From positions 1 through 43,498 of the forward strand of contig DAHUZK010000083.1 of the NCBI GenBank assembly GCA_027306605.1: a DNA stretch of 43,498 bases, read 5' to 3'. The notes under the pieces are model-generated. The model was not told the DNA's origin, searched no databases, and saw only the letters and a list, made by a program, of their open reading frames with translations. Positions 1 to 43,498 of this stretch are shown here, in pieces. A program made the position numbers and the translations under genes. Within the stretch, counting starts at the first letter, position 1. Every line of letters begins with the position of its first letter. The stretch is from Acidimicrobiaceae bacterium. GTDB lineage: Bacteria; Actinomycetota; Acidimicrobiia; Acidimicrobiales; RAAP-2.

Positions 1-339
1 GGGGTTGATCTTGTAGACGACGGTCTGGGGATCCTGGCTCGTCACCGTGGCGCTCTCGAGCAGCTGGCTGTTCATCACCGGCTGCAGCTTGTTGTTCACG
101 ATGAAGGCCTGTGGCCACACCATGTTGAGGATCTCTTGGAGCACGTAGGAGTTGGCGGCCGAGGTGTTGATGTTGAATCCGGCCAGGTTCTCGTCGAGGG
201 CCATGGTGGCCGTGCCTCCCGAGGAGGACGCCTTGGTCGACGCACCCGCTCCGCCGGTCGCCGGCGCCACGGCCAGGATCGACACGCTCAGCACGATGGC
301 GGCGAAGCCCCATCGCTTCAACAGCCCCTTGGTTCCCAT
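1..339 (-). CDS. Family-5 (peptide/nickel-type) ABC solute-binding protein, N-terminal part only
   Basis: Reading down from ATG at 339 gives 113 open codons that run off the left edge, so only the N-terminus is present. Residues 1-32 form an export signal: basic start (KGLLKRW), hydrophobic core (FAAIVLSVSILAVA), then a small-residue region. The mature part (ALDENLAGFN, LQEILNMVWPQAF, LLESATVTSQDPQTVVYKI) has the layout usual at the start of SBP_bac_5 proteins, which bind oligopeptides or similar solutes outside the membrane for an ABC importer. A GAGGGAG ribosome-binding site lies 4 nt before the ATG (344-350). No lipobox Cys is seen, so it may be a Sec-secreted form rather than a lipoprotein. 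The permease and ATPase genes would lie beyond the left edge. Confidence 0.75.
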   Translation of the reverse strand, partial: MGTKGLLKRWGFAAIVLSVSILAVAPATGGAGASTKASSSGGTATMALDENLAGFNINTSAANSYVLQEILNMVWPQAFIVNNKLQPVMNSQLLESATVTSQDPQTVVYKINP

Positions 340-643
340 CACACTCCCTCGTCTCGCGGCCAGCCCCGATGACTGGTCGTCGTCCCGATTCCGCCTCTGC
401 GCAATATCGGAACAAATGACGAAAAATGAAGCGGACCGTAACCAAATTGTCACAATCGGGTGTCTTCGACGGGAATCCTGCGAGATCGCGGCCCGGAGGA
501 GCCGCGATTCGGCGCGGCTTTCCGTTGCGCGCATCGAATGTGCGTCGTCGGGCGATCGACGGGCATTCCCGCGCGCCTGAGTGCGAGCTGTGAGTCGGCT
601 GCATGAGCCGTGACACCCCACCACTAAAGTCGCAGTCGAGGCG
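340..643. other. Intergenic region between two divergent genes
   Basis: These 304 bases separate the solute-binding protein from the permease. The middle (about 400-460) is noticeably AT-richer than the surroundings and probably holds the promoter of the leftward gene, though no clear -35/-10 pair stands out. A TAAAGT box at 625-630, 13 nt before the permease ATG, is a possible -10 for the rightward gene. An open frame across 152-580 has poor codon structure and no family signal, so I do not call it. Confidence 0.5.
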
Positions 644-1594
644 ATGGTCTATGTCCTTGCAGTCGCGGCGGCACTTTCGAACGCGCTGACGAGCGTCTTT
701 CAGCGCATGGGGGTAGAGGACGCCCCTGAAGAGACCACGATGCGGTTGAGCCTCCTGACGCACGCCATCCGGCGGGGCGTCTGGCTCCTGGGTTTCGCCT
801 TCATGGTCTTCTCCTTCCTGGTGCAGTCCTTCGCGCTCCACATCGGGCGGCTCTCGGTCGTCCAGCCCATCCTCACCATGGAGCTCCTCTTCCTGGTGGC
901 CATCCTGGGGATCTGGTTCCGGTTCTCCATCTCGATCCGGGAGTGGATCGGTGCCTCGGCCATCGCCTTCGGCCTGAGCGGGTTCCTGTACTTCTCCGCT
1001 CCCGGAGGCGGCAACGAGGTCCCGACCAACTTGGGCTGGATCGTCGTCGGCGGGACCACCACCTTCGTCATCGCGCTCTGCGTGGTCGCCACTCGCTGGG
1101 GTCCTCGCTGGTGGAAGGCGGCGATGTTCGGGAGCGCGGCGGCCATCTCCTACGCCTTCACCGCCGCCCTCATCAAGGTGGTCAGCAATTACGCAGCCAG
1201 CAACTGGCTGACCATGTTCGGGCACTGGCAGACCTACGGCGTCGCCGTCTTCGGCGTGTTGGGCCTGTTCCTGACGCAGAACGCCTTCCACGCCGGCCCC
1301 CTGGCGGCCTCCCAGTCGACACTGGTCCTGGTCGACCCGCTCGTCAGCATCTGCCTGGGCATCGTCCTCTACGGCGACAGCCTGCGCACCTCGGGTCCCT
1401 ATGGACCGCTCGAGGCGATCTCGCTGCTCGTCATGTTCATGGGCGCCGTGTTCCTGTCCAACTCTCCGCTGGTGACCGGCATGAAGAGCGAGGGCAAGGG
1501 CGCCGAGTACGACGAGATGCTGTCCCGCCGTCTCAAGCATCCCCACGGGCCGTCGCCGGCCCACGACGGCGGCCTCCCGTTCAGCTCGGCCTGA
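644..1594 (+). CDS. DMT-superfamily (EamA-like) membrane permease
   Basis: The product is 316 aa with about nine to ten hydrophobic helices and a short polar C-terminal tail (about residues 280-316). Helices are evident at 1-16, 45-66, 74-92, 98-116, 127-148, 160-182, 195-215, 222-242 and 253-272. The size and the two-fold arrangement fit drug/metabolite transporters. The substrate cannot be told from sequence. The ATG at 644 starts directly on the first membrane helix, and GAGGCG just upstream is a weak ribosome-binding site. The 3' end overlaps the convergent hydrolase gene by 14 bp. Confidence 0.8.
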   Translation: MVYVLAVAAALSNALTSVFQRMGVEDAPEETTMRLSLLTHAIRRGVWLLGFAFMVFSFLVQSFALHIGRLSVVQPILTMELLFLVAILGIWFRFSISIREWIGASAIAFGLSGFLYFSAPGGGNEVPTNLGWIVVGGTTTFVIALCVVATRWGPRWWKAAMFGSAAAISYAFTAALIKVVSNYAASNWLTMFGHWQTYGVAVFGVLGLFLTQNAFHAGPLAASQSTLVLVDPLVSICLGIVLYGDSLRTSGPYGPLEAISLLVMFMGAVFLSNSPLVTGMKSEGKGAEYDEMLSRRLKHPHGPSPAHDGGLPFSSA

Positions 1595-2402
1595 TCGTCC
1601 ATCCCCCGCGCCGGAGCACCAACCTGGTCAGCCCGGCGAAGGCGTCTGGATGGGACAGGTGGGCGCCGTGCTGGGCCGCCTCGATCTCGTAGACGTCGCT
1701 GCCGCGGACGTTCGCTCCCAGCCATCGCACCGTGCGTCGATGATGCGGCGCCGACGACGGGCCGCCCACCCCGAACACCGCGGGCACGGCGAGCGTCGTC
1801 ACGTCGAAGGGCGCTCCCTCGCCGCGCAGGCTGCGCAGGTCGGCCACGAGCGCCGGCCCGTCGGCCCGGCGCGCCGCCTTGCCCTCCTCGGTCAGGCGCG
1901 ACCAGGCCGCCCCGCCCATCATCCGCGAGAAGAAGCTCTCGACCTCCTCGGCCGGGTCCTCGGCCAGCGGCGGCCAGGGACGGGGTGCCGTCCCCGGCCG
2001 GCGGAAACCCAGCCACGGCATGGGCGGCTCGTAGGCCCCGATCGCTGCGAAGGTCCGGGGCGACGCCAGCGCCGCGCCGATCACCACGTCCCCGCCGAGG
2101 CTGTGGCCGACGGCCACCAGTGGGCCGCGCCCGCCGTTCTCGGAGCGGGCCGCCTCGGCCACCGAGAGCAGGTCGTCGATGTGGCCACCGAGGCCCACCA
2201 CGCCGCCACCCCGCGAACCTTGGTACCCGCGGCGGTCGTACGTCACGGTCCCGACCTCGGGCAGCCGGCGCACGACCCGGCGGAAGCTGTCGCCGCGGTC
2301 GAGCGAGCCGTGGACGAAGAGCACGGTGGCGGCGGAGCCGGAGCCGGGTCCCGCTCCGGGGGCCGGCCGCGGGGTCACGTGGAGGGCGGCCGGATAGGTC
2401 AT
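1581..2402 (-). CDS. Alpha/beta-fold hydrolase
   Basis: A 273-aa alpha/beta hydrolase. The oxyanion-hole region is VLFVHGS, the nucleophile elbow is VGHSLGGD with the catalytic Ser, and a C-terminal EAAQHGAH holds the expected catalytic His. The acid is probably in the segment before it. The substrate is unknown; relatives include esterases and haloalkane-dehalogenase-like enzymes. Two longer in-frame starts exist, but they would run into or past the kgd start. The ATG at 2402 (MTYPAALHV) is preferred because a TAGCGT -10-like box lies 11 nt upstream on the same strand. It is divergent from kgd and overlaps the permease stop codon at its own 3' end. Confidence 0.8.
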   Translation of the reverse strand: MTYPAALHVTPRPAPGAGPGSGSAATVLFVHGSLDRGDSFRRVVRRLPEVGTVTYDRRGYQGSRGGGVVGLGGHIDDLLSVAEAARSENGGRGPLVAVGHSLGGDVVIGAALASPRTFAAIGAYEPPMPWLGFRRPGTAPRPWPPLAEDPAEEVESFFSRMMGGAAWSRLTEEGKAARRADGPALVADLRSLRGEGAPFDVTTLAVPAVFGVGGPSSAPHHRRTVRWLGANVRGSDVYEIEAAQHGAHLSHPDAFAGLTRLVLRRGGWTIRPS

Positions 2403-2413
2403 GGGCAGGGCAG

Positions 2414-2457
2414 ACGCTACCCGCCTGCCCCAGGTGGCCGATCGCCGCCGGTAGGGT
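2414..2457. promoter_or_regulatory. Divergent promoter region between hydrolase gene and kgd
   Basis: Two TANNNT boxes face opposite ways: TAGCGT read on the minus strand (2414-2419), 11 nt before the hydrolase ATG, and TAGGGT on the plus strand (2452-2457), only 6 nt before the kgd ATG. The kgd spacing would place transcription initiation at or next to the start codon, and no Shine-Dalgarno sequence is present, so the kgd mRNA is predicted to be leaderless. Confidence 0.55.
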
Positions 2458-2463
2458 TGGCTC

Positions 2464-5400
2464 ATGACCCAGTTCGGCGGCGAAGGAGGCTCTTTCGGTC
2501 CCAACGCGTGGCTGGTCGACGACATGTACGACCGCTTTGTGTCCGACCCCGACTCGGTCAGCGAGAGCTGGCGGGAGTTCTTCGCCGACTACCGCCCCGC
2601 CCCGGTCCCGGCCCCGTCCGCCGCGCCGAGTCCGGCGGTGTCGCCGGCGGTGGCCACCCCCTCGTCGGGCGAGGCAGCACCGTCGACAGCACCTCCGTCA
2701 CCGTCCGCCTCCGTCCCGGCGTCCGCCGCCTCGGCGGCCGCCGCCCCGGCTCCGGTGTCCACCGGTGAGGCGGGGATCGAGGAGGCCGTGCCATTGCGGG
2801 GCGCCGCCTCGCGCATCGTGGCCAACATGGAGGCCAGCCTGGCGGTCCCGACGGCCACGAGCGTGCGGACCGTGCCGGCGCGCCTGCTCGAGGTGAACCG
2901 TCTCATCCTCAACAACCAGTTGGCGCGGACGACCGGTGCCAAGGTCAGCTTCACGCACATCATCGGCTACGCCGTGGTGCGCGCCTTGCAGGACGTGCCC
3001 GCGCTCAACGCCGCCTTCGTGCCCGACGCCGGTGGCGGCAAGCCGGGCATCGTCCATCACAAGCACGTCGGGTTGGGGCTGGCGGTGGACCAGGAGAAGA
3101 GCGACGGCAGCCGGACGCTGCTCGTCCCGTGCATCAAGGACGCGGACATGCTCGACTTCAGGGCCTTCGTCCTGGCTTACGAGGATCTCATCCGTAAGAT
3201 CGCCACCAACAAGATCGCGCCGGACGACTTCGCCGGCACCACGGTGTCGCTCACCAATCCGGGGACGCTGGGTACCGTGCAGTCGGTGCCGCGGCTCATG
3301 CCGGGGCAGGGCGCCATCATCGGCGTCGGCGCGCTCGGCTTCCCCCCGGGCTACGAGGCCGCCGACCCGCGCATGTTGGCCGAGCTGGGCCTGGGCAAGG
3401 TGGTGACGCTGACCTCGACGTACGACCACCGCATCATCCAGGGCGCGGAGTCGGGGCTGTTCCTCGGTCGGGTGGCGGCGCTGCTCACCGGAGCCGACGG
3501 TTTCTACGACGCCCTGTTCGAGTCGATGGGTGTGCCCTACGAGCCGGTGCGCTGGCAGACGGACGACAACGCCGGGCTGGGCGCGGACGGAGGGGAGCGC
3601 CAGCGCCTGATCAAGCAGGTCCACGTCCAGACACTCATCAACATGTACCGGGTGCGCGGACACCTCATCGCGCATCTCGATCCGCTCGACGCCGAGCCCC
3701 CGCACATCCACCCCGAGCTCGACCCGCTGACCTACGGGCTGACGATCTGGGACCTGCCGCGTCAGTTCGTGGCCGACGGCCTGGCCGGCCGCGAGGTCGC
3801 ATCCCTCGACGAGATCCTCCACGTCCTGCGCGACGCGTACTGCCGGACGCTTGGCATCGAGTACATGCACATCCAGGACCCCGAGCAGAAGCGATGGATC
3901 CAGGAGCACGTCGAGGGCATGCCGATCACGCTGAACGTCGAGGAGCAGCGCCACATCCTCGAGCGGCTCAACGCCGCGGAGGTCTTCGAACGCTTCCTGC
4001 ATTCGCGCTACGTGGGGCAGAAGCGCTTCGGTCTCGAAGGCGCGGAGTCCACCATCGTCCTGCTCGACGCGCTCCTCGACGCTGCGGCCGGCTCCGGCGT
4101 GGCCGAGGTCGTGATGGGCATGGCACACCGCGGTCGTCTCAACGTGCTGGCCAACATCGTGGGGAAGTCGTACCGCGAGATCTTCGAGGAGTTCGAGGGC
4201 AACCTCGACCCCGAGTCCGTACAGGGCTCGGGTGATGTGAAGTACCACAAGGGCGCGCGCGGCGTGTTCGTGGCGAGCGCGGGGGAGGAGCTCCCCATCA
4301 CGCTCGCCTCGAACCCTTCGCACCTCGAGGCGGTCGATCCCGTGGTCGAGGGGATGACCCGGGCCAAGCAGGATCGTTTCTCGCCGCCCACCGACGGCAC
4401 GCCGACGGCGGCGGCCGAGGCCGCCAGGGCCGGCGGTGCCAGGGCCGGGGGCGCCACGGCCCGGTACCCCTGCATGTCGGTGCTGGTGCACGGCGACGCC
4501 GCCTTCGCCGGGCAGGGCGTGGTGGCCGAGACCTTCAACCTCTCGGGACTGTCGGGCTACCGCACCGGGGGCACGGTGCACGTGGTCATCAACAACCAGC
4601 TCGGCTTCACCACCGCGCCGGCCTCGGCCCGCACGTCGGTCTACCCCACCGACGTCGCCAAGATGGTCCAGGCGCCGATCTTCCACGTGAACGGTGACGA
4701 TCCCGAGGCGGCGGTCCGTGCTGCGCGCCTGGCCTTCGCCTTCCGCCAGACCTTCCACAAGGACGTGGTCATCGACCTCGTCTGCTATCGCAAGCACGGG
4801 CACAACGAGGGCGACGACCCCAGCTACACCCAGCCGCTGATGTACCAGCGGATCGAGGCCAAGCGCTCGGTGCGCAAGCTCTACACCGAGACGCTGGTGC
4901 GGCGGGGTGACATCACGCTCGAGGAGGCGGAGTCCGCGCTCGACGACTTCAACGGCCGGCTGCAGGCCGTGCTCGACGAGGTGCGCGGCGAGCCGTCGCA
5001 GGCGCCGACCCAGCTCCCCGTGCCGGACACGGGCCTGGGCGACACGCCGGCGCCCGAAACAGGTGTCGATCCCGAGGTGCTGCGGGCGCTGTCGCTCGTG
5101 GTGCGTTCCGTGCCCGAGGGGTTCATGATCCACCCCAAGCTCGAGCGGCAGTTCGTCCAGCGCGACGAGCTCGTGACGGGTGGGCAGGTCGATTGGGCCC
5201 TGGCCGAGTCGCTGGCCATCGGTTCCCTCATGTACGAGGGCGTCAGCGTCCGACTGACCGGCCAGGACACGCGACGTGGCACGTTCAGCCACCGCCACGC
5301 CGTGCTGGTCGACTACGGCAACGGGGAGGAGTACGTCCCACTCGCGCACATCCGCGACGCCCTGCGCCGCGTCGGAGCGGTACAGCTCGAGCCGAAGGGC

Positions 5401-6264
5401 GAGATGGGCAACTTCACGGTTCGTGATTCGCTGCTCTCCGAGTACGCCGCGCTGGGCTTCGAGTACGGCTACGCGGTCGAAGCACCGGAGGCACTGGTGG
5501 CGTGGGAAGCCCAGTTCGGCGACTTCGGCAACGGCGCCCAGATCATCATCGACAACTTCCTCGTGGCGGCGGAGAACAAGTGGGGCCAGTACGCCGGCCT
5601 GACACTGCTGCTCCCGCACGGGTACGAGGGACAGGGCCCCGAGCACTCCTCGTCGAGGTTCGAGCGCTTCTTGTCGTTGTCGGCCCGGGGCAACCTGCGG
5701 GTGACCGTCCCCTCGACGTCGGCCCAGTACTTCCACCTCTTGCGCTCGCAGATGCGCCTCGATCCAAAGCGCCCGCTCGTCGTCGTGACGCCGAAGTCGT
5801 TGCTGCGAGCCCGCGTGTCACGCTCGACCTTCGCCGAGCTGGAAGCCGGATCGTTCCAACTGCTGATCGACGACGCGTCGGTCGAGGACGCTTCGGCCGT
5901 GCGCCGTATCGTGCTGTGCAGCGGCAAGGTCGCCCATGAGGCGCTGGCACGGCGCGGCGAGCTGCCGCCGGAGGCGGCGGCACAGGTCGCCGTGGTGCGG
6001 GTCGAGCAGCTCTATCCGTGGCCGGTCCGTCTCCTGACCGAGATCTTCGAGCGCTACGGGTCGGCCACGGAGGTGGTGTGGTTGCAGGAGGAGCCCGAGA
6101 ACATGGGTGCCTGGTCCTTCGCACACGCCCGGCTCCACGCCTGCCTGCCCGACCGGCTCCGCCTGCGTCACGTGAGCCGGACCGAGTCGGCCAGCCCGGC
6201 GATCGGGAGTGCCGCCCTGCACCAGCTCGAGCAGGCTGACCTCTTGCGGCGTGCCATTGGCTGA
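2464..6264 (+). CDS. kgd: Multifunctional 2-oxoglutarate decarboxylase/dehydrogenase E1-E2 fusion
   Basis: This 1266-aa protein has the full actinobacterial Kgd/OdhA layout. Residues 1-45 are the N-terminal helix segment (FGPNAWLVDDMYDRF). Residues 46-105 are an Ala/Pro/Ser-rich linker. About 110-340 are an E2 acyltransferase-type domain without a lipoyl domain, with the catalytic-His motif YDHRIIQGAESG. About 370-1266 form the ThDP-dependent E1 part with MGMAHRGRLN near 552, the ThDP/Mg motif GDAAFAGQG to INNQLGF (about 677-710), and KHGHNEGDDPS. In this family the enzyme decarboxylates 2-oxoglutarate and, with lipoylated E2 and E3 partners, yields succinyl-CoA in the TCA cycle; carboligase activity is also known. 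Its length is close to known homologues (about 1230 aa). The promoter looks leaderless. The next gene overlaps its stop codon. Confidence 0.97.
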   Translation: MTQFGGEGGSFGPNAWLVDDMYDRFVSDPDSVSESWREFFADYRPAPVPAPSAAPSPAVSPAVATPSSGEAAPSTAPPSPSASVPASAASAAAAPAPVSTGEAGIEEAVPLRGAASRIVANMEASLAVPTATSVRTVPARLLEVNRLILNNQLARTTGAKVSFTHIIGYAVVRALQDVPALNAAFVPDAGGGKPGIVHHKHVGLGLAVDQEKSDGSRTLLVPCIKDADMLDFRAFVLAYEDLIRKIATNKIAPDDFAGTTVSLTNPGTLGTVQSVPRLMPGQGAIIGVGALGFPPGYEAADPRMLAELGLGKVVTLTSTYDHRIIQGAESGLFLGRVAALLTGADGFYDALFESMGVPYEPVRWQTDDNAGLGADGGERQRLIKQVHVQTLINMYRVRGHLIAHLDPLDAEPPHIHPELDPLTYGLTIWDLPRQFVADGLAGREVASLDEILHVLRDAYCRTLGIEYMHIQDPEQKRWIQEHVEGMPITLNVEEQRHILERLNAAEVFERFLHSRYVGQKRFGLEGAESTIVLLDALLDAAAGSGVAEVVMGMAHRGRLNVLANIVGKSYREIFEEFEGNLDPESVQGSGDVKYHKGARGVFVASAGEELPITLASNPSHLEAVDPVVEGMTRAKQDRFSPPTDGTPTAAAEAARAGGARAGGATARYPCMSVLVHGDAAFAGQGVVAETFNLSGLSGYRTGGTVHVVINNQLGFTTAPASARTSVYPTDVAKMVQAPIFHVNGDDPEAAVRAARLAFAFRQTFHKDVVIDLVCYRKHGHNEGDDPSYTQPLMYQRIEAKRSVRKLYTETLVRRGDITLEEAESALDDFNGRLQAVLDEVRGEPSQAPTQLPVPDTGLGDTPAPETGVDPEVLRALSLVVRSVPEGFMIHPKLERQFVQRDELVTGGQVDWALAESLAIGSLMYEGVSVRLTGQDTRRGTFSHRHAVLVDYGNGEEYVPLAHIRDALRRVGAVQLEPKGEMGNFTVRDSLLSEYAALGFEYGYAVEAPEALVAWEAQFGDFGNGAQIIIDNFLVAAENKWGQYAGLTLLLPHGYEGQGPEHSSSRFERFLSLSARGNLRVTVPSTSAQYFHLLRSQMRLDPKRPLVVVTPKSLLRARVSRSTFAELEAGSFQLLIDDASVEDASAVRRIVLCSGKVAHEALARRGELPPEAAAQVAVVRVEQLYPWPVRLLTEIFERYGSATEVVWLQEEPENMGAWSFAHARLHACLPDRLRLRHVSRTESASPAIGSAALHQLEQADLLRRAIG

Positions 6265-7792
6265 ACCGCAATACGTCGTGGTGGACGGGTCGAACCTGGC
6301 CACCGAAGGGAGGACCTCCCCGAGTCTGAAGCAGCTCGACGAAGCTGTGCGGGCCTACGCGGCGGAGGATCCCCGGGCGAGCATCATCGTGGTGGTCGAC
6401 GCCACCTTCGAACACCGCGTCTCCGAGTCGGAGCGCGAGGACGTTCGTGAGGCGATGCTCAAGGGGGAGGTGATCTCACCACCGGCGGGGGCCATCGGCC
6501 GGGGCGACGCCTTCGTGCTGCGCATCGCCGAGCGCACCGGTGCCACCGTGCTGTCCAACGACTCGTTCCAGGAGTTCCACGGCGAGCACCCCTGGCTCTT
6601 CGAGGACGGCCGGCTGATCGGCGGCAAGCCGGTGCCCGGTGTGGGATGGATCTTCACGCCCCGGCTTCCCATTCGGGGGCCCAAGAGCCGGGCCGCCACC
6701 GCCGAGGCCAGGGCCAAGAAGGACCCCTCGTCGGCCCCGGCCAAGGCGGCCGAGCTCGCCAAGGCGGCCAAGAAGGCGGCGAAGGCCAAGTCGTCGGCGA
6801 AGGCCAAGTCGTCGGTGCCGCCCCCCGTCGACACCTCGTGGCCCATCACGCCGGCGGTGCCGCCACCGGGGCGGGCCAGGGTCGACCCGGTGTTCTCGAG
6901 CGCGATCGACGAGGCGGTCGAGGAGGCTCTGCACCCGTCCGAGCCCGCGAAGGCGAAGGGGCCGTCGAAGAAGGTCGCCGCCGCGAAGAAGGCAGCGCCG
7001 TCGCGAGGCACCAAGGCGAAGAAGGACACCGTCGGCAACGGAAAGGCCGGCAAGCACCGTATGGACGGACCGGCCCCGGCCGGCGCTGCCGCCGACGGCG
7101 CCGAGCGAGACTCGGGTCGGGGCCGGTCGAAGAAGCCTGTGACTCCGCCACCTGCGGTCAACGAACCCCTCGCCTTCATCAATTTCGTGTCCGCCTTCAG
7201 CGTCGGCACCACGGTGGAGGGGGAGGTGGTGTCCTTCACATCGCACGGGGCCATGGTCGACGTCGGCATCCCGGGCGGGGGGGAGCTCCACTGTTACATC
7301 CCGCTGTCGGCCATGGGAACGCCGCCGCCGACCAAGGCACGGCAGGTCCTGTCCAAGGGTGAGGTCCGACCGTTCGTGCTGGCCGGGCTGGACGCGCCAC
7401 GACGGGTGGCCGAGCTGGCGATCCCGGCATCCGCCGGCCGGCTTCTGACGGGCTCGGCCCAGCCCGCTCGACTCGAGGACTCTCCGGGGAGCGGGACGAG
7501 GACGCGCGGCGGAACTCCCACGAAGGCCGCGGGCCACCCAGAGAAGGCCGCCAAGAAGGCTTCGAAGGCCGCCAAGAAGGCGTCCAAGAAGGTGGCAGAG
7601 CTCCCGCCGCCGACCAAGGCGGCAGCGGCCACGGCTTCCAAAGCGTCCAAGGTCGAGCAGGTGACGGCGAAGACCGCCAAGAAGGTCCCGCCGGTCAAGA
7701 AGGCGCCGGCCAAGGGAGCGAAGAAGAAGGCGCCGGCCAAGGGTGCGAAGAAGACGGCGCCGGCGAAGAAGGCGGCGAAGGCGCGGCACTGA
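6251..7792 (+). CDS. NYN/PIN-type nuclease fused to an S1-like domain and histone-H1-like Lys/Ala tails
   Basis: The GTG at 6251 overlaps the kgd 3' end by 14 bp and gives 513 aa; a TTG at 6257 is an alternative. Residues 1-140 resemble a Zc3h12a-type NYN ribonuclease domain, with spaced acidic residues in VVVDGSNL (D12), VVVDATFEH, GRGDAF and LSNDSFQEF. About 143-300 are a Lys/Ala/Ser/Pro-rich low-complexity linker. About 307-393 look like an S1/OB RNA-binding fold (VGTTVEGEVVSFTSHGAMVDV). About 394-513 are AAKKA/PAKGAKK-type repeats like bacterial histone-H1-like tails. I infer an RNA-cleaving protein held on nucleic acid by basic tails. The overlap suggests co-translation with kgd, though no functional link is evident. 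The nuclease call rests on motif spacing only. Confidence 0.8.
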   Translation: MPLAEPQYVVVDGSNLATEGRTSPSLKQLDEAVRAYAAEDPRASIIVVVDATFEHRVSESEREDVREAMLKGEVISPPAGAIGRGDAFVLRIAERTGATVLSNDSFQEFHGEHPWLFEDGRLIGGKPVPGVGWIFTPRLPIRGPKSRAATAEARAKKDPSSAPAKAAELAKAAKKAAKAKSSAKAKSSVPPPVDTSWPITPAVPPPGRARVDPVFSSAIDEAVEEALHPSEPAKAKGPSKKVAAAKKAAPSRGTKAKKDTVGNGKAGKHRMDGPAPAGAAADGAERDSGRGRSKKPVTPPPAVNEPLAFINFVSAFSVGTTVEGEVVSFTSHGAMVDVGIPGGGELHCYIPLSAMGTPPPTKARQVLSKGEVRPFVLAGLDAPRRVAELAIPASAGRLLTGSAQPARLEDSPGSGTRTRGGTPTKAAGHPEKAAKKASKAAKKASKKVAELPPPTKAAAATASKASKVEQVTAKTAKKVPPVKKAPAKGAKKKAPAKGAKKTAPAKKAAKARH

Positions 7793-7808
7793 GGAGACAG
7801 GGAAGCCC

Positions 7809-8252
7809 ATGACGACAAGCGGCCTGCCCAAGCCCGAGGAGGTCCTCCCGCATCGCTCTCCCTTCCTCTTCGTCACGACCGTGGATGTCGTCGAGCCCGG
7901 CGTCTCGGCGCGCGGGCGTTGGCAGCTGACGGGCGACGAGCCGTTCTTCGGTGGGCACTTCCCCGGGCGCCCGACCCTGCCGGGCGTGCTCATGGTCGAG
8001 TCCCTCGCCCAGCTGGGTGGCATCGCCGTGCTGCTGGACTCGCGTTACGCCGGGAAGCTGCCCCTCTTCGGGGGTATCGAGCGTGCCCGCTTCCGGAGGC
8101 AGGTGCTCCCGGGGGACACGCTCGACCTCGAGATCTCCATGGGCCGCCTGTCGGCCCGCGCCGGGAAGGGTCACGGGAGAGCGTCGGTCGACGGCCAGAC
8201 CGCGTGCGAGGTCGACCTGCTGTTCGTGATCGTCGACGGAGGGACCGCGTGA
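7809..8252 (+). CDS. fabZ: FabZ-type 3-hydroxyacyl-[acyl-carrier-protein] dehydratase
   Basis: A 147-aa hotdog-fold protein. It has LPHRSPFLF near the N-terminus and the family signature GGHFPGRPTLPGVLMVESLAQ split around the catalytic pair, His50 and Glu64. FabZ dehydrates 3-hydroxyacyl-ACP in the fatty-acid elongation cycle. The frame opens earlier, but the upstream part is an arginine run read out of the lysine-rich tail of the preceding gene. The ATG at 7809 follows GAGGAGACAGGG and is the natural start. It lies 16 bp after the upstream stop, and its own TGA shares one base with the next ATG (TGATG), so the three genes probably form one transcript. A related ACP-independent hotdog dehydratase cannot be excluded. 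Confidence 0.88.
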   Translation: MTTSGLPKPEEVLPHRSPFLFVTTVDVVEPGVSARGRWQLTGDEPFFGGHFPGRPTLPGVLMVESLAQLGGIAVLLDSRYAGKLPLFGGIERARFRRQVLPGDTLDLEISMGRLSARAGKGHGRASVDGQTACEVDLLFVIVDGGTA

Positions 8253-9022
8253 TGCGCCTGGCTACCTGGAACGTGAACTCACTGACGGCTCGTCTGCCCC
8301 GGGTCACCGAATGGCTCGATCTGCAGAAGCCCGACGTGCTCTGCATGCAGGAGACCAAGCAGGCCGACGAGAAGTTCCCCGAGAAGGAGTTCGCCGAGTT
8401 GGGCTACGAGTCCGCGCACTTCGGGGACGGCCGGTGGAACGGTGTCGCGCTTCTGAGCCGGATCGGGCTCGAGGACGTCATCCGGGGGTTCGGCGCGGAG
8501 GAGGACAGCCACGGCAAGCGGCTGGTCTCTGCTGTGTGTGGTGGCACCCGGGTGGTCTCGGTGTACGTCCCGAACGGGCGCGCCCTCGATCACGAGTTCT
8601 ACCGGTTCAAGCTGGCCTGGCTGGCCCGCCTGCGGAAGAAGCTCGACGAGTGGTGCCCTCCGGGTTCGTCGCTGGCCGTGTGCGGCGACTTCAACGTGGC
8701 ACCCGACGACGGAGACGTGTGGGATCCTTCGGCCTTCGTGGGTGCCACGCATGTGAGCGAACCCGAGCGTGCAGCCCTGCGCGACGTGGAGGCATGGGGC
8801 CTCGAGGACGTCTTCCGGCGGTTCAACGACGCCGGCACGTTCACGTGGTGGGACTACCGAGCCGGCGACTTCCATCAGGGACGCGGCTTGCGCATCGACC
8901 TCGTGCTGGTCAGCGAGGACCTGGCCCGTCGCGCCACGGGAGCGTTCCGTGACCGCGACGCCCGCAAGGGCAAGAAGCCGTCGGACCATGCGCCCGTCGT
9001 CGTGGATTTCGAGAACCCCTAA
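8252..9022 (+). CDS. xthA: Exodeoxyribonuclease III (AP endonuclease family)
   Basis: A 256-aa member of the ExoIII/APE1 endonuclease-exonuclease-phosphatase fold. Visible active-site motifs are WNVNSL (Asn7), QETK (Glu34, metal binding), VSVYVPNG, CGDFNVAP (catalytic Asp and Asn), WWDYRAGDFHQGRGLRIDLVL in the C-terminal half, and SDHAPVVVDF (the Asp-His pair). The family incises DNA at abasic sites and degrades duplex 3' ends in base-excision repair. The ATG at 8252 overlaps the fabZ stop by one base, and a GTG directly before it is also possible. Length is normal for the family (about 255-270 aa). Confidence 0.95.
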   Translation: MRLATWNVNSLTARLPRVTEWLDLQKPDVLCMQETKQADEKFPEKEFAELGYESAHFGDGRWNGVALLSRIGLEDVIRGFGAEEDSHGKRLVSAVCGGTRVVSVYVPNGRALDHEFYRFKLAWLARLRKKLDEWCPPGSSLAVCGDFNVAPDDGDVWDPSAFVGATHVSEPERAALRDVEAWGLEDVFRRFNDAGTFTWWDYRAGDFHQGRGLRIDLVLVSEDLARRATGAFRDRDARKGKKPSDHAPVVVDFENP

Positions 9023-9437
9023 ACCTTCCGGCCCTTCAGGCCGAGAACAGAGTTGATGAAAAGTTGACAGGGTTGCGGCCGGCGCTGCCGATCGCCCCTC
9101 GTCCGACAGCTCGACGATGCGGGGCCCGGACTTCGGGCTGACCCGGGCAGTCCATGCCTGTCCCCGGGGCTTCCAATGGGCGTCGTGACGCGGGGGTGGT
9201 GGCGTCGACCCCGGTCGGCCCAGCCGAGACCCCTCAAGGGGGAGCACTCGGCGTCCGACCAGGGTTCAAGGGATGTGAACGGGCTGCGCCCGGATGAGGA
9301 CGGTCGCAACGAGGCGAATGCGGCCGGCTCGCTTGGAGAGGGTGAGATTGGCGAAGCGACGATTTGGCGATGGTGCGCACACGGAAGGGGAACACGGTCC
9401 CTTTCCGTCTCTCGGCGCGCGCCGGTACCTCGATCGC
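9023..9437. other. Intergenic region upstream of the pilin-like operon
   Basis: About 415 bases. A short stem (CGGCC/GGCCG) just after the xthA stop may act as a terminator. TTGACA at 9064-9069 is an exact -35 consensus, but no TANNNT box lies 17 nt downstream. An imperfect GC hairpin (CCCGGGCAG paired with CTGTCCCCGGG, about 9140-9168) could sit in the 5' leader. The pilin reading frame stays open back to an ATG at 9294, but third-position GC over 9294-9437 falls to roughly 65%, unlike the gene body, so I treat that stretch as leader. I found no riboswitch match. Confidence 0.45.
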
Positions 9438-10955
9438 GTGCGACCCCGCCACGACGCTCGTTCGGACGAGGGTTTCACGCTCATAGAGCTGCTCATCGTG
9501 GTGGCGGTCATGCCGCTCGTCATCGGTGCCCTCACCGTGGGCATGCTCTCCGTCTTCTCCCTCAATACCAGCGTCACGGGCCGCCTGACCGACTCGACCG
9601 ACGCGCAACAGGTCTCCTTGGCGATGCAGAACGACGTGCAGAGCGCGACCTGTATCACCATGGACAGCTCACCGACCAGCGCCGGTCAGTGCCCGTCGGC
9701 CGGAACGTCCCAGCCGCAGATCGCTCCGTGCCTGCCGGCCGGAACGTCCCAGCGGCAGATCATGGCGGTCCTGCTCGGCAACGGCGACGAGGTCAGCTAC
9801 GCCGTCACCCAGTCGGCCACCGACAAGGGCGACAGCCTGTGGCGCTACGAGTGCCAGCCGGGCTCCACGACGCCGAGTGACACCACGGTCGTCGCGCACG
9901 ACGTGGCGAAGAACCTGGGGAACCAACCAGGCCAGGTCGACCCCTTCACCGTCACCTGCACTCCGACCGCCTCGGCCTGCGTCACGACGGCCGGAGTCGC
10001 CGCCTACCAGGTGGGCTGGGTCTCGACGGTCGGCATCACCAGCGTGACCTTCAAGGTGACGACGCCGGACACCTCGTACAGCTACCAGGTCACCGCGGTC
10101 CCGCTGGCCACGGCCAACACCGTGAACCCGTCCGTACCCGTGCAGGGAAAGACCAATTGCAACTTCGCCGTGGCATCTTCGGGCACCTACGCCCAGCAGC
10201 TGTGCTTCGTCGACTTCAGTCCCTGGAACACGCAGACCGCGGCCAGCTACACGTGCCAACCCGCCGGCGCCAACCAGCTCATGCTTCCGATGGCCCAGTC
10301 CATCGCCAACACGCCGTTCACCCTCGAGTTCTGCATGTACGTCAGCGGTTCGAATGGTCAGGGTCCGATCACCGGGAAGGGGTCGGCCCCGCCGGCCTGC
10401 GGCGTGGCCGGGCGGACCGGGTACAACGACATCGCCGCCGTCCCTCTGCCCACCTACGCCTGCCCGGGAAGCGATGGATCGGGCAGTGAGGCCTTCCTGG
10501 GCAACAACGGCTTCTACACGGGTGTCGGCGGTGATCCGGCCCTCTACGAGGTGAAGCCCGGTTCGACGGCGACCATCACGTTCGACAACATCCGACTCGT
10601 CAACTCGAACGACCAACCGGCGACCGGTTGGAAGCTGGTGACCGGGGACGCCGAGTCCACCGACCAGGGCGAGTCCATGACGTGGCAGTCGGACCAGCGG
10701 CTGGCCCTCCTGCCCAACAGCCCCGACTCGCCGATCGGCAACGCCTGCGACAGCATCGGCCAGTACGCCCCCCCGAACTACAACAGCGTCAACGGTCTGA
10801 CCGGCGTGAACACGACCCAGGTGACCTGTGCCAACTCTCCCAGCCTGAACCACACCGGGACGCCGATGCTCCAGGCGACCACGCCCAGCTCCTTGACGGT
10901 GACCATGGTGGGGGGTGGCCTCGAGGCCACGTTCCTCGGGGTGATCCTGCCGTGA
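9438..10955 (+). CDS. Prepilin-like protein, PilW-type minor pilin candidate
   Basis: The product (505 aa from GTG 9438) begins with a 12-residue leader and a class III signal: G12 followed by FTLIELLIVVAV, with the conserved Glu at +5 and a hydrophobic helix to about residue 40. Prepilin peptidase would cut after G12. The body is Thr/Ser/Gly-rich with many Cys residues, which fits an extracellular disulphide-bonded domain; no enzyme motif is seen. Size and place as first of three prepilin-like genes suggest a PilW-like minor pilin. The start is uncertain: the frame is open to ATG 9294, but codon use favours 9438. The stop overlaps the next GTG (GTGA at 10952). Confidence 0.8.
   Translation: MRPRHDARSDEGFTLIELLIVVAVMPLVIGALTVGMLSVFSLNTSVTGRLTDSTDAQQVSLAMQNDVQSATCITMDSSPTSAGQCPSAGTSQPQIAPCLPAGTSQRQIMAVLLGNGDEVSYAVTQSATDKGDSLWRYECQPGSTTPSDTTVVAHDVAKNLGNQPGQVDPFTVTCTPTASACVTTAGVAAYQVGWVSTVGITSVTFKVTTPDTSYSYQVTAVPLATANTVNPSVPVQGKTNCNFAVASSGTYAQQLCFVDFSPWNTQTAASYTCQPAGANQLMLPMAQSIANTPFTLEFCMYVSGSNGQGPITGKGSAPPACGVAGRTGYNDIAAVPLPTYACPGSDGSGSEAFLGNNGFYTGVGGDPALYEVKPGSTATITFDNIRLVNSNDQPATGWKLVTGDAESTDQGESMTWQSDQRLALLPNSPDSPIGNACDSIGQYAPPNYNSVNGLTGVNTTQVTCANSPSLNHTGTPMLQATTPSSLTVTMVGGGLEATFLGVILP
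9690..9761 (+). repeat. Imperfect 39-bp-period tandem duplication inside the PilW-like gene
   Basis: Two 33-bp copies, 9690-9722 and 9729-9761, differ at only a few positions. They encode CPSAGTSQPQI and CLPAGTSQRQI, so an extra Cys is introduced. The in-frame 13-codon period points to a recent slippage or duplication event that kept the frame. Confidence 0.85.
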
Positions 10956-13900
10956 CACGGGGCCGGGGCCGGGATCCCCTCTCCACGCAGGCTCGGTCCG
11001 GGACGATGCGGGACCGGCTCCGTCGCGGACGCGGTGACGCAGGCGACACCCTGATCGAGATCCTGATCAGCCTGACGGTTATCAGCTTCGCCGCCGTCGC
11101 CATCCTGCTGGCCTTCGCGACGTCGATCTCGGGGTCGGGCGTCCACCGCCAGACGGTGACCTTCGACACGCTGCTGCGCACCGCCTCCGCCGAGGCCACG
11201 GCGGCCTATCAGACCCTCCCGGCCAGTGCCTTCACGAACTGCTCCGCGGCCGACACCGTCAACAACGCGTCGTCACCTCCGACCTTCTCTCTTCCAGCCG
11301 GGTACTCGGCGACGATCGAGGACGTGCAGTACTGGAACGGCAGCACCTGGACGAACGCCCAGGCGCCGAGCCAGACGGTGAACGCGTGCCCCGCCCTCTC
11401 GACGCTGCAGGTCAGCACGGGACCGCAGCTGCTCACCATCCAGGTGACCTCCACCGGGAACGGGAAGACGGCGTCGACGACGACCGTGGCGAGCAACCCG
11501 ACCGCACCGGCGAGCACGCAGTCGACCTGCACGGGGCAGAAGGTGTTGCAGTGGGTGTCCCAGCCCGCCAACGGGCAAGCCGGACAGGCGTTGAGCCCGG
11601 TCCCGGAGGTGGCGATCGAAGACGCCTCGTCGGGCGCCATCTGCTCCACGGACGCCTCGTCCGTCCAGATCTCCATCGTTCCTGGCACCGGAACGGCCGG
11701 GGCTTCTCTCGGCAACTGCTCGCCGAGCCTCGGTCTCGGATCCACCACGTTCCTCAATTGCTCCATCGACACGCCGGGGAACGGCTACCAGCTCACCGCC
11801 AGCGACCCGACCGACAACCTGACGGTCCCGCAGCCCAGTGTGCCGTTCAACGTCGTGGCCGGCGTACCTGTCCGGCTGGTCTTCGCGACCTCGCCCAGCA
11901 ACGGGACCGGCGGCCTCGCCTTCCCGACCCAGCCGGTGGTCGACATCGAGGACTCGGCCGGCAACCTGGTCCAGGGAGACAGCACGGCCGTGACGCTCGC
12001 CATCGGGTCCAACCCGGGGAGCGGCACACTGGCCGGCTGCACCGACACGACGTCCAACGGCGTGGCCACGTTCAGTGGCTGCAACATCGACAAGGCCGGC
12101 TCGGGCTACACGCTGACAGCGACCGATGCCGCCGACAACCTGACCACGGCATCCGCGCCGAGCAATCCCTTCAACATCGCCGTGGGGCCGGCAGCCAAGC
12201 TGGCCTTCACGTCCTCGCCTGGGACGACGGTCGTCGGTGACCCCCTGTCCCCGCGCCCGGTGGTCGCCGTCGAAGACGCAGGTGGCAACGTGACCACTCA
12301 GAAGACCGGCGCCGTCTCGCTGGGCATCGGCTCCAACCCGGGTGGAGGCTCCTTGTCCGGGTGCAGCCAGGCCTCGAGCGGCGGGATCGTCACGTTCTCC
12401 GGGTGCAGCATCGACCGGGTCGGCAGCGGGTACACGCTCGTGGCGACGGACGGCTCGCTCTCCCAGGCCACGAGCGCACCCTTCGATGTGGCGACGGCCG
12501 CATTGACCTCGTTCTCGGTCACGCCGCAGACGACGACGCCGACCGCAGGGACGGCCTTCAAGGTCACCATCAAGGCGCTCGACCAGTCGGGATTCGTCTT
12601 CCCCAATTTCACCGGGACGCAGACGATCAACTTCAGCGGCCCGTCCAACGCGCCGAGCGGCACCGCACCCACGTACCCGGCAACGGTCAGCTTCAGCAAC
12701 GGCGTGGGCACCGCCTCGGTGACGCTCTTCGACGCCGAGTCGACCCAGCTGACGGTCTCCCAGGGTTCGGTGACGGGCACCTCGGGCACCATCACCGTCC
12801 TTCCCCGGAGCAGCGCGGCCTCCTTCACGGTCGTCAACCCGGGCATCCAGACGGCGGGGCGGCAGTTCAACGTGACGGTCGACGCCGTCGACCAGTACGG
12901 GAACACCGCCACCAGCTACGGCGGCAACAAGAGTGTGACCTTCAGCGGGCCGTCCAACGCGCCCGACGGGTCGGCACCGTCCTATCCCACAAGTCGGTCC
13001 GTGTCGTTCTCGAGCGGCCAGACCACCGTGCCGGTCACCCTGGTCGACGCTCAGACGACGGCCCTCGCCGTGAGCGACGGGTCGATCACGGGGCGGTCCA
13101 CGAGCTTCACCGTGAGCGACGCTGGTGCCGCGAGTCTCGCGGTCTCGAACCCCGGATCCCAGACCGCAGGTACTGCCTTCTCCGTCACGATCAAGGCCAC
13201 CGACCGCTACGGCAACGTCGCCAACACGTTCTCCGGACCGCAGCCCTTGCGGTTCACCGGTCCTTCCGACTCGCCCAACGGAACCGCGCCCCAGTATCCG
13301 TCCACCGTCACCTTCAGTGGCGGCACCGGCCAGGCCTCCATCACGCTGTACGCAGCCCAGACCACCACACTGACCGCGTCACAGGGCGCGGCCATCGGGT
13401 CCTCGCCGTCGTTCACGGTGAGCGGGACCGGTCAGCTCGCTTCGTTGGTCGTGACGGCTCCTGGCACGGTGACGGCCGGCACCTCGTTCGGCGTCGACCT
13501 CAGCGCCGGCGACCCGTACGGCAACACCATCACGAGCTACAGCGGATCGAAGGCAGTGACCTTCAGCGGGCCGTCCAACGCGCCGAACGGTCAGGCGCCC
13601 TCGTACCCGGCCAACGTGACCTTCGCTGCCGGCTCCGGCACGGCCACCGTGACGCTCTACGACGCCCAGGATGTGACCCTGTCCGCATCGCAAGGGGCCC
13701 TTTCGGGATCGGCCCCGCTGACGGTGTCGTCGGCTTCGGCCACCAAGCTCACCGTCGGGAACCCCGGGACCCAGACCGCAGGGACACCCTTCCCGGTGAC
13801 CGTCACCGTCTTCGACCAGTACGGCAACACGGCGACGGGCTACGCCGGTTCCAAGGCGCTCACCTTCAGCGGTCCCGCCTCCTCGCCCGGCGGTCGAGCA

Positions 13901-15028
13901 CCGACCTACCCCTCCTCCGTGGTCTTCTCCAACGGTGTGGCGAACCCGTCGATCACGCTCTACGACGCGTCCACGGCCACGACGCTGACGGTGGGGCAGG
14001 GCTCCTTGTCCGGCACGTCGAGCGTCTTCACGGTCGACCCGAGCGCCCCGAGTACCTTCAACATGTCGAACCCGTCGACCCAGTCCGTCGGGGGCCCGTT
14101 CACGGTCACCCTCACGGTGACGGATCTGTGGGGCAACGCCACCCCCGGATACGCGGGATCCAAGGTGGTCCACTTCGGCGGCCCGTCCGACGCGCCGAAC
14201 GGCCAGGCCCCGAGTTACCCGTCCAGCGTCACCTTCAGCAGCGGGACCGGCACGGCATCGATCACGCTCTACGACGCCCAATCGACGTTCATCACGGCCA
14301 CGGAGGGCCTGGTGACGGGTGCCACCAATTCCTTCAGTGTGAACCCGGGGAGTGCCGTGTCGCTCGACGTGTCGGCCCCGTCGTCCGCCAGCGCCGGGTC
14401 GGCTTTCGACGAGCAGCTCACGGCGGTCGACCGGTACGGAAACATCGCCACCGGGTACAGCGGCCAGAAGAGTGTCAGCTTCAGCGGTCCGGGGGCGGCG
14501 CCGAACGGGACGAGCCCGACCTACCCCAGCAGCGTCACGTTCTCCAACGGGTTCGGAACGGCCTCGATCACCCTGTTCGACGCGCAGGACACGACCCTGA
14601 CCGCCACCGCGAGCCCCCTCTCGGGCACCTCGGGGACCTTCACGGTCAGCGGTGGATCGTGGGCCAGCCTGAACGTGACCAACGTCTCGCAGCAACCGAC
14701 GCCTGCACTGACGTGCAGCGGGCCGGTCGGGACCCTGACGACCTGTTCGTCGACTGGTGAGCCGAGCAGCGCGCAGACCCTGACCGCGTCACTGCAACTC
14801 GTCGACGACTATGGCAACCCCACGACCAACACGACGGGCTGGTACATCACGGTGGCCGTCAGCCGATCCGGATACCGCACGACGTACATGCGCATCGCGC
14901 CCAACGAGTCCACCACGATGACGCAGTTCACCTTCACCCGCGGCGACGCCGGCGGTGGGAGCTCGACAGCGACCATGAACGCCAGGGTCTACTACTCGAC
15001 CCGCCTGACCATCACCCTGTCGACATGA
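10952..15028 (+). CDS. Giant PilV-like prepilin with ten Ig-like repeats
   Basis: GTG at 10952 (GTGA overlap with the preceding stop) gives 1358 aa; ATG 11006 is an alternative start. Residues 1-31 are a basic leader. G31 is followed by DTLIEILISLTVI, a prepilin-type signal with Glu at +5 and a membrane helix to about 60. About 61-190 are a pilin-like globular part. About 191-516 hold three type A repeats (about 105-110 aa) marked by VEDAGGN, a GSNPGSG-type turn and paired Cys. About 517-1234 hold seven type B repeats (about 102 aa) with DQYGN, FSGPSNAPNG, APSYP, ITLYDAQ and LSGTSGTFTV. The C-terminal ~120 aa differ and keep DDYGNP. Such Ig-like arrays are typical of adhesins and extended surface stalks. 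Usual PilV/GspI proteins are under 250 aa, so this is a strong enlargement. Assembly into a pilus is inferred. Confidence 0.85.
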   Translation: MTRGRGRDPLSTQARSGTMRDRLRRGRGDAGDTLIEILISLTVISFAAVAILLAFATSISGSGVHRQTVTFDTLLRTASAEATAAYQTLPASAFTNCSAADTVNNASSPPTFSLPAGYSATIEDVQYWNGSTWTNAQAPSQTVNACPALSTLQVSTGPQLLTIQVTSTGNGKTASTTTVASNPTAPASTQSTCTGQKVLQWVSQPANGQAGQALSPVPEVAIEDASSGAICSTDASSVQISIVPGTGTAGASLGNCSPSLGLGSTTFLNCSIDTPGNGYQLTASDPTDNLTVPQPSVPFNVVAGVPVRLVFATSPSNGTGGLAFPTQPVVDIEDSAGNLVQGDSTAVTLAIGSNPGSGTLAGCTDTTSNGVATFSGCNIDKAGSGYTLTATDAADNLTTASAPSNPFNIAVGPAAKLAFTSSPGTTVVGDPLSPRPVVAVEDAGGNVTTQKTGAVSLGIGSNPGGGSLSGCSQASSGGIVTFSGCSIDRVGSGYTLVATDGSLSQATSAPFDVATAALTSFSVTPQTTTPTAGTAFKVTIKALDQSGFVFPNFTGTQTINFSGPSNAPSGTAPTYPATVSFSNGVGTASVTLFDAESTQLTVSQGSVTGTSGTITVLPRSSAASFTVVNPGIQTAGRQFNVTVDAVDQYGNTATSYGGNKSVTFSGPSNAPDGSAPSYPTSRSVSFSSGQTTVPVTLVDAQTTALAVSDGSITGRSTSFTVSDAGAASLAVSNPGSQTAGTAFSVTIKATDRYGNVANTFSGPQPLRFTGPSDSPNGTAPQYPSTVTFSGGTGQASITLYAAQTTTLTASQGAAIGSSPSFTVSGTGQLASLVVTAPGTVTAGTSFGVDLSAGDPYGNTITSYSGSKAVTFSGPSNAPNGQAPSYPANVTFAAGSGTATVTLYDAQDVTLSASQGALSGSAPLTVSSASATKLTVGNPGTQTAGTPFPVTVTVFDQYGNTATGYAGSKALTFSGPASSPGGRAPTYPSSVVFSNGVANPSITLYDASTATTLTVGQGSLSGTSSVFTVDPSAPSTFNMSNPSTQSVGGPFTVTLTVTDLWGNATPGYAGSKVVHFGGPSDAPNGQAPSYPSSVTFSSGTGTASITLYDAQSTFITATEGLVTGATNSFSVNPGSAVSLDVSAPSSASAGSAFDEQLTAVDRYGNIATGYSGQKSVSFSGPGAAPNGTSPTYPSSVTFSNGFGTASITLFDAQDTTLTATASPLSGTSGTFTVSGGSWASLNVTNVSQQPTPALTCSGPVGTLTTCSSTGEPSSAQTLTASLQLVDDYGNPTTNTTGWYITVAVSRSGYRTTYMRIAPNESTTMTQFTFTRGDAGGGSSTATMNARVYYSTRLTITLST
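11524..12498 (+). repeat. Three type A Ig-like coding repeats (about 325 bp each)
   Basis: Copies start near 11524, 11863 and 12190. Each encodes a segment with a VxDIEDSAGN-type strand, a GSNPGSGTL turn, two Cys around the middle (for example GCTDTTSNGVATFSGC) and a GSGYTLTATD ending. The paired Cys suggests one disulphide per domain. The copies have clearly diverged. Confidence 0.8.
12502..14655 (+). repeat. Seven type B Ig-like coding repeats (about 306 bp each)
   Basis: Copies begin near 12502, 12816, 13128, 13435, 13738, 14045 and 14350. Each encodes TAGTxFxVTxxAxDQYGN, then FSGPSNAPNG, APSYPSSVTFSxG, ASITLYDAQ and a closing SGTSxxFTV. They lack the Cys pair of type A. A 29-bp stretch is identical in copy 2 (12935-12963) and copy 4 (13556-13584), which indicates recent exchange or expansion among copies. 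Confidence 0.88.
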
Positions 15029-16635
15029 CGATCCGGAAGAGGCGAGCAGACATGATGCCGAATGGAGAACAGGGGAAGAGGCGGCGCGACGCCACGGACG
15101 GACCGCGCCCGCGGCGCCGTCGCGACGACGCCGGCGCGACGCTCCTGTTGGCCCTGCTGTTCTTGGGCGCCATCGGGACCATCGTGGGCGCGATCGCCTC
15201 GTGGACCTCGAACGACCTGAGCAACACCCTGGTCTTCCAGCAGCAGGCCAACGTGCAGTCCGCGCTCTCGATGGCCACGAACGTCGCCATCCAGAGCATC
15301 CGCTACACCCCGCTGATCGGTGCGGGCCAGACGCTGAACGCAAGCCCGCCTTCGGCGTGTTTCGGCACCCAGAGCACGTCGGAAGTGGCATGGACGAATC
15401 CCCGGAACGGCGACGTCACGTGGGTGGACGTCTGGTGCTCGACGTTGTGGGACCCGACGAGCGCTCAGACGCGTACGGTCACGGTTTCGGCCTGCCTGAA
15501 CGACAACGGCGCGGACACCGCGGTGAACTGCGGCAAGGCTCCGGGGTTGCAGACCCAGGTCGTCTTCGACGACTACTCGGCCGCCAATCCCACACAGAGC
15601 CTTGCGCCGTGCAAGCCGCCACCGACGGGCACCTGCGGCAGCGGCATGACGATCAACAGCTCGTTGCGCGGACTCCCCGCGCCCGACGTGACAGGCCTGT
15701 CGAGCACCGCGGGACCGGTCACAGGCGGGGGGACCTTGACGGTCTCCGGGGACAACTTCGCGCTCACCGGCACCAAGGTGTACTTCTTGTTGAAGCCGAG
15801 CTCGAGCTCGAGCTCGCAGAACCTGGTTCTCCAGGGCACGTCGGTCGACGTCACCTCGGCGCAGGCGCTGCAGGTGAAGATCCCGGCCGCCACCACGACC
15901 GGTACCTACAACGTGGTGGTCAGCAGCTCGAGCGGGACCAGCCCGACCGGCCCACAGACGCAGTACGTCTACAACCCGGTGGTACCGGTGGTCTCGAGCG
16001 CGACCACGACCGTGACGACGGCAACCGGGGGCCCGACCGGCTCCGCAGCCGGTGGGACCACGGTGACGATCACCGGGAGCGGCTTCTTGGACTCCACCTT
16101 CGGTGACCTGACGACCGTCGAGTTCGTCGACACGGCGACCGACACCGTCTACACCGCGCCGACCAACACCGTCTCATTGGTGACCGGAAGCGGCATCGCC
16201 CCGGGAACCGAGCTCACAGTGGCGACCCCCGCGGTCTCGACGACGGACACCACCTTCTGGGTCGTGGTGGTGACTGCGCCGGGTGGCTCCAGCGGCACGG
16301 CCAACGCGCCGGTCTTCACCTACCAGCCGCTCCTGCCGCTGGTGGCCAGCGCCGTGACGACCAGCGGTGGTGCGACCCAGGGCGGGTCGGGCACGCAGGT
16401 GACGCTCACCGGTGTGGGGTTCATCTCGGGGAACACGACGGTCCAGTTGGTGCCGACGTCCGGCGGCTTTAGGAACCAGACGTTGACCCTGACCAGCGTC
16501 TCGGTGAGCGGGTCGACGTCCCTGACGGCCACCTTGCCCTCAGGGGGCAGGGCGAACTCGACGTACTACGTCGTGGCGACGACACCGAGTGGAACGAGCG
16601 GTACGAACAGCGCCCCCGTCTTCACCTACACCTGA
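15025..16635 (+). CDS. PilX-like membrane-anchored protein with IPT/TIG repeats
   Basis: The ATG at 15025 overlaps the previous stop (ATGA); ATG 15052, behind a purine-rich stretch, is an alternative. The 536-aa product has a long basic N-terminus (to about residue 35), one hydrophobic helix (GATLLLALLFLGAIGTIVGAIASW, split here by description at about 36-60) and a pilin-like region with spaced Cys (to about 215). Three IPT/TIG-type Ig domains follow, at about 219-315, 317-433 and 434-536, each with a GGTxVTITGxGF-type strand. No Glu+5 prepilin motif is present, as is usual for PilX-like proteins. As third gene of the overlapping trio it fits the pilW-pilV-pilX order of minor-pilin operons. 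No assembly ATPase or prepilin peptidase gene is in the window. Confidence 0.82.
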   Translation: MTIRKRRADMMPNGEQGKRRRDATDGPRPRRRRDDAGATLLLALLFLGAIGTIVGAIASWTSNDLSNTLVFQQQANVQSALSMATNVAIQSIRYTPLIGAGQTLNASPPSACFGTQSTSEVAWTNPRNGDVTWVDVWCSTLWDPTSAQTRTVTVSACLNDNGADTAVNCGKAPGLQTQVVFDDYSAANPTQSLAPCKPPPTGTCGSGMTINSSLRGLPAPDVTGLSSTAGPVTGGGTLTVSGDNFALTGTKVYFLLKPSSSSSSQNLVLQGTSVDVTSAQALQVKIPAATTTGTYNVVVSSSSGTSPTGPQTQYVYNPVVPVVSSATTTVTTATGGPTGSAAGGTTVTITGSGFLDSTFGDLTTVEFVDTATDTVYTAPTNTVSLVTGSGIAPGTELTVATPAVSTTDTTFWVVVVTAPGGSSGTANAPVFTYQPLLPLVASAVTTSGGATQGGSGTQVTLTGVGFISGNTTVQLVPTSGGFRNQTLTLTSVSVSGSTSLTATLPSGGRANSTYYVVATTPSGTSGTNSAPVFTYT

Positions 16636-16636
16636 C

Positions 16637-16673
16637 CGGCCGGGCGCGCTCCGGTCAGCGTGCGGCCCGGCCG
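16637..16673 (+). terminator. GC-rich stem-loop after the pilin-like operon
   Basis: CGGCCGGGC (16637-16645) pairs perfectly with GCCCGGCCG (16665-16673) around a 19-nt loop, beginning 2 nt after the stop codon. There is no U-tract, as is common for actinobacterial terminators. Confidence 0.6.
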
Positions 16674-16939
16674 AAGAGTCGGGAGGACCGCTGCGCCAGG
16701 TGCCTCCGGGTCTCGCTGCCGTGGCGCGCCGTGGCGCGTCGGCGCGGTCGGGGGCTGCGGCGCTCCGGTGCGCCCCAGGGCCACTCGCTCGAGCGCGTGA
16801 GCCGGGTGCGGCTGATGCCGGCGGGGACCAGCCCCTCGCAGGGTGTGACTCGTGGAGCCCGGTCCAACCGGTGCAGGACGTGCGGACCGTGCGGAGCGTC
16901 CGTTCCGTGCCGACGGCAGCGGGGGTGCTTCATCTCCAT
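16655..16939 (-). CDS. Candidate small arginine-rich protein
   Basis: A 94-aa open frame that begins MEMKHPRCRRHG and ends SSRLFGRAAR. It belongs to no family I know and is rich in Arg, His and Pro. In its favour: GGGAGG sits 6 nt before the ATG (16947-16952), third codon positions are about 90% G/C, and the gene ends inside the loop of the terminator of the convergent pilin operon. Against it: overall composition is extreme, chance open frames are common at this GC, and no homologue is recognised. It could equally be part of a non-coding region. Confidence 0.33.
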   Translation of the reverse strand: MEMKHPRCRRHGTDAPHGPHVLHRLDRAPRVTPCEGLVPAGISRTRLTRSSEWPWGAPERRSPRPRRRATARHGSETRRHLAQRSSRLFGRAAR

Positions 16940-17059
16940 CGGGGGCCTCCCTGAGGGAACGTGGTGCAAATGGGGCTCGAGTGTCCGGCCGGGACACGGG
17001 CGGGCCGCAGCTGCCGCCGCCGGGCCGCCCACCCGGACCATGCTGCGGCCGCCCGTGCC

Positions 17060-17088
17060 GTCGCGACGCCGAAGAACGGCGTCGCGAC
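17060..17088. other. Perfect 11-bp stem, 7-nt loop hairpin
   Basis: GTCGCGACGCC (17060-17070) and GGCGTCGCGAC (17078-17088) are perfect inverted copies around GAAGAAC. It lies in the gene-poor stretch 16940-17362, where I otherwise see no convincing gene. It may be an RNA structure, a terminator for either strand or a protein-binding site. Confidence 0.65.
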
Positions 17089-17210
17089 CATGGCGACAGC
17101 GGGGAGGGCCCCACCAGGGAGGGCTCGGGCGCCCATCATCGCCCACCCGCCGTCGTCATGGAGTCCGTCATCCGGATGCCCCCTTCCGTGTCCTCGCACT
17201 CCGCCGACGC

Positions 17211-17317
17211 CTGGCCGTCGCCAAGAGCGGCAGTGCCAGTGCCGCTCGGCCAGACGCCGCCGTCCCGTGATCCGCCTGGCCGTCGCCAAGAGCGGCAGTG
17301 CCAGTGCCGCTCGGCCA
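17211..17317. repeat. Duplicated 42-bp hairpin element
   Basis: Two identical 42-bp copies, 17211-17252 and 17276-17317 (period 65), start CTGGCCGTCG and end GCTCGGCCA. Each contains GAGCGGCA/TGCCGCTC stems (17225-17232 with 17240-17247; 17290-17297 with 17305-17312) around a 7-nt loop, so each unit can fold alone. Form and intergenic position recall REP-like elements, or a double terminator for the leftward gene that ends at 17363. Confidence 0.85.
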
Positions 17318-17362
17318 ACCGGATCTCCACGGTTCCCGCCTGTTTCCCGTCGCTCTTCGCGC

Positions 17363-17686
17363 TTACCGCAGGTCCAGCAGCAGGTCCCGCAGGGGAACGC
17401 CGTCACAGATCTTGACGATCTCCTCGAAGTCCTCCGGGGTCAGGGAGCGCTGCACCTCGGGCCAGCTCCGAGCGCCGTCGCGCATGGAGCTCATGAAGAT
17501 CTCCCAGATCGCCAGTCGCTTGCGCATCCGCTCGACCTCGAATTCGAGAGAGGCGAAGTCGATCGGCTCGGGCCCGACCGCCATGGCCCTGGCCGGTTCG
17601 GGTGCGGGGGCGTCGAAGAGGTCCTGACGGAGTCGCTCGAGTGCCGCGTCGATCGCTGCATCCGACAGCTGACTGTCCGCCTTCAT
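17363..17686 (-). CDS. Small helical protein of unknown function
   Basis: The start at 17686 (MKADSQLSDAA) is preferred over an upstream GTG because GAGGAGGGGCCAAGG lies directly before it. The 107-aa product looks mostly alpha-helical: an acidic N-terminal helix (DAAIDAALERLRQDLFD), a Pro/Ala linker, then a heptad-like helix (FEVERMRKRLAIWEIFMSSM) and a C-terminal helical part ending VPLRDLLLDLR. No known domain is recognised. High G/C at third positions supports real coding. It is transcribed toward the pilin operon; the region upstream of it (17687-17946) shows no further gene. Confidence 0.6.
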   Translation of the reverse strand: MKADSQLSDAAIDAALERLRQDLFDAPAPEPARAMAVGPEPIDFASLEFEVERMRKRLAIWEIFMSSMRDGARSWPEVQRSLTPEDFEEIVKICDGVPLRDLLLDLR

Positions 17687-17946
17687 CCTTGGCCCCTCCT
17701 CGGATCGTTTCGTTCCAGGCGTCTCCGACGAGCGCAACCCGGTGTCCAAACGCATCGTGACAGGGCGGTTCTCGGGGCTATAGATCCGTTCGTCACTAAT
17801 CGGGACGACGGCTGCCGTTGTTGTCGCGTCATTGCGCCCGTTGTGTCTCCGTTGTCGAGACGGTGACGGCCGTTGTGCGTCCGTTGATCAACGCCGCTCG
17901 GGCTGCGTTCCCGGGACCGCCGCCCGGGCACCCCCGGCGTGTCGTG

Positions 17947-19494
17947 TTACAGCGGTACCTCTATCAACGCCGGCCCGGGACCGTGCAGGCCGGCTTCGAG
18001 CGCGGCGGCGAAGTCCTCGGCGGTCTCGACGCGCCGCGCCGGCACACCCATGCCGCGGGCGAGGTCACAGAAGCCGAGCTCGGGGTCCGTCAGGTCCAGC
18101 AATCGCCGCGCCGCCGGTCCACCGGCGTCGGCGCCGACCCGGTGCAGCTCCATGTTCAAGATCGCATAGCTCCGGTTGGAGAGCACGACCGTCGTCACGT
18201 TCAGTCCCTCGCGCGCCTGGGTCCACAGGGCCTGGAGGGTGTACATGGCGCTGCCGTCCGCCTGCAGGCAGAGCACCGGCCGGTCGGGTGCGGCCACCGC
18301 CGCCCCCGTCGCCATGGGCAGCCCGATGCCGATGGCCCCCCCCGTCAGCGTCAGCCAGTCGTGCCGTGGCGCACCGGCGGTGGCCCCCGCGACGAAGAGC
18401 CCCGACGTGTTCCCCTCGTCCACCACGATGGCACCCTCGGGCAGGACCGCACCGACGGCGGCGGCCAGGCTCTCCGTGGTGAGGGGGCCGGCGGGGCGAG
18501 CGGGTCGGGCCGGGACGACGGGGGCGGCGGCGTCGGCCGGGGCGCCGACCGCCTCGGCGAGCGACTCGAGCGCCAGCGCGGCGTCCTCGCCCGGGCGGAC
18601 CAGCGTGTGCACGGTGCACCCCGGGGGGACGAGGTCGCTCGCCTTGTCGGGATAGGCGAAGAAGGACACGGGTGCGGCGGCGTCGACCAGCACCAGATGG
18701 CGCACGCCCTCCAGCTGGGCCTGCGCCATCTCGGCCAGGTAGGCCAGGCGCTCCACCGCGGGGAGGCCGGCGCCCCGCTCCAAGTTGGCGGGGAACGTCT
18801 CGCCCAGCAGCGCCGCACCCGTCGTGACGGCGACGCGGCCGGCCGCCTGCAGGGCGGCGGCGCGCACGGCCGATCCGCCCACGAGCAGCGCGGATCGTTC
18901 GCCCGAGCGCAGTGCCTTGGCCACCTCGTCCACGGTGTCCGGCGGGACCAGGTCCGGCCGCCGGGCGGGCGCGGGCGGTCGGGGCCCGGTGGCCGTGGCG
19001 GACCACGAGGCGTCGGCCGGCAGGACGAGCGTGGCCACACAGCCGGGCGGGCCGAGGGCGGCGGCCACGGCGTCGGCTGCGTCCGCGCCCACGTCGTCGG
19101 CCCGGGACGAGGCGCGGTACCAGCCCGAGACGGCGCCGGCGATGGAAGCGATGTCGGATTGGAGCGGCGCGTCGAAGCGGGCGTGGTAGGTGGCATGGTC
19201 GCCCACGATGTTGACCAGCGGGGTGCGAGCCCGGCGGGCGTTGTGCAGATTGGCCAGTCCGTTGCCCAGGCCCGGGCCGAGGTGCAGCAGGGTGGCGGCG
19301 GGGCGGCCGGCGATGCGCCCGTAGCCGTCGGCTGCGCCGGTGGCGACCCCTTCGAAGAGGCAGAGGACCCCCCGCATGGCGGGGACGTCGTCGAGCGCGG
19401 CCACGAAGTGCATCTCCGAGGTGCCCGGATTGGCGAAGCAGACGTCGACGCCCCCGTCGACCAGCGTCGTCAGCAGGGCGCGGGCGCCGTTCAT
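17947..19494 (-). CDS. Acetolactate-synthase-like ThDP-dependent enzyme
   Basis: A 515-aa member of the acetohydroxyacid synthase/benzoylformate decarboxylase group. The N-terminal Pyr domain has FANPGTSEMHF and the catalytic Glu in LFEGVATGAADGYGR (E48). A central domain follows, and the C-terminal PP domain has the cofactor motif QADGSAMYTLQALW to SNRSYAIL. The usual GDGS is ADGS here, as I recall from IlvX-like proteins of mycobacteria, which have a similar length. Substrate choice cannot be read: acetolactate formation or decarboxylation of another 2-oxoacid are both possible. Its ATG overlaps the stop of the upstream FAD oxidoreductase (ATGA), so the two are translated together and may act on the same 2-oxoacid or 2-hydroxyacid pathway. 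Confidence 0.85.
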   Translation of the reverse strand: MNGARALLTTLVDGGVDVCFANPGTSEMHFVAALDDVPAMRGVLCLFEGVATGAADGYGRIAGRPAATLLHLGPGLGNGLANLHNARRARTPLVNIVGDHATYHARFDAPLQSDIASIAGAVSGWYRASSRADDVGADAADAVAAALGPPGCVATLVLPADASWSATATGPRPPAPARRPDLVPPDTVDEVAKALRSGERSALLVGGSAVRAAALQAAGRVAVTTGAALLGETFPANLERGAGLPAVERLAYLAEMAQAQLEGVRHLVLVDAAAPVSFFAYPDKASDLVPPGCTVHTLVRPGEDAALALESLAEAVGAPADAAAPVVPARPARPAGPLTTESLAAAVGAVLPEGAIVVDEGNTSGLFVAGATAGAPRHDWLTLTGGAIGIGLPMATGAAVAAPDRPVLCLQADGSAMYTLQALWTQAREGLNVTTVVLSNRSYAILNMELHRVGADAGGPAARRLLDLTDPELGFCDLARGMGVPARRVETAEDFAAALEAGLHGPGPALIEVPL

Positions 19495-20903
19495 GCCGGC
19501 CTCCCGCCGTGCCCGTCACCGACGAGGGGCACTCCGAGCACCCGTTCGGGGCCCAGGATGCCGGACGGGTCGAACACCTGCTTGATCGCCCGCATGAGGT
19601 CGACGGCGACCGGGTCCTGCATCTCTAAGAAGTACGGCAGCTTGGCCGTGCCGATGCCGTGCTCGCCCGAGATGGCACCGCCCGAGGACACGGCCAGCTC
19701 GAAGGCGGCGTGCATCAAGGCGTGCCGGCGCTCGTCGTCGGGCTGGAAGACGGTGACGTGCACGTTGCCGTCGCCGATGTGTCCGCACCCGGTCACCAGC
19801 GCGCCGTGCTCGGTTGCCAGGACGGCCAGCCGGGCCAGGTAGTCGGGGATGGAGGCGCGGGGGAGGACGGCGTCGATCAGGTCGTCGCAGCCGGCGGCCT
19901 TGCCGACGAAGAACGCCCGCTCGCGGGCGGCGATGAGCTGCGCGCCCGATGTCGAGGGGAGGACGTAGACGTCGATGGCTCCGAGCTGATCGAGCAGGGT
20001 CCCGAGGCGTTGGACGTCCTCGTCCACGCGGTCGGCCTCCATGCCTTCGAGGACCACGACGAGATAGGCGAGCGTGCGCGCCTTGACGTCGTCGGGGATG
20101 CCGAGGTCGAGGCCGGCGGCCTGGGTGATGCCGGCCATGACGAGGACGTCGACGTACTCGAGGATCGACGGGTCGACCCCACTGTGGACGATGTGCGGCA
20201 CCGCCTCGGCCACCTGGGCCAGGTCGGCGAAGGGCGCCAGCACGGTGGAGGACTGGGTGAAGCGGGGCTGGAGCTTCACCGTGACCTCGGTCGTGACGGC
20301 GAGCGTTCCCTCGGAGCCGATCAGCAGCTGGGTCAGGTCGTAGCCGCTCGAGCACTTCACGAACTTGCCCCCGGTGCGCAGGACGCGCCCGTCGGCCAGG
20401 ACCACCTCGAGGCCGAGGACGTGGTGCCGGGTCACGCCGTAGCGGACGGCGCGCATGCCGCCGGCGTTGGTGGCGACGTTGCCCCCGAGGGAACCGCTCT
20501 GCTCGCCCGGCGACACCGGGTAGATGAGCCCGAGCGGGGCCAACTCGGCGTCGAGCTGCTCGAGGGTGACGCCCGGTTCGACCACGGCGATCTGGTTCTC
20601 CGTGTCGATCTCGCGGATGCGTCGCATGCGGTCGAAGGCGAGCAGGATGCCGTCGGCGCGGGGGACGGCGGCGCCCGACAACCCGGTCCCGCTGCCCCGG
20701 GCCACCACCGGCACGCGCTGTTCGGCGGCCAGCGTGAGCACCTCGGAGACCTCGTCGGTCGAACCGGGCAGCACGAGCGCCAGCGGGACCACCGGCGCGG
20801 CGGTCAGCGTCTCGTCGTGGGTGTAGTCGGCGTGGACGGCCTGGCCGGTCACGACGTTGCCCTCGCCGACGACCTTGCGCAATTGCTCCAGGAGTTGCGA
20901 CAT
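19491..20903 (-). CDS. GlcD-like FAD-linked 2-hydroxyacid oxidoreductase
   Basis: From ATG 20903 (MSQLLEQLRKV) with GGGGGAG 8-9 nt upstream, the product is 470 aa. The N-terminal FAD_binding_4 domain shows GSGTGLSGAAVP and the FAD loop PGEQSGSLGGNVATNAGGMR; the C-terminal FAD-oxidase_C domain shows GCGHIGDGNVHV and SGEHGIGTAKL. These are the signatures of glycolate/D-lactate dehydrogenase (GlcD/LldD2-type) enzymes, which oxidise 2-hydroxyacids to 2-oxoacids. It overlaps the ThDP enzyme gene by 4 bp, so its 2-oxoacid product could be that enzyme's substrate (inference). A TAAGGT box on the minus strand (20946-20951) may be its own promoter -10. Confidence 0.92.
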   Translation of the reverse strand: MSQLLEQLRKVVGEGNVVTGQAVHADYTHDETLTAAPVVPLALVLPGSTDEVSEVLTLAAEQRVPVVARGSGTGLSGAAVPRADGILLAFDRMRRIREIDTENQIAVVEPGVTLEQLDAELAPLGLIYPVSPGEQSGSLGGNVATNAGGMRAVRYGVTRHHVLGLEVVLADGRVLRTGGKFVKCSSGYDLTQLLIGSEGTLAVTTEVTVKLQPRFTQSSTVLAPFADLAQVAEAVPHIVHSGVDPSILEYVDVLVMAGITQAAGLDLGIPDDVKARTLAYLVVVLEGMEADRVDEDVQRLGTLLDQLGAIDVYVLPSTSGAQLIAARERAFFVGKAAGCDDLIDAVLPRASIPDYLARLAVLATEHGALVTGCGHIGDGNVHVTVFQPDDERRHALMHAAFELAVSSGGAISGEHGIGTAKLPYFLEMQDPVAVDLMRAIKQVFDPSGILGPERVLGVPLVGDGHGGRPA

Positions 20904-20958
20904 GCGACGGGCTCCCCCCACGCTCGGGATCGATCGGGCAGACCGACCTTACCGGTCG

Positions 20959-22593
20959 CTACTCCGTCCTGTCGGCGCTCTCGATCCCCTCGGCCAGCCG
21001 CTGGCGCAACTCGGCGACCCTGGCCACCACGTCGCCGGTCGCCGTCGGCGCCGCGCCCTTCTGCAGCTCCGCGATCGTCCGCTGCACCGGAGCGAGCCAC
21101 GGGCTGGGCCCCTGCACCGAGGCCGCGTCGCCCGCCTGCTCGAACCAGCTGCACCACAGCTCCTCCTCGGCGCGGGTCAGCGCCACGTAGAGGAGCCGGC
21201 GCTCCTCCTCGATGGCGGCCGGCGTCTGCGCCGAGGCGATCGGCATGAGGTTCGACCCCAACCCGAGGACGATCACCGTCTGCCACTGCAGCCCCTTGGC
21301 GCGGTGGAAGGTCGTGAGGACGACGCCGTCCTGGCCCGCCGGGCCCGGTGTCGGCGGGGGGGCGGGATCGTCGCCCGGCTTTCGCTCCGCCTCGGCGCGC
21401 AGGTCGGAGGCGGGACCGAGATCGGCGCCGGCGACGGCGGCGGGTACCCGCGCCGCCTCCATGGCCGCCTGCACCTTGGCCAGCTGGGCGTTGGTCCGGG
21501 TGAGCACGGCGATGCTGGACCAGCGCCGGCCGGGGGTCCGTGCCATCTTGGCCCGGGCAGCCGCCCAGCGCGCCTCGTCTCCGTCGGTGGCGTGCGCCAC
21601 GACCGCCGGAACCGGTCCGTCGACCCGTGTCGTGGTGGGTGGGGTCACCTCGCGATCACCGCGCCGCCCGCCGTCGCGCAGGACGGCGGTGGCCACCGCG
21701 ACCACCTGAGGGGTGCAGCGATGGTTCTCGTCGAGGCGCAGGACCCTGGTGCCGCGCAGGAGCTCGGGCAGGCGGTCCAGCAGCGTGGGATCCGCTCCGT
21801 TGAACCCGTAGACGGACTGGTTGGGGTCACCGACGACGAAGAGGTCGGGCTCGTCGGCGAGCATGGCGGTGAGCAGGCGGAACTGGGCCGGGTTCACGTC
21901 CTGCATCTCGTCGACGAAGAGGTGGCGGGTGCGCCAGCGGATGGACCCGGCGAATTCGGCGTCGCCGGCCAGGGCATCGGCGCAGGCGACGATGAGGTCG
22001 TCGAAGTCGAGGAGGCGGCGGCGCGAGCGTTCCGCCTCGTAGCGGGCGTAGGCATCGGCCACCTGTGCGGTGCTCATCCCGCTGCGCCGCCTGTGCCGGC
22101 GCGCCTCCGCCTCGTAGTGGTCGGGCGCCACCAGCCGCGCCTTGGCCCAGCCGATCTCCCCGTCCAGGGCCCGGGTGCGGCGGGGGTCGCCCGTCGTGAT
22201 GTCGGCCAGGAGGCGGCGCCGGTCGGGGAGGAGCTGGGGCGCGGCACGCCCACGCAGCTCGCGGTGCTCGCGGAGCAGGCCCAGGGCGGTGCGGTGAAAC
22301 GTGCCGGCCTTCACCCCGGCAGCACCGAGGGACCGCAGCCGGGCGCGGAGCTCTTCGGCCGCCTTGCGGCTGAACGTGGTGACGAGGGTGCGGTCGGGTT
22401 CGATCGAACCGTCCCGCACGCGACGGGCGACCCGGAGCGTGAGCACCCTGGTCTTCCCGGCACCGGCACCGGCGACGACGCACAGCAGGGGCTCCTCGGA
22501 TTCGATGGCCTCCCGCTGAGCCATGGTCAGGCGCGCCGCTCCGGGCAGGGTCTCCCAGGTGTCGCTCTCCAGGCCCTCGAAGGTCATGACCAC
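20959..22593 (-). CDS. UvrD/Rep-family superfamily 1 DNA helicase
   Basis: About 544 aa with the ordered SF1A helicase motifs: Q-motif region MAQREAI, Walker A AGAGAGKT (41-48), motif Ia TTFSRKAA, Walker B FVDEMQD, motif III VVGDPNQSVYGFNGA, motif IV LDENHRC, motif V TFHRAKGLQW and motif VI LYVALTRAEEEL. These proteins unwind DNA 3' to 5' in repair or replication restart. It is shorter than UvrD/PcrA (about 720 aa) and resembles the compact actinobacterial UvrD2-like group without the extra C-terminal part. I prefer GTG 22593, because a TACCGT box lies 7 nt before it, over ATG 22587. Longer open frames extend to 22797 but overlap ddl. Confidence 0.9.
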   Translation of the reverse strand: MVMTFEGLESDTWETLPGAARLTMAQREAIESEEPLLCVVAGAGAGKTRVLTLRVARRVRDGSIEPDRTLVTTFSRKAAEELRARLRSLGAAGVKAGTFHRTALGLLREHRELRGRAAPQLLPDRRRLLADITTGDPRRTRALDGEIGWAKARLVAPDHYEAEARRHRRRSGMSTAQVADAYARYEAERSRRRLLDFDDLIVACADALAGDAEFAGSIRWRTRHLFVDEMQDVNPAQFRLLTAMLADEPDLFVVGDPNQSVYGFNGADPTLLDRLPELLRGTRVLRLDENHRCTPQVVAVATAVLRDGGRRGDREVTPPTTTRVDGPVPAVVAHATDGDEARWAAARAKMARTPGRRWSSIAVLTRTNAQLAKVQAAMEAARVPAAVAGADLGPASDLRAEAERKPGDDPAPPPTPGPAGQDGVVLTTFHRAKGLQWQTVIVLGLGSNLMPIASAQTPAAIEEERRLLYVALTRAEEELWCSWFEQAGDAASVQGPSPWLAPVQRTIAELQKGAAPTATGDVVARVAELRQRLAEGIESADRTE

Positions 22594-22600
22594 GCTCCGC

Positions 22601-22606
22601 ACGGTA
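22601..22606 (-). promoter_or_regulatory. -10-like box TACCGT of the helicase gene
   Basis: On the minus strand TACCGT ends 7 nt before GTG 22593. This spacing matches the other leaderless-type promoters in the window and decides the start codon chosen for the helicase. Confidence 0.45.
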
Positions 22607-22688
22607 CCGAAGGGGTGCTCGGGGAGCACCGGCCGGCCCGGGTTCCCATGGTGGCCGACGCGGGCGAGGCGTGCCCCATCGCTCGAGG

Positions 22689-23762
22689 TCAGAGGATGCG
22701 AGAGGTCCGCAGGGCGCGCCGACGTTCGTGCCGTGCGCGCGCCAGGGCGACGAGCCGCTCCACGACCTCGGCGAACGCCAGCCCCTCCGCCTCCCAAAGC
22801 TTCGGGAACATGGAGATCGGGGTGAAACCCGGCATGGTGTTGACCTCGTTGACCACGATCGCGTCGTCCCCGCGGAGGAAGAGGTCGACGCGTGCCAGTC
22901 CTTCGACGCGCAGGGCACGGTAGGCCGCCGCAGCCACCCGCTGCGCCTGGTCGAGCTGGGCCGGGGTCAGGTCCGTCGGCGCCACCGTCTCGGCCGTCCC
23001 GAGGAGGTACTTGTCCTCGTAGTCGTAGAACTCGCGGCTGGCGATGATCTCACCCGCCCGCGACACCCGGACCTCTTCGTTGCCCATGACGGCGAGCTCG
23101 AGCTCGCGGCCGGGGACGAACTCCTCGACGATGACGTTGTCGTCGAATGCGAAGGCGGACACGACGGCATCGCCCAGGGCTGCCGCGTCGGAGGCCTTGG
23201 TCACGCCGATGGAAGAGCCCAGGTTCGCCGGTTTGACGAACAGGGGGAGGCCGAGCGCGTCGACGGCGTCGGCCACGGCGTCTGGTCCCCAGGCCGCCCG
23301 TGCCACCGTCCGCCAGTCGGCCACCGGGAGGCCGTTGTCGCGGAGCACCGATTTCGCGATGCCCTTGTCCATGCAGATCGCCGACGACAGGACGCCGGCG
23401 CCGACGTAGGGGATGCCGAGCGTCTCGAGGTGCCCCTGGATGATCCCGTCCTCACCGAAGGGGCCGTGCAGAGCCGGAAAGACGACGGCACCCTCGGGGA
23501 GGGCGGCCCCGAGCCCGCCGAGGGCGGCCGACGGGAACTTCTCGAGCAACTCGTCCGGTGAGTCCAGGGCATCGCCCGCCTCGACGTCGACCAACGAGGC
23601 CTGCGCGTCGACCCACTGCCTGTCGTGGGTCAGCCCGATCACGGTCACGTCCCAGCCGCCGTCGAGCGCGGTCTGCACGATCCGGCGCGCCGAGATGCAG
23701 GAGATGTCGTGCTCGGCCGACGGCCCTCCGTAGACGACGGCGAGCGCTCCCGGACCAGGCAT
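22689..23762 (-). CDS. ddl: D-alanine--D-alanine ligase
   Basis: A 357-aa ATP-grasp ligase that joins two D-Ala for peptidoglycan precursor synthesis in the cytoplasm. Motifs: VVYGGPSAEHDIS at the N-terminus, PALHGPFGEDGIIQG, PYVGAGVLSSAICMDKG, the ATP/substrate loop KPANLGSSIGVTKA, EEFVPGRELE and the metal-binding C-terminal EVNTMPGFTPISMFP. These are all hallmarks of Ddl. Length is normal for the longer actinobacterial and VanA-like forms. The ATG at 23762 follows a TAGCCT box by 6 nt, so the message may be leaderless. It is divergent from murF, whose product adds the D-Ala-D-Ala made by this enzyme. Confidence 0.97.
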   Translation of the reverse strand: MPGPGALAVVYGGPSAEHDISCISARRIVQTALDGGWDVTVIGLTHDRQWVDAQASLVDVEAGDALDSPDELLEKFPSAALGGLGAALPEGAVVFPALHGPFGEDGIIQGHLETLGIPYVGAGVLSSAICMDKGIAKSVLRDNGLPVADWRTVARAAWGPDAVADAVDALGLPLFVKPANLGSSIGVTKASDAAALGDAVVSAFAFDDNVIVEEFVPGRELELAVMGNEEVRVSRAGEIIASREFYDYEDKYLLGTAETVAPTDLTPAQLDQAQRVAAAAYRALRVEGLARVDLFLRGDDAIVVNEVNTMPGFTPISMFPKLWEAEGLAFAEVVERLVALARARHERRRALRTSRIL

Positions 23763-23797
23763 CGACCGAGGCTATACAATCGCCGCGAGGGTGATGC
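23763..23797. promoter_or_regulatory. 35-bp bidirectional promoter between ddl and murF
   Basis: The whole gap holds both start signals. On the minus strand TAGCCT (23769-23774) ends 6 nt before the ddl ATG. On the plus strand TATACAAT (-10 TACAAT at 23775-23780) is followed by GAGGGTG, a ribosome-binding site for murF GTG 23798. The two -10 boxes abut, so the two polymerases could compete for the same DNA. Confidence 0.55.
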
Positions 23798-25135
23798 GTG
23801 CGCTTCTCGACCTCTGAACTGGCAGCGCATCTCCGCGCAGAGCTGGTCGGGCCCGACGTGGTGGTCGACGGGGCGAGCATCGACTCGAGGACCCTCCGAC
23901 CAGGGCAGCTGTACGTGCCGATCGTGGCCGAGCGCGACGGTCACGGCTTCATCGAGGCGGCGCGGCGCGCGGGCGCCGCCGCCTACCTGACGTCTCGGCC
24001 CCCCGCGGGCGGCAGCGCCATCCGGGTCGGCGACACCGCGGAGGCGCTGTTGCAATTGGGGGTCCTGGCCCGCGGCCGCGTGACCGGTGGCGTGGTCGGC
24101 ATCACGGGCTCCGTGGGCAAGACGACGACGAAAGACCTGCTGCACGGCTGTCTGGCGTCTGCCTTCCCGGCGGCGGCCAGCGAGCGGTCCTTCAACAACG
24201 AGCTCGGGCTTCCGCTCACCCTCCTCAACGCGGCAGAGGGGACCCGATGGGTCGCCCTCGAGATGGGCGCACGCGGTGCCGGACACATCGCCCGGCTGGC
24301 CGAGGTGGCGCGTCCCGACATCGGCATCGTGACGAGCGTGTCCATGGCGCACGTCGAGTTCTTCGGCGACCTCGACGGTGTGGCCGCGGCGAAAGGTGAG
24401 CTGGTGCAGGCCCTGCCCGCAGAGGGCGTGGCCGTGCTGAACTTCGACGACCCGCGTGTCCACCGGATGGAGTCGGTGAGCCCGTGCGCCGTCCTCGGCT
24501 ACGCCGTCGAGTCCGCAGCGGATGTGCGCGCCGAGGACGTGTTGCTCGACGACGAGCTCCGACCCCGGTTCACCATGATCTCGCCGTGGGGGGACGGTGC
24601 CGTGCGGCTCTCGCTGCACGGTGTGCAGCAGGTCCCGAACGCGCTGGCGGCGGCGACGGCCGCACTGTGGTGCGGCGTGCCTTTCGACGACGTCGTCGAC
24701 GCCCTGGGCACGACGACCGGCTCGCCGCTGCGGATGGAGGTGCACGAGGTGCCCGGTGGGCCGGTCCTCGTCGTCGACTGCTACAACGCCAATCCGGCGT
24801 CGGCCGAGGCGGCACTCCGCTCGCTCGGTTCCCTGCGGCGGGAGCACAAGCTGGCGGTGCTCGGAGTGATGGCCGAGCTCGGCGACCAGACGGTGCCCGA
24901 GCACAGGCGCCTGGCGGCGTTGGCCGATGAGCTCGGCATCGAGGTGGTCGGCTTCGAGACGGACCTCTACGGCGCGGCTCGGGTCGACGGCCCGGCCGAC
25001 GCCGTCGAGTTGCTCCGGTCGACGGGTCCCGGCGATGCGGTCCTGATCAAGGGCAGTCGGGTGGCCCACCTCGAGGACGTCGTGCGGACCTACGGTGCCG
25101 AGGTCGGCGCTCAGTCGCTGGTGGCCGGCTCGTAG
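23798..25135 (+). CDS. murF: UDP-N-acetylmuramoyl-tripeptide--D-alanyl-D-alanine ligase
   Basis: A 445-aa Mur ligase. The N-terminal domain has the MurF-type SIDSRTLRPGQLYVP. The ATPase domain starts with GITGSVGKTTTKD (about 101-113), followed by SFNNELGLPLTLL, VALEMGARGAGHI and SVSMAHVEFF. The C-terminal domain carries DCYNANPASAEAAL and VLGVMAELG. It adds D-Ala-D-Ala to UDP-MurNAc-tripeptide, the last cytoplasmic peptide step of peptidoglycan synthesis. The start is GTG 23798, with GAGGG upstream. The 3' end overlaps the convergent LysM/BTAD gene by 25 bp. Confidence 0.96.
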   Translation: MRFSTSELAAHLRAELVGPDVVVDGASIDSRTLRPGQLYVPIVAERDGHGFIEAARRAGAAAYLTSRPPAGGSAIRVGDTAEALLQLGVLARGRVTGGVVGITGSVGKTTTKDLLHGCLASAFPAAASERSFNNELGLPLTLLNAAEGTRWVALEMGARGAGHIARLAEVARPDIGIVTSVSMAHVEFFGDLDGVAAAKGELVQALPAEGVAVLNFDDPRVHRMESVSPCAVLGYAVESAADVRAEDVLLDDELRPRFTMISPWGDGAVRLSLHGVQQVPNALAAATAALWCGVPFDDVVDALGTTTGSPLRMEVHEVPGGPVLVVDCYNANPASAEAALRSLGSLRREHKLAVLGVMAELGDQTVPEHRRLAALADELGIEVVGFETDLYGAARVDGPADAVELLRSTGPGDAVLIKGSRVAHLEDVVRTYGAEVGAQSLVAGS

Positions 25136-27705
25136 AGACGCCGCGGCCGATCCGGGAGGGCGCGCGCTGCGCCCAGGTTCCCGTGCCCGGGGCGGACCTG
25201 GTGGCGCAGCTGGGCGTAGAGGGTCTCGGTCTGCGGCGACGGTGAGCATCCCGGGTCGAGCTCGTCGAGCCGTCGCTGGCACTCGTCCCACTCGTGCCGG
25301 AGACGCTCCGCGTCCCCTTCGGCCGCCGCCAGGCGCATGGCGGAGCGGGACAGGGTCTCGCTGTAGGGCGCGACCAGGCGAGCGCGTCCGAGGCCCCAGC
25401 GTGCGAGCTCGAACTGCTCGTTGTCGGCGGCGAGGGCGGCCAGGGCACAGGCGGCGTCGACGAGCACGACGCTGATGCGGCCACCGTGCCCCTCTGCTTC
25501 CCACCACGTGTAGCCGGAGAGCGCGTTGGCCAGCGGTTCGCTCTCCACCAGATCGAGCGCGGCGCGGAAGTGCGCGACGGCCAGTCCGGCAGCCTCCGCT
25601 CCTCCCTGCTCCGCGTAGGCGCTCCCCTCGGCGGCCAGCGCCGTGGCGCGCCGCACGTCGACGGTGACGTCGGGCGAGATCTGGTACTGGCCCGTCCGCG
25701 TGCCGGGCGGCAGGAGCGGCGCGCCCTCTGCGTCCGCCCCCAGGGCCCGTCGTGCCGCGTGCGCCACGTTGAACAGCGTCTTCGACGCCGCGTCGGCGTC
25801 GGACGAACCGAGCACCCGCGTCCGCAGCCGGTCACTGGTGATCACGTCGGGTGAGTGCAGCGCCAGGTAGGCCACCAGCTCCACGGCGCGTCGGACCCGG
25901 TTGGGTGGCAATTCCTCCTGGAGGCCGTCGAGTCGGGGGGTCATCGTGAGCAGGCGGACGTCGACCGCACCCGGTGTGACCGCCGCCGTCCCTGTCGGGG
26001 GCGCGGCGGCGCCGGGGACCATGTCCCGAGAGCGGGTCGCGGTGCGCACGAGCAGCGGGGACCCGCCCGACCGAGTGTCCCGGGCCGGCGCGTCGGAGGA
26101 GAGCAGCTCCTCGAGCGACGCCGCCACCTCTTCGGACTGCAGATGGGGCCGGACCACGCGCCCGAGCGGGTGGATCGTCGCTCCGTGCCGGTCGACCAGC
26201 ACGGTCAGGTCACCGGCGGGAGCCGCCGCCGTCGTGACCACGGCGGCGCGGCGCGCCACACCGGCCGGCAACGTCTCGGGAGCTCCGAAGTAGACGAGGT
26301 GCCGGGCGATCGACCTGGGGACGAGGGCTTCGCGGAGGAGCCCGGGGTCGGTGGCCTCGTCCGCCGCGACGAGTGCGTCCGACCATTCCCATGCGGCGGT
26401 GGCCGATCGCATGGAACGCACCAGCGTTCGTGCCGACGGGCCCAGGACGGGCAGGACCTGACCCGGTCCGACCGCCACCAGCCACGTCCCCTCGTCGTCG
26501 TCGCCCACCGGCAGCACGACCGGGGCCAGGGGCGGGCAGCACCGCAGCTGCGGGTGACGAGCCTCCGCCTCGGCGAGGCCGTCGTGACCGACGTGCCAGG
26601 CCGCGCCGTCCTCCACTGCGACGAAGCCGTCCGGGAGTTGGAGGTCGTCGTGACCGGCGAGCCAGAAGGTGACGCCATCGGGCGAGACGCGAGCGGCCCG
26701 GACCGTGGGCGCCGAAGGGCCCTCCCCGAGGAGCCAGCCCAGCAAGCGGTTGGCCGACTCGAAGGCGGCCAGCACCGGCACGCCGTCGAAGCGGTGCAGG
26801 AGCGCGGCCGTGTCGACGGCCTCTTCGGAGAGGAGCAGCTCGACGTCTGGATCCTCGGTGAAGCGCGTGGGGCGGACCCGACGGGCGCGGCGGGCGAGAC
26901 CGGCGCAGACGAGGGATCCCATGCCGAGCGCCGCGATCTCGGGGAGATCCGTCGAGCCCGACCCGCGTGCGTGATGGGAGGCGCTGGCGCGACGCGGGTT
27001 CACGACCTGCGTTCGGTCCAGCTCGGCGAGCGTCGCGCCAGCGGGGAGCGCGAGGTGCCAGCCGGACCGGACGTGCGCGGGGTCGACGAAGTGCCGCCCT
27101 TCTCCCACGTCGCGGCCGAGGTTGAGGGAGGCGAGGGCCGTCCATGCCGCGCCGTCCTGGAGGTGCTCGTCGGCGATGCTCCACAGCGAGTCGCCGCGTT
27201 GCACGATGTACACGGCCCCGTGGGGCGGACCGGGGTCCGAGCTCGTGCCCGGGGCAGCTGGTGCCGTGAAGGACGCGACGGCCCGGGCCGCGAGAGCTGT
27301 CTGCCCGGGCCGCGGGGCGGCGGCGCTCGAAGGCGGGGCGACGCCGAGGGCCAGCGGACCGCCGAGGGAGGAGAGGCCCAGCACCCCCACCGCGATGCGT
27401 GCCGCCAATCGGTCGACGACCGTCGCCGGCGAGCCCACGACGCCACTGCGCACGCGCCCGGCCACGCCACGCAGCAGTTGCACGCTGCAAGCCGCCCACG
27501 CGACCCACGCCGCCAGCGCCGCCGCGCACAAGGCGTCGCGCCCGGCGGGCCGCCAGCCGTGACCGAGTCCCCCCGAGAGCGGATCGCCGACGACCAGAGC
27601 CAAGGCCGCGGGGACGGCGACGAACGCCAGCAGCGCCGCCGCCGCGGCACCGAGGACGTCGAGCGTGCGACCGAGGCGCCGGGGGGACGGCGCTGCCTCA
27701 GCCAC
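25111..27705 (-). CDS. Membrane protein with LysM domain and winged-helix/BTAD regulator-like C-terminus
   Basis: An 864-aa protein. Two hydrophobic segments lie at about 15-38 and 55-75, and a third near 105-125. A LysM domain lies at about 165-220 (YIVQRGDSLWSIADEHL to RSGWHLALP). The middle (about 250-580) has no family I recognise. About 600-700 look like an OmpR/SARP-type winged helix (PPNRVRRAVELVAYLALHSP, SKTLFNVAHAARRALG), and about 715-840 like the helical BTAD domain. LysM binds glycan, and wHTH-BTAD modules are known from SARP-type transcription regulators, so this may link wall state to regulation (inference). GTG 27705 overlaps the upstream gene stop by 8 bp. Confidence 0.82.
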   Translation of the reverse strand: MAEAAPSPRRLGRTLDVLGAAAAALLAFVAVPAALALVVGDPLSGGLGHGWRPAGRDALCAAALAAWVAWAACSVQLLRGVAGRVRSGVVGSPATVVDRLAARIAVGVLGLSSLGGPLALGVAPPSSAAAPRPGQTALAARAVASFTAPAAPGTSSDPGPPHGAVYIVQRGDSLWSIADEHLQDGAAWTALASLNLGRDVGEGRHFVDPAHVRSGWHLALPAGATLAELDRTQVVNPRRASASHHARGSGSTDLPEIAALGMGSLVCAGLARRARRVRPTRFTEDPDVELLLSEEAVDTAALLHRFDGVPVLAAFESANRLLGWLLGEGPSAPTVRAARVSPDGVTFWLAGHDDLQLPDGFVAVEDGAAWHVGHDGLAEAEARHPQLRCCPPLAPVVLPVGDDDEGTWLVAVGPGQVLPVLGPSARTLVRSMRSATAAWEWSDALVAADEATDPGLLREALVPRSIARHLVYFGAPETLPAGVARRAAVVTTAAAPAGDLTVLVDRHGATIHPLGRVVRPHLQSEEVAASLEELLSSDAPARDTRSGGSPLLVRTATRSRDMVPGAAAPPTGTAAVTPGAVDVRLLTMTPRLDGLQEELPPNRVRRAVELVAYLALHSPDVITSDRLRTRVLGSSDADAASKTLFNVAHAARRALGADAEGAPLLPPGTRTGQYQISPDVTVDVRRATALAAEGSAYAEQGGAEAAGLAVAHFRAALDLVESEPLANALSGYTWWEAEGHGGRISVVLVDAACALAALAADNEQFELARWGLGRARLVAPYSETLSRSAMRLAAAEGDAERLRHEWDECQRRLDELDPGCSPSPQTETLYAQLRHQVRPGHGNLGAARALPDRPRRLYEPATSD

Positions 27706-28495
27706 CGGTCGGCCCGATGGAGATGGTGAAGGTCACCGGCGTGCTCTCGGTCGGAGGCTCGCTCACCGATGCCCGGCAGCTCCCGCTCGCAGCCGGCAAC
27801 GAGGCCTCCATCGCCGAGGTCCCGCCGACCGTCTGGGACCCACTGGGGCAAACGACGCTCATGGTGAGGTACGCCGCACCCGACCATACGGCTGACACCG
27901 TCATGGCCCCGGCCCCGGTGAAGCCGAAGCTCGTGGATGTCTGGACCGGCGGGTCGAGATAGCCCTGCGACTGCGTCCTGTCGGCGGGCTGGACGAAGGC
28001 CGGCGTCGCGGCCGCGGCCGCGGCCGGGGCCGGCGCAGGTGGTGCCGTCGTGGTGGTGGTGGTGGGGGGCACCGTCGGCTGTGGCGACGCCGGCGCCGAG
28101 CGGCTCGAGGTCAAGGCGGAGCCCGCCGTCCCACCCGCTGTGGCCGGGGCTCCTGCGGGCAGGCCGCGGGACGTCGTGGTACTGGTGGTGGTCTGCGCTC
28201 CCCGGGGGGATGTGCCGGGAGCCGCGGAGGCGGGACGGGGTCCGGACGGCACCGCCGTCCGGGCGCGGACGCCGGTCGGGGCCGTTCGCTGCGGACGACC
28301 GCCGGCGGTCGCTGCCAACAGAGCCATCAGGGCGAGTGACACGGCGAGGATCACCCACCAATTGGGGCGAGCCCGGGAGGGCCCGGCGACACCGGATCGG
28401 GCGCGGGAACGGGCACGGGCGCGGGCGCGGAGATCCTCGGAGTCGCCCGGCCCGCCAGCCACGGGTTCACGATACGCACGCACTGTCTCGGACAC
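27698..28495 (-). CDS. Single-pass membrane-anchored protein with Thr/Pro/Ala-rich stalk
   Basis: From GTG 28495 (VSETVRAYREP) the product is 265 aa: an Arg/Ala-rich cytoplasmic part (to about 45), one membrane helix (WWVILAVSLALMALLAAT), a long low-complexity stalk rich in Thr, Pro, Ala and Ser, and a C-terminal domain of about 90 aa with two Cys (TMSVVCPSGS, ASGSCRASVS) that is probably extracytoplasmic. No known family. The frame is open to a GTG at 28573, but that start would overlap the upstream gene by 59 bp. It shares an 8-bp overlap with the LysM/BTAD gene, so both likely belong to one envelope-associated operon. Confidence 0.65.
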   Translation of the reverse strand: MSETVRAYREPVAGGPGDSEDLRARARARSRARSGVAGPSRARPNWWVILAVSLALMALLAATAGGRPQRTAPTGVRARTAVPSGPRPASAAPGTSPRGAQTTTSTTTSRGLPAGAPATAGGTAGSALTSSRSAPASPQPTVPPTTTTTTAPPAPAPAAAAAATPAFVQPADRTQSQGYLDPPVQTSTSFGFTGAGAMTVSAVWSGAAYLTMSVVCPSGSQTVGGTSAMEASLPAASGSCRASVSEPPTESTPVTFTISIGPTGG

Positions 28496-28514
28496 ACTGG
28501 GCCGTTCGGGCCTT

Positions 28515-29285
28515 TCAGGCGCACAGGCGGCGACGGCCGCGGTCCCGGCGGGCGTAGAGGGCACGGCGGTCACGCCCGGTCAGTGTGGCGAGCTCGGCGA
28601 TCGAGTACCCGAGCACGTGGTGCGAGTACAGGACCTGCACGTCGTCGGCCCGCATCCCGTCACGGTGGAGTTCGATCAGCACCCGCGCCAGCGTCTCGAG
28701 GTCCGATTCGTCGTGGGCGACGGGGTCGAGGCGGGCGCGCTCGAGCGACACGACGCCCGGGGCCTGGTCCTTGGCCCCGAAGAGCTGGCGCCGGAGGCGG
28801 CACCGGATGGCCGAGAGCAGGTCGAGCACGGCGTAGGGGCGGTCCTGACCGCCCCATTCCTGGACGACGAGCCAGGTGGTGGTCAGCACATCGGAGAAGA
28901 AGTCCTCGGAGGTCTGCCAGTCCCCGCCGAGGCCCCAGCGCAGCTTGACGGCGACCGTGACGAGGCCCGGCAGCAGGGCCTGGACGAGCAGGCGACAGAG
29001 AAGGGGGTCGGCACCCAGCTCCTTGAGCAGGATCCGGACGATCCGGGCGGCTTCCTCCCGCTCGGCTCGGCCTCGGGCCCGTCGCATGTGCTCGACGAGG
29101 TCGTAGGGGGTGGGACAGCGAACGCCGCCGGCGGGGTCCTCGAAGACCAGCGAGGCCAGGAGCGCGTCACGGTGGGCGAGCCGCCGGAGGGCCCGGACTG
29201 CGTCAGGGGAGCGACCGACGGACCGCCACTCGGCGGTCATCCGGTCGAGACAGAGAATGCGCGGCTGGGAGCGAGGGGTGGGCAT
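28515..29285 (-). CDS. Sigma-region-4-like helix-turn-helix protein
   Basis: About 256 aa from ATG 29285; GTG 29345 and ATG 29240 are alternatives. The C-terminal 70 residues read like sigma-70 region 4: VLYSHHVLGYSIAELATLTG followed by a basic recognition-type segment (RDRRALYARRDRGRRRL). The middle (KRLWGLGGDWQTSEDFFSDVL-like region, about 130-180) has the aromatic/acidic pattern of a sigma region 2, but conservation is weak. It could be an ECF-like factor or a DNA-binding relative. It is first in line before the stalked membrane protein and the LysM/BTAD gene, so it may control that operon (inference). Confidence 0.6.
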   Translation of the reverse strand: MPTPRSQPRILCLDRMTAEWRSVGRSPDAVRALRRLAHRDALLASLVFEDPAGGVRCPTPYDLVEHMRRARGRAEREEAARIVRILLKELGADPLLCRLLVQALLPGLVTVAVKLRWGLGGDWQTSEDFFSDVLTTTWLVVQEWGGQDRPYAVLDLLSAIRCRLRRQLFGAKDQAPGVVSLERARLDPVAHDESDLETLARVLIELHRDGMRADDVQVLYSHHVLGYSIAELATLTGRDRRALYARRDRGRRRLCA

Positions 29286-29381
29286 GGCCGCATGGTGGAG
29301 CCGGCACCTCCTCCGATCGCTCCCCCCGAGGAAGTCACCCAGCACGTCGGCCTTCTTGACGGAAACGCCCCAGCTCGGCAG

Positions 29382-29387
29382 TAGTGT
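29382..29387 (+). promoter_or_regulatory. -10-like box TAGTGT
   Basis: TAGTGT ends 8 nt before ATG 29396. A TTGACG at about 29357-29362 could be a -35, although the 19-20 nt spacer is long. Confidence 0.45.
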
Positions 29388-29395
29388 GCCCGCCG

Positions 29396-29806
29396 ATGGA
29401 CATCGACGAGTTCTACGAAGCCGACCCCCGCCGGCGAGCCTCCGCCGAGCTCGAGCTCGGGACCGACTGGCTGGACACCGACAACGTGCGCCACGAGCTC
29501 AACTACGTCGAGGACACCGGCGAGCTCTACGTCCTGCGCGAACCTGCCCCGCACGTGACCGAAGACCCCTTCGGCGGGCTCTACGTCAGTGCATCCCCCG
29601 ACTACGACAAGAAGATGACGGTCCACGTCATCGCCAAGATCGCCACCAAGGAGGACGTCCACCGCGTTCTCGACGGCTGGCAGGATGCCATGAAGCGCCC
29701 GGACGCCGCCCAGTGGCTGGGCGACCGTCTCCGGGATGCGGGGGTGGCGATCGGGCCGGGTTCCGGATCCGCCATCGAGGACGACGGCCCGGACCTGAAG
29801 AGCTGA
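29396..29806 (+). CDS. Conserved small acidic protein, function unknown
   Basis: A 136-aa acidic protein starting MDIDEFYEADPRRR. The middle reads as alternating strands (TGELYVLREPAP, GGLYVSASPDYDKKMTVHVIAKI) followed by helices (KEDVHRVLDGWQDAMK), so it is probably a compact alpha/beta domain. I recognise no named family. The ATG at 29396 has a TAGTGT box 8 nt upstream, which supports the start over an in-frame codon at 29384. Its stop is only 2 bp from the stop of the convergent phosphotransferase gene. Confidence 0.7.
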   Translation: MDIDEFYEADPRRRASAELELGTDWLDTDNVRHELNYVEDTGELYVLREPAPHVTEDPFGGLYVSASPDYDKKMTVHVIAKIATKEDVHRVLDGWQDAMKRPDAAQWLGDRLRDAGVAIGPGSGSAIEDDGPDLKS

Positions 29807-29808
29807 CC

Positions 29809-30909
29809 CTACGTCGGCGGTTCGAGGTCGAGCATCGTCGCCAGCAGCTGGGTGGCGATGTTGTTGGACCGCATGTCGGCCTCGGCGGGCAGGATCTTCG
29901 TCTCGAGCAGCAGGTCCGAGAGCCGCAACATGACGACGGCGAAGCGGAAGCCTGAGAAGACCTCGTAGAAGAAGAGGTCCCGCATCGGTCTGCCCATCTG
30001 CTGCGAGTAGTACTCGATCGTCTCCTCGTGAGACGGGAAGCCGGCGGGGCGGGGCACACCCAGCGGTTCGGTGAACTGGCGGTCGAAGTAGAGGAACCAG
30101 CCGAGATCCATCTCGGGCTGGCCGAGCGAGGCCATCTCCCAGTCCAGGACGGCCGCGGCGCGGAAGTCGTCCCAGATGATGTTGCCGATGCGGCTGTCGC
30201 CCCAGCTGAGCACGATCTCGCCCCGCTCCTCGGGCTCGTGGTCGACCAGCCACTGCCAGGTCGCCTCGACGACCGGGACGCGCAGACCCTTGGCCGACCA
30301 GTCGAGATAGTCGCGGTAGTAGGACATCTGCTGCTCGATGCCGGGCTTGCCCCGTTTCGGCATGCCCAGCCAGTCGAGGCCGAGCTTCCGCCAATCCGTC
30401 CCGTGCACGGCGGCGAGGGCGTCGATCCCGCTCCACCACATCCGCTCCTGCTGCTCGGGTGTGGCCTCGACGACCCAGCCCTCCATGGTGTAAGGGATGT
30501 TGTCCGGTGGGACGAGGCCCTCGACGTGGTCCATGGTGAAGAAGGGCACGCCCAGGTACTGCGGGTCCTCCTCGTAGTGGCCCAGGCCCGGGAGCGGCAC
30601 GTCCGAGCCCCCGGCCAGCGCCTGCATGACCCGGTACTGCGTGGAGAACTCCGCGTCCATGAAGAGCAGGTGCCTGGTCGGCGCTACGCGGACCACGAGG
30701 CGGCGCTCGGTTCCTTCCGCGTCACGGGTGCGGCAGAGGATCGTCTCGTTCGAGAAACCGTTCGACGCGGGCGACTGCACGTCGAAGACCTCGAGACCGC
30801 GCCCGGCGCCCGGCGTCGCGGCGTGCGACCCGGCCCCCGACCGGGTGGACAGCCACCGGGTGAGCACGGCGGCGACCTCCTCGGGGTCCCTCTGGTCGAT
30901 GTCGGGCAC
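29809..30909 (-). CDS. Aminoglycoside/choline-kinase-like phosphotransferase
   Basis: A 366-aa APH-superfamily protein. The N-lobe has SNGFSNETILCR (nucleotide loop) and VVRVAP (the Lys position is Arg here). The C-lobe has the catalytic loop WGDSRIGNIIW, in which the usual HGD is WGD, and the metal motif LDWEMASLGQPEMDLGWFL. The best fit is the ACAD10/11-N-like branch found near acyl-CoA metabolism genes rather than an antibiotic kinase, but the substrate is unknown. GTG 30909 lies 8 nt from a TAGAGT box. The aldehyde dehydrogenase downstream on the other strand would fit a small-molecule catabolic setting. Confidence 0.85.
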   Translation of the reverse strand: MPDIDQRDPEEVAAVLTRWLSTRSGAGSHAATPGAGRGLEVFDVQSPASNGFSNETILCRTRDAEGTERRLVVRVAPTRHLLFMDAEFSTQYRVMQALAGGSDVPLPGLGHYEEDPQYLGVPFFTMDHVEGLVPPDNIPYTMEGWVVEATPEQQERMWWSGIDALAAVHGTDWRKLGLDWLGMPKRGKPGIEQQMSYYRDYLDWSAKGLRVPVVEATWQWLVDHEPEERGEIVLSWGDSRIGNIIWDDFRAAAVLDWEMASLGQPEMDLGWFLYFDRQFTEPLGVPRPAGFPSHEETIEYYSQQMGRPMRDLFFYEVFSGFRFAVVMLRLSDLLLETKILPAEADMRSNNIATQLLATMLDLEPPT

Positions 30910-30958
30910 GGGGCGGCACTCTACCGAGGGCAGGGCCTACCCGGGTAGCGTCGGCGAG
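30910..30958. promoter_or_regulatory. 49-bp divergent leaderless-type promoter region
   Basis: The minus-strand TAGAGT (30918-30923) ends 8 nt before GTG 30909. The plus-strand TAGCGT (30946-30951) ends 7 nt before ATG 30959. No Shine-Dalgarno sequence precedes either start. Confidence 0.55.
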
Positions 30959-31273
30959 ATGCTGATCGTCGTGCACCTCCCCGAGCGGCGGGTGGCTCTG
31001 ACCGAGCCGGCCGAGTTCACCCGCTTCTCCGTCGAACTGCGAGGGGAGGGCGACCGGGCCGACCTGGCCGAGGCGGTGCAGGCCTCGGGGCTCGGCCGCC
31101 TGCGCGAGGACGGCGAGCACGTCGTGGTGGACCCGGCGGCCCTGCGGGCGCTGGCAGGCCCCGCGGCCGACGAGGCCTGGGAGGCGGGCCTGTCCGGCAT
31201 GATCGCGTACGCCGCCGGGAAGGGCTGGGTGGAGGACGGCGGGGTGGTCGCCCACATCGAAGGCGCGGCATGA
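30959..31273 (+). CDS. Small protein of unknown function
   Basis: A 104-aa product (MLIVVHLPERRVALTEPAEF to VVAHIEGAA). The first half reads as a beta strand pair, then a helix (DRADLAEAVQASGLG), a strand (EHVVVDPAAL) and an Ala-rich helix (GPAADEAWEAGLSGMIAYAA). No family is recognised. The start is supported by TAGCGT 7 nt upstream; the frame stays open back to 30626, but that part lies opposite the phosphotransferase gene. The last codons lie inside an 18-bp tandem repeat. Confidence 0.7.
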   Translation: MLIVVHLPERRVALTEPAEFTRFSVELRGEGDRADLAEAVQASGLGRLREDGEHVVVDPAALRALAGPAADEAWEAGLSGMIAYAAGKGWVEDGGVVAHIEGAA

Positions 31274-31297
31274 CGCACGGGCGCGGCATGACGCACG
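31262..31297 (+). repeat. Two 18-bp tandem repeats across a stop codon
   Basis: The unit GGCGCGGCATGACGCACG occurs at 31262-31279 and 31280-31297, followed by a partial third copy (GGCGCGG). The stop codon at 31271-31273 is inside the first copy. The second copy repeats the gene end after the stop and has no coding role. Confidence 0.85.
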
Positions 31298-31353
31298 GGC
31301 GCGGCGCGCCCGGCTGAGGCGCCGGCAGGTTCGTCGAGCGGCTGCGACGAGCA

Positions 31354-31394
31354 ATCGGACGGACTGTCCGATCGGGGGTGCCCGAAGCTAGCCT
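31354..31394 (+). promoter_or_regulatory. 19-bp dyad operator candidate plus -10 box before the aldehyde dehydrogenase gene
   Basis: ATCGGAC (31354-31360) and GTCCGAT (31366-31372) are perfect inverted repeats around a 5-nt spacer. A TAGCCT box follows at 31389-31394, so the right arm covers the expected -35 position. Dyads of this size and placement are typical for TetR-family repressors. No regulator gene is adjacent. Confidence 0.55.
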
Positions 31395-31455
31395 GGGGCG
31401 GCCGCGGCAGCGCCGGCGGTGGGGCTGCGGCCCCTCGAGATCCTGGGAGGGACGC

Positions 31456-32928
31456 ATGGCGATTCGGGACTACGACCGTTTGTTCATCGGCGGCGACTGG
31501 GTGGCCCCCGAGGGCACCGACACGATCGGGGTCGTCTCGCCGGTGACCGAGGAGGTCATCGCCCGGGTGCCCGACGGCACCGAGGCCGACATCGACAAGG
31601 CGGTGGCCGCCGCCCGCCAGGCCTTCGACAAGGGCCCATGGCCGCGCATGACGCCGGTCGAGCGCGCCGAGATCGTGCGCACGGCGGCGGCGCAGGTGGC
31701 GGCCGAGATGGGTGACATGGCCGAGATCATCACGCGGGAGATGGGGTCGCCCATCACGTTCTCGGGCATGGGCCAGGTGCTGGCGCCCACCATGATCTTC
31801 AACTACTACGCCGACCTCGCCGGCACTTACGCCTTCGACGAGGTGCGGACGGGCGTGCTCAACCCGCAGGTGCTCGTGACCAAGGAACCGGTCGGTGTCG
31901 TCGGTGCCATCGCGCCGTGGAACGTGCCCCTGTTCATCGCGGCGGCGAAGCTGGCGCCCTCGCTCGTTGCGGGCTGCACGGTGGTCTACAAGCCCGCGCC
32001 CGAGACGCCGCTCGACGCCTTCCGCCTGGCCGAGATCTTCGAGCAGGCCGGGCTCCCCAAGGGAGTGCTCTCCGTCGTGCCCGCCGGTCGCGAGGTATCC
32101 GAGCACCTGGTGACCCACCCGGGCGTCGACAAGATCAGCTTCACCGGCTCGGGCGTCGGGGGGAAGCGCATCGGCGGCTTGTGCGGCGAGCGTCTCAAGC
32201 GCTGCACGCTCGAGCTCGGCGGCAAGTCCGCTGCCATCATCTTGGACGACGCCGACCTCTCGACGACGATCCCGACGCTGTTGCCCAACTCGATCATGAA
32301 CAACGGGCAGGCCTGCATCGCGCAGACGCGCATCCTGGCCCCCCGGTCCCGTTACGACGAAGTGGTCGACGCCGTCGTCGCCGGCGTCTCCGCCATGAAG
32401 GTGGGCGACCCCATGGACCCCGCCACCGAGGTCGGCCCCGTGGTGGCCGAGCGTCAGCGCGCTCGCATCGAGGGGTATCTCGAGAGCGGACGCGAGGAGG
32501 GGGCGACGGTCGCGCTCGGCGGAGGCCGCCCCTCCGGCTCCGACTTCGCCAAGGGCTGGTTCGTCGAGCCGACCGTCTTCTCCGACGTCGACAACAAGAT
32601 GAAGATCGCCCAGGAGGAGATCTTCGGGCCGGTCCTCGTGGTCATCCCCTACGACGGGGACGACGCCGCCGTCGACGTCGCCAACGACTCCAACTACGGG
32701 CTCTGCGGCTCGGTCTGGACGGCGGACAACGACCGTGGGCTCGGCGTGGCCCGGCGGGTGCGTACCGGGACCTACATGCTCAACGCGCCGGTCCCGATCG
32801 ACTTCTCGACGCCCTTCGGCGGTTTCAAGGAATCGGGGGTGGGCCGGGAGTTCGGTCCGGAGGGCCTCGAGAGCTTCCTCGAGATGAAGTCGATCGCCCT
32901 GCCGGCGGGCTACACGCCGACGACCTGA
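31456..32928 (+). CDS. NAD(P)-dependent aldehyde dehydrogenase
   Basis: A 490-aa ALDH-superfamily enzyme. It has GAIAPWNVPLF (cofactor-side Asn), VYKPAPETPLDAF, FTGSGVGGKRIG, the catalytic Glu in LELGGKSA, the nucleophile Cys in NNGQACIAQTR, EEIFGPVLVV and FGGFKESGVGREFG. It oxidises an aldehyde to the acid with NAD(P)+. In place of the more common FTGS-xxxG-xxI and PAxQTPLSAL patterns it has PAPETPLDAF, as in actinobacterial paralogues of the betaine/benzaldehyde type; the substrate is open. ATG 31456 follows GGGAGGGACGC. A dyad operator candidate and a -10 box lie 62-102 nt upstream. Confidence 0.93.
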   Translation: MAIRDYDRLFIGGDWVAPEGTDTIGVVSPVTEEVIARVPDGTEADIDKAVAAARQAFDKGPWPRMTPVERAEIVRTAAAQVAAEMGDMAEIITREMGSPITFSGMGQVLAPTMIFNYYADLAGTYAFDEVRTGVLNPQVLVTKEPVGVVGAIAPWNVPLFIAAAKLAPSLVAGCTVVYKPAPETPLDAFRLAEIFEQAGLPKGVLSVVPAGREVSEHLVTHPGVDKISFTGSGVGGKRIGGLCGERLKRCTLELGGKSAAIILDDADLSTTIPTLLPNSIMNNGQACIAQTRILAPRSRYDEVVDAVVAGVSAMKVGDPMDPATEVGPVVAERQRARIEGYLESGREEGATVALGGGRPSGSDFAKGWFVEPTVFSDVDNKMKIAQEEIFGPVLVVIPYDGDDAAVDVANDSNYGLCGSVWTADNDRGLGVARRVRTGTYMLNAPVPIDFSTPFGGFKESGVGREFGPEGLESFLEMKSIALPAGYTPTT

Positions 32929-32946
32929 CAGCGCTGCGGCGGCTCG

Positions 32947-32978
32947 GTCCGGCGGCGGGCCGGTCCTGACCGCCGGAC
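32947..32978 (+). terminator. Stem-loop after the aldehyde dehydrogenase gene
   Basis: GTCCGGCGG (32947-32955) pairs perfectly with CCGCCGGAC (32970-32978). It starts 18 nt after the stop codon and has no U-tract. Confidence 0.55.
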
Positions 32979-33063
32979 GAGCCTCAAGTGCGGGCCCGAG
33001 ACGGCCGAGGAGTACCTGAGTAACGGTTGGGGAAGGTGAAAATCCCAGCTCATTCTCAGGGCC

Positions 33064-33069
33064 TACCAT
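33064..33069 (+). promoter_or_regulatory. -10-like box TACCAT before the flippase gene
   Basis: TACCAT ends 25 nt before the chosen GTG 33095. A GTG at 33076 sits only 6 nt behind it, but in another frame that does not encode the membrane protein, so this message is probably leadered. Confidence 0.4.
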
Positions 33070-33094
33070 CGTGCCGTGAAGGCGGTGACTTCCA

Positions 33095-34495
33095 GTGGCG
33101 CTCCGGCTGTCTCGCCGCATGATCGATCGAGCCGCCCTCCTCGACGCGCGCCCGGCCCCGGGCGGCCCCTCGGCGCTGAAGCGTTGGTTCGTCGGGGAGG
33201 AACACCACCTCTCGGAGCTGCGGCGGCTGCTCACCACGTTCGGGTACCTCGTGGCGAACCAGGGTGCGGTCGCGCTGATCGGCCTCCTGTACTGGATGGT
33301 GGTGACCCACCTGTTCCGTGCGACGTACGTCGGACTCGCCGCGGCCGCGGCATCCACGGCGGTCCTGCTGGCGGCGGTGGGTGCGCTCGGCATCCCGCTG
33401 CTCCTCCTGGCCGAGATCGAGTCGCTGCAGAGCGCAGAGCGTCGTGTGTTCTTCACGACGGGAACGGCGATCGCCTCCTTCGTCGTGCTGCTGCTGGCAG
33501 TCGGAACCGTCGCGCTCTCGCCGTGGCTCGGGCCGAGCCTGCACGTGATCGGGTCGAATCCTGTCTCAGCCCTGTTGTTCGTCGTCGGATCCGTCGCCAC
33601 CATGGCGGGGCTCTCGCTCGACGGTGCGGCCGTCGGCCTCCACCGCGGTGCCGCGCAGCTCTGGCGAGGCGTGCTGAGCTCCGTCTTCAAGCTGGCATGC
33701 GTCGGCCTTCTCGTCCTGGTCTCGGTGCGCACGGCCAACGGGCTGATCTTGGCGTGGGCCGCGACGTCCGTGCTCGCGTTCTTCATCTGCATACCAATGC
33801 TCCGGCTCGAGCAGAGCCGGAGCGGAGAGGGAACGCTGACGCATCGCCAGGCTCTGGTGCGTCGCTACGGCACGCTCTCGCTCCAGCACCACGTGCTCAA
33901 CCTGTCGATCAGCTCCGTCTTCTACACCATCCCGCTGATGGCCACGCTGCTCGTCACACCGAGAGAGGTCGCCTATTTCTCCGCGGCCTTCCTGCTCGGT
34001 TCGGCGCTGATGGTGTTCCCCTATCTCCTCGCCCTGTCGCTGTTCGCCGAGCGCTCGGGCGATCCTGCGCTCCTGCAGCGCAACGTACGGCGGACGCTGC
34101 CCCTCGGGCTCGCTCTGACCGGGCTGCTCATCGTGATCGTCGAGGTCGGAGCTCCGTACGCGCTCCATCTCTTCGGTGCGGCCTACGCCGCCCACGGGAC
34201 GACCGCACTCCGCCTCTTGATCCTCGTCGGGCCCGCCTATGTGATCAAGGACCATTACGTCTCCATCCGCAGGGCGCAGCACCGCATGGCGCACGCGGCC
34301 ACCATCATGTCCATCGGGACCGTGGCCGAGGTCTCCGGAGCTGCGGTCCTCGGTGTGCTGTGGGGTTTGAACGGCATCTGCCTCGGCTGGGTCGTCGCTG
34401 CCTCGTGCGAGGCCCTGTTCCTCCTCGTTCCCGTCCTGCAGGTGCTCCATCGGGCGCCGGATGACCCCTCCCCGGCGGCCGATGTCGCACACTGA
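33095..34495 (+). CDS. Wzx/MATE-like polysaccharide flippase
   Basis: A 466-aa polytopic membrane protein with about 12 hydrophobic helices (for example GYLVANQGAVALIGLLYWMVV, AAAASTAVLLAAVGALGIPLLLL, PLGLALTGLLIVIVEVGA). The N-terminal 45 residues are polar. The helix count and pattern fit the MOP superfamily (oligosaccharide flippases), which move lipid-linked sugars across the membrane. The start is GTG 33095 or ATG 33119. A 462-codon shadow frame covers the same DNA, but only this frame gives membrane helices. It overlaps the ATP-grasp gene by 14 bp, so the pair is co-translated. Confidence 0.82.
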   Translation: MALRLSRRMIDRAALLDARPAPGGPSALKRWFVGEEHHLSELRRLLTTFGYLVANQGAVALIGLLYWMVVTHLFRATYVGLAAAAASTAVLLAAVGALGIPLLLLAEIESLQSAERRVFFTTGTAIASFVVLLLAVGTVALSPWLGPSLHVIGSNPVSALLFVVGSVATMAGLSLDGAAVGLHRGAAQLWRGVLSSVFKLACVGLLVLVSVRTANGLILAWAATSVLAFFICIPMLRLEQSRSGEGTLTHRQALVRRYGTLSLQHHVLNLSISSVFYTIPLMATLLVTPREVAYFSAAFLLGSALMVFPYLLALSLFAERSGDPALLQRNVRRTLPLGLALTGLLIVIVEVGAPYALHLFGAAYAAHGTTALRLLILVGPAYVIKDHYVSIRRAQHRMAHAATIMSIGTVAEVSGAAVLGVLWGLNGICLGWVVAASCEALFLLVPVLQVLHRAPDDPSPAADVAH

Positions 34496-35828
34496 GTCCG
34501 TGCAGACGGTCGCGCCGTCCCCGGCCTCGAGGCAACGGACCACAGGCTCGTTGCTGGGACGGGTGCCCAAGGGCGACCGCCGGGAGGTGCCCCCGCCCGA
34601 TCTCGACACCGACGTGCCCGTCCTGGTGGTGCGGGTCGGCCACTACCCGATCCACCACGGCACGGTGGGCGTGATCAGAAGCCTGGGCCGTGCCGGCGTG
34701 GCCGTCTACGCCGTGACGGAGAAGGGGATGACGCCGGCATCGACCAGCCGGTACCTCACCGGTCGCCTCACGCTGGCCTCGTCGTCCGGGCTCGACCAGT
34801 CGGCACTCCTCGAACGTCTCGTCGAGGCCGTCGACCGTTTCCCCGTCCACCCTCTGCTCGTCAGCACCGACGACGAAGCAGCGGTCCTGGTCGCCGAAGG
34901 CTGGAGCGAGCTGGCGGGCCGTGCCGTCCTTCCTCCGGTTCCCCCCGGCCTGCCCCGGCAACTGGCGAGCAAGCGGGGGCTCCACGAGCTCTGCGTCCGC
35001 CACGGTGTCCCGACCCCCGCTGTCTGGCCCGTGCGCAGCGGGGACGAGCTCGAGGCCGTCCTGGCCGAGGTGGGGCTCCCCGTCGTGGTGAAGCAGACGG
35101 ACCCGTGGAGCCGGCTCACGCACACGGTGGTGACCGGCAGCACCGTCGTGCACGATGCCGAAGACGTGGCCGGCCTGCGCGATCGGTTCGGCCGCTGGCC
35201 CGAGGGCTCGGACATCGTCGTGCAGGAGTACCTGCCGGACGAGGACGCGGAAGACTGGTTCGTGCACGGGTACTGCAACGGGACGTCGGAGGTGACGCGG
35301 ATCTTCACGGGGCGCAAGTACTGGTCGTGGCCGCCACGTGCCGGCGCCACCGCATACGCGCGGACCGAGCGGAACGATGAGGTCGAGCGCGCCGTGCGCG
35401 AGCTGTGCGGTCGCCTCGGGTACTGCGGGATCTTCGATACCGACTGGCGATACGACCGGCGAAGCGGGACCTACAGCCTGCTCGACTTCAACCCACGCGT
35501 CGGCGCCCAGTTCCGCATGTTCGAAGACGACGGTGGTGTCGACGTGGTGCGGGCGATGCATCTCGACCTCACCGGCCGCCGCATTCCTCCCGGTGCTCCG
35601 GTGGAGGGGGAGCGGTTCTTCGTCGAGAACTTCGGACTCGCAGCCAGTGGCTCCTACCGCAAGGAGCCGCGACCGGCGGAAATCCCCGAGGCCCCGAGAC
35701 GGGCTCGTTTGGCGTGGTACAGCAGGGACGACCTCCGCCCCTTCTTCACCATGGCCGTGCAGCAGGTGGCAACGTCGATGCGGCTGCGCCTGACCTCGAG
35801 GCGATCCCGGTCCTCAGGCGGCGCGTAG
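34482..35828 (+). CDS. ATP-grasp carboxylate-amine ligase-like protein
   Basis: 448 aa from ATG 34482; ATG 34461 is also possible. The N-terminal part has a Rossmann-like start (VLVVRVGHYPIHHGTVGVIRSL, positions shown in part) and STDDEAAVLVAEGW. The ATP-grasp core shows LASKRGLHELCVRHGVPTP, PVVVKQTDPWSRL, DIVVQEYLP and the metal site FDTDWRYD to LLDFNPRVGAQF. Such proteins join a carboxylate to an amine using ATP; D-aspartate ligase and PylC-like relatives share this form. Next to a flippase it could modify a surface glycan or peptide (inference). The 3' end overlaps the convergent monooxygenase gene by 15 bp. Confidence 0.85.
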   Translation: MSHTESVQTVAPSPASRQRTTGSLLGRVPKGDRREVPPPDLDTDVPVLVVRVGHYPIHHGTVGVIRSLGRAGVAVYAVTEKGMTPASTSRYLTGRLTLASSSGLDQSALLERLVEAVDRFPVHPLLVSTDDEAAVLVAEGWSELAGRAVLPPVPPGLPRQLASKRGLHELCVRHGVPTPAVWPVRSGDELEAVLAEVGLPVVVKQTDPWSRLTHTVVTGSTVVHDAEDVAGLRDRFGRWPEGSDIVVQEYLPDEDAEDWFVHGYCNGTSEVTRIFTGRKYWSWPPRAGATAYARTERNDEVERAVRELCGRLGYCGIFDTDWRYDRRSGTYSLLDFNPRVGAQFRMFEDDGGVDVVRAMHLDLTGRRIPPGAPVEGERFFVENFGLAASGSYRKEPRPAEIPEAPRRARLAWYSRDDLRPFFTMAVQQVATSMRLRLTSRRSRSSGGA

Positions 35829-37049
35829 ACGAGCGGCGACACCCCGGGCCGCCCGCGGCCCGGCGAACTCGGAGCCGCAGACGAAGCGCATCATGGGTCC
35901 GAAGGTCGCGGCCGAGGCCAATCCGCTGAAGAACAGTCCCGGGACGGAGGTCTCGAAGCCGGCGGAGAGCCGCGGCGACCCGGCGATCGTCTTCACGGAG
36001 CTCGCCAGCTCGTCGGAGAGCAGTCCCAGGGAGCGCACGTCGACCCGGTAACCCGTGGCGGCGATCACATGGTCGACATCGAGCTGGGAGCGGGCGCCTT
36101 CGGAGCCCAGGAGATCGAGCCGGACGCCGTCCCCGTGCGGCTCGGCGCCGCTGACCCTCGTCGACAGGCGGACGTCGATCCCGTCGAACCGGAGCTTCAG
36201 CCACCATGCACCGAACGGGCCCAGGATATTCTGGACACCCCTCAACCTCATCCGATCGGGCAGGTATCGGTAGGCCCCCGTGTAGCGGGTGATGAACAGG
36301 TGGGTCCAGCCGTTCCCGAGTTGGGACGGTGGTGCCTTGAGCTTCTCGAGGAGCGTGAGCTCCTCGGGGGGAGGCGGGGGAGGTCCGCCCCAGATGAGCC
36401 CCGGCGACCGGACGAGGAGGTGCACGCTCGCCCCGGCCTCGTGCAGCAGAACGGCGGTCTCGAGCGCCGACTGACCGCGGCCGAGCACGGCGACGTCCTG
36501 GCCGGCGAACACGGACAGGTCGGGATGGTCGGCGGAGTGGCTGATCCGCCCGTCACAGCCCGAGGCGGGCCCGGTCTTCAACTCCGGCGGCACGTAGGCG
36601 TACGGAGCCGTTCCGATGGCCACGATCACGGTCCGGGTCCCGATCCGCTCGCCGGAGCCGAGCTCGACCTCGAATCCGGACCCCACCCTGGTGACCGCCC
36701 TCACCTGCTCCTCTTCGACCTCGGGCACCTCGTTCTGCTGGAACCACCGGCCGTAGGAGACGAACTCGTCCACCGGGATGGGCGTCTCGCCGCCGTCCTT
36801 GTCGTAGGGGTCGATACCGGCGACGGCGCACCAGTCGCCGATGCCCATCTTCGGGTGCGGGGAGCCGATGCTCGAGTCCCGCGCCGTGGACTTGAGGAAC
36901 ATGCCCTTGGGCATGTGCTCGAACCACCCGCCCATGGGCGTTCCGAAGGTGCGGTGCTCGACGCCCCGTTCCGTCAGATGCGTGGAGGCGGCCAGCCCGT
37001 AGGGGCCGGCGCCGATCACCACTGATCCCGTTTGCTCACTCGCTGGCAC
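35814..37049 (-). CDS. Flavin-containing monooxygenase-like NAD(P)/FAD oxidoreductase
   Basis: A 411-aa two-dinucleotide-binding-domain flavoprotein. It has an N-terminal FAD site VVIGAGPYGLAA, a second Rossmann site VAVLGRGQSALETA for NAD(P)H, and IAATGYRVD near the C-terminus, as in FMO/lysine-N-hydroxylase-like enzymes. The usual FxGxxxHxxx(Y/F) FMO signature is not evident, so the reaction is uncertain. The C-terminus (GLFFSGLASAATFGPMMRFVCG) is typical for the thioredoxin-reductase-like fold. GTG 37049 lies 8 nt behind TAGCCT. It may modify a product of the neighbouring envelope genes, but this is only context. Confidence 0.85.
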   Translation of the reverse strand: MPASEQTGSVVIGAGPYGLAASTHLTERGVEHRTFGTPMGGWFEHMPKGMFLKSTARDSSIGSPHPKMGIGDWCAVAGIDPYDKDGGETPIPVDEFVSYGRWFQQNEVPEVEEEQVRAVTRVGSGFEVELGSGERIGTRTVIVAIGTAPYAYVPPELKTGPASGCDGRISHSADHPDLSVFAGQDVAVLGRGQSALETAVLLHEAGASVHLLVRSPGLIWGGPPPPPPEELTLLEKLKAPPSQLGNGWTHLFITRYTGAYRYLPDRMRLRGVQNILGPFGAWWLKLRFDGIDVRLSTRVSGAEPHGDGVRLDLLGSEGARSQLDVDHVIAATGYRVDVRSLGLLSDELASSVKTIAGSPRLSAGFETSVPGLFFSGLASAATFGPMMRFVCGSEFAGPRAARGVAARLRAA

Positions 37050-37057
37050 GGAGCGAC

Positions 37058-37063
37058 AGGCTA
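37058..37063 (-). promoter_or_regulatory. -10-like box TAGCCT of the monooxygenase-like gene
   Basis: Read on the minus strand, TAGCCT ends 8 nt before GTG 37049, and no Shine-Dalgarno sequence lies between. This supports a leaderless message and the chosen start. Confidence 0.5.
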
Positions 37064-37231
37064 TCGGTTCCGCGGCAATCCCCTGGGAATTGCCGCGAAA
37101 ACCGGGTGCCCGGGCGGGTCCGCCCGAGCGGTGCCCGGAGAGGGCGGGGCTCGTCTGCGAGAATGGACCCCTTCCGGGCCGCCCCGGCGAGCGGCGCCCG
37201 CATCCACGAGCTGAAACGAAGGAACTGTTTG

Positions 37232-39325
37232 ATGAAGGACGACGAGAGCGCGGTCTCGCACACTCGTCTGGCCTACCTCCCGGCCCTCGACGGCGTCCGC
37301 GCCTTCGCGGTCGTGGCCGTGATGCTCTTCCACGGTGGGATCCCGCACATGGACGGGGGCTTCATGGGCGTCGACGCCTTCTTCGTCCTCTCGGGGTTCC
37401 TGATCACCTCGTTGCTCATCGGCGAGTGGCGCCAGTCCCTCACGATCAAGCTCGGGTCGTTCTGGGCCCGTCGAGCCCGGCGGCTCCTGCCCGCGCTGTT
37501 GCTGATGATGCTGTTCGTGGCCTTCTTCGCATCGGTCATCGTGCCCAGGGGAACCTACGGGGCCCTGCGGCTGGACGCCCTCTCCACGCTGCTCTACGTC
37601 AGCAATTGGCATTTCATCTTGGCCAACTCCAACTACTTCAACGAGACCGCGCAGTCCTCACCTCTCCTGCACACCTGGTCGCTGGCGGTCGAGGAGCAGT
37701 TCTACGTGGTGTGGCCGCTGGTGGTGCTGGCGGTGCTCCGCCTCTTCCGGGACCTGCGCGCCCTGTTCGCCCTCTGCTGTGCCGCCGCCATCGGCTCGGC
37801 AGTCTGGATGCACGTGGTCTACGCCGGGGGTGTCAACACGAACCGCGCCTACCTGGGCACGGACACCCGGTCGCAATGCCTCTTCATCGGGTGTGCCCTG
37901 GCCGTCGGCCTCGTCCTCCTCGCCCAGCGCGGCCACGAGCAGGGACGGCTGTCCCGCGGGGAGCTCTGGCGACCAGAGAGCCGGACCGGCCTCTGGGTGT
38001 GCGCCGGGCTCGGCGTGGCCGGTGCGGTGAGCGCGGTCACCATCTGGGTGCTCACCACCACGCTGTCGACCTTCCCCTACTCGGGCGGCTTCTTCCTTCT
38101 CGGGCTCTCCGTGGCCGCGGTGATCCTCGCCGCGGTGGCCGCACCGGCCAGCCTGGTGCCGCGACTGCTGTCGTTCTCGCCGATCCGCTACGTCGGGCGC
38201 ATCTCCTACGGGCTCTACATCTGGCACTGGCCGATCTTCCTCTGGCTCGACAACGGGAGGACGGGACTGCTGGGCTGGCAGCTCTTCGCCGTCCGCGTCC
38301 TCGTGACGTTCGCGGTGTCTGTGGCCTCCTTCCACCTCGTCGAGCGCCCGATCCGCATGGGCACGTTCGTCAGCCAGTGGCGGGCCTGGCTCGTGGTGCC
38401 CGCCGGCGTCGGTGGCGTGGTGGTGGCGGTCGTGGCCGCCACCACCGGGACCTCGGCACTGGCCGCCGGTCCGGCGACCGCGCCGCCGGCGACGGTGGGG
38501 ACCGGCAGCACGACGGTGACGACGACGTCACCGGCCACGACGGCTCAGGGCCCTCCCGTCAAGGTGCTCCTCTTCGGTGACTCCGTCGCGCTGACCCTGG
38601 GGCTCGGGCTGGGCGAGCCGCAGGTGGAGGCCAAGTACGGTTACACGCTCTGGGACCAGGGGATCCTCGGCTGCGGCGTGGTCGACGGCCCCCAGGTCGA
38701 GGTGAAGGGGGCGAGGGCCGACACCCCGCCGCCCTGCAACGGCTCGACGTTGACGCCCGGGGAACCGGTGGCCAATCAGCCGTACCAGAACCAGTGGCTG
38801 GACTCCTTGAACCAGATCAAGCCCAATGTCGTGATGCTGCTGGCCGGACGCTGGGAGGTGGTCGACCGCCTGTACCGGGGCAGCTGGACCAACATCTTGA
38901 ACCCGACCTACGCCGCCTACGTGAAGAGCCAGTTGAACGCGGCCTCGAATTTGCTGACCTCGACCGGTGCCCACCTGGTTCTCCTCACCGCCCCGTGCAC
39001 CGACGAGGGCGAGCAGCCCGACGGCGCGCCCTGGCCCGAGGACAATCCGGCCCGGGTCGCCGCCTACAACAAGCTGGTGCGCCAGGTCGCGGCGGCGCAC
39101 CCGCAGACGGACTCGCTGATCCACCTGCATGCGGACGCGTGCCCGGGAGGCAAGTTCACCGCCACGATGGACGGGCAGGTGATCCGCAACACCGACGGCG
39201 TCCACTTCACCGCGGCCGGGGGCCAGGTCATGGCGCCCAAGATCATGCCGGCCATCGTGGCGGACGGCCGGGCGCAGAGGGCCGGAGCCGGTCAGACGGT
39301 CCTGCCGTCCTCACCCGGCGGATGA
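37232..39325 (+). CDS. OafA/YrhL-type acyltransferase with C-terminal SGNH domain
   Basis: 697 aa from ATG 37232, with AAGGA about 9 nt upstream. Residues about 12-385 form an acyltransferase-3 membrane domain with about ten helices and the motifs YLPALDGVRAFAVVAVMLFH (start and His), GGFMGVDAFFVLSGFLIT, RRARRLLPALLL and TWSLAVEEQFYVVWP. A Thr/Ala/Pro-rich linker of about 50 aa follows. About 450-680 are an SGNH-hydrolase-like domain with LLFGDSVALTLG and NTDGVHFTAAG. Such fusions O-acetylate or otherwise acylate surface sugars or peptidoglycan: the membrane part passes the acyl group across and the SGNH part completes transfer. It overlaps the convergent lipoprotein gene by 15 bp. Confidence 0.93.
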   Translation: MKDDESAVSHTRLAYLPALDGVRAFAVVAVMLFHGGIPHMDGGFMGVDAFFVLSGFLITSLLIGEWRQSLTIKLGSFWARRARRLLPALLLMMLFVAFFASVIVPRGTYGALRLDALSTLLYVSNWHFILANSNYFNETAQSSPLLHTWSLAVEEQFYVVWPLVVLAVLRLFRDLRALFALCCAAAIGSAVWMHVVYAGGVNTNRAYLGTDTRSQCLFIGCALAVGLVLLAQRGHEQGRLSRGELWRPESRTGLWVCAGLGVAGAVSAVTIWVLTTTLSTFPYSGGFFLLGLSVAAVILAAVAAPASLVPRLLSFSPIRYVGRISYGLYIWHWPIFLWLDNGRTGLLGWQLFAVRVLVTFAVSVASFHLVERPIRMGTFVSQWRAWLVVPAGVGGVVVAVVAATTGTSALAAGPATAPPATVGTGSTTVTTTSPATTAQGPPVKVLLFGDSVALTLGLGLGEPQVEAKYGYTLWDQGILGCGVVDGPQVEVKGARADTPPPCNGSTLTPGEPVANQPYQNQWLDSLNQIKPNVVMLLAGRWEVVDRLYRGSWTNILNPTYAAYVKSQLNAASNLLTSTGAHLVLLTAPCTDEGEQPDGAPWPEDNPARVAAYNKLVRQVAAAHPQTDSLIHLHADACPGGKFTATMDGQVIRNTDGVHFTAAGGQVMAPKIMPAIVADGRAQRAGAGQTVLPSSPGG

Positions 39326-39832
39326 CGCCGGCTTCGGATTGACGTTCTGCGGCACGGTCGTCCGGACGCTCCCGCCCCCACTCCCGCTCCCGGTGGCTCC
39401 GCCGGTGTCGGCGCCGTTGCCGGAGCCCGGCGTCGCCGGGTTGACGTCGGCACTGGAGTCCGCCGCCGAGCACTGGGCGCGCAGTGCCGAGACCAGATGT
39501 CCCTCGTCGACGGTTTCGCTCTCCGAGATCGTGGTCATGAGCGCGTTCCACGTGCCGTCGGCCGAGTTGGCCGCCGCCGCCAGCGGCAGCGCGGCGCGGA
39601 GCTGCAGGTCGGCCTGGTTCATCAGGGAGAGTGCCGTGGCGTTCGTCGTGCCGGCGTGGCCGGCCCGCACCCAATCGGTCACCGAGCGGTCGACGTGGAC
39701 ACAGGCTTGCTGAGCCAGAGACCTCCCGTCGCTGGTGCTGCTGCCGCACGCACCGAGGACGATCGCGCTCACCGCGGCAGCCACCAGCAGCACGGGGCCC
39801 CGACGCCCACCGCGGCGAGGCGCCGGCGGCAC
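39311..39832 (-). CDS. Putative lipoprotein
   Basis: A 173-aa protein with a lipoprotein signal: basic start (PRRGGRRG), hydrophobic core (PVLLVAAAVSAIVLG) and lipobox LGAC with the modified Cys at 29. The mature part has two further Cys (QQACVHVD, RAQCSAAD), which may form a disulphide, and a Gly/Ser/Thr-rich tail. No family is recognised. GTG 39832 follows the stop of the upstream gene by one base, so the two are translationally coupled. It faces the acyltransferase gene and overlaps its end. Confidence 0.75.
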   Translation of the reverse strand: MPPAPRRGGRRGPVLLVAAAVSAIVLGACGSSTSDGRSLAQQACVHVDRSVTDWVRAGHAGTTNATALSLMNQADLQLRAALPLAAAANSADGTWNALMTTISESETVDEGHLVSALRAQCSAADSSADVNPATPGSGNGADTGGATGSGSGGGSVRTTVPQNVNPKPASSAG

Positions 39833-39833
39833 G

Positions 39834-40391
39834 TCAGACCAGCCAGCGTTCGGCCGACTCGAGGAGGAAGCGGCTGACAGCGAGGGCGCGGTCGAACACG
39901 TCGCACAGGAGCTCCTCCCCGCTCAGGACGCGCGCCAGCGAGACCGGGTAACGGGCCACGATGCTCAGGCGCCGCTCGGGACCGTCGGTGGCGTTGGCGA
40001 ACGAGTCGATGGCCGAGACCTCGAGAGGGAGCTCGATCCCGCCCACGCCGGCCAGGTCGATGGCCAGGCGCAGCAAGTCCGGGCTGTTGGGCAGGGGCGG
40101 CAGGGCCCAGGTGAAGGTGAGCGGGAAGTGGAACTCGTCGGGCGGCTCCTCGTCGTCGGCCAGGAGGACGACGGCGTCCTCGAAGGACAGCAGGACGCGG
40201 GGGTCCACGTCGAGGGCCAGGTGAAGGTCGAGCGGCCCACCGCATCCCTCTTCGGGATGGAGGTCGACCTCCCAGACCTGGCGCAGGGAGTAGGTCTCGA
40301 CGAAGTGACGCTCGTCGTGCACGTGGAACCCGTGGTCGACGGAGTGGTCCTTCAGGTCGGCGACGTATCCCGCGACGTCAATGGCAGCCAC
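39834..40391 (-). CDS. Conserved hypothetical protein
   Basis: A 185-aa acidic protein (MAAIDVAGYVADL to ESAERWLV) with many beta-strand-like stretches (PLDLHLALDVDPRVLLSFE, FHFPLTFTWALP) and an ending helix. It looks like a small domain found widely in actinobacteria, but I cannot name it. GTG 40391 lies 9 nt after a minus-strand TAGGCT box. Its stop is one base before the lipoprotein GTG. It is divergent from the inositol-monophosphatase-like gene. Confidence 0.7.
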   Translation of the reverse strand: MAAIDVAGYVADLKDHSVDHGFHVHDERHFVETYSLRQVWEVDLHPEEGCGGPLDLHLALDVDPRVLLSFEDAVVLLADDEEPPDEFHFPLTFTWALPPLPNSPDLLRLAIDLAGVGGIELPLEVSAIDSFANATDGPERRLSIVARYPVSLARVLSGEELLCDVFDRALAVSRFLLESAERWLV

Positions 40392-40400
40392 AACCCGGTC

Positions 40401-40467
40401 AGCCTACCGGGGCCGTGCGCGGACGGGTTTCGACGTGGGCCGGCCGGCACGCCGTCCCGGGTAGGGT
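40401..40467. promoter_or_regulatory. Divergent leaderless-type promoter pair
   Basis: The minus-strand TAGGCT (40401-40406) ends 9 nt before GTG 40391. The plus-strand TAGGGT (40462-40467) ends 9 nt before GTG 40477. Neither start has a Shine-Dalgarno sequence. Confidence 0.55.
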
Positions 40468-40476
40468 TCGTCCCCC

Positions 40477-41217
40477 GTGGACGACGTTGGCCTGCTGGAC
40501 GTGCTCGACGACGCTGCCCGCGCGGTCCGGGGCGCGCTGGACCGCCTCGACGACTGGGGTCCCTCGGGGGTCCGACCTGGCCAGTACCGCCTCGACCTGG
40601 CGGCGGACGCCGCCGCCATGCCCATCCTGCGTGCCGCCGGGCTCGCCGTGCTCTCGGAAGAGTCGGGAGTGACGGGCGATCCAACATCTGGGTTGCTGGC
40701 GGTCATCGACCCGGTCGACGGTTCCACGAACGCGCACCGCGGCGTGCCGTTCTGGTCGACCAGCATCTGTGTGCTCGATCCCGAAGGCCCCCGGGTCGGC
40801 CTCGTGCACAACCATGCCAACGGCGACCGCTACACCGCCGTCCGTGGTGGTGGCGCGGAGAAGGGCGGGGAGCCGATCCGTCCCTCGACGTGCCAGGAGC
40901 TCGGTCAGGCGACCATCGGGCTCTCCGGTTTCCCGGGGACCCACGCCGGGTGGGCGCAGTACCGAGCACTCGGCGCGGCGTCGCTCGAGTTCTGTGCCGT
41001 GGCCGAGGGAATGCTCGACGCCTATCTCGTGGTGGGCCAGAGCACCCTCTACGGGTGGGACTACCTGGCAGGCCTATTGATCTGCCGGGAGACCGGTGCC
41101 CTGGCGGCCGACCGGGACGGACGCGATCTGGTGGTCCGCGACTCGTCCCACCGCCGGCCGGTGGTCGCGGCCACGAGTGCACTGATGGACCGGCTCCTCG
41201 CGGAGACGGTGCTGTGA
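40477..41217 (+). CDS. Inositol-monophosphatase-family phosphatase
   Basis: A 246-aa member of the IMPase/FBPase superfamily. The metal site DPVDGSTNAHRG is preceded by LSEESG, and WDYLAGLLICRETGA closes the active site. The family removes phosphate from inositol phosphates, fructose-1,6-bisphosphate, PAP or histidinol phosphate; which one cannot be told. It starts at GTG 40477 behind TAGGGT. The last bases overlap the next GTG (GTGA), so the SCO6745-like protein is co-translated. Confidence 0.9.
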   Translation: MDDVGLLDVLDDAARAVRGALDRLDDWGPSGVRPGQYRLDLAADAAAMPILRAAGLAVLSEESGVTGDPTSGLLAVIDPVDGSTNAHRGVPFWSTSICVLDPEGPRVGLVHNHANGDRYTAVRGGGAEKGGEPIRPSTCQELGQATIGLSGFPGTHAGWAQYRALGAASLEFCAVAEGMLDAYLVVGQSTLYGWDYLAGLLICRETGALAADRDGRDLVVRDSSHRRPVVAATSALMDRLLAETVL

Positions 41218-42101
41218 GGCCCACCGGCACGAACCAGCCGATCGGTTCGGCAGGTGCGCCCGACGACGGCGCAGCGCTCCTGGCGCGGAGAACGTGGCGG
41301 ACGCTCGAGCCCCTGCACGGGATGATCTACTTCGTGCCCGAGGCGGGGGCGGCCTACGAGCGTCTCGGCCTCAGGGGCGTCGGCGGTTACTTCGCGTCGC
41401 GTGCGGCGCCGATGGGGGCCGTCTCGGCCGACGTCGTCGTGTCCACGTTCTTCAACTTCAACCCCGAGCTCGTGCACTCGGTGATCCCAGCGGCCTGGGA
41501 AACGGCGCCGCCCGATCGGCTGGTGGCGGCCCGCCTGTCCGCTGCCGACGGTGCCTTCCGCCGCCTTCTCGGCGACGCGGTGCTCGCCTCCGGAGAGATG
41601 CGCCGGGCAGCTCTCCTGGCACGCGCCGCAGCCGAGACGGCACGCGAACATCTCGAAGGGCGCCCCCTGGCCGCCGGGCACGCAGACCTGGACTGGCCCG
41701 ACGAGCCGCATCTGCAGCTGTGGCACGCCCAGTCCATCCTGAGGGAATTCCGCGGTGACGGCCATGTGGCCCTGCTCGTGGTCCACGGCCTCTCGGGGAT
41801 CGAGGCCCTGATCACGCACGCCGCCGCCGGAGAGGTGCCGGCGCGGTTGTTGCAGTCGACGCGCGGGTGGCCGGCGCAGGCATGGGAGCAGGGGGTCGAT
41901 GCGTTGCGCCGACGCGGCTGGTTCGAGCAAGGTGACGAGCTCCGCTTCACGGAGTGGGGCGCTTCCCAGCGCGACGCCATCGAGGTGGGAACGGACGTGC
42001 TGGCGGCGCGCCCCTACGAGGCACTGGGCGAGAGCCGCTGTGCCGAGTTGCGGGGTCTGGTGCGGCCGTGGAGCAAGGTCTTCGCCGACGCGCTGCGCTG
42101 A
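41214..42101 (+). CDS. SCO6745-family protein
   Basis: A 295-aa protein whose N-terminal half (WRTLEPLHGMIYFVPEAGAAY, GVGGYFASRAAPMGAVSADVV, FFNFNPELV) matches the SCO6745 family as I remember it. The family is common in actinobacteria and of unknown function. The C-terminal half is helical and contains a winged-helix-like stretch (LQSTRGWPAQAWEQGVDALRRRGW). GTG 41214 overlaps the phosphatase stop by 4 bp. The open frame extends far upstream to 39735, but that part is a shadow of other genes. Confidence 0.8.
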   Translation: MRPTGTNQPIGSAGAPDDGAALLARRTWRTLEPLHGMIYFVPEAGAAYERLGLRGVGGYFASRAAPMGAVSADVVVSTFFNFNPELVHSVIPAAWETAPPDRLVAARLSAADGAFRRLLGDAVLASGEMRRAALLARAAAETAREHLEGRPLAAGHADLDWPDEPHLQLWHAQSILREFRGDGHVALLVVHGLSGIEALITHAAAGEVPARLLQSTRGWPAQAWEQGVDALRRRGWFEQGDELRFTEWGASQRDAIEVGTDVLAARPYEALGESRCAELRGLVRPWSKVFADALR

Positions 42102-42124
42102 GGCTCAGTGACAAAAGGAGCAGG

Positions 42125-42130
42125 TAGAGT
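42125..42130 (+). promoter_or_regulatory. -10 box of tRNA-Val
   Basis: TAGAGT ends 12 nt before the first base of the tRNA. No matching -35 at the right spacing is clear. Confidence 0.45.
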
Positions 42131-42142
42131 TCCCTTTTTCCG

Positions 42143-42216
42143 GGGCGCTTAGCTCAGTTGGTCAGAGCAGCTGGCTTACAACCAGCAGGTCGGCGGTTCG
42201 AGTCCGTCAGCGCCCA
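42143..42216 (+). tRNA. tRNA-Val (anticodon UAC)
   Basis: 74 nt folding into a full cloverleaf: acceptor GGGCGCT/AGCGCCC, D arm GCTC/GAGC, anticodon stem GCTGG/CCAGC with loop CTTACAA (anticodon TAC, reading GUA), T arm GGCGG/CCGTC with TTCGAGT, and discriminator A. CCA is not encoded. It has its own terminator. The tyrosine recombinase gene 150 nt downstream suggests that its 3' end serves as an attachment site. Confidence 0.97.
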
Positions 42217-42218
42217 CA

Positions 42219-42242
42219 CCCCCTGGTCAGGGGGGCTTTTTT
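42219..42242 (+). terminator. Intrinsic terminator of tRNA-Val
   Basis: CCCCCT/AGGGGG stem with a 4-nt loop GGTC, followed by GCTTTTTT. It is the only clear U-tract terminator in the window. Confidence 0.92.
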
Positions 42243-42285
42243 CGTTAGGAGGCCGAAAGCGCACCGCATAGTCACCTGCTAGTTA

Positions 42286-42335
42286 TATGATGTTGGGTAA
42301 CAGCCTCCGGGCATGCTGGAACATTTCCCGGAGGC
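42286..42335 (+). promoter_or_regulatory. Promoter and leader hairpin of the recombinase gene
   Basis: TATGAT (42286-42291) is a good -10 box. Shortly after it, GCCTCCGGG (42303-42311) and CCCGGAGGC (42327-42335) form a perfect 9-bp stem with a 15-nt loop inside the predicted 5' leader, 16 nt before the AAGGAGGG ribosome-binding site. It could be an attenuator or an integrase-binding dyad. Confidence 0.5.
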
Positions 42336-42367
42336 CTGACGACACCCTGGTAAGGAGGGCATCATCC

Positions 42368-43300
42368 ATGAAGCAGGCTACAGCGGCGGCTCGATTAGGC
42401 AGCCTCGAAGTGAACGACGTGGCCGAGCTGCGGCGGGGCTGGGAAATCAGCCTCCGCGCCCGCAACCGGTCACCGAAGACGATCAAGAGTTACCTCGAGG
42501 CGATCGACCTCTTCCGGGACTTCGCCATGGTCTCGGGCTTCCCGACGACCGTGGACAGGATCAACCGCGATCACGTCGAGACGTTTCTCGCCGACCAACT
42601 TCAGCGCTGGCGGCCGAAGACGGCTCAGATCCGCTACGGGGCACTGCGCCAGTTCTTCAAGTGGTGCGTGGAAGAGGGGGAGATCGGCGTCTCGCCGATG
42701 GCGAACGTCAAGCCGCCGACAGTTCCGGACGTGCCGGTCCCCGTGGTGGGCGACGACGACCTGCGGGCGCTGCTCAAGGCGTGCGAGGGGTCGAGCTTCG
42801 ATCTGCGGCGCGACACGGCGATCCTGCGCCTGTTCATCGATGGTGGCCTCCGCTTGGCCGAGGTGGCCAACCTCACCATGGACGACGTCGACTTCGACCT
42901 ACAAGTGGTTGGCGTAGTCGGCAAGGGCTCGCGGCCCCGGGCCGTCCCGATGTCGCCCAAGACCACGCAGGCGGTGGACAGGTACATGCGCTTGCGGAAG
43001 AAGCACGCGCATGCGAGTTCGCCCGCCCTTTGGCTCGGATCTCGTGGTCCGTTGACATCCAACGGGCTGGCACAGCTCCTGCGCCGTCGGTGCAGGCAGG
43101 CCGGGATCGAGCAGATTCATCCGCACCAGCTGCGCCACACTGCGGCGCACCAGGCGGCGCTGGCCGGCCTCGGGGATAGCGACATGATGAGAATCTTCGG
43201 CTGGCGATCGCGACAGATGTTGACGCGCTACGGCGCATCCGCGGCCGACGAGCGGGCCCGTGACGCGTACAGGCGTCTCGCTCCGGGGGACCGGTTATAG
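42368..43300 (+). CDS. Tyrosine recombinase/integrase (XerC/D-like)
   Basis: 310 aa from ATG 42368 behind AAGGAGGG (8 nt). The N-terminal SAM-like core-binding domain (RNRSPKTIKSYLEAIDLFRDF) is followed by the catalytic domain with the Arg in DGGLRLAEV, the Lys in VGKGSRPR, HQLRHTAAH (His and Arg), FGWRSR (Trp at the second-His position) and the nucleophile Tyr in MLTRYG. All the residues needed for strand exchange are present, so it should be active. Placement beside a tRNA 3' end, in AT-richer flanks, fits an element integrase rather than the housekeeping Xer. A chromosomal Xer paralogue remains possible because no excisionase or second att site is in view. Confidence 0.92.
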   Translation: MKQATAAARLGSLEVNDVAELRRGWEISLRARNRSPKTIKSYLEAIDLFRDFAMVSGFPTTVDRINRDHVETFLADQLQRWRPKTAQIRYGALRQFFKWCVEEGEIGVSPMANVKPPTVPDVPVPVVGDDDLRALLKACEGSSFDLRRDTAILRLFIDGGLRLAEVANLTMDDVDFDLQVVGVVGKGSRPRAVPMSPKTTQAVDRYMRLRKKHAHASSPALWLGSRGPLTSNGLAQLLRRRCRQAGIEQIHPHQLRHTAAHQAALAGLGDSDMMRIFGWRSRQMLTRYGASAADERARDAYRRLAPGDRL

Positions 43301-43322
43301 GGCAGAAATCAGGTCAGTTCGC

Positions 43323-43498
43323 TAGCAACATCTCCAGGACTTTTGCTTTCTGTAGCAACATCGTGAGAGCAAAGGTGTAGGCTTTGCCTCAGCAAAGTTG
43401 TGCCTTATAAGCCGGTGACGGTTCCGCGCCCCTGCGAATCTGTTCCAACGCTCTACCAGGCTGTATCAACATCGGTGAGAGCAAAGGTGTAGGCTTTG
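43323..43498. repeat. Direct repeats in AT-rich DNA downstream of the recombinase
   Basis: A ~36-bp element occurs at 43351-43386 and again at 43462-43498, where the window ends. The copies share CAACATCG, then TGAGAGCAAAGG and TGTAGGCTTTG, with one extra G in copy 2. The core TA(G/T)CAACATC is also found a third time at 43323-43332. Each large copy contains a GCAAAG/CTTTGC-type inverted repeat. GC over 43321-43380 is 28 of 60. No gene is seen from 43301 on. Confidence 0.85.

Follow-up and report, generated by a model that had tools for sequence, protein, structure and literature searches.

Three adjacent genes of an Acidimicrobiaceae bacterium encode predicted modular minor prepilins, the likely tip of a type IV pilus

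The fibre of type IV pili is started by a tip complex whose cap is a subunit lacking Glu5 and which may display grafted effectors (PMC9934059, PMC10191384). The tip adhesin of diderm type IVa pili is the separate, large PilC/PilY1, which is absent in monoderms (PMC9934059). Modular pilins, as Raynaud et al. 2021 define them, combine a pilin module with a domain that is not specific to pilus biology, and more than 1,200 such proteins with 264 architectures, one with 12 motif copies, have been described (PMC8179133). The PilA, PilB and PilC proteins of Streptococcus sanguinis are comparable to the W, V and X proteins reported here, in that a monoderm type IV pilus carries grafted adhesive modules (theirs are vWA, and Ig-like plus lectin) in a proposed tip complex (PMC8179133, PMC9934059). 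In S. sanguinis, however, modules are found on two of the three subunits, the I-like PilA being a plain pilin without Glu5, whereas here all three are modular, V has the longest module and X lacks Glu5; the modules themselves also differ, being PAD-like, an Ig stalk and TIG in the present case (PMC8179133, PMC9934059). The HIJK/GspHIJK complex offers a further likeness, with W matching a GspJ-type structure and three adjacent minor pilins of which one is without Glu5 (PMC10191384, PMC6211770). GspI and GspJ are non-modular (PMC8179133), while each subunit here has about 260-1160 extra residues.

The window, that is, the whole stretch of 43,498 nucleotides that was analysed, corresponds to contig C75; the genome comprises 3.36 Mb in 84 contigs and is 81% complete. 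Downstream of an exodeoxyribonuclease-type gene (8252-9022, PF03372), the plus strand carries the genes W, V and X with the following features.

9348..10955, plus strand: gene W, modular minor prepilin resembling PilW/GspJ; start placed at the TTG that follows GGAGAGG, in preference to GTG 9438
9474..10115, plus strand: W mature pilin module, residues 13-226 of P0001; GspJ-like fold
10176..10952, plus strand: W C-terminal module, residues 247-505; CshA_NR2 / polymer-adhesin-domain-like
10952..15028, plus strand: gene V, modular minor prepilin of 1358 aa, PilV-like
11045..11533, plus strand: V mature pilin module, residues 32-194; GDTLIE motif, model helix at residues 29-87
11534..12493, plus strand: V Ig-like domains A1-A3, residues 195-514
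12494..14653, plus strand: V Ig-like domains B1-B7, residues 515-1234
14654..15025, plus strand: divergent domain at the C-terminus of V, residues 1235-1358; P0293 and P0325 have an alignable counterpart
15025..16635, plus strand: gene X, PilX/GspK-like, no Glu5, 536 aa
15136..15669, plus strand: X mature pilin-like module, residues 38-215; Leu at +5, invariant Cys112, 138, 157 and 169
15682..16632, plus strand: X three IPT/TIG domains, approximately 220-319, 320-436 and 437-536, with borders set by eye at invariant Pro220, 321 and 438; PF01833 at 42.5 bits

The original prediction described three genes overlapping by GTGA and ATGA, and both 4-base overlaps are present, at 10952-10955 between W and V and at 15025-15028 between V and X. 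Its start for the first gene, GTG 9438 (505 aa), gives way to TTG 9348. The upstream codon is preceded by GGAGAGG at 9335-9341 and is very probably the start on the sequence evidence, since the AK-R-x-G-E/D type of N-terminus encoded from it recurs in 17 of 119 W homologues. V begins at GTG 10952, with an alternative at ATG 11006 that would give 1340 aa, and X at ATG 15025, with an alternative ATG at 15052. Codon use in the trio is close to that of its neighbours (GC3 of 0.90-0.91 vs 0.91-0.92), so there is no sign that the genes were recently acquired from a foreign source. The contig may still have been binned wrongly. A C75 gene that we take to be of the D-Ala-D-Ala ligase type has its closest matches in the congeners G003 (74%) and G002 (64%), whereas the matches in the congeners G001 and G004 reach only 37% and 33%. 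Rfam yielded nothing above the gathering score at the trio, with one chance-level snoRNA match, and none above it at 15 relative loci (L041 and L056 lying on one contig) together with L016, L017 and L043. A promoter and terminator scan gave nothing above shuffles.

The W protein carries the prepilin motif DEG/FTLIE and exceeds the TIGR02532 cut-off (22.2 vs 16.3 bits). Among 7994 candidates scored, 568 are homologues at E<=0.001, and in an alignment of 45 rows Gly(-1) is found in 37 and Glu5 in 39, the remaining rows being gaps. In the structure model, a long alpha1 helix packs on an antiparallel sheet, as in the pilin fold, and the two best structural matches are minor pseudopilin structures of the Xcp system; the match 5bw0_C is, judging from its residue range, presumably XcpW, which is GspJ-type. 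Residues 247-505 match Sgo0707 N1, GbpC, SspB and PrgB in structure. The CshA_NR2 profile PF18651 stays below its cut-off of 24 on our own W, at 18.1 bits, and matches 26 of the 45 W homologues at E<=0.001; the CshA_NR2 structure 5L2D is absent among the structural matches listed. These pseudopilin and PAD matches came from a VIA second look after Foldseek. Foldseek alone gave no convincing match with the W model (of 841 rows, two reached E<=0.001, each with low probability), and a sequence-profile search of the PDB returned pilin N-termini only. The original prediction had overlooked this second module of W. It resembles the polymer adhesin domains surveyed in PMC10952558, where the putative adhesins consist of the domain, stalk repeats and a C-terminal anchor; here, in contrast, its fusion partner is a minor pilin. 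The words 'pilin' and 'pilus' are absent from the available text of that survey.

V has the prepilin motif DAG/DTLIE and scores below the PF07963 cut-off (15.2 vs 21.2 bits). Glu5 occurs in 22 of 22 rows of the V alignment A4, but 12 of these rows had been picked by motif. A G-x-T-L-x-E sequence is found in all 18 V frames taken from relative loci on the basis of homology and position rather than motif. Behind the head lie the three type A and seven type B domains of the original prediction, which gave V the same 1358 aa and missed an eleventh, divergent domain at the C-terminus. The type B domains are mutually 42-56% identical in protein and 57-63% in DNA, the type A domains 39-47% in protein, and each domain finds its best sister within V at 67-99 bits by BLAST. 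The V model places a 59-residue helix before strands, a layout as in W at lower to moderate confidence, and for the V head no solved pilin is found among the structural matches listed. The domains that follow match stalk domains of invasin, intimin and FdeC. The Ig-like domains would form a stalk that ends in a distinct C-terminal domain. An extended Ig-like domain is about 4 nm long, so that a stalk of about 11 domains would measure roughly 40 nm if extended.

X carries the motif DAG/ATLLL and lacks Glu5. In an alignment of 36 rows, Gly(-1) is found in 33 (3 gaps) and Leu at +5 in 34 (2 gaps), and the four cysteines of the head are invariant in the family. Absence of Glu5 is what one expects of a K subunit. 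X matches no prepilin profile, and its head has no match in a sequence-profile search of the PDB. Since V falls under the PF07963 cut-off and X has no match, both proteins may escape surveys based on that profile; among the three N-termini first read as prepilin-like or PilX-like, that of W alone exceeds a prepilin cut-off. The three IPT/TIG repeats predicted for the third gene hold up: the cut-off of PF01833 (20.9 bits) is exceeded, with two stretches passing singly, the family alignment shows three repeats, and the family profile matches the human MET IPT region over positions 180-473 (E 1.2e-10).

Genes of the pilB, pilC, pilD, pilT and pilA types, the first four of which had been proposed as the ones to look for, are all present in the same genome on other contigs, at the C40 and C18 loci. 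PilT exceeds the TIGR01420 cut-off at both loci (436 vs 319 bits at C40). PilB matches TIGR02538 best, under the equivalog cut-off, and the PilB-type ATPase of C40 begins with a c-di-GMP-binding domain related to MshE (54.6 vs a cut-off of 38 bits). The C40 PilC matches GspF/PilC models best, with GspF at the top and all under their cut-offs, and the C18 PilC is over that of PF00482. PilD was assigned by PF06750/PF01478 and the pilins by PF07963. With PilB, PilC, PilD, PilT and a major pilin, the set resembles a type IVa pilus system. In this 81% complete genome, a PilM search gave four weak matches, none over the cut-off, and a PilO search no match; the gene after pilT, considered as a pilM candidate, was rejected because it is DUF429.

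The genomic context connects the trio with this machinery. Our own C40 locus reads pilB-pilC-(about 0.4 kb)-pilA-pilT-DUF429, with pilD and without the trio, and the congener G002 has pilC-pilA-pilT, with its trio on another contig. At L043, from the same genus, the order is pilB-pilC-W-V-X-pilA-pilT-DUF429, followed by pilD on the opposite strand, and L049, from the same family, has the same pilB to pilT series with pilD. In 20 distinct relative loci, a count that leaves aside our own loci, three duplicates, the Leucobacter locus L066 (where the similarity is confined to the second half of W), L047 and L055, W adjoins V in 19. Thirteen of these loci contain pilB and/or pilC, 2 contain other pil genes only, and 5 contain none, one of the latter being a 5.9 kb contig. 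A match to the X head is found in 8 of the 20; elsewhere the contig ends first or nothing scored. The arrangement varies, with V before W at L048, pilA before V and W at L053, and X on the other strand at L058. Separately, L047 reads pilB-pilC-W, and prepilin-like genes at L055 are seen in gene calls only.

Repeat number, which the original prediction proposed to compare among related genomes, ranges from 0 to 18 A/B-type domains over recognisable pilin heads. Of 31 V sequences, 25 contain between 1 and 18 such domains and 6 lack them. These counts are lower bounds because several loci stop at contig ends or gaps, and the rows are not all independent, as P0262, P0275 and L041 have their last 300 residues in common. 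Within this set, B domains occur only in our own protein, P0293 (3A+7B) and P0325 (3A+14B). All ten A/B domains of our V have their best match in the same-numbered domain of P0293; in P0325 the B set is doubled, with younger duplicates up to 81% identical in protein. The C-terminal domain aligns among these three proteins, and a profile built from them has no match in the other 28 V sequences. Across the family and order, other modules are found on V (FN3-type in G021, Big_3_5 in G013) and on W (nine Big_3_5 stretches in G048, FN3 in G055), and plain V proteins that measure fewer than 200 residues from a point 25 residues ahead of the motif occur in G050, G038 and G048. Modules are thus swapped or lengthened on pilin heads that can still be recognised, a pattern consistent with selection acting on the binding target of the tip. 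Periscope proteins likewise have tandem folded domains whose number varies among relatives and would set reach (PMC8201768). Their repeats are highly identical in DNA (PMC8201768), however, unlike our type B repeats at 57-63%. Active length change by recombination was therefore rejected for V: the B repeats are old, and the ten domains map one to one onto P0293, which indicates an array inherited domain by domain. As for hosts, ten of the eleven W-relative loci with names come from Acidimicrobiaceae isolates named palsa_ or bog_, and the eleventh from Leucobacter.

The same genome holds another minor-pilin trio on contig C23, in the order V2-W2-X2 on the minus strand, where a c-di-GMP-I riboswitch (52.6 bits, cut-off 35) ends about 90 bases before the likely V2 start. 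V2, W2 and X2 have no Pfam match, and V2 has no NCBIfam match. A repeated cysteine/tryptophan pattern, spotted by eye, is the basis of the label 'propeller-like'. X2 is found in three of 13 genomes (G000, G005 and G006), and a second, distant pilC, 28-32% identical to that of C40, in five (G000 and G005-G008). All three X2 genomes are among those five, and none of the other eight has X2. V2 is matched near full length in G005 and partially in G006, other V2 matches covering the repeat part only. Because X2 and V2 co-occur with the second pilC, trio II more likely belongs to a second pilus, on the gene distribution, and the idea that it is an alternative tip of the same pilus was lowered.

We considered whether the N-terminal helices are membrane anchors only, so that V, and with it W and X, would be type II membrane surface fibres with a borrowed prepilin-like leader and no place in a pilus. 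V is indeed far bigger than usual pilins, its prepilin profile score is below the cut-off, and similar Ig arrays occur in many proteins that lack the motif, which is present in 13 of the best 120 of 920 V N-terminal homologues, our own included. An anchor, however, needs neither the invariant G-x-T-L-x-E of the 18 V frames nor the company of pilB and/or pilC at 13 of 20 loci, and W has a pseudopilin-type fold. We regard this explanation as unlikely. Ordinary signal anchors, or a genome without assembly genes, had been named in advance as grounds for giving up the original prediction; the genome contains these genes and the W fold is pseudopilin-like.

Two other functions for the trio can be envisioned. 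Were it the tip of a DNA-uptake (competence) pilus, its modules would bind DNA; we hold this to be quite unlikely. No ComEC (PF03772) match is found in the genome, which is only 81% complete, and higher Z values for the W module come from PADs whose ligands are other than DNA (Sgo0707, GbpC, SspB). A type II-secretion-like pseudopilus, with tip modules that capture exoproteins for export, draws on the Xcp pseudopilins as best structural matches of W and on the PilC-type protein scoring best against GspF, though under the cut-off. It is nonetheless very improbable, as a PilT-family ATPase over its curated cut-off is encoded in an operon with pilA, and surface adhesins are where Ig stalks and PAD domains typically occur.

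The reading we prefer, with a probability of about 0.7, is that W (J-like), V (I-like) and X (capping, K-like) are modular minor prepilins forming the tip complex that nucleates a type IV pilus. All three combine a pilin module with a non-pilus domain (PAD-like, Ig-like and TIG, respectively) and count as modular pilins. W corresponds to the J subunit of the HIJK complex and the X family to a cap without Glu5; V as 'I' and X as 'K' follow from elimination and the missing Glu5. The tip complex of a pilus or pseudopilus originally proposed thus survives as a prediction, from the pil genes, the relative loci and the W fold, with the modules now assigned to all three proteins rather than to V alone. 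In the mechanism we envision, a PilD-type peptidase would cleave each leader after the Gly of the observed motif. By analogy with the PilABC and HIJK systems, the pilin helices of W, V and X would then pack within the membrane into the beginning of a fibre topped by X. PilB and PilC would add the major pilin below this complex, so the modules would end at the distal tip. The tip would display a PAD-type ligand-binding domain (W), TIG domains (X) and the Ig stalk of about 11 domains (V), and after binding, PilT would retract the fibre, pulling the cell or the target. Polysaccharide or protein polymers of peat soil are candidate ligands, as a guess.

Modular pilins are already known, and a tip trio in which all three members are modular, with PAD-like, Ig stalk and TIG modules, would be a new variant among them. 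Judged by titles and abstract openings, papers listed on minor or modular pilins that bear TIG, Ig-like, stalk, PAD or CshA domains and on type IV pili of Acidimicrobi did not contain the combination, and the available text of PMC3244431 does not mention Acidimicrobi. More tentatively, and with somewhat less than even confidence, we suggest that in these actinobacteria the conserved I/J/K trio is a three-armed exchangeable effector platform, in which each core minor pilin is a socket for Ig stalks of 1-18 domains, FN3 or Big_3_5 arrays, PAD adhesins, TIG or nothing. Such a platform would take on the role of PilY1 without a separate tip adhesin, and the same genome would keep its second such trio, with the propeller-like module and the c-di-GMP riboswitch, for another pilus. 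To our knowledge, little is known of effector presentation by monoderm pili outside streptococci. Three core tip pilins with recognisable heads, all fused to swappable modules and with stalks of widely differing length, would amount to a natural experiment on the cargo tolerance of a tip complex, and the trio variants would supply ready-made chimeras for studying tip order and reach. If the predicted tip assembly is true, the pilus tip would be a long, exchangeable gripping device on a retractable type IV pilus.

The start of W, the PilW/GspJ-like minor prepilin of the window trio, differs among database versions (window 9348-9510). The genome's own W record (P0004) is 481 aa long and its first residues, MPLVIG, lie within the N-terminal helix; the prepilin leader is therefore missing from this annotation. 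Among relatives, isolate bog_793 has two W-V sets on separate contigs (L061 and L058), the V of one set carrying only two Ig domains, and X is encoded on the opposite strand at L058. A weak BLAST match was found in the relative genome G048:

L053:5069-9814, W-type minor pilin of ~1580 aa with nine Big_3_5 stretches

Judged from this sequence, the stalk in G048 would be on the J-like subunit, not the I-like one.

The following features are located on three further contigs of the trio's own genome (G000):

L016 (contig C18), second type IV pilus locus with a pilD-like gene, pilB, a PilT-family ATPase, pilC and pilA
L018:5664-12065 (contig C23), second minor-pilin trio V2, W2, X2
L018:11483-11557, (-), c-di-GMP-I riboswitch ahead of the V2-W2-X2 trio
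L018:3646-3729, (+), c-di-GMP-II-GAG riboswitch, 58.5 bits
L017:7305-8993 (contig C40), PilB-type ATPase gene

At the C18 locus, A24_N is the sole domain matched in the pilD-like gene, pilB (979 aa) has two MshEN stretches, and the PilT-family ATPase (568 aa) also contains MshEN. On C23, V2 is ~950 aa, with cysteine/tryptophan repeats that are beta-propeller-like in look, and an FtsH-like AAA/M41 peptidase gene is located downstream of the c-di-GMP-II-GAG riboswitch. X2 is confined to genomes that have a second, distant pilC, and was seen in 3 of 13.

The window trio probably belongs to the pilus of the C40 PilB-type ATPase. The c-di-GMP-binding (MshE-related) domain of this ATPase scores above the cut-off, which suggests that extension of the pilus may be under c-di-GMP control.
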